A DNA stretch of 21,067 nucleotides, taken from the IMG/VR virus record IMGVR_UViG_3300025284_000061, positions 1 through 21,067 of that record. One strand, written 5' to 3'. This DNA comes from a virus. Made by a program: the position numbers and the translations under genes. Positions 1 to 21,067 of this stretch are shown here, in pieces (the first letter of the stretch is position 1; each line of letters opens with the position of its first letter). The notes below the pieces were generated by a model. That model was not told the origin of the DNA. It was given only the letters and a program-made list of their open reading frames with translations, and searched no databases.

Positions 1-477
1 CCCGCCGCGCCTGCCGCCCCGGCGGACGAGGTCGCGGCGCTGCGGGCCGCGCTCGAGGCCAAGGACGGCGAGATCGCCGCGCTGACCGCCCGGCTGCGCG
101 ACGCCGAGCTGAGCCCGGCCCGGCTGGATGAGGCGGTGGCCGCCCGCGCCCTCCTGCTGGCCGAGGCCCGGCGGATCGGCGGAGAGACGCTGGCGGTCGA
201 GGGCCGCGGTGAAGCCGAGATCCGCCGCGCCGCCGTGGCCGCCCGGATCGGCGACGCCACTGTCCGCGCCATGAGCGACGCCGCGATCGAGGGCGCCTTC
301 CGGGTGCTGGCCGCCCCGACCGGTCCCGCGGGCCCGGCGGGCCCCGCCCGGCCCGACCCGCTGCGGCAGGTCCTGGCCGAGCGGCCGGTCTCGGGCGACG
401 CCCGGGCCGAGGCGCTGCGCCGGCGCGACGCCCGCCTGACCGGTGCCTGGAGAACCACCGCTTCCACTGCGGCTTGA
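1..477 (+). CDS. DUF2213-type phage head protein, C-terminal part (5' end outside window)
   Basis: The frame is open from base 1 to a TGA at 475-477, so only the last 158 residues are seen. The visible part starts Ala/Pro-rich, continues with a charged helical stretch (EVAALRAALEAKDGEIAAL) that should form a coiled coil, then an ARALLLAEARRIGG-like segment and a Gly/Pro/Ala-rich linker around residues 100-120. This pattern, together with the position just upstream of cement and capsid genes, matches the C-terminal half of DUF2213 phage proteins. These sit where a prohead protease or scaffold is expected, so a role in capsid assembly is likely but inferred. The protein ends LTGAW plus a few residues, directly before the palindromic element, so the last residues may have been altered by an insertion. 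Confidence 0.65.
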   Translation, partial: PAAPAAPADEVAALRAALEAKDGEIAALTARLRDAELSPARLDEAVAARALLLAEARRIGGETLAVEGRGEAEIRRAAVAARIGDATVRAMSDAAIEGAFRVLAAPTGPAGPAGPARPDPLRQVLAERPVSGDARAEALRRRDARLTGAWRTTASTAA

Positions 478-620
478 GTGTCCGTTCCGGAACTCTACTC
501 CGACGGCCATCTGACGCGGTTTTCTCCGCTTCCGGTGCTCACGGACTCGAACGTCCGCTGCGCGCCGGGTCTCGAAAACCACGCCAGCTGACTCGTCGGA
601 GCGACTTCCGAAACGGACAC
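478..620. repeat. 143-nt imperfect palindrome (long hairpin) in the gap before the cement gene
   Basis: Pairing by eye: 478-486 with 612-620, 488-492 with 606-610, 498-506 with 593-601, 511-513 with 585-587, 515-516 with 582-583, 518-524 with 574-580, 532-538 with 562-568, and an apical stem 542-546 with 553-557 around a 6-nt loop. About 45 pairs form with only single mismatches or short internal loops, so nearly the whole gap folds back on itself. It begins right after the upstream stop codon and ends 34 nt before the next ATG. There is no T-tract, so it is not a classical terminator. It could be a MITE-like or intergenic palindromic repeat, or a structured leader or processing site of the capsid mRNA. 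No second copy was seen in the window. Confidence 0.8.
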
Positions 621-654
621 CCGCCGCCACCCACTGCAGCAAGGAGAGACGGAC

Positions 655-1128
655 ATGGCCGTCGTGCAGAACAGCTACAGCGAGACCATGCGCCCGGCCG
701 TCGCCGGCATGGTCGCCAACCTGACCAATGCCGATGCCGACACCCGCATCGTCGAGACCGCCGCCGGCATCGGCTTCGGCCTCGCCGTCGGCCAGGGTGC
801 CGCCGCCAAGGGGGCCGTGCTGGGCGCCGCCGCGGCCGCCGGCTTCGTCGGCATCTCGATCCGCGACGTCGTGCTCGACCCGCGCGACGGCGACATCTAC
901 CGGCAGGGCGCCAGCAGCGCCGTCCTGACCGAGGGCGACATCTGGGTGGTGACCGGCGGCGCCGTCGCGGCCGGCGACAACGTCGTGTTCGAGGCCGCGA
1001 CCGGCATCCTGTCCAGCCTGCCGGCCGATGCCACCCATTTCGCCATCGCCGGCGCCCGCTGGATGACCGGCGCCGCCAATGGCGGCCTGGCCGTGGTGCG
1101 CCTGGGCGGCGCGCTGCCCTCGGTCTGA
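655..1128 (+). CDS. Phage structural cement / capsid decoration protein (gp24-like)
   Basis: 157 residues, preceded by a strong AAGGAGA ribosome site about 8 nt upstream of the ATG. The protein is Ala/Gly/Val-rich with alternating beta-type segments and typical cement motifs: an N-terminal MRPAVAGMVAN stretch, a central VVLDPRDGDIYRQG and an EGDIWVVTGGAVAAGDNV segment near residues 90-110, as seen in small beta-rich proteins that bind the outside of phage capsids. It lies directly before the major capsid gene, the usual position for this family. It probably stabilises the expanded head by binding between capsomers. The assignment rests on sequence style and position, and no search was run. 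Confidence 0.75.
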   Translation: MAVVQNSYSETMRPAVAGMVANLTNADADTRIVETAAGIGFGLAVGQGAAAKGAVLGAAAAAGFVGISIRDVVLDPRDGDIYRQGASSAVLTEGDIWVVTGGAVAAGDNVVFEAATGILSSLPADATHFAIAGARWMTGAANGGLAVVRLGGALPSV

Positions 1129-1169
1129 TCCAGACCTTCCGATCGCCCAGCCCTTCGAAGGAGCCTTCC

Positions 1170-2123
1170 ATGTTCGCATTCGACGCCCAGCAGGCGCTGG
1201 GCTTCCTCGTCTCCCAGACCGCCAGCATCGAGGCGCAGGTCTACGAGATCCAGTATCCCGACATCCAGTATCCGGCGCTGCTGCCGGTCGACACCTCGGC
1301 CAATCCCTGGGCCAAGAGCGTCACCTTCTTCTCCACCGACAAGGTCGGCCAGGCCGACTGGATCAATCACCAGGCCAAGGACATCCCGCTCGCCGATGTG
1401 GAGCGCGCGCAGCACGATCATCCGATCGAGATGGCGGCGATCGGCTACCGCTATACGCTGCAGGAGCTGGGCCAGGCGATGATGGTGCCGGGCACCAATC
1501 TTTCGGCGGATCGGGCCGCGGCAGCCGTCCGCGCCTATGAGGAGTTCATGGACGGCCTCGCCCTGCGCGGCGTGCCGCCGAACGGCGTCGTCAAGGGCTG
1601 GACCGGCCTGATCAACGACCCGAACGTCACCGCGGGCCCTGTCCTCAATGACGGCAGCGGGGCATCGACCCTGTGGGCCGACAAGACCCCCGACCAGATC
1701 CTGCGCGACATCAACGCCCTGCTGACCGGCGTCTATCAGGGGTCGCTCACGGTGGAGATGGCGGACACGCTGCTGCTGCCGGTGGCCCGGTTCACCGCCC
1801 TGGCCGACACGCCGCGCAGCGGCTTCTCCGACACGACCATCCTCGAGTATCTGCGCCGCAACAACACCTACACCGCGATCACCGGCGCGCCGCTGACGAT
1901 CCGGGCCGTGCGCGGGCTGGAGAATGCCGGGGCCGGCAACGCCGCGCGGATGGTCGCCTATCGCCGCGACCCGCAGGTGGTCCGGCTGCACCTGCCGATG
2001 CCGCATCAGTTCCTGGCGCCGTCGCCGTCCGGTCCGCTGTCATTCGACGTTCCGGGCATCTTCCGCACCGGCGGGGTCGAGATCCGGCGTCCGAAGGCCT
2101 TCCGCTACGCCGACGGCATCTGA
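1170..2123 (+). CDS. Major capsid protein (DUF2184 family)
   Basis: 317 residues. The start is the ATG at 1170, preceded by GAAGGAG; the open frame extends much further upstream, but that part lacks coding bias and overlaps the cement gene. The sequence has the features of DUF2184 capsid proteins: an N-terminal helical arm, the QYPALLPVDTSANPWAKSVTFF segment near residues 30-50, a charged DIPLADV stretch, the long spine-like helix region around residues 110-135 (AAAAVRAYEEFMDGLALRG), and a C-terminal domain ending in VPGIFRTGGVEIRRPKAFRYADGI-type sequence. It should fold as an HK97-type capsid subunit and form the icosahedral shell. Neighbours (cement protein before, connectors after) agree fully. 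Confidence 0.88.
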   Translation: MFAFDAQQALGFLVSQTASIEAQVYEIQYPDIQYPALLPVDTSANPWAKSVTFFSTDKVGQADWINHQAKDIPLADVERAQHDHPIEMAAIGYRYTLQELGQAMMVPGTNLSADRAAAAVRAYEEFMDGLALRGVPPNGVVKGWTGLINDPNVTAGPVLNDGSGASTLWADKTPDQILRDINALLTGVYQGSLTVEMADTLLLPVARFTALADTPRSGFSDTTILEYLRRNNTYTAITGAPLTIRAVRGLENAGAGNAARMVAYRRDPQVVRLHLPMPHQFLAPSPSGPLSFDVPGIFRTGGVEIRRPKAFRYADGI

Positions 2124-2137
2124 GCGGGAGAACGGCC

Positions 2138-2443
2138 ATGCGCGTCACCAACATCTCGCCCGGGCCGCGCTTTCTGCATGCGCAGGGCGAGGCGCGGCTG
2201 CTGGAGCCGGGCGAGACCGCCGAGCTCGAGCTGAGCGCGGCGGAGGCGGCCGGCGTGCGGCGGCAGGTCGAGGCCGGGGTGCTGGCCTGGGCCGAGCCGC
2301 CGGCTGCAGCAGGGCCGAAGGTGGTGAACCGAGGGTTCGGCCGGCACTACATCATCGGTGCCGGCGGCGATGTCCTGGCCGGCCCGATGCGCAAGGAGGA
2401 GGCCGCGGCGGAGCTGGCCCGGCTTCTGGGGCAGGGAGGCTGA
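2138..2443 (+). CDS. Small phage head protein of unknown function
   Basis: 101 residues, starting 14 nt after the capsid stop with GCGGGAG upstream of the ATG. The N-terminal half (residues 1-45) reads RVTNISPGPRFLH, LLEPGETAELELSAAEAAGVR, QVEAGVL, a pattern of small beta domains found in short head-region proteins of Mu-like and other phages. A Pro/Ala linker follows, then GFGRHYIIGAGGDVLAGPM and a helical tail rich in Ala and Glu. It is probably a minor head or connector component because it lies between capsid and DUF4054 genes and is translationally close to both. I do not recognise a named family with certainty. Confidence 0.7.
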   Translation: MRVTNISPGPRFLHAQGEARLLEPGETAELELSAAEAAGVRRQVEAGVLAWAEPPAAAGPKVVNRGFGRHYIIGAGGDVLAGPMRKEEAAAELARLLGQGG

Positions 2444-2445
2444 CG

Positions 2446-2814
2446 ATGGACGAACCGACCCCCGCCGATCTCAAGGTCCGCTTCCCGGGCTTCGCCGCCG
2501 TCGCCGACGTCGTGGTGCAGTCGGCGCTTGACGAGGCCGCGCTGCAGGTTGGTGCCGACTGGGCCAGCGAGGCCGATGCCCGGCTCGGCCGGCTGCTTCT
2601 CGCCGCCCATATCCTGACCCTGGACGGGCAGGGCAGTGGCGCTGAGGCCGCAGCGGCTGCCGCCGGTGGGTTCCGCCGGATGCGCAGCGGCGCGCTGGAG
2701 CTGGAGCGCGCCGACACGGCCGATGCCGGCCCCGGCGCACTGGGCTCGACCGGCTACGGCCGCCGCTTCGTCGAGCTGATGCGGCGCAACGTTCCGGCCG
2801 TGACGGTGGTGTAG
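2446..2814 (+). CDS. DUF4054-like head-tail connector protein
   Basis: 122 residues, starting 2 nt after the previous stop with GGGAGG upstream. The N-terminus (TPADLKVRFPGFAAVADVVV), the Asp-Glu-Ala helix that follows, and a later LLLAAHILTLDGQG segment match the layout of DUF4054 proteins, which have the helical fold of HK97 gp6-type adaptors. The C-terminal part contains GSTGYGRRFVELMRR, typical of the end of this family. It should form a ring under the portal and make the first connection between head and tail. The gene sits exactly where an adaptor is expected. Confidence 0.78.
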   Translation: MDEPTPADLKVRFPGFAAVADVVVQSALDEAALQVGADWASEADARLGRLLLAAHILTLDGQGSGAEAAAAAAGGFRRMRSGALELERADTADAGPGALGSTGYGRRFVELMRRNVPAVTVV

Positions 2815-2861
2815 CCGTGAGCGGCAAGTCTGGAACCCTTGCTCTTTCAGGGAGGTCCCCA

Positions 2862-3215
2862 ATGCCCCTGCTCGATGGCGCCATCCGGGCGGTGTTCGGC
2901 GCCGCCTTCGCGCCGCTGCTGGCCGACGGCACGCTGCATGTCGCGGCCAAGGATGCGGACGGCCAGGTGATCCTGCCGCCGGTCTTCGCCGATATCCCGG
3001 TCAAGGGCCACCGCGACGAGGTCGGCGACCGGCAGCGGGCCGATTGGGGCATCCCCGACCGGGCGACTCGGCTGGTCGTGCTACAGGCCGGTGTCGTATC
3101 GGAGCCGACGCCGGACGACGAGATCACCCTGGCCGGCGGCCGCTGGCGGATCGGCGCGGTCGAGCGCGACCCGGCCGGTGCCGCCTGGATCCTGACCGGG
3201 ATGCCCGCCCGATGA
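2862..3215 (+). CDS. Putative head-tail joining (stopper-like) protein
   Basis: 117 residues. The frame opens at a GTG at 2817, but the ATG at 2862 is chosen because GGAGG lies at 2851-2855, six bases upstream, and the protein then begins MPLLDGAIRAVFGAAFAPLL. The remainder is beta-rich, with VFADIPVKGHRDEVGDRQ in the middle and DDEITLAGGRWRIGAVERDP then AAWILTG at the end. That pattern (a short beta barrel with a GGxWxI turn) is common in small stopper or joining proteins such as the gpFII-type group. Position between DUF4054 and gp10-like genes supports a neck role. The exact family is uncertain. Confidence 0.65.
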   Translation: MPLLDGAIRAVFGAAFAPLLADGTLHVAAKDADGQVILPPVFADIPVKGHRDEVGDRQRADWGIPDRATRLVVLQAGVVSEPTPDDEITLAGGRWRIGAVERDPAGAAWILTGMPAR

Positions 3216-3616
3216 CCCGCGTCATCGGCGTCGACCAGCATCTCCGGCAATTGACGCAAAGGGCCAAGGCCGTCCGCCGGGAGGTCGGCAAGGCCGTGGC
3301 GGCTGCGGCGGAGCTGGTCGCAGCGGAGGCGGTGGCCAGCATCACCGCCGACTGGATCAGCGGGCCGGACCATGTCCCGTCCGATCCGGGCGAGCCGCCG
3401 AATGCCGATACCGGCCGGCTGCACCGCGCGATCGCAGTCGTGCGCCGGGGAGATCTGTCGGCCGACGTGGTCTCGGCCGCGCCTTATGCCGATCTCGAAT
3501 TCGGCACCGCCCGCGTGGCGGCGCGTCCCTATCTGCGACCGGCCACCGCGAAGAAGCGGCAGGACGCGGTCGCGCTGATCGTCCAGGCCGTCCGGCGAGG
3601 CCGGGCGGTCGACTGA
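3212..3616 (+). CDS. HK97 gp10-like tail completion / connector protein
   Basis: 134 residues; its ATG overlaps the stop of the previous gene (ATGA), which implies translational coupling. The N-terminal half is one long amphipathic helix (LRQLTQRAKAVRREVGKAV onward). It is followed by the family signature PSDPGEPPNADTGRLHRAI near residues 55-73 and YADLEFGTARVAARPYLRPA near residues 92-111, where the E-F-G-T and R-P-Y/F-L/M-R-P blocks are diagnostic for HK97-gp10-like proteins. These proteins join the finished head to the tail. The assignment is firm from motif order and context. Confidence 0.85.
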   Translation: MTRVIGVDQHLRQLTQRAKAVRREVGKAVAAAAELVAAEAVASITADWISGPDHVPSDPGEPPNADTGRLHRAIAVVRRGDLSADVVSAAPYADLEFGTARVAARPYLRPATAKKRQDAVALIVQAVRRGRAVD

Positions 3617-3658
3617 GGCCCGTCATGCCGCGGGTTTGCTCCGCAGGGAGGTTGAACC

Positions 3659-3844
3659 ATGCCCTGGTTCCGTTTCACCGCCGATTTCGACTTCCGGCCG
3701 TCGCGGCGCCTGACCCTGGCCTACAGGGCGGGGGCGACGCTGCTGGTCCCGACTGCCGCGGCGGAAGCGGCGGAGGCCGCCGGCGCCGGCCGGCGAATGC
3801 CCAAGCCGAGCCCGCGGGCTGAGGACGGCCATGAGCGGCCGTGA
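3659..3844 (+). CDS. Small (61 aa) conserved-type phage head-tail protein
   Basis: The gene has GGGAGG 10 bases upstream of its ATG and overlaps the next gene by 14 nt. The product reads WFRFTADFDFRPSRRLTLAY, then AGATLLVP and an Ala-rich helix ending in a basic, Pro-containing tail. Very short proteins with an FTADFDFRP-type start and a YRAG-LLV core are frequently found between gp10-like and DUF3168-like genes in alphaproteobacterial prophages. No biochemical role is known to me. Conservation of position suggests a minor connector or assembly factor. Confidence 0.65.
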   Translation: MPWFRFTADFDFRPSRRLTLAYRAGATLLVPTAAAEAAEAAGAGRRMPKPSPRAEDGHERP

Positions 3845-4244
3845 CCTGTCCGGCCCGCTGCGCCGCGCGGTGGTCGCGACGCTGCAGGCCGATCCCGGCG
3901 TAGCCGCGCAGGTCGGCACCCGGGTCTACGACTATGTCTCGACGGTGCCGGCCTATCCGTTCCTGCGCTGCACCACGATGATCGCATCGCCCTGGGAGGC
4001 GACGGGCGCCATCCGCGGCAGCCTGGTCCGGCTCCAGGTCGATGCCTTCACCAAGGGCTACGGTCGGGTCTCGGCCGAGCCGCTGGCGGCCGCCGTCGTC
4101 GCGGCGCTGGACGAGGCCGAGCTCGCGCTTCCCGAGGGCTTCCTGGTGTCGCTGCAATGGCGGCAGACCCGCATGCTCGACGACCCGGCGGAGCAGGGCG
4201 TCACCCATGGCGTGATCGAGTTCGAGAGCATCGCGGCGGCATAG
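3831..4244 (+). CDS. DUF3168-like tail terminator / completion protein
   Basis: 137 residues, with the ATG inside the end of the preceding small gene. The layout fits DUF3168: an N-terminal helix LRRAVVATLQADPGVAAQVG, then RVYDYVSTVPAYPFLRC near residues 31-47, an RLQVDAFTKGYGRVSAE strand-helix unit, a helical AALDEAELAL, and a C-terminal beta strand ending GVIEFESIAAA. Such proteins cap the tail tube and present it to the head connector. It is the last gene of the head-completion block; a hairpin leader follows before the tail tube gene. Confidence 0.8.
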   Translation: MSGRDLSGPLRRAVVATLQADPGVAAQVGTRVYDYVSTVPAYPFLRCTTMIASPWEATGAIRGSLVRLQVDAFTKGYGRVSAEPLAAAVVAALDEAELALPEGFLVSLQWRQTRMLDDPAEQGVTHGVIEFESIAAA

Positions 4245-4284
4245 CGCCGTCGCTTCATCCCATGCCGCTCGCCGGCATGCCCGG

Positions 4285-4308
4285 CCCCGCCACAGCGCGG
4301 GGTCTTTT
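4285..4308 (+). terminator. Hairpin plus T-tract between head and tail modules
   Basis: A 6-bp GC stem (4285-4290 with 4297-4302, loop of six) is followed by TCTTTT, the form of an intrinsic terminator. It lies 40 nt after the DUF3168-like stop and 17 nt before the tail tube ATG, so it probably reduces rather than stops transcription, or marks the end of the head transcript. A very similar hairpin and ribosome-site leader occurs at 19101-19140. Confidence 0.55.
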
Positions 4309-4325
4309 CGTTCGAGGAGATCCCG

Positions 4326-4775
4326 ATGGCCCAGGCCAAGACCTTCCGCTTTTCCGACGTCATGATCCTGCTCGGCGACGGGGCGACCCCGGCCGAGGTC
4401 TTCGCCGCGCCCTGCGGCCTGACCGAGCTGGGCATGACCATCGCCAGCGACACCAATGAAAGCATCATCCCGGACTGCGACAACCCGGACGATCCGGCCT
4501 GGAAGATCACCGACATTACCGCCCTGCAGATGACGCTGAGCGGCCAGGGCGTGCTGGACCGCGCCGCCCGCAAGACCTGGGAGGACTGGGCGTTCGGCGG
4601 CACCGAAAAGACCGTCCGCTGGGTCTACGACGTCACCGCGGCGGATTTCGGCGGCTACTACCAGGCGCCGGCGATCCTGACCAGCTACCAGGTCACCGCC
4701 CAGCGTGGGCAGCGGGCGACGGTGCAGATCGCGATCACCCTGAACGGCAAGCCGGCCTGGACGGCGGCCGCCTGA
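4326..4775 (+). CDS. Tail tube (major tail) protein
   Basis: 149 residues with GAGGAG upstream of the ATG. It contains the features of a siphovirus tail tube monomer: beta-rich start (KTFRFSDVMILLGDG), ESIIPDCDNPDDPAW in the loop region near residues 44-58, TLSGQGVLDRAARKTWEDW near residues 69-87, and a C-terminal beta part with YYQAPAILTSYQVTAQRGQ and VQIAITLNGKPAWT. This order is typical of gpV-like and TP901-1-type tube proteins that stack as hexamers around the tape measure. It is followed by the chaperone genes that assemble it, and no sheath gene is present, so a non-contractile tail is likely. Confidence 0.85.
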   Translation: MAQAKTFRFSDVMILLGDGATPAEVFAAPCGLTELGMTIASDTNESIIPDCDNPDDPAWKITDITALQMTLSGQGVLDRAARKTWEDWAFGGTEKTVRWVYDVTAADFGGYYQAPAILTSYQVTAQRGQRATVQIAITLNGKPAWTAAA

Positions 4776-5245
4776 TGGCCGGGCAGCCGAATATCGCCGC
4801 CGAGGTCGAGCTGGCGTGGGCGGACGGTACCTATCTGTTCGCCCTCAAGCTGAAGCAGATCGAGGAGCTGCAGCGGCTCTGCGGCGCGGGGCTGGGCGAG
4901 ATCGCCCAGCGCCTGCTGGTCCAGCGGCGCTGGTATGCCGGCGATGTCGTGGAGACCATCCGGCTGGGCCTGATCGGCGGCGGCCTGCCGGCAGTGCGGG
5001 CGCGGGAGCTGGTCGACACCTATGTCGACGGCTGTCCGCTGGCCGATCCGCGCGACCCGGCGAACCCCCTGGCGACGGCGCAGGCGATCATCATGGCCGC
5101 CTATTTCGGCGTCGCCGAGGCGGCGGAGGAGCCGGAGGGAAAAGCCGAGGCCGCGGCGGGCGACGGGACGGATGGATCGACGTCGCGGCCTTCACCGGGC
5201 AAGCCTTCGCCCTCGGCCTCTCGCCGCTCGACATCGGCCGCATGA
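4775..5245 (+). CDS. Tail assembly chaperone, short form (GTA/TAC_11-like)
   Basis: 156 residues when read without frameshift; its ATG overlaps the tube stop (TGATG). Residues 1-115 look like the gene-transfer-agent family of tail chaperones: AAEVELAWADGTYLFALKL, then KQIEELQRLCGAGLGEIAQRL-type helix, a VVETIRLGLIGGGL block and ATAQAIIMAAYFGV near residues 100-115. After about residue 123 this frame loses coding bias and becomes Ser/Pro/Arg-rich, while the -1 frame becomes strongly coding. The short form therefore has a poor-quality C-terminus, as in lambda gpG. It should act with the frameshift form to hold the tape measure before tube assembly. Confidence 0.78.
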   Translation: MAGQPNIAAEVELAWADGTYLFALKLKQIEELQRLCGAGLGEIAQRLLVQRRWYAGDVVETIRLGLIGGGLPAVRARELVDTYVDGCPLADPRDPANPLATAQAIIMAAYFGVAEAAEEPEGKAEAAAGDGTDGSTSRPSPGKPSPSASRRSTSAA

Positions 5246-5388
5246 GCCTGGCCGAGTTCCTGCTGGCCGGCCGGGCCTATGCCAGGACCGTGGATCCCGC
5301 CGGTGCCCCGGCCGCGGCACCGCCGACCGACGACGCCTTCGACGAGATGCTGGCGAAGGCCCGGGAAACCGGGTTTCTCGCGGGATGA
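4775..5388 (+). CDS. Tail assembly chaperone, -1 frameshift fusion form
   Basis: Reading 4775-5142 in the first frame and then shifting back one base at G GGA AAA (5137-5143) gives a 204-residue fusion ending at TGA 5386-5388. The second part carries WIDVAAFTGQAFALGLSPLD followed by IGRMSLAEFLLAGRAY. That is the W...A...LGL.P...MSLAEF pattern of TAC_6-like chaperone C-domains, which form a separate small gene in gene transfer agents. Codons in the -1 frame from about 5170 to 5240 are nearly all GC-ended, whereas the zero frame there is not, which supports real translation. The alternative is re-initiation at ATG 5242, but that would discard the W...LGLSP block. The arrangement parallels lambda gpG/gpGT. 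Confidence 0.72.
5137..5143 (+). other. Canonical -1 ribosomal frameshift heptamer G GGA AAA
   Basis: GGGAAAA is in the X XXY YYZ register relative to the chaperone frame (codons gga 5138-5140 and aaa 5141-5143). It closely resembles the lambda G/GT slip site GGGAAAG. GC-rich sequence with a GCCGCGGC self-complementary core follows within about 15 nt and may act as a stimulator. Confidence 0.75.
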
Positions 5389-5400
5389 GGGCCGAGGCCA

Positions 5401-5769
5401 TCAGTGTCGGCAGATCGCCTCCACTGCGTCGGCGGCGGCGGAGATCTGCGCGATCCGCTCATCCGAGCCCTCATTGAGGGCGTCGCTCACCGCGTGGAAC
5501 CGGCCGGCGATCGTCTCGAGGGAGGCCTTCAACTCCGGACTTATTGTTTTCGCCATGGTGAGCTGCAGGATCAGGGCGGCAACCTGGGCCGCGTGCAAAC
5601 TCGCTGCCTTGACCTGTTGGAGGGAGGCGATCTGCGCGGTGATGCCGGCGTTGATCCCGAGGGAGAGCGCTTGGCACTGCTGCGGGGTTTGCCCGGCGGC
5701 CGGCAGAGACACGGCGGCCGCCAGCAGGATCGCGGGCATAGCCATTCGGTGTCGTCTAAAGTTGTGCAT
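5401..5769 (-). CDS. Exported small helical protein, antisense to the tail operon (probable moron)
   Basis: 122 residues on the minus strand. A signal peptide is clear: a basic N-terminus (MHNFRRHRMAMP), a hydrophobic core AILLAAAVSLPAAG, then mature sequence. The mature part is alpha-helical and rich in Ala, Gln, Ile and Leu, with two cysteines, one at about residue 32 in QQCQAL and one in the last four residues, so a disulphide tying both ends is possible. An AT-rich patch lies just upstream (5770-5800), unlike the surrounding genes. The gene interrupts the chaperone-to-tape-measure junction, where phages normally keep genes contiguous, so it is probably a later insertion expressed in the lysogen. 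I do not recognise the family. A periplasmic role is inferred from the signal peptide. Start codons at residues 9 or 11 are also possible. Confidence 0.68.
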   Translation of the reverse strand: MHNFRRHRMAMPAILLAAAVSLPAAGQTPQQCQALSLGINAGITAQIASLQQVKAASLHAAQVAALILQLTMAKTISPELKASLETIAGRFHAVSDALNEGSDERIAQISAAADAVEAICRH

Positions 5770-5954
5770 TCGTAAATTAATCCCCCCAAAATAGAACCGA
5801 ACTGTCTCACATTCCCACCCGCGGGTCGAGGCCTCTCCGGCTGATCGAAAGCGGTCGCCTCGACGGCTGACGCAGCGCGCCGACCTTTAAATCCTATCCA
5901 GCGTCCCACACGTCCCGGCCGGATGTCGAGCCCGGGTCCAGCTTCGAGGTGCCC

Positions 5955-8216
5955 ATGGCCGTCACCGCCGACCAGATCACCGTCGAGATCACGGCGGTGT
6001 ACGAACAGTACGAGCGGACGATGGTCCAGGTCGCCGCCGTCACCAGCCGCAACATGGCGGCGGCCGAGGACTCCGCGAAGAAGGGCGGCGATGCGATCGA
6101 GAAGGCGCTCGAGAAGGCGGCGTCCCGGCTGCCCGGGCTGATCAAGAACCTGGCCGAGGGCCAGAACGCGCTGCATCTGTTCCTGCAGGAAGGGGCAGAG
6201 TTCCTGTCGATCTTCGGGGTCTGGGGAACGGTGCTGGGAGGCGCGGTCGGAGCGGTCGACGCGATCGCGGGCGCCATGGGGGCGTATGAGACGGCGGCCG
6301 ATCGCGCGGCCGCGGCGCAAAAGGCCTTCGACCAGGCCATGCGGGACACCAAGGGAATCCTGACCGAATCCGAGCAGGCGGCGGTCGATCTCGCCAGTGG
6401 CCTCAGCCTGGTCGAAAAGGGGCTGCTGGCGACCGCAGCCCAGGAGATCGACGACGCCATCCGGGCCCAGCAGGACCAGCTTGATGATCTGCGGGATTCG
6501 GCCAAGGGCGCCGCCGGTGTCCTGCGATATGCACTATCCGACAAGATCAAGGCCGGCGTCGCGACGCCGGAGGAGCAGGAGGCCGACCGCATTGCCTCGG
6601 ACCTGCAGAACGGGATCCCGCAAACCTCCGCACAGTTCGATGCGCTGCTTGCCAGATTGCGCGAGCTGAGGCCGAGCCTGACCGATGCCGGGCGGGAAAC
6701 CGGCTCGCTGGCCACCGAGTTGGCCCGGGTCAGCAACGCGGCGGCGGGAGTCGAGACCAAGACCGCAGTTTCGATCAAAGTCCAGGAGCGGATGGCGGTG
6801 GTCCATAAGGAGGGCGCCGAAGCCGCCGACGGCGCCGGGCAGGCGGCGCAGAATCTGGGGCTGAAATTCGGCGGTGCGGCAGACCGGGTTCTGACCCTGG
6901 CCGAGGCGCTGAAGGTCTTCAGCAGCGAGGCCACCCAGGCCCGCTCGGCCGGCGTGCAGGCCGGCGTCGATCTCGACAAGCTCGAGCAGCGGATCCTCGC
7001 CGAGACCGAAGCGTACAGGAAAGGCAAGGATGCCGTCGACGCCCGCAACGATTCGCTGGTCGTGGAGAAGGTTCGCAGCGAGGCGCTCGCCGCCGCGCAG
7101 AAGAGCGGTCTCGGCGTCAACGATGCCAAGGCCGAGGCTGATCGCATCGCGGCTGAGGAGCGGACCAGGCTGCAGGAGCGGAAGGCCTATGAGGAGCGCG
7201 AAAGGGTGCGGCGCGCGACCAGCGTCGGGGCGCCGCGCAGCACGGGCGTCGCCGCGGCGCCGGATGCGGGGGCAAACGACCCGGTGGCCGGTCTCCGGCA
7301 GCAGGCCGATCTCAACGAGCGGCTTCTCCTGGTCTACCAGCGGGGAGCCGACGCGCAGGCGGCGATGAGGGCGCAGGTCGAGGCGCTGAACAGCGCCCGG
7401 CAACGCGGGCTCGAACTCGGCACCGCCGAGCACGCCCAGTACGTCCAGCGCTACGAGGACGAGGCGGCACGCAAGCGCCGGAGCGATCAACTGCTCGCCG
7501 ATTACGCCAAGGCGGACCAGCTGGTCGAGGGCGCGATGACCAGCCAGGAGAAGTACGAGGCTGCGAAAATCGAATATGCGCGCCTGCATAAGGAAGGGGC
7601 GTTCACCGACGCCGAATACTCGCGGGTGCTGGAGAAACTGAACCTGGAGAACCAGGGCTATGTCGAAGGCATCCAGGCGATTGGGCAAGCGATCCAGAAC
7701 GGCATACAGGGCGCCACCAGCTTCTTCGACGCGCTGACCAAGGTCGGGATGGCGCTGGCGCAGATGCTGCTGCAGGCGGCGCTGTTCGGGGGCGGGCCGC
7801 TCGGCAAGGCGTTCGGGAGCCTCACCGGCTTGAGCGGCGGCCTGCTCGGCCTCGCCTTCGGCGGCGGCGGTGGCGTCGACTATGACGGCGGGACCGGCCT
7901 GGGCCCGATTGGCCCGAGCGGGATCGCCGGCCACGCCGCCATGGGCGGCCAGGCCCTGCCGGGCCGGCTGTACGAAGTTGGCGAGACCGGCCGGGAATGG
8001 TTCGCCCCGTCCGTGCCCGGCCAGGTGATCCCGAACCACGTCATCAAGGCGGCGGCCGGGGGTGGCGGCGGATCGAGCCAGCCGATCACCTTCAACATCT
8101 CCATGGCCGGCGCCAATGGCGACCGCACCATCGCCGAGATCGCCGCGGCGGCGGTCAAGCGCGGCCTGACCAGCGTGCCCGAGATCAACCGCCAGCACCG
8201 GATCCGCTTCGCATGA
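5955..8216 (+). CDS. Tape measure protein
   Basis: 753 residues. The ATG at 5955 is preferred because GAGG lies five bases upstream; a GTG two codons earlier is possible. The N-terminal 70 residues are helical (VTADQITVEITAVYEQYERT). Hydrophobic segments occur near residues 75-110 (FLSIFGVWGTVLGGAVGAVD) and 590-640 (MALAQMLLQAALFGGGPLG and a Gly-rich run). Long Ala/Glu/Arg/Gln coiled-coil stretches fill the region between. The end carries LYEVGETGREWFAPSVPGQV, the usual C-terminal motif of tape measure proteins, followed by a Gly-rich linker and a beta/helix tail. It sets tail length and is ejected during infection. It is the longest gene after the J-like one and is followed without a gap by tail tip genes. 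At roughly 1.5 angstrom per residue it would predict a tail of about 110 nm (inference). Confidence 0.88.
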   Translation: MAVTADQITVEITAVYEQYERTMVQVAAVTSRNMAAAEDSAKKGGDAIEKALEKAASRLPGLIKNLAEGQNALHLFLQEGAEFLSIFGVWGTVLGGAVGAVDAIAGAMGAYETAADRAAAAQKAFDQAMRDTKGILTESEQAAVDLASGLSLVEKGLLATAAQEIDDAIRAQQDQLDDLRDSAKGAAGVLRYALSDKIKAGVATPEEQEADRIASDLQNGIPQTSAQFDALLARLRELRPSLTDAGRETGSLATELARVSNAAAGVETKTAVSIKVQERMAVVHKEGAEAADGAGQAAQNLGLKFGGAADRVLTLAEALKVFSSEATQARSAGVQAGVDLDKLEQRILAETEAYRKGKDAVDARNDSLVVEKVRSEALAAAQKSGLGVNDAKAEADRIAAEERTRLQERKAYEERERVRRATSVGAPRSTGVAAAPDAGANDPVAGLRQQADLNERLLLVYQRGADAQAAMRAQVEALNSARQRGLELGTAEHAQYVQRYEDEAARKRRSDQLLADYAKADQLVEGAMTSQEKYEAAKIEYARLHKEGAFTDAEYSRVLEKLNLENQGYVEGIQAIGQAIQNGIQGATSFFDALTKVGMALAQMLLQAALFGGGPLGKAFGSLTGLSGGLLGLAFGGGGGVDYDGGTGLGPIGPSGIAGHAAMGGQALPGRLYEVGETGREWFAPSVPGQVIPNHVIKAAAGGGGGSSQPITFNISMAGANGDRTIAEIAAAAVKRGLTSVPEINRQHRIRFA

Positions 8217-8896
8217 GCACGCCCATGATCATCTATGACTGGCCGGCGGCCCTGGTCGCCAATGCCGAGACCTTCCGGATCGACGCGCGCACCCGCTCCG
8301 GCGGCGAGACGGTTGCCGGCCGCGAGCAGGTCGTGACGTCCAAACTGGGCCGGTGGGTGGCGACGCTGACCGTGCCGCTGCACACGCCGGCCAAGATCCG
8401 GGCCATGCGGTCGCTGCTGGCCCGACTCGACGGCCGGACCAACGCGGTGCGCGTCGGCCCTTGCGACTGCCGCAACGGCAACCGGCTGATCCCGACCGTC
8501 GGCGGGATCCCCTATGATGACGACAGCCTGCATTCCGACGGCGCCGGCTTCATGCAAGGCGGCGTGCTGCCAGTGATCGCGAAAGGCAAGGCGGCGGCGG
8601 CTGGAGACACCCAGATCACGATCGAGAACGGCTCGACGCGGATGCCGGTGCTGGAGGGGTCGTTCCTCGGCGCCGGCGGCTGCCTCTACGTCACGGTCGG
8701 CGCCACCGCGCTTCCCGACGAAAAGACCCTGCTCGACATCCGGCCGAAGCTGCGGACCGCGCTGGCGGAGGGCGCGGCCGTGGACTGGTGCCATGGCCGT
8801 GTGCGGATGCGCCTGACGGCCGACGACAGCGGCGCCTTCGAGCTGCAACTCGCCCGCACCGGCACGGCGACGCTGGACCTCGTGGAGGTGTGGTGA
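8213..8896 (+). CDS. Distal tail (minor tail, gpM-like position) protein
   Basis: 227 residues; the ATG overlaps the tape measure stop (ATGA). The N-terminus (PMIIYDWPAALVANAETFRI) and following beta-rich part (VTSKLGRWVATLTVPL, MRSLLARLDGRTNAVRVGPCD) resemble tail proteins that bind the tube end after the tape measure. The C-terminus finishes with GAFELQLARTGTATLDLVEVW, a beta-strand pair. A C-D-C motif around residue 84 is present. Location directly after the tape measure, before the gpL-like and K-like genes, supports a distal tail or baseplate role. The exact family is not certain. Confidence 0.7.
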   Translation: MSTPMIIYDWPAALVANAETFRIDARTRSGGETVAGREQVVTSKLGRWVATLTVPLHTPAKIRAMRSLLARLDGRTNAVRVGPCDCRNGNRLIPTVGGIPYDDDSLHSDGAGFMQGGVLPVIAKGKAAAAGDTQITIENGSTRMPVLEGSFLGAGGCLYVTVGATALPDEKTLLDIRPKLRTALAEGAAVDWCHGRVRMRLTADDSGAFELQLARTGTATLDLVEVW

Positions 8897-8897
8897 C

Positions 8898-9524
8898 ATG
8901 GCCTTCTTCCCACCCCCTCTGCCGACTATCGAGGATCCGATCCGCGCCCAGGCGCGGGGCCAGCATGTGGTCTGCGCCCTGTTCGTGACCTTCGCCTTCA
9001 ACGGCGGCACCCTGCAGGTGTGGGAGGGCGACGGGCCGACCAAGCGCGGCGGTGTCGACTGGATCGGCATGGGGCAACGGGTCGACGGCAGTGGCAATCC
9101 GCTGCAGTCGATCGACGGGCTGGAGCAGGCGGCCAACGGCACGGCGCCGCAGCTCAGCCTGAGGTTGAACGGCGTCGACTCCACGGTCGTGACGGCGGCC
9201 AAGAGCGCGGTCCCGGACGAGATCGAAGGACGTGATCTGACGGTGCAGATCGGGTTCTACGACGCCACCATCCCGGGGGGCCTGGTGCCGCTCGGCGATC
9301 TTCTCACGCTCGGCATCTGGACCATGCAGAAGCCCAGCTTCACCGCGACCGGCCCGACGCTGCGGACCATCACGCTGCCCTGCGAGACGCTGTTCGCGCA
9401 GCGGAGCAGGGCGCCGTTCGGCATGCTGACCGACCGGGACCAGCAGCGCCGCTTTCCAGGCGACCTCGGCTGCCAGTTCCCGCCGAAGCTCGTCGACCGC
9501 GACGTGGCGTGGCCGCGTCACTGA
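8898..9524 (+). CDS. Minor tail protein (baseplate hub / gpL-like position)
   Basis: 208 residues, starting one base after the previous stop. The first half contains HVVCALFVTFAFNGGTLQVW and RGGVDWIGMGQRVDGSG, a beta sandwich pattern. The second half has a segment IEGRDLTVQIGFYD and the block LFAQRSRAPFGMLTDRDQQR followed by RFPGDLGCQF. A TDxDQxRxFPGDxGxxF ending is a recurrent signature of small tail-tip proteins placed between the tape measure and the K/J-like genes. It should form part of the ring that carries the central tail protein. Three cysteines are present, but no clear metal cluster pattern can be seen. Confidence 0.72.
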   Translation: MAFFPPPLPTIEDPIRAQARGQHVVCALFVTFAFNGGTLQVWEGDGPTKRGGVDWIGMGQRVDGSGNPLQSIDGLEQAANGTAPQLSLRLNGVDSTVVTAAKSAVPDEIEGRDLTVQIGFYDATIPGGLVPLGDLLTLGIWTMQKPSFTATGPTLRTITLPCETLFAQRSRAPFGMLTDRDQQRRFPGDLGCQFPPKLVDRDVAWPRH

Positions 9525-9538
9525 CCCAGGAGGCACCC

Positions 9539-9730
9539 ATGCAGTTCGATGAACTGTGCGCCGTCGTCGGCGCATTGCGGGACCGTGTCGCCGAATTGGA
9601 GGCCAAGGAGGAGGCGCGGGCCGAGCGCGAGGCGAAGTCCGTCGCGACCGGCAGCGGTCTGCCCGGCAACCAGCGCCACCTGGGCGGCGGCAGGCCGATC
9701 AGCGTGGCGGACCGCAACCGGCTCTCCTGA
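9539..9730 (+). CDS. Small coiled-coil protein in the tail tip cluster
   Basis: 63 residues with a strong AGGAGG site seven bases before the ATG. Residues 3-35 form a charged heptad-like helix (LCAVVGALRDRVAELEAKEE), and the rest is Gly/Asn-rich ending PISVADRNRLS. Its stop overlaps the start of the next gene (TGATG). It could be an assembly factor or small structural element. I know of no named family for it. Confidence 0.6.
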   Translation: MQFDELCAVVGALRDRVAELEAKEEARAEREAKSVATGSGLPGNQRHLGGGRPISVADRNRLS

Positions 9731-10128
9731 TGTGCTCGCTTCTTGCCGACCTCGCCGCCCATCAGCGTGTGGGCAACACGACGCCGTTCGTGCTCGGGAG
9801 AATGGACTGCAGCCTGTGGGCGGCGGACTGGGTGCTGAAGCAGACCGGCGTAGACCCGGCGGCCACCTGGCGCGGCGCCTACGGCACCGAGCGCGAGTAC
9901 ATGCGGCTGCTGCTGGCCGAAGGCGGCCTGGTCCGCGTCGCCGCGCGGGCCGTGACGCGCATCGGCGCACGGCACGTCGCGCCGGCGGATGCCCAGCCCG
10001 GCGACATCGGCATCATCGTGACCGAGAGGGGCCCGGCGCTTGCGATCCGCGGGCAGCTCGCCTGGATGGCGAAGACCGGCGACCAGCTTTCGACCACGCC
10101 GCACGCTTCCTTCGCGTGGAGGATCTGA
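9730..10128 (+). CDS. NlpC/P60-like tail assembly protein (DUF6950-like)
   Basis: 132 residues starting in the overlap with the upstream stop. It has the papain-like core: FVLGRMDCSLWAADWVLKQT with the candidate nucleophile Cys27 after Asp, then GAYGTEREYMRLLLAEGGLV, and the PADAQPGDIGIIV block where NlpC/P60 domains have PGDLV. The strand that normally carries the catalytic His reads GPALAIRGQLAW, without His. The domain may therefore be structural, as in many tail proteins of this group. It occupies the place of lambda gpK and GTA gp14, between the minor tail proteins and the J-like protein. Confidence 0.75.
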   Translation: MCSLLADLAAHQRVGNTTPFVLGRMDCSLWAADWVLKQTGVDPAATWRGAYGTEREYMRLLLAEGGLVRVAARAVTRIGARHVAPADAQPGDIGIIVTERGPALAIRGQLAWMAKTGDQLSTTPHASFAWRI

Positions 10129-10132
10129 CCGA

Positions 10133-13100
10133 ATGGCGAAGGCAATCCCGCTCGTCCTGGGCGCCGCAGCAATCGTAGCTACTGGCGGAGCCGCCATACC
10201 GGCCGTCGCTGCCGCCGCGGGCACGATCGCCGGCTTCAGCACGCTCAGCGTCGTTTCTGTCGGCCTGTCGATCGCCGGCACCCTGGCGCAGACGCTGCTG
10301 GCCGAGCAGCCGCCGAAGCCGAAGATGCAGGACGGCGACGTCAGCATCAAGCAGGCGATCCCGCCGCGGACGCGCATGTATGGCCGGCAGCGGCTGGGCG
10401 GCGTGTTCCTCTACTACGACAGCACGAGCGATGGCGATCTCAAGACCCTGATCTGCCATTGCGCCCATGAGGTCGACGACAGCACGGAAGGCAAGCCGAA
10501 CCCGGAAGAGGACTGGCTGAACGACGAGCGGGTCCAGCTCGACGACGGGATCGTCACCGACGATCCGTGGGGCGAGTTCGAAGTCGTCACGATCGTCCAT
10601 TGGCTTGGCTCGCCGGACCAGACGATCGCCGACATCGACGATGAGTTCTGGACAGCAGCTCACCGCGGGCGCGGCCTGTGCTGCTCCTACGTCAAATATG
10701 CCGACCTCAAGGACGAGGATCAGATCAAGGTCTTCCCGTCCGGGCCGCCCCCCTACCGGACGGTGCTGCGGGGCGCCAAGGTCTTCGATCCGCGCGAGGA
10801 GGGGACCGGGCCCGGCGACCAGAAGATCGATGACGAGACGACCTGGACCTGGTCGGACAACGCAGCGCTGGTGGTCCTGGACTACATGACGCGCCTGGAG
10901 CGGGGAGTCCCGGTCGGCTTCGGCGTCGCCCTCGATCGGATCAACCTGGACAGCTTCGCGGCCGCGGCCGACATCTGCGACCAGGAGATTCCGCTGAAGG
11001 CCGGCGGTGTCGAGCCGCGCTGGCGGGCCTGGGGCGCCTATGAGCTGACCGAGGACCGCAAGGCGGTGCTGCAGGACCTGCTCGACGCATGCGGCGGCCG
11101 GATCATCCAGGGACCCGACGGCAAGCTCGGCCTGACCGTTGGCGCCGGCCCGTATCGCGCGACGGGAGGCAATACCGAATGGACCGTGCCGGATGGCGCC
11201 CCGGCGGCGGTGACGCTGACCGAGGAGCACATCCTCGAATGGGACCTGAACCAGGGCAAGCCGGCGATCGAGCGCATCAACGAAGTGCGGGCGACCTATG
11301 TCAGCCAGGCGTGGGAATGGGCGGAGACCGAGGCCGGCATCCAGCTCGACCAGGCGGCGATCGACCGCAACGGCGTCGAGAGCAGCCAGATCAAGCTGCG
11401 CTTCGTTCCGTCCGAGAGCCAGGCCCAGCGCGTCGCCAGGGAGGTCTTGAGGCGCGGCAATCCCTCGCATACCGGCCGCATCCGGACGACGCTCGCCGGG
11501 CTCGATGCGTGGGGCGAGCGGTGGATCCGGCTGCAGATCGCCGAGCTCGACATCGACGCGCTGTTCGAGATCACCGGCATGAGCCTCAACCAGGCCGACA
11601 TGACGGTGAGCCTGGAGGTGACCAGCTACGACGGCTGGTGGGAGTGGACTGCGCAGACCGACGAGCAGGACCCGGCCGTGCCGCCGTCGGACGGCGGCGA
11701 CGATGCCGAGATGCCGGTGCCGAAGAAGGTCGCGGTCACGATCGCGCACAGGCTCTACAACATGCAGATGCCTGTCGCGGTCGGGGTCGTCACCTGGGAT
11801 CCGCCGCCCCGGTCGGTCTATGTGGCGAAGGCCCGCTATCGGCCGGTGACCGATCCCGTCTCCCCGTGGCAGCCGCTGCCGGTGGCGCAGGACGACAACC
11901 AGGTCGAGACCTTCCCGCTGGAGGACGGCACGGCCTATGAGGCGCAGGTGCGCTTCATCGGGCCGCGTGGATCGGGCAGCGACTGGTCGACGCCGCCGGC
12001 GAGCTTTGCCGCTGTGGCCGATCCGGTGGCGCCCCTGTCGCCGACCAGCCTGACGGCCCAAGCGAATACGCCTGCGGTCGGGCAGGTGACGGTCTCCGCC
12101 AAGGCGCCGAACGACCCGAAGCACCTCTCGCTGCGCTTCTACCGAAACGGCAGCAACACGTTCGGACCAGGCAGCGGCGCCACGCTGATCAATGGGCCGC
12201 TGTACTGCGCGCCGCTGTCGACACAGAGCCATGTCGAGACGGTCGCGCCAGGCGACTGGTGGTACTTCGCGACCTCGGCCAACTGGAGCAACGTCGAGAG
12301 CGTCCCGGCGGGCGGCGTGGTGGCGGAGGTATCGCCCGCGGCGCTGGCGATCACCAGCCCGGCAGGGCCGATCGGCAGCTACGACAAGCGGCCCGTGGTG
12401 GCCGGCAACGGTGCTGTGGCCGGAGCGTCGATCAAGCTCTACGCCAATGCCGTCCAGGTCGGCACCGCCACGGCAGCCGGCGACGGCAGCTGGACGGCCA
12501 CGCCGTCGACCGATCTGGGCACCGGCGCCAACGCCATGACGGCGACGCAGACCGTCGGCGGCAACGAGAGCGTGGCGTCGGGCTCGGTGACGATCACGAT
12601 CGTGGCGATCGACGCTGATGCGTGGGCCTATATCACCGCGATGACGGCGCGGCCGACCTATGCCCGGCAGACGCTGATCAAGGATCTGGTCGAGAGCCTG
12701 AAATCGGCCGGGGTGTGGGCGAAGCTGGACGCGCTCTATCTGCTGGCGGCGCATGACACGCAGGCCGCGCGGTTGAACGCGAAGGCACCGGCGACCTTTG
12801 CGCTGACGGCCGTGTCGTCGCCGGCGTTCACTGCGGACCGCGGCTACACCGGGACAGGCTCTGGGGTCACGCCGGGCGGCTATCTCTCAACCGGATTCAA
12901 CCCTTCAACCGCCGGCGGCCACTACGGGCTCAACGACGCTCACCTCGCGGTCTGGGTCCGCACCGCGTCGAGCTCAACCACCAACGGCGCCATGTCGGAG
13001 ATCGGCAACGGCCAAGCCTTCATCAGCAGCAAGAACGCCACCGCCGGCCAGATCGTCACCCGACTAAACGACAATGTCTCAACTGGCGTCGCGGCCGGCA

Positions 13101-13366
13101 CGCCGAACTCCACCGAGTTCTTCTGCCTGTCGCGGGCCGGATCAGGCGCCTATTCGCGCTACCACAACGCCATGTTGCTCGGCGACCTGTCGCAGGCCAG
13201 CACATCCATCTTCAACGACCTCTTCTATCTGCTGCGCCGCGGCACGACAACTTACAGCGACGCTCAGATCTCGGCGGCGTCTATCGGCGGCGCGCTGACG
13301 CCGGCGGAAGAAACCGCCCTCTACAATGCCAAGCACGCCTACCTAGTCGCCGTCGGCGCCGCCTGA
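10133..13366 (+). CDS. Central tail tip / host specificity protein (J-like)
   Basis: 1077 residues; ATG four bases after the upstream stop. Residues 5-58 are hydrophobic and Ala/Gly-rich, as in many tail tip proteins of this class. Then comes a J-like body: VSIKQAIPPRTRMYGRQRLG near residues 80-100, HEVDDSTEG near residue 115, LDYMTRLERGVPVGFGV near 250 and the LEVTSYDGWWEW end of the hub at about 500. After a low-complexity linker with QDPAVPPSDGGDD there are two beta modules of fibronectin type (about 525-735), a bacterial Ig-like module (about 737-823, GSYDKRPVVAGNGAV to ESVASGSVTITI) and a C-terminal region of about 250 residues with a lectin-like beta style (YLSTGFNP, LNDAHLAVWVRT). It ends LTPAEETALYNAKHAYL. 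It should form the tip that contacts the cell surface. Confidence 0.85.
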   Translation: MAKAIPLVLGAAAIVATGGAAIPAVAAAAGTIAGFSTLSVVSVGLSIAGTLAQTLLAEQPPKPKMQDGDVSIKQAIPPRTRMYGRQRLGGVFLYYDSTSDGDLKTLICHCAHEVDDSTEGKPNPEEDWLNDERVQLDDGIVTDDPWGEFEVVTIVHWLGSPDQTIADIDDEFWTAAHRGRGLCCSYVKYADLKDEDQIKVFPSGPPPYRTVLRGAKVFDPREEGTGPGDQKIDDETTWTWSDNAALVVLDYMTRLERGVPVGFGVALDRINLDSFAAAADICDQEIPLKAGGVEPRWRAWGAYELTEDRKAVLQDLLDACGGRIIQGPDGKLGLTVGAGPYRATGGNTEWTVPDGAPAAVTLTEEHILEWDLNQGKPAIERINEVRATYVSQAWEWAETEAGIQLDQAAIDRNGVESSQIKLRFVPSESQAQRVAREVLRRGNPSHTGRIRTTLAGLDAWGERWIRLQIAELDIDALFEITGMSLNQADMTVSLEVTSYDGWWEWTAQTDEQDPAVPPSDGGDDAEMPVPKKVAVTIAHRLYNMQMPVAVGVVTWDPPPRSVYVAKARYRPVTDPVSPWQPLPVAQDDNQVETFPLEDGTAYEAQVRFIGPRGSGSDWSTPPASFAAVADPVAPLSPTSLTAQANTPAVGQVTVSAKAPNDPKHLSLRFYRNGSNTFGPGSGATLINGPLYCAPLSTQSHVETVAPGDWWYFATSANWSNVESVPAGGVVAEVSPAALAITSPAGPIGSYDKRPVVAGNGAVAGASIKLYANAVQVGTATAAGDGSWTATPSTDLGTGANAMTATQTVGGNESVASGSVTITIVAIDADAWAYITAMTARPTYARQTLIKDLVESLKSAGVWAKLDALYLLAAHDTQAARLNAKAPATFALTAVSSPAFTADRGYTGTGSGVTPGGYLSTGFNPSTAGGHYGLNDAHLAVWVRTASSSTTNGAMSEIGNGQAFISSKNATAGQIVTRLNDNVSTGVAAGTPNSTEFFCLSRAGSGAYSRYHNAMLLGDLSQASTSIFNDLFYLLRRGTTTYSDAQISAASIGGALTPAEETALYNAKHAYLVAVGAA

Positions 13367-13418
13367 CATTTCGCCGCCCTGGCGGAATTACATGACAACC
13401 TGATGGAGCGATGCCGTT

Positions 13419-14153
13419 ATGGCCACCCCGAACGTCGACGAGATCTGGGCGGACTACAACCCCGACGGCTCGACTCATGAGCCGAACAAGGTGGATGTCC
13501 GCCGCTGGGGCCGGTTCCTCGAGGCCATCACCACTGCCGCCGGCATGGAGACCTATCCCAACAAAGTGGCGATGGATGCCGACCTGACGCAGGCGGATGG
13601 CCAGCCGGCGCTGCTGTGGTCCGATCCGACCCCGGCCAACAACTTCCCGACCGTCTGGGTCTACAACGACGCCACCAACAGCTGGATCGCCGGCACCGAT
13701 CGTATTCAGTCGCTGAAGGATCTCGTCGACCTGATGCACGCTACCATGCGTCGGGTCGTGGTGCTGTCGAACGAGATCATCATCGACCGTCTCAACGTGC
13801 TCGGCGGCGGCACCTGGCAGGTCTACATCCCGCGCGCGATCTTTATCGACACCCCAGGCGCGACGGCGAGCAACATCACGGCCGCCAACGCCGACAGCAT
13901 CGAAAAGCCCGGCTGGTGCAAGCTGACGATCCCCACGACCCCGACATCCTTACGGAGCTTCGTCTACCTCGACCGGGCCGACAACACCTTCAAAATCAGC
14001 GGCGCGACCGGCGGCGACTTCACGCTGCCGACGACGGGGGTGGATCAGATCGTCCCGATCATCACATTTCCGGCCACGAGCGCCGGCTATTGTCGCCATA
14101 CCAGGCCCGCGACCTCAGCCCGGCCAGCCAGACCACGGGCTTCGCGCCGTTGA
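13419..14153 (+). CDS. Tail fibre, N-terminal attachment part (frameshifted before the esterase part)
   Basis: The frame begins at an ATG with GGAG about ten bases upstream and ends at TGA 14151-14153 (244 residues). Residues 1-100 follow the common fibre attachment pattern: THEPNKVDVRRWGRFLEAI, YPNKVAMDADLTQADGQPAL and then NNFPTVWVYNDATNSWI. From about 14099 the codons of this frame lose GC-ended bias and give an Arg/Pro/Ala-rich tail (TRPATSARPARPRASRR), whereas the -1 frame becomes fully coding. The true product is therefore probably one 918-residue protein spanning 13419-16174, broken by one base lost near 14090-14098, or by a sequencing error. No slippery heptamer is visible, so programmed frameshifting is less likely. 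Confidence 0.7.
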   Translation: MATPNVDEIWADYNPDGSTHEPNKVDVRRWGRFLEAITTAAGMETYPNKVAMDADLTQADGQPALLWSDPTPANNFPTVWVYNDATNSWIAGTDRIQSLKDLVDLMHATMRRVVVLSNEIIIDRLNVLGGGTWQVYIPRAIFIDTPGATASNITAANADSIEKPGWCKLTIPTTPTSLRSFVYLDRADNTFKISGATGGDFTLPTTGVDQIVPIITFPATSAGYCRHTRPATSARPARPRASRR

Positions 14154-14158
14154 CGCCG

Positions 14159-16174
14159 ATGGTCCACAGCCGGGCCGAGAACAAGGTGCTGATCCCCAGC
14201 GCCACGGTCCGCAGCGAGACGGCGATCTTCAGCCACACGGTGGCGGCGACCGACCGCTACGAGACCTTCGACACGACGGCGTCGAACACCGCCATCATCA
14301 CCTATTGGTGGGACTTCCGGACTGGCGTGAATCAGTACAAGGCCACCGTCGGCGGCGCCACGCCATTCCAGGTCGACCCGACGACCGGCATCCTGATCGG
14401 CTGGAGCTGGGGCGGCGAGTTCTTCTCGCCCTGGCCGCACATCGGCCGCATGGGGCAGGGGCTTGGCAAGAACGACTTTGCCTGGGGCAAGGGCGACCGT
14501 CTGCTGTCATCTCCCTTCGTGTGGGAGAACAAGCCATCGCGGCTGGAGATGGTCGACGTGGCCGACGCGGCGCTGATCGCCGCCGGCTTCGGCCGCGCCA
14601 TCCGCTCGATCGATTCCGCCTTGGCGTGGCCCTACGTCGGCGACAAAATCCCGGACAATCGAGCCGGCAAGCCATTCTTCGCCCGGATCTGGCTAGAGGC
14701 AATTGTCGACAACACCTATGGTGCTCCGACCATCAGGTTCCTGAAGTCCAACGGAACGACTGCGCAGAGCATCCCGCTGGTGCTAGAGAAGACGATCTCG
14801 AATCGGGCGGCGATATACAGCATCGCCTCGACGGTACCGGACTGGCAGGTCAACAACCCGGGCGCCGGTGAGTACAGCTATGTGCTGCTCGGCACCGGCC
14901 TGTCCGGCGGGACGCCGGAGGTTCGCGTTGCCGGCGTGCAGTACGCCTTCGGCCAGGGTGCGCAATGGGTCGAGAGGAACGACTTTCCGACGACCCCGGC
15001 GAACGGCATCCGCCTCTCCAACCTGGAGGCCCAGGCGACGGTGACCGATCCGGTGCCGTCGATCCTCTACGGCGAAGATCTGTGGCTGATCCTGGGCCGA
15101 AAACAGTCGCTGCACATCGATAACCTCTATGAGAAGCGGACCGAGCGGAAGGGCGTGCTGACAACCCTGTTCGCCCCCAATCCGAACATCAACGACCTCG
15201 CCGCCAAGCCATATGAACAGACGAAGGAGGCGGGCTCCTTCATCATCGACCCGGTCGAGCTGGGCGCCAGCGCAAACCTGTGGGCGCATCGCTACAGCGA
15301 TGCCGCCGGCGGCGCGGGGCTCGGCCGGTCCTATCGATCGGCGGCCATCACAGTTCATAAGGCTGCGATGTCTGGTGTCGGCGCGGTTCGCGTGATGGGC
15401 ATCGGCGACAGCATTATGTCGCAGACGCTTTCCCTATATGTTCAGACGATCCTATCGGACCGCGGCAATTCGGTGACGATGTCCGGCACATGCGGCCTGA
15501 ACGAGGGGCGCCCAGGCTCGACCATCGCCGACCATATTCGGGCCCGCACCAGCTATCTGACGCCGGTCACCAGCTTCGCCAGTTATCTCGCGGCGACCCC
15601 GGCCGAGAAACAATTGATGGACCCATGGACTCGCCCGTCGGTCGGCGGCGACCCAGCCGGCTCGATCTACAATGGCCGCATTTACGACTTTTCTTACTAT
15701 CTGACCGGCACCGGCATCACGCCGCCGACACACGTCTGGATCTGCCTCGGCACCAATGACATCGGCTCATATACGCCGAGCGAGGCAGCGGAGTGGATCG
15801 AGAAGGGGATCACCATCATGGTGGGCTCAATCCTGGCGGCAGTGCCGGGGGTTAAGATCGCTCTCGCGCTGCCAACCCTGCCGCGGATGGCTGCCGGCGA
15901 CACCCGCTGGAACGATGCCTATGGCCCGGCGCTGCGGAAGATCTTGAAGTTCAAACGGACGCTGGCCAACCCGCAGGTCAAGGTGCTGCCGATCTGGGCG
16001 CACATCAACCAAGTCACGGCTTTCGCCAGCAACGAGGTGGTGGTCTCGACTGACGCCGACACCGGCATGCAAACGCTGGACAACGGCGACATGTTGCACC
16101 CTTCGCAGGCCGGCGTGCATCAGTACGCTGAGGTGGTGGCGGCCTGGGTGGCGAACACCTTCGACGGGACCTGA
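14159..16174 (+). CDS. Tail fibre/spike C-terminal part with SGNH (GDSL) esterase domain
   Basis: 672 residues from the first ATG after the upstream stop; no ribosome site precedes it, so it is best read as the continuation of the 13419 gene. The first two thirds are beta-rich fibre sequence. The last about 260 residues form an SGNH hydrolase: block I VMGIGDSIM with the catalytic Ser at codon 15410-15412, block III CLGTNDIG with Gly 15749-15751 and Asn 15755-15757, and block V NGDMLHPSQAG with Asp 16088-16090 and His 16097-16099. Fibre-borne SGNH esterases usually remove acetyl groups from capsule or O-antigen sugars, so de-O-acetylation of the host surface is a reasonable inference. It lies next to a putative acetyltransferase and polymerase. 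Function may be lost if the frameshift is real. Confidence 0.78.
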   Translation: MVHSRAENKVLIPSATVRSETAIFSHTVAATDRYETFDTTASNTAIITYWWDFRTGVNQYKATVGGATPFQVDPTTGILIGWSWGGEFFSPWPHIGRMGQGLGKNDFAWGKGDRLLSSPFVWENKPSRLEMVDVADAALIAAGFGRAIRSIDSALAWPYVGDKIPDNRAGKPFFARIWLEAIVDNTYGAPTIRFLKSNGTTAQSIPLVLEKTISNRAAIYSIASTVPDWQVNNPGAGEYSYVLLGTGLSGGTPEVRVAGVQYAFGQGAQWVERNDFPTTPANGIRLSNLEAQATVTDPVPSILYGEDLWLILGRKQSLHIDNLYEKRTERKGVLTTLFAPNPNINDLAAKPYEQTKEAGSFIIDPVELGASANLWAHRYSDAAGGAGLGRSYRSAAITVHKAAMSGVGAVRVMGIGDSIMSQTLSLYVQTILSDRGNSVTMSGTCGLNEGRPGSTIADHIRARTSYLTPVTSFASYLAATPAEKQLMDPWTRPSVGGDPAGSIYNGRIYDFSYYLTGTGITPPTHVWICLGTNDIGSYTPSEAAEWIEKGITIMVGSILAAVPGVKIALALPTLPRMAAGDTRWNDAYGPALRKILKFKRTLANPQVKVLPIWAHINQVTAFASNEVVVSTDADTGMQTLDNGDMLHPSQAGVHQYAEVVAAWVANTFDGT

Positions 16175-16250
16175 TCGGCGATTGCGTTCGCCTTGTGGCG
16201 CGGGCACGATCCGCCCGTTGCGATGGTGGCCGGCGGGAGGGGCGGGCGGA

Positions 16251-16754
16251 GTGAAGCGCGTAATTCGGGCCCTGCTCCGCTCAGTGCCGGCGAGATTGTT
16301 GGTGCGCTGCCTCATGGTGGTAGGTCGCGCATCCTCAAGCCTGGCGAGCGCAGCCAAGACGGTCACGCTGTTCCCGCGATCGGAGGATTGCTTCTGCCAT
16401 TGGTCTGCGGAGGTAAAGAATCCCGGCTACATCACTCTTGGTCGGGGTGTAATCATTGGTCCGCGCTGTACGATCGGTGCCGCCTCGGCGATACAGCTCG
16501 GCGACCACGTGCACCTATCGAAAGGCGTCTATGTGGAGACCGCCGGTCTTGATTTCTCGGTTGCGGCGCCCTATCCGCATGTGCACAGGCCGATCGTGAT
16601 TGGTCAAGGCGTCTGGGTCGGCGCGGACGCAATCGTCCTCGGTGGCGTTACCATTGGTGATCGGGCGGTGATCGGCGCGGGCGCAGTCGTCAGCAAAGAC
16701 GTCCCGCCGGACACGATTGTAACCGGCCAGCCAATGCGGCAGAGGTCGAGGTGA
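16251..16754 (+). CDS. Hexapeptide-repeat acetyltransferase (possible surface polysaccharide O-acetyltransferase)
   Basis: 167 residues from GTG 16251, which has GGCGGA directly and GGGAGG further upstream; the frame is open from 16182, but those codons look non-coding. From about residue 60 the protein has the left-handed beta-helix repeats of the LbH/Xat group: ITLGRGVIIGPRCTIG, AIQLGDHVHLSKGVYV, then a loop with PYPHVHRPIVIGQGVWVGAD and VLGGVTIGDRAVIGAGAVV, ending with KDVPPDTIVTGQPM. The His pair in PHVHRP is in the usual catalytic loop. It transfers acetyl from acetyl-CoA, most likely to a sugar. It sits directly after the esterase fibre and beside a Wzy-like gene, so a role in surface modification of the lysogen is plausible. 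The substrate is unknown. Confidence 0.78.
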   Translation: MKRVIRALLRSVPARLLVRCLMVVGRASSSLASAAKTVTLFPRSEDCFCHWSAEVKNPGYITLGRGVIIGPRCTIGAASAIQLGDHVHLSKGVYVETAGLDFSVAAPYPHVHRPIVIGQGVWVGADAIVLGGVTIGDRAVIGAGAVVSKDVPPDTIVTGQPMRQRSR

Positions 16755-16760
16755 TGGACC

Positions 16761-18050
16761 TTAAGCTGCCATCTCGCGCCTGATCGCGTGCGGCCTGCTT
16801 CGCGTCACCACGACGGCAAGCCAGAAAACTCCGAACGCCAAATTGTAGAAGATGCCATAGGCGGACATGAAGGTGTTCACGACGATGGCCGATGCCACCT
16901 GCATGACGAAGGCAACATAAAGCGGAAGTACTGCTATCTCGCCGGCCAGCACTTGGCTGCGAATCCACGAGATGAGAGCCCCGAGCAGAAGACAAAAGAT
17001 TGGGGCGAAGGCGCCAAAGTCGACAAAGAACGGCCCGAACATCGTCGTATAGATGCCGACCCGCGGAGTCGACATCGTGACCAAGTTGCCATCGTAATCT
17101 AAGCCCCAAAGAGCATGGGCTAATCGGACAAAAATGGAAAAGGTATATCCACCCCACTGTTCGCCGTTATGATAGTGCTCGGTGAGATAAACGAATTCGG
17201 GAACGCCATGAAGAATATATTGAGCAAAAGTTGTTCCAATGAAAACTGTGTCACGCTCCCAATCGGAGAGATTTGTCACAAAACTGAAATAATCAGAAGT
17301 TACCGGAACCATGTGTGTGAAGGCAGATAGTTTGATTGATTTTTCTATATTCAATCCAAATTCGCTAATTCTAGCAATAAATAGAAGGTCACCAAGATAA
17401 AGAAGAGCTAAAACAAAGGCGACGCAGAACGCGATAATCATCTTTGATGTATGTGGAAAGATAATGAGGCGAGAGATTAAAAGCATTCCAATGCTCATGA
17501 ACATACTGGATCGGGAGCCAATCACGATGGTAAGAACAGGCCATAGCAGGGCCAATCCGATGCTCATCCATGCCCGGCCGACCCTAATGCCGTTCCGGCG
17601 TCCCACCGCGTGGAACATGTAAGGTGCCAGCGTGAAAGGTATCAGCAGCGTTGAGGCCATGGAGAAGGCACTAGCGCCAGCTGTCTCGATCTTCTCTCGA
17701 TTCTCGAAAAAGCCGACGTCGACGGACAAGCCGCGCAACACCGCCCAGTCGAAGATTCTGAGCCCGATGCCTAGTAATCCGAGCGCGAAGGTGACTCGGT
17801 ATAGGCGCGCCCACTCATCCGGATCCGCCGGCCGGCTCGTACGCGTACGTGATTCGAATAGTACTAGCCCCAAGAGCAGGCCAACCAGGCATCCACCAAG
17901 AAGGATGTAGGGATAGGTGGCAGGCGACGTGTACATCTCGACCGGCGCGAGCCAGTAGATGGCCAGCCAAGCTAGACACATCCACAGCAGCACGCTGGCA
18001 GGCGTCAATGCGCGAGGGTTGATCAGGCTGTATTCGGCAAGCCGGGTCAT
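16761..18050 (-). CDS. Wzy-like oligosaccharide repeat unit (O-antigen) polymerase
   Basis: Integral membrane protein of 429 residues from the ATG at 18050 (a TTG two codons earlier is possible). About ten to eleven hydrophobic helices can be picked out, for example LLWMCLAWLAIYWLA, YPYILLGGCLVGLLLGL and AWMSIGLALLWPVLTIVIG. Between the last group of helices lies a large loop of about 100 residues containing DYFSFVTNLSDWERDTVF, then FVYLTEHYHNGEQWGGYTF and STPRVGIYTTMFGPFFVDFG. This topology (many helices, one big periplasmic loop) is typical of Wzy polymerases, which join O-antigen or capsule units in the periplasm. It faces the acetyltransferase gene, with six bases between their stops. The middle (17160-17480) is AT-rich, unlike the ends, which suggests import. 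The sugar linkage made is unknown. Confidence 0.75.
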   Translation of the reverse strand: MTRLAEYSLINPRALTPASVLLWMCLAWLAIYWLAPVEMYTSPATYPYILLGGCLVGLLLGLVLFESRTRTSRPADPDEWARLYRVTFALGLLGIGLRIFDWAVLRGLSVDVGFFENREKIETAGASAFSMASTLLIPFTLAPYMFHAVGRRNGIRVGRAWMSIGLALLWPVLTIVIGSRSSMFMSIGMLLISRLIIFPHTSKMIIAFCVAFVLALLYLGDLLFIARISEFGLNIEKSIKLSAFTHMVPVTSDYFSFVTNLSDWERDTVFIGTTFAQYILHGVPEFVYLTEHYHNGEQWGGYTFSIFVRLAHALWGLDYDGNLVTMSTPRVGIYTTMFGPFFVDFGAFAPIFCLLLGALISWIRSQVLAGEIAVLPLYVAFVMQVASAIVVNTFMSAYGIFYNLAFGVFWLAVVVTRSRPHAIRREMAA

Positions 18051-18115
18051 GTGCAATTCGCCAGGATGAATCTAGCCGATCTTCGCTGCTCCCGACGGCG
18101 AATGCCAGCACCTTC

Positions 18116-18137
18116 GCCCGCCGCCGGCGGGCTTTTT
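18116..18137 (+). terminator. Intrinsic terminator before the lysis genes
   Basis: A perfect 7-bp GC stem (18116-18122 with 18126-18132), a three-base loop and five T residues (18133-18137). On the plus strand it ends transcription that would otherwise run antisense through the polymerase gene. It stands 22 nt before the next gene's ATG, so the lysis genes either use read-through or a promoter overlapping this region. Confidence 0.75.
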
Positions 18138-18159
18138 CATGCCCGGAAAGGAGGAGCGG

Positions 18160-18531
18160 ATGCAGGAGGTACTGCCGCCGGAGAACATCGTCATCCGCAA
18201 GGACAGCCCGGCCGCCTGGGTCTATCGGATCTGCTTGTTCGTCGGCCTGGCCGTGATGGGCGGTCTCGGCTACCGCATCTCGGAATCGATTCTGAGCCGG
18301 CTGGACGGCCTGTTCGGCGTGGTCGCCAAGGTCGACCAACTGGCGAAGGACCAGGCCGAGGTGAAGCTCATCGTCGATCAGTTGGCGAGAGATCGGGCCG
18401 GCTATGCCGCCGCGGCCGATTTGCAGGGGCTGACCGGACGCGTCGACAAACTGACCGGCCGCGTCGACGCCATTGAGCCGCTGCTCAACAGCCTCGTGGC
18501 ACCGGTCGAACGGCCTCGGCCGGCGAAATGA
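18160..18531 (+). CDS. Small membrane protein with coiled coil, holin-like position
   Basis: 123 residues. The ATG at 18160 follows AAGGAGGA closely, better than the ATG at 18139. One transmembrane helix is clear at residues 20-38 (WVYRICLFVGLAVMGGLGY), then a long charged helix with heptad repeats; the end includes a tandem unit LTGRVDK LTGRVDA. A basic or polar N-terminus, one membrane span and a cytoplasmic or periplasmic coiled coil resemble small phage membrane proteins found before endolysins. Location ahead of the endolysin-like gene suggests a holin or lysis accessory protein, but one-span topology fits several roles. The family is not certain. Confidence 0.6.
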   Translation: MQEVLPPENIVIRKDSPAAWVYRICLFVGLAVMGGLGYRISESILSRLDGLFGVVAKVDQLAKDQAEVKLIVDQLARDRAGYAAAADLQGLTGRVDKLTGRVDAIEPLLNSLVAPVERPRPAK

Positions 18532-18770
18532 GGCCATCATCCTGCTGTCAGCGTTGAGCGCGTATCCGGTCGAGGGTGTCACACGCCCTGTGATGCCACC
18601 CGTCGACCCCCGGGCGCCGGGGACATCGCGATCCGACGCGGCGGGGCGTGGAAGCCGATCCGGCTACGGACGCGGTGGCCGGGCAGATCGCGGCGCTGCA
18701 GGAAAGCCATGCCGCGGCCGAGGCGGCGATCGCGGAATGCGGCCGGGCGACGGGGCAGGGCGGTGCAGGT
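18528..18770 (+). pseudogene. Possible decayed small lysis gene (Rz1-like lipoprotein remnant)
   Basis: An ATG overlapping the upstream stop (ATGA) opens only a nine-codon frame, but in the neighbouring frame the sequence continues AIILLSALSAYPVEG then VTRPVMPPVDPRAPG, which resembles the start of a small phage lipoprotein with a Tyr where the lipobox Cys would be. From 18648 a third frame reads DAVAGQIAALQESHAAAEAA then IAECGRATGQ with good codon bias. Together they look like one small gene broken by at least two frameshifts, but the evidence is only codon use and style. It could be non-coding. Confidence 0.3.
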
Positions 18771-18824
18771 CCTGCACCGGCTCGGCTTCGGCCTGCAATC
18801 GGCTCGCCGGCTTCGATGTCGGCC

Positions 18825-19025
18825 TCATTTCGGCGGCTGGCCTTGGAAGACGATGCCGCCCTGCGGGCCCACGGTGCCGCCGAGATCCTTCACCAGGGGT
18901 TCGGCGGCCCGGTCCAGCACGCTGGGCTGCTTGGGCTTCGGCGGGGGAGGCGGGCCCCATTCGCCGGAGCATGCTGACAGCCCGGCCAGCAGCATCGCGG
19001 CCCCGATCTTCGGCAGCGTGTTCAT
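18825..19025 (-). CDS. Small outer-membrane-type lipoprotein, antisense (probable moron)
   Basis: 66 residues from the ATG at 19025, chosen because GGGGGAG lies 5 bases upstream; a GTG two codons earlier has no room for a ribosome site. A lipoprotein signal is clear: MNTLPKIGAAMLLAGLSAC with the lipobox L-S-A-C and the modified Cys at position 19, and Ser at +2, favouring the outer membrane. The mature 48 residues start SGEWGPPPPPKPKQPS, then a short helix (VLDRAAEPLVKDLGG) and a Gly-rich end. It lies opposite to the lysis genes, so it is unlikely to be the spanin partner, which is encoded at 19969. Proline-rich short lipoproteins of unknown role are common in prophages. Confidence 0.6.
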   Translation of the reverse strand: MNTLPKIGAAMLLAGLSACSGEWGPPPPPKPKQPSVLDRAAEPLVKDLGGTVGPQGGIVFQGQPPK

Positions 19026-19100
19026 GTCCACTCCCCCTCGACATTCGTACGGATCCTAGCGCCTGCCGCGGCACAGCGGCAGCGACATTTCTTCGACCAG

Positions 19101-19117
19101 CCCCGCCTAGCGCGGGG
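19101..19117 (+). promoter_or_regulatory. GC hairpin in the leader of the endolysin-like gene
   Basis: A 6-bp stem CCCCGC/GCGGGG (19101-19106 with 19112-19117) is followed after a short spacer by TTCGAGGAGATC and the ATG at 19141. The same order and almost the same bases occur at 4285-4325 before the tail tube gene. The T-tract here is poor, so it is more likely a leader or processing element than an effective terminator. Confidence 0.45.
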
Positions 19118-19140
19118 TACTTCCATTCGAGGAGATCGAC

Positions 19141-19818
19141 ATGGCTGGACAGACCCGCGGCGAGCGGAATCTGAACCCGGGGAACATCGAGCGGAGCTCG
19201 GCCAACAAATGGCAAGGCAGGGTCTCAGATGCCGACTACCGCAGCAGCACCGAGTACCGGCAGAACGGCGCCCGGTTCGAGGTGTTCTCGGCTGTCGAAT
19301 GGGGCATCCGAGCCCTGGCCGTGCTGCTGATCGCCTACCAGGACAGGCACGGCCTGCGGACGATCAGCAGCATCATCAACCGCTGGGCGCCCCCGGGCGA
19401 GAATGCGAGCTCGGCCTATGTCGACCAGGTTGCCCGGCTGACCGGCTTCGGGCCGGACACCGTGCTTGATCTGCATGGCTACGCCCATCTCGCGCCGCTG
19501 GTGCGCGCCATCGTCACCCACGAGAACGGCCGGTGCGTCTACAGCCAGGCCACCCTCGACGACGGGCTGTTCCGCGCCGGGGTGAAGCCGCCCGGCAAGG
19601 TCGTATCCAGCCGTGCCGCAAACGTGGCCAAGACGGCGGCCATCGCCGGCGGCGGCAGCATCGCGCTGGTCGGTGCCGTCACCGACGGGCTGCAGACGGC
19701 GGCGCCGGCGATCCCGATCATCCGCGACATCGCCGCGTTGCCCTGGTGGCTGCTGCTGGCCGGCGGCGCGGCGGCGACGATCGCCATCATCGTCTGGCTG
19801 GCGCTGAGGCGGAAATGA
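19141..19818 (+). CDS. Endolysin-like protein (structural protein P5 type) with C-terminal membrane helices
   Basis: 225 residues with GAGGAG upstream. The N-terminal domain (1-130) has the RGERNLNPGNIERS motif near residues 6-19, FEVFSAVEWGIRALAVLLIA near 48-67, IINRWAPPGENASSAYV near 78-94 and VARLTGFGPDTVLDL. This pattern is shared by a family of phage proteins annotated as structural protein P5 or peptidoglycan-active domains. After a linker, two hydrophobic segments follow (about 166-184 and 202-222, the latter WWLLLAGGAAATIAIIVWLA), ending in LRRK. The protein is probably membrane-anchored and may degrade peptidoglycan at lysis or in the virion. It overlaps the spanin gene by an ATGA. 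Enzyme activity is inferred. Confidence 0.7.
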   Translation: MAGQTRGERNLNPGNIERSSANKWQGRVSDADYRSSTEYRQNGARFEVFSAVEWGIRALAVLLIAYQDRHGLRTISSIINRWAPPGENASSAYVDQVARLTGFGPDTVLDLHGYAHLAPLVRAIVTHENGRCVYSQATLDDGLFRAGVKPPGKVVSSRAANVAKTAAIAGGGSIALVGAVTDGLQTAAPAIPIIRDIAALPWWLLLAGGAAATIAIIVWLALRRK

Positions 19819-20081
19819 TCGCCGCGGCGTGGGCCTGGTTCGCCGGCTCGAAGCTGGGCCGGTGGATCATCGCTGCCGCCGCTCTGGTGCTGGCGATCGG
19901 AAGCGCCTTGTTGCTGGGCCGGCGGCAGGGTCGCCAGGCGCAGGAACGGGAACAGGAGGCAGAAGATCATGAAGCCTATCGCGACGCGGTCGACACGCGG
20001 AACCGGATCGAGGATCGCGTTCGCCGCGCTGGTGACGGCATCGCTGCTGACGAGCTGCGGAAGCGGTGGTCGCGCGACTGA
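19815..20081 (+). CDS. Inner-membrane spanin (Rz-like)
   Basis: 88 residues; the ATG overlaps the upstream stop (ATGA). One membrane helix at about residues 18-36 (GRWIIAAAALVLAIGSALLL) follows a short aromatic N-terminus. The rest is a charged helix (RQGRQAQEREQEAEDHEAYR, then RNRIEDRVRRAGDGIAADEL) ending KRWSRD. Size, one N-terminal span, a periplasmic coiled coil, and the nested lipoprotein gene in another frame fit an i-spanin, which joins with the o-spanin to fuse the inner and outer membranes at lysis. Confidence 0.78.
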   Translation: MIAAAWAWFAGSKLGRWIIAAAALVLAIGSALLLGRRQGRQAQEREQEAEDHEAYRDAVDTRNRIEDRVRRAGDGIAADELRKRWSRD

Positions 20082-20196
20082 CTGCGCCTGGGTCCGACCG
20101 ATCTACACCAGCCAGGCCGATGAGCTGACCGATGACACGGCCCGGCAGATCCTGGCGCAGAACGAGACGGGGGCGAAAATCTGTGGATGGAAGTGA
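19969..20196 (+). CDS. Outer-membrane spanin lipoprotein (Rz1-like), nested start inside the Rz-like gene
   Basis: 75 residues in the +1 frame of the Rz-like gene, with AGGAGG about 9 bases upstream of the ATG. A basic N-terminus (KPIATRSTRGTGSR), a hydrophobic core IAFAALVTASLL and the lipobox LTSC with Cys30 make it a lipoprotein. The mature part contains CAWVRPIYTSQADELTDDTA then RQILAQNETGAKICGW, the pattern often seen in phage Rz1-like proteins of Proteobacteria. It starts inside and ends 115 nt after the Rz-like gene, the usual overlapping Rz/Rz1 form. Confidence 0.8.
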   Translation: MKPIATRSTRGTGSRIAFAALVTASLLTSCGSGGRATDCAWVRPIYTSQADELTDDTARQILAQNETGAKICGWK

Positions 20197-20300
20197 TCGT
20201 TGTGTCGGATAAGGGCATTGCGCCGCCGCGCTCGCGTTGGCAGACTGGCGCGCCCGATGCGTGGAAAATTCGCTACAAGTTTTTCGAAGAGTTGCCCTGA
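20187..20300 (+). CDS. Candidate 37-residue leader ORF before the methyltransferase
   Basis: ATG at 20187, stop TGA 20298-20300 overlapping the methyltransferase ATG (TGATG). The peptide reads MEVIVVSDKGIAPPRS, then RWQTGAPDAWKIRYKFFEEL, a well-formed sequence. No good ribosome site precedes it, and it overlaps the end of the Rz1-like gene by ten bases. It may couple translation to the next gene. Function is unknown. Confidence 0.35.
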   Translation: MEVIVVSDKGIAPPRSRWQTGAPDAWKIRYKFFEELP

Positions 20301-21067
20301 TGAATATGGTCAATGGTAATGAAGGCACTGCAGGAGAAGTGCAGTCGCTCGACAAACGGCACTACGATAATGAAGTGCAATACTTCGAGGTTCCTGGGTT
20401 TTTAGACCGTCACGAAACCATGATGCGAGAGTATCAGGCATCGTTTAAGGCCAAGTTGGCCCAATATGCCGCGAAGCGAGGAGGCATCCGGACGCTCGAA
20501 CTTGGGGCCGGCACGTGCACGATGTCGTTGATGTTGTCGCGGGAGCCGTGGGTCCGCTCGATGCACTGCTCAGATATATCTGCGACGCGGATGTCTGTCC
20601 TTGCTGAACGCATTGCTGCGCGTGTGGGCGGAACTACAGAGCGGATGACGTTCTCCGAAGCAGACTTTACCGACCCGCTGAGTTTTTCGGATAAGTCATT
20701 TGATGTAATATTTTTTGACTCCGCACTTCATCATTCAAGAAATATGTGGACGACACTACGTGAGTGTCATCGTGTTCTAGATGATGGTGGATTGCTTATT
20801 GCACAGAGGGAGCAGTATCTTGGTCGTCTTACCTATGGGCCGATTCTACGGCGCATTCTTCGATCTCGGCAGGTGCGAGATGGGGTGACCGAGAATGCGT
20901 ACTTCAAGGAGCAATACAACTACTATCTTCGGGCGACGGGCTTTCTTCCGTCGTTTGTTCCGGTCTCGCATGGCCGGCTCCGCTATATAGCTCCCCTCAA
21001 CGGCTGGGTGCACAGCAAATGGACGATCATCGCAGAGAAGATGACGCAGGCGCCATACCTCGGATGA
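20300..21067 (+). CDS. Class I SAM-dependent methyltransferase
   Basis: 255 residues from the ATG at 20300, with GAAGAG about nine bases upstream; a TTG at 20237 opens the frame earlier but lies inside the small upstream ORF. Motif I is TLELGAGTCTMSLML at about residues 65-80, the acidic strand-2 position CSDIS near 93, motif IV FDVIFFDSALHHS at 134-146 and LRECHRVLDDGGLLIAQ at 153-169. These give the Rossmann-like fold that binds S-adenosylmethionine; residues 1-60 and 185-255 may bind substrate. The stop is the last codon of the window. The AT-rich stretch 20680-20830 differs from the phage genes, so it is likely acquired. It might methylate a sugar or lipid as another surface modification, but a DNA or small-molecule substrate cannot be excluded. 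Confidence 0.75.
   Translation: MNMVNGNEGTAGEVQSLDKRHYDNEVQYFEVPGFLDRHETMMREYQASFKAKLAQYAAKRGGIRTLELGAGTCTMSLMLSREPWVRSMHCSDISATRMSVLAERIAARVGGTTERMTFSEADFTDPLSFSDKSFDVIFFDSALHHSRNMWTTLRECHRVLDDGGLLIAQREQYLGRLTYGPILRRILRSRQVRDGVTENAYFKEQYNYYLRATGFLPSFVPVSHGRLRYIAPLNGWVHSKWTIIAEKMTQAPYLG

Follow-up and report, generated by a model that had tools for sequence, protein, structure and literature searches.

The 143-nt palindrome at positions 478 to 620 of the window (the whole stretch of viral DNA analysed here, 21,067 nucleotides of IMG/VR record IMGVR_UViG_3300025284_000061) is very probably a non-autonomous, MITE-like element of the Inquilinus host that inserted into a prophage where the head protease gene has its stop codon. 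More tentatively, it may belong to a mobile family spread over the class Alphaproteobacteria, whose selected form would be a folded RNA or single-stranded DNA antisense to the gene hit, and which would target stop codons in one set orientation, be it on chromosomes, on plasmids or within prophages.

The first base of the palindrome follows directly on the TGA of the protease gene, and its 3' edge lies 34 nt from the start of the cement gene (Table 1). Folded as RNA, the region from 470 to 660 reached -89.8 kcal/mol, compared with -66.9 +/- 4.2 in shuffled sequences (z -5.5), and 0 of 200 shuffles attained the native energy. By itself, the 143-nt sequence folded on the plus strand to -78.7 kcal/mol, with 54 pairs and an apical loop of 6 nt (z -7.8), and on the minus strand to -97.9 kcal/mol, with 56 pairs (z -11.7): of the two strands of the window copy, the minus strand is the better folder. 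The sequence folds from end to end. An earlier note on this DNA was thus right that the palindrome is real, pairs with itself, abuts the upstream stop codon, and has a 6-nt apical loop and no T-tract; its count of about 45 base pairs was too low. One refuting condition set by the note, a folding energy no lower than that of shuffled sequence, is contradicted by these energies. Our sequence scan found no T-tract and no terminator-like, promoter-like or sigma-70-like site within the window copy or next to it. A Rho-independent terminator was rejected because the T-tract after the stem is missing.

Table 1. Features of the window; for the element, plus means oriented like its conserved apical core and like the upstream gene.
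Feature	Position	Strand	Basis or remark
Head maturation protease, C-terminal part	1..477	+	phrog_530; element at its stop
Protease TGA stop abutting the element	475..477	+	Identical stop at the empty site of relatives
Mobile palindromic element (probable)	478..620	+	Folding, homologous copies, empty site in relatives
Strand whose fold appears conserved	478..620	-	56 pairs, -97.9 vs -78.7 kcal/mol (plus)
Conserved apical core CGCTTCCGGTGCTCACG...CGCTGCGCGCCGG	527..568	+	Common to copies across Alphaproteobacteria
Structural cement protein, 3' of the element	655..1128	+	PF22758
Major capsid protein	1170..2123	+	PF09950; no element copy at its stop in the window

The gene upstream of the palindrome had been called DUF2213-type; we found no Pfam match for it, and it matched a head maturation protease family instead. 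The gene downstream does encode a cement protein, as the note had it. The capsid protein of the window is 83-97% identical to those of contigs of Inquilinus limosus and of 'Mycobacterium sp. KBS0706', and 98% identical to that of IMG/VR contig L002; by these identities, the window is a fragment of an Inquilinus prophage. The organism name of the KBS0706 record (NZ_VCCH02000057.1; our contig L065, genome G004) is probably wrong, as this genome carries an Inquilinus-type prophage and many copies of the Inquilinus element. Several other genes of the window deserve mention. A hexapeptide acyltransferase gene and, on the opposite strand, a gene for a hydrophobic protein without a Pfam match occupy 16182-18056, where modification of surface glycans by the prophage is possible. 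A large phage protein with a GDSL-type hydrolase domain at its C-terminus is encoded at 13619-16171. Finally, a small ORF with a signal-like N-terminus lies on the minus strand at 5401-5769, opposite to the tail gene block that surrounds it, and a similar stretch is present in contig L005.

Related prophages provided empty sites at the position of the window copy. The gap between protease and cement genes contains no palindrome in contigs L002, L003, L004, L006-L011, L062 and L063: here the cement gene's short leader comes immediately after the protease stop. L002 is empty despite its nearly identical capsid protein. Contigs L005 and L064 start downstream of this junction, which is therefore unreadable in them. 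In L065, a different palindromic repeat (GTCATTCCCGCGAAAGCGGGAATC..., positions 3221-3530) fills the gap, which has thus received two unrelated repeats. Since the relatives with a readable junction all lack the palindrome, we infer an insertion in the window's lineage rather than a conserved leader. The stretch is noncoding in the relatives, which goes against the second refuting condition of the note, conserved coding sequence. At another site, the stop of the major capsid gene, six prophage relatives carry a copy of the element, and eight members, including the window, do not.

These observations bear directly on one of the two readings that the earlier note had offered, namely a structured leader that controls expression of the capsid genes. 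A conserved leader or terminator of the phage would account for the site, just before the cement and capsid genes, and for the very stable fold. However, the structure is missing from every readable relative and has no match among the named phage records of INPHARED; it has no T-tract or terminator-like site, and other copies follow unrelated chromosomal and plasmid genes. The empty sites already refute this reading, and we consider it extremely improbable.

The other reading, a mobile repeat of the MITE type, has good support from tens of dispersed copies per Inquilinus genome, from empty sites in related prophages and sister chromosomes, and from a 3-bp target duplication, such that the note's interpretation as a whole is partly supported. 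Both the multiple copies and the prophages without the palindrome that the note had suggested looking for were found, in Inquilinus and its relatives. Each of four Inquilinus genomes holds at least 30-40 copies; for the Inquilinus genome G001, the count reaches at least 56, including 16 additional ones that were read individually. The element is 143 nt long and noncoding, and in the 67 copies that we aligned its arms are paired from end to end, as is characteristic of MITEs. A GACTC site (GANTC, CcrM-type) is invariant in these 67 Inquilinus copies, at window-row positions 113-117 of the alignment, and is not kept in the wider family. In seven copies (L100, L124, L129, L130, L134, L135, L137), GGACTCGAAGCTTCCGG or a similar sequence replaces the usual segment of the 5' arm; it looks like a copied motif of the 3' arm, which suggests that arms, or different copies, have exchanged sequence. 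Another abundant palindromic repeat (CTCTCCCGCTTGCGGGAGAGGTCG...) also has many copies in all four Inquilinus genomes, for example near position 79500 of G001:C20.

The family extends beyond Inquilinus. Related copies occur elsewhere in the prophage relatives and on plasmids of Sphingobium, Shinella, Phyllobacterium and others, and the copies in chromosomes and plasmids follow unrelated genes. Of 289 genomes of the class searched with a covariance model, at least 16 had the family, few candidates having been scored in each; BLAST with the consensus detected it in 19 of 385. Unrelated alphaproteobacterial genomes show the architecture and length again, and the core and the length of about 143 nt recur in small AT-rich genomes. 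Rfam gave no match at the gathering score, and a sub-threshold match to Afu_513, a fungal snoRNA, was taken as chance. The core sequence was not found in print in the literature searched, nor was RIME1 found in that search.

The ends of the copies indicate how insertion takes place. The 85 copies examined typically end in GAG...CTC and are flanked by 3-bp TNA duplications; left and right duplications were TGA/TGA in 25 copies, TCA/TCA in four and TTA/TTA in two, and the aligned ends of the 67-copy set read GAGACC...GGTCTC. We joined the flanks of 12 copies and searched for them in sister genomes, obtaining 13 junction-spanning matches at seven sites. Most of these are clean empty sites; in the match between L115 and L175, the junction alignment was not clean. 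In the clearest pair, the filled site L087 reads GGCGAGGCC-TGA-[GAGACC...GGTCTC]-TGA-CCGCC, and the empty site L162, 98% identical to it, reads GGCGAGGCC-TGA-CCGCC. This pair shows a precise insertion into a stop codon with duplication of the 3-bp TGA. The window copy itself ends in GTG...CAC, unlike the usual family ends (L101 shares the GTG...CAC ends), and shows no visible target duplication, its right flank being CCG; its own insertion mechanism is thus deduced from its sisters.

With regard to the mobilising enzyme, genome G004 contains a 904-bp IS5-family element (NF033580) with a TTA duplication. Its ends, GAG[T/G]CCTTTTGGAAAATC, are similar but not identical to those of the palindromic element, GAGACCGTTTGGAAATGC, and it was found in this one of the four Inquilinus genomes. 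TNA duplication is a feature of the IS1031 group of the IS5 family, and on the strength of the TNA duplication the mobiliser may resemble this group. Together, the GAG...CTC ends, the TNA duplications and the similar-ended IS5 element suggest mobilisation by a transposase of that kind. The four Inquilinus genomes yielded no transposase-bearing element with exactly the ends of the palindrome, and the terminal arms vary far more than transposase binding sites usually do. Two further candidates were rejected: a larger autonomous element with the same arms, since nearly all extra arms that we inspected belonged to other palindrome copies, and the PF13586 transposases, which are present in G004 only.

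We also considered a REP-type palindrome moved by a RAYT (Y1) transposase. The element resembles REPs in being extragenic, multi-copy, palindromic and close to stop codons, and G001 and G003 have one Y1 gene each. On the other hand, it is 143 nt long rather than 20-40 nt, carries no GTAG/CGTC tag at its ends and makes a 3-bp target duplication. Moreover, no Y1 gene was found in G002, G004 and G006, three of the five copy-rich genomes, and no element copies were found beside the Y1 genes. RAYT-mediated movement is thus largely refuted and, in our judgement, very unlikely.

The association with stop codons is not limited to the window. Of 85 Inquilinus-centred copies, 57 have the in-frame stop of a long ORF at their 5' edge in the sense direction, and eight have one at their 3' edge in the antisense direction. 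The 16 further copies had a sense stop in 11 cases and only an antisense stop in two. Copies from diverse alphaproteobacterial prophages, recruited by an exact 17-mer, had a sense in-frame stop over the left arm in 52 of 61 cases and an antisense one in six (control 4.2%). For 24 class-wide copies, the counts were 17 sense and 9 antisense, seven of them both (control 8.7%). Annotation agrees with the sense stop for the copy at dmpG on a Sphingobium herbicidovorans plasmid and for that on a Shinella plasmid, where an aldehyde dehydrogenase gene lies upstream; on a Phyllobacterium plasmid, the neighbouring gene is on the other strand.

Such an association could reflect pure tolerance: any TNA site is hit, and only insertions that spare genes survive. 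Intergenic gaps are short and poor in TNA, and with 62 copies placed uniformly over noncoding TNA sites in 200,000 simulations, 40.3 were already expected at stop codons, an expectation that is too high, as downstream ORFs had been extended to the element edge; the gene calls were crude. Much of the coincidence, but not all of it, thus follows from the scarcity of TNA in GC-rich DNA: this null already places about 65% of copies at stop codons, and much of the coincidence may be passive. However, 53 of the 62 copies were observed at stop codons, and no simulation reached as high. Tolerance also does not predict the orientation, 47 sense to 6 antisense in the 62-copy set and 52 to 6 in the prophage set, a bias that is already present among intact duplications (25 TGA to 4 TCA). 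Because TNA is symmetric, the target alone does not explain this one-sidedness. We therefore regard tolerance as a possible but rather doubtful explanation for the whole of the association.

Copies of the element also differ between their two strands. RNAalifold found compensatory double changes at 22 of 42 pairs in the 67-copy alignment. The minimum free energy was lower for the antisense than for the sense strand in 67 of 67 Inquilinus copies (-97.4 vs -75.9), 56 of 61 prophage copies (-78.4 vs -66.9) and all 24 class-wide copies, that is, in 147 of 152. The difference resides in the outer arms (67 of 67 Inquilinus and 53 of 61 prophage copies), the core being neutral. Over the 57 pairs of the antisense fold in 67 copies, 3230 cells were Watson-Crick, 476 sense A.C and 22 sense G.U; without the majority-mismatch pairs (conserved wobbles), sense A.C still outnumbered sense G.U by 148 to 22, although all these counts overstate the number of independent events because copies share ancestry. 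Since a sense A.C is a G.U on the antisense strand, the antisense fold tolerates the observed changes. At one orthologous phage site in six relatives, we found four compensatory pairs, with 46 sense A.C and 7 sense G.U cells.

Unexpectedly, what covariation preserves in these alignments is the pairing of the antisense strand, as seen from the upstream gene. Such strand-specific pairing implies selection on one strand, as RNA or single-stranded DNA; a DNA cruciform would be symmetric. The G.U and A.C counts rule out selection on the sense RNA. Quasipalindrome correction as the sole source of covariation cannot hold A.C at the same positions in nearly all copies, and cytosine deamination on the sense strand predicts the opposite asymmetry. 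Nor does DNA transposition explain the asymmetry, as no folded single strand is needed there.

A structured antisense RNA or single-stranded DNA may be the functional unit, with copies retained at gene 3' ends for what the fold does: 3'-end formation or insulation for antisense or convergent transcription, protein binding, or a mobility step through single-stranded DNA. The proposal does not conflict with mobility, but would assign the copies a function in their own right. The better antisense folding in nearly all copies, its location in the arms rather than the core, the excess of A.C over G.U, the compensatory changes at one fixed phage site and the recurrence of architecture and length in unrelated genomes of the class all argue for it. 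Against it, no promoter-like site lies within the window copy or next to it, Rfam offers no match, and changes were inherited between copies, such that the cell counts are not independent. We view it as an open possibility, short of a favoured one.

For the MITE-like insertion that we prefer, the steps may be pictured as follows. An IS5-family transposase resembling those of the IS1031 group would move the Inquilinus copies. In GC-rich DNA, stop codons would be the TNA sites most readily available for a harmless hit, because the duplication restores the stop. A single-stranded antisense form, more likely RNA than DNA, would be under selection. With the element in place, sense transcripts of the protease gene would have a very stable hairpin 0 nt past the stop codon, which, by analogy with REPs, may reduce expression of that gene.

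Clustering of MITEs and REPs at gene 3' ends was already known. The empty sites show insertion into the stop itself with restoration by duplication, and thus offer a simple, testable reason for this clustering. The G.U and A.C counts tell which strand's fold is selected, namely that opposite to the gene. If transcripts or single-stranded DNA bear this out, a class of 'junk' palindromes would become a system whose strand and target are defined. Our data further indicate that host elements enter prophage structural operons repeatedly, at stop codons.

Among known systems, IS5-family MITEs share with the element the GAG...CTC ends, the 3-bp TNA duplication, the noncoding and multi-copy nature and a similar-ended IS5 element in an Inquilinus genome; the element differs in its widely varying, covarying terminal arms, its class-wide core and its conserved antisense fold. 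Integron attC sites are imperfect palindromes that follow stop codons in a fixed orientation, fold as the bottom strand and have a structure that outlasts sequence. The resemblance lies only in how the two would work: the element's ends lack core sites, it has a 3-bp target duplication and it carries no cassette. Identity with attC was rejected, as the terminal RYYYAAC / GTTRRRY is missing. REPs and GTAG-REPs are likewise extragenic palindromes near stop codons; GTAG-REP ends often provide a TAG stop to flanking ORFs (PMC3733652; RepRanger, PMC12306157), and work cited in PMC12306157 has REPs within 15 nt of a stop lowering translation. They differ from the element in length and tag, and no Y1 partner was found with it. 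QMITE2 of Coxiella burnetii, a MITE of 150-190 bp located mainly at gene 3' ends for a reason that its authors call unknown (PMC5896051), is similar in length and placement as far as descriptions can be compared, but makes 7-11 nt duplications of variable sequence and contains a GTAG REP. The CIR repeats of Caulobacter and Brucella (Chen and Shapiro 2003), which according to PMC2229807 consist of two arms with a linker between them, are also long alphaproteobacterial intergenic inverted repeats and share GANTC with the Inquilinus copies; by description, they are set apart by their arms-and-linker layout and by the loss of GACTC in the wider element family. Br-REP1/2 of Bradyrhizobium are alphaproteobacterial palindromes in 3' UTRs (PMC5082802), but are short and have other consensus sequences. 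Compared with these systems, the MITE-like element is ordinary in kind; what is uncommon, and testable, is that it enters stop codons in a single orientation and that the fold conserved is that of the opposite strand.
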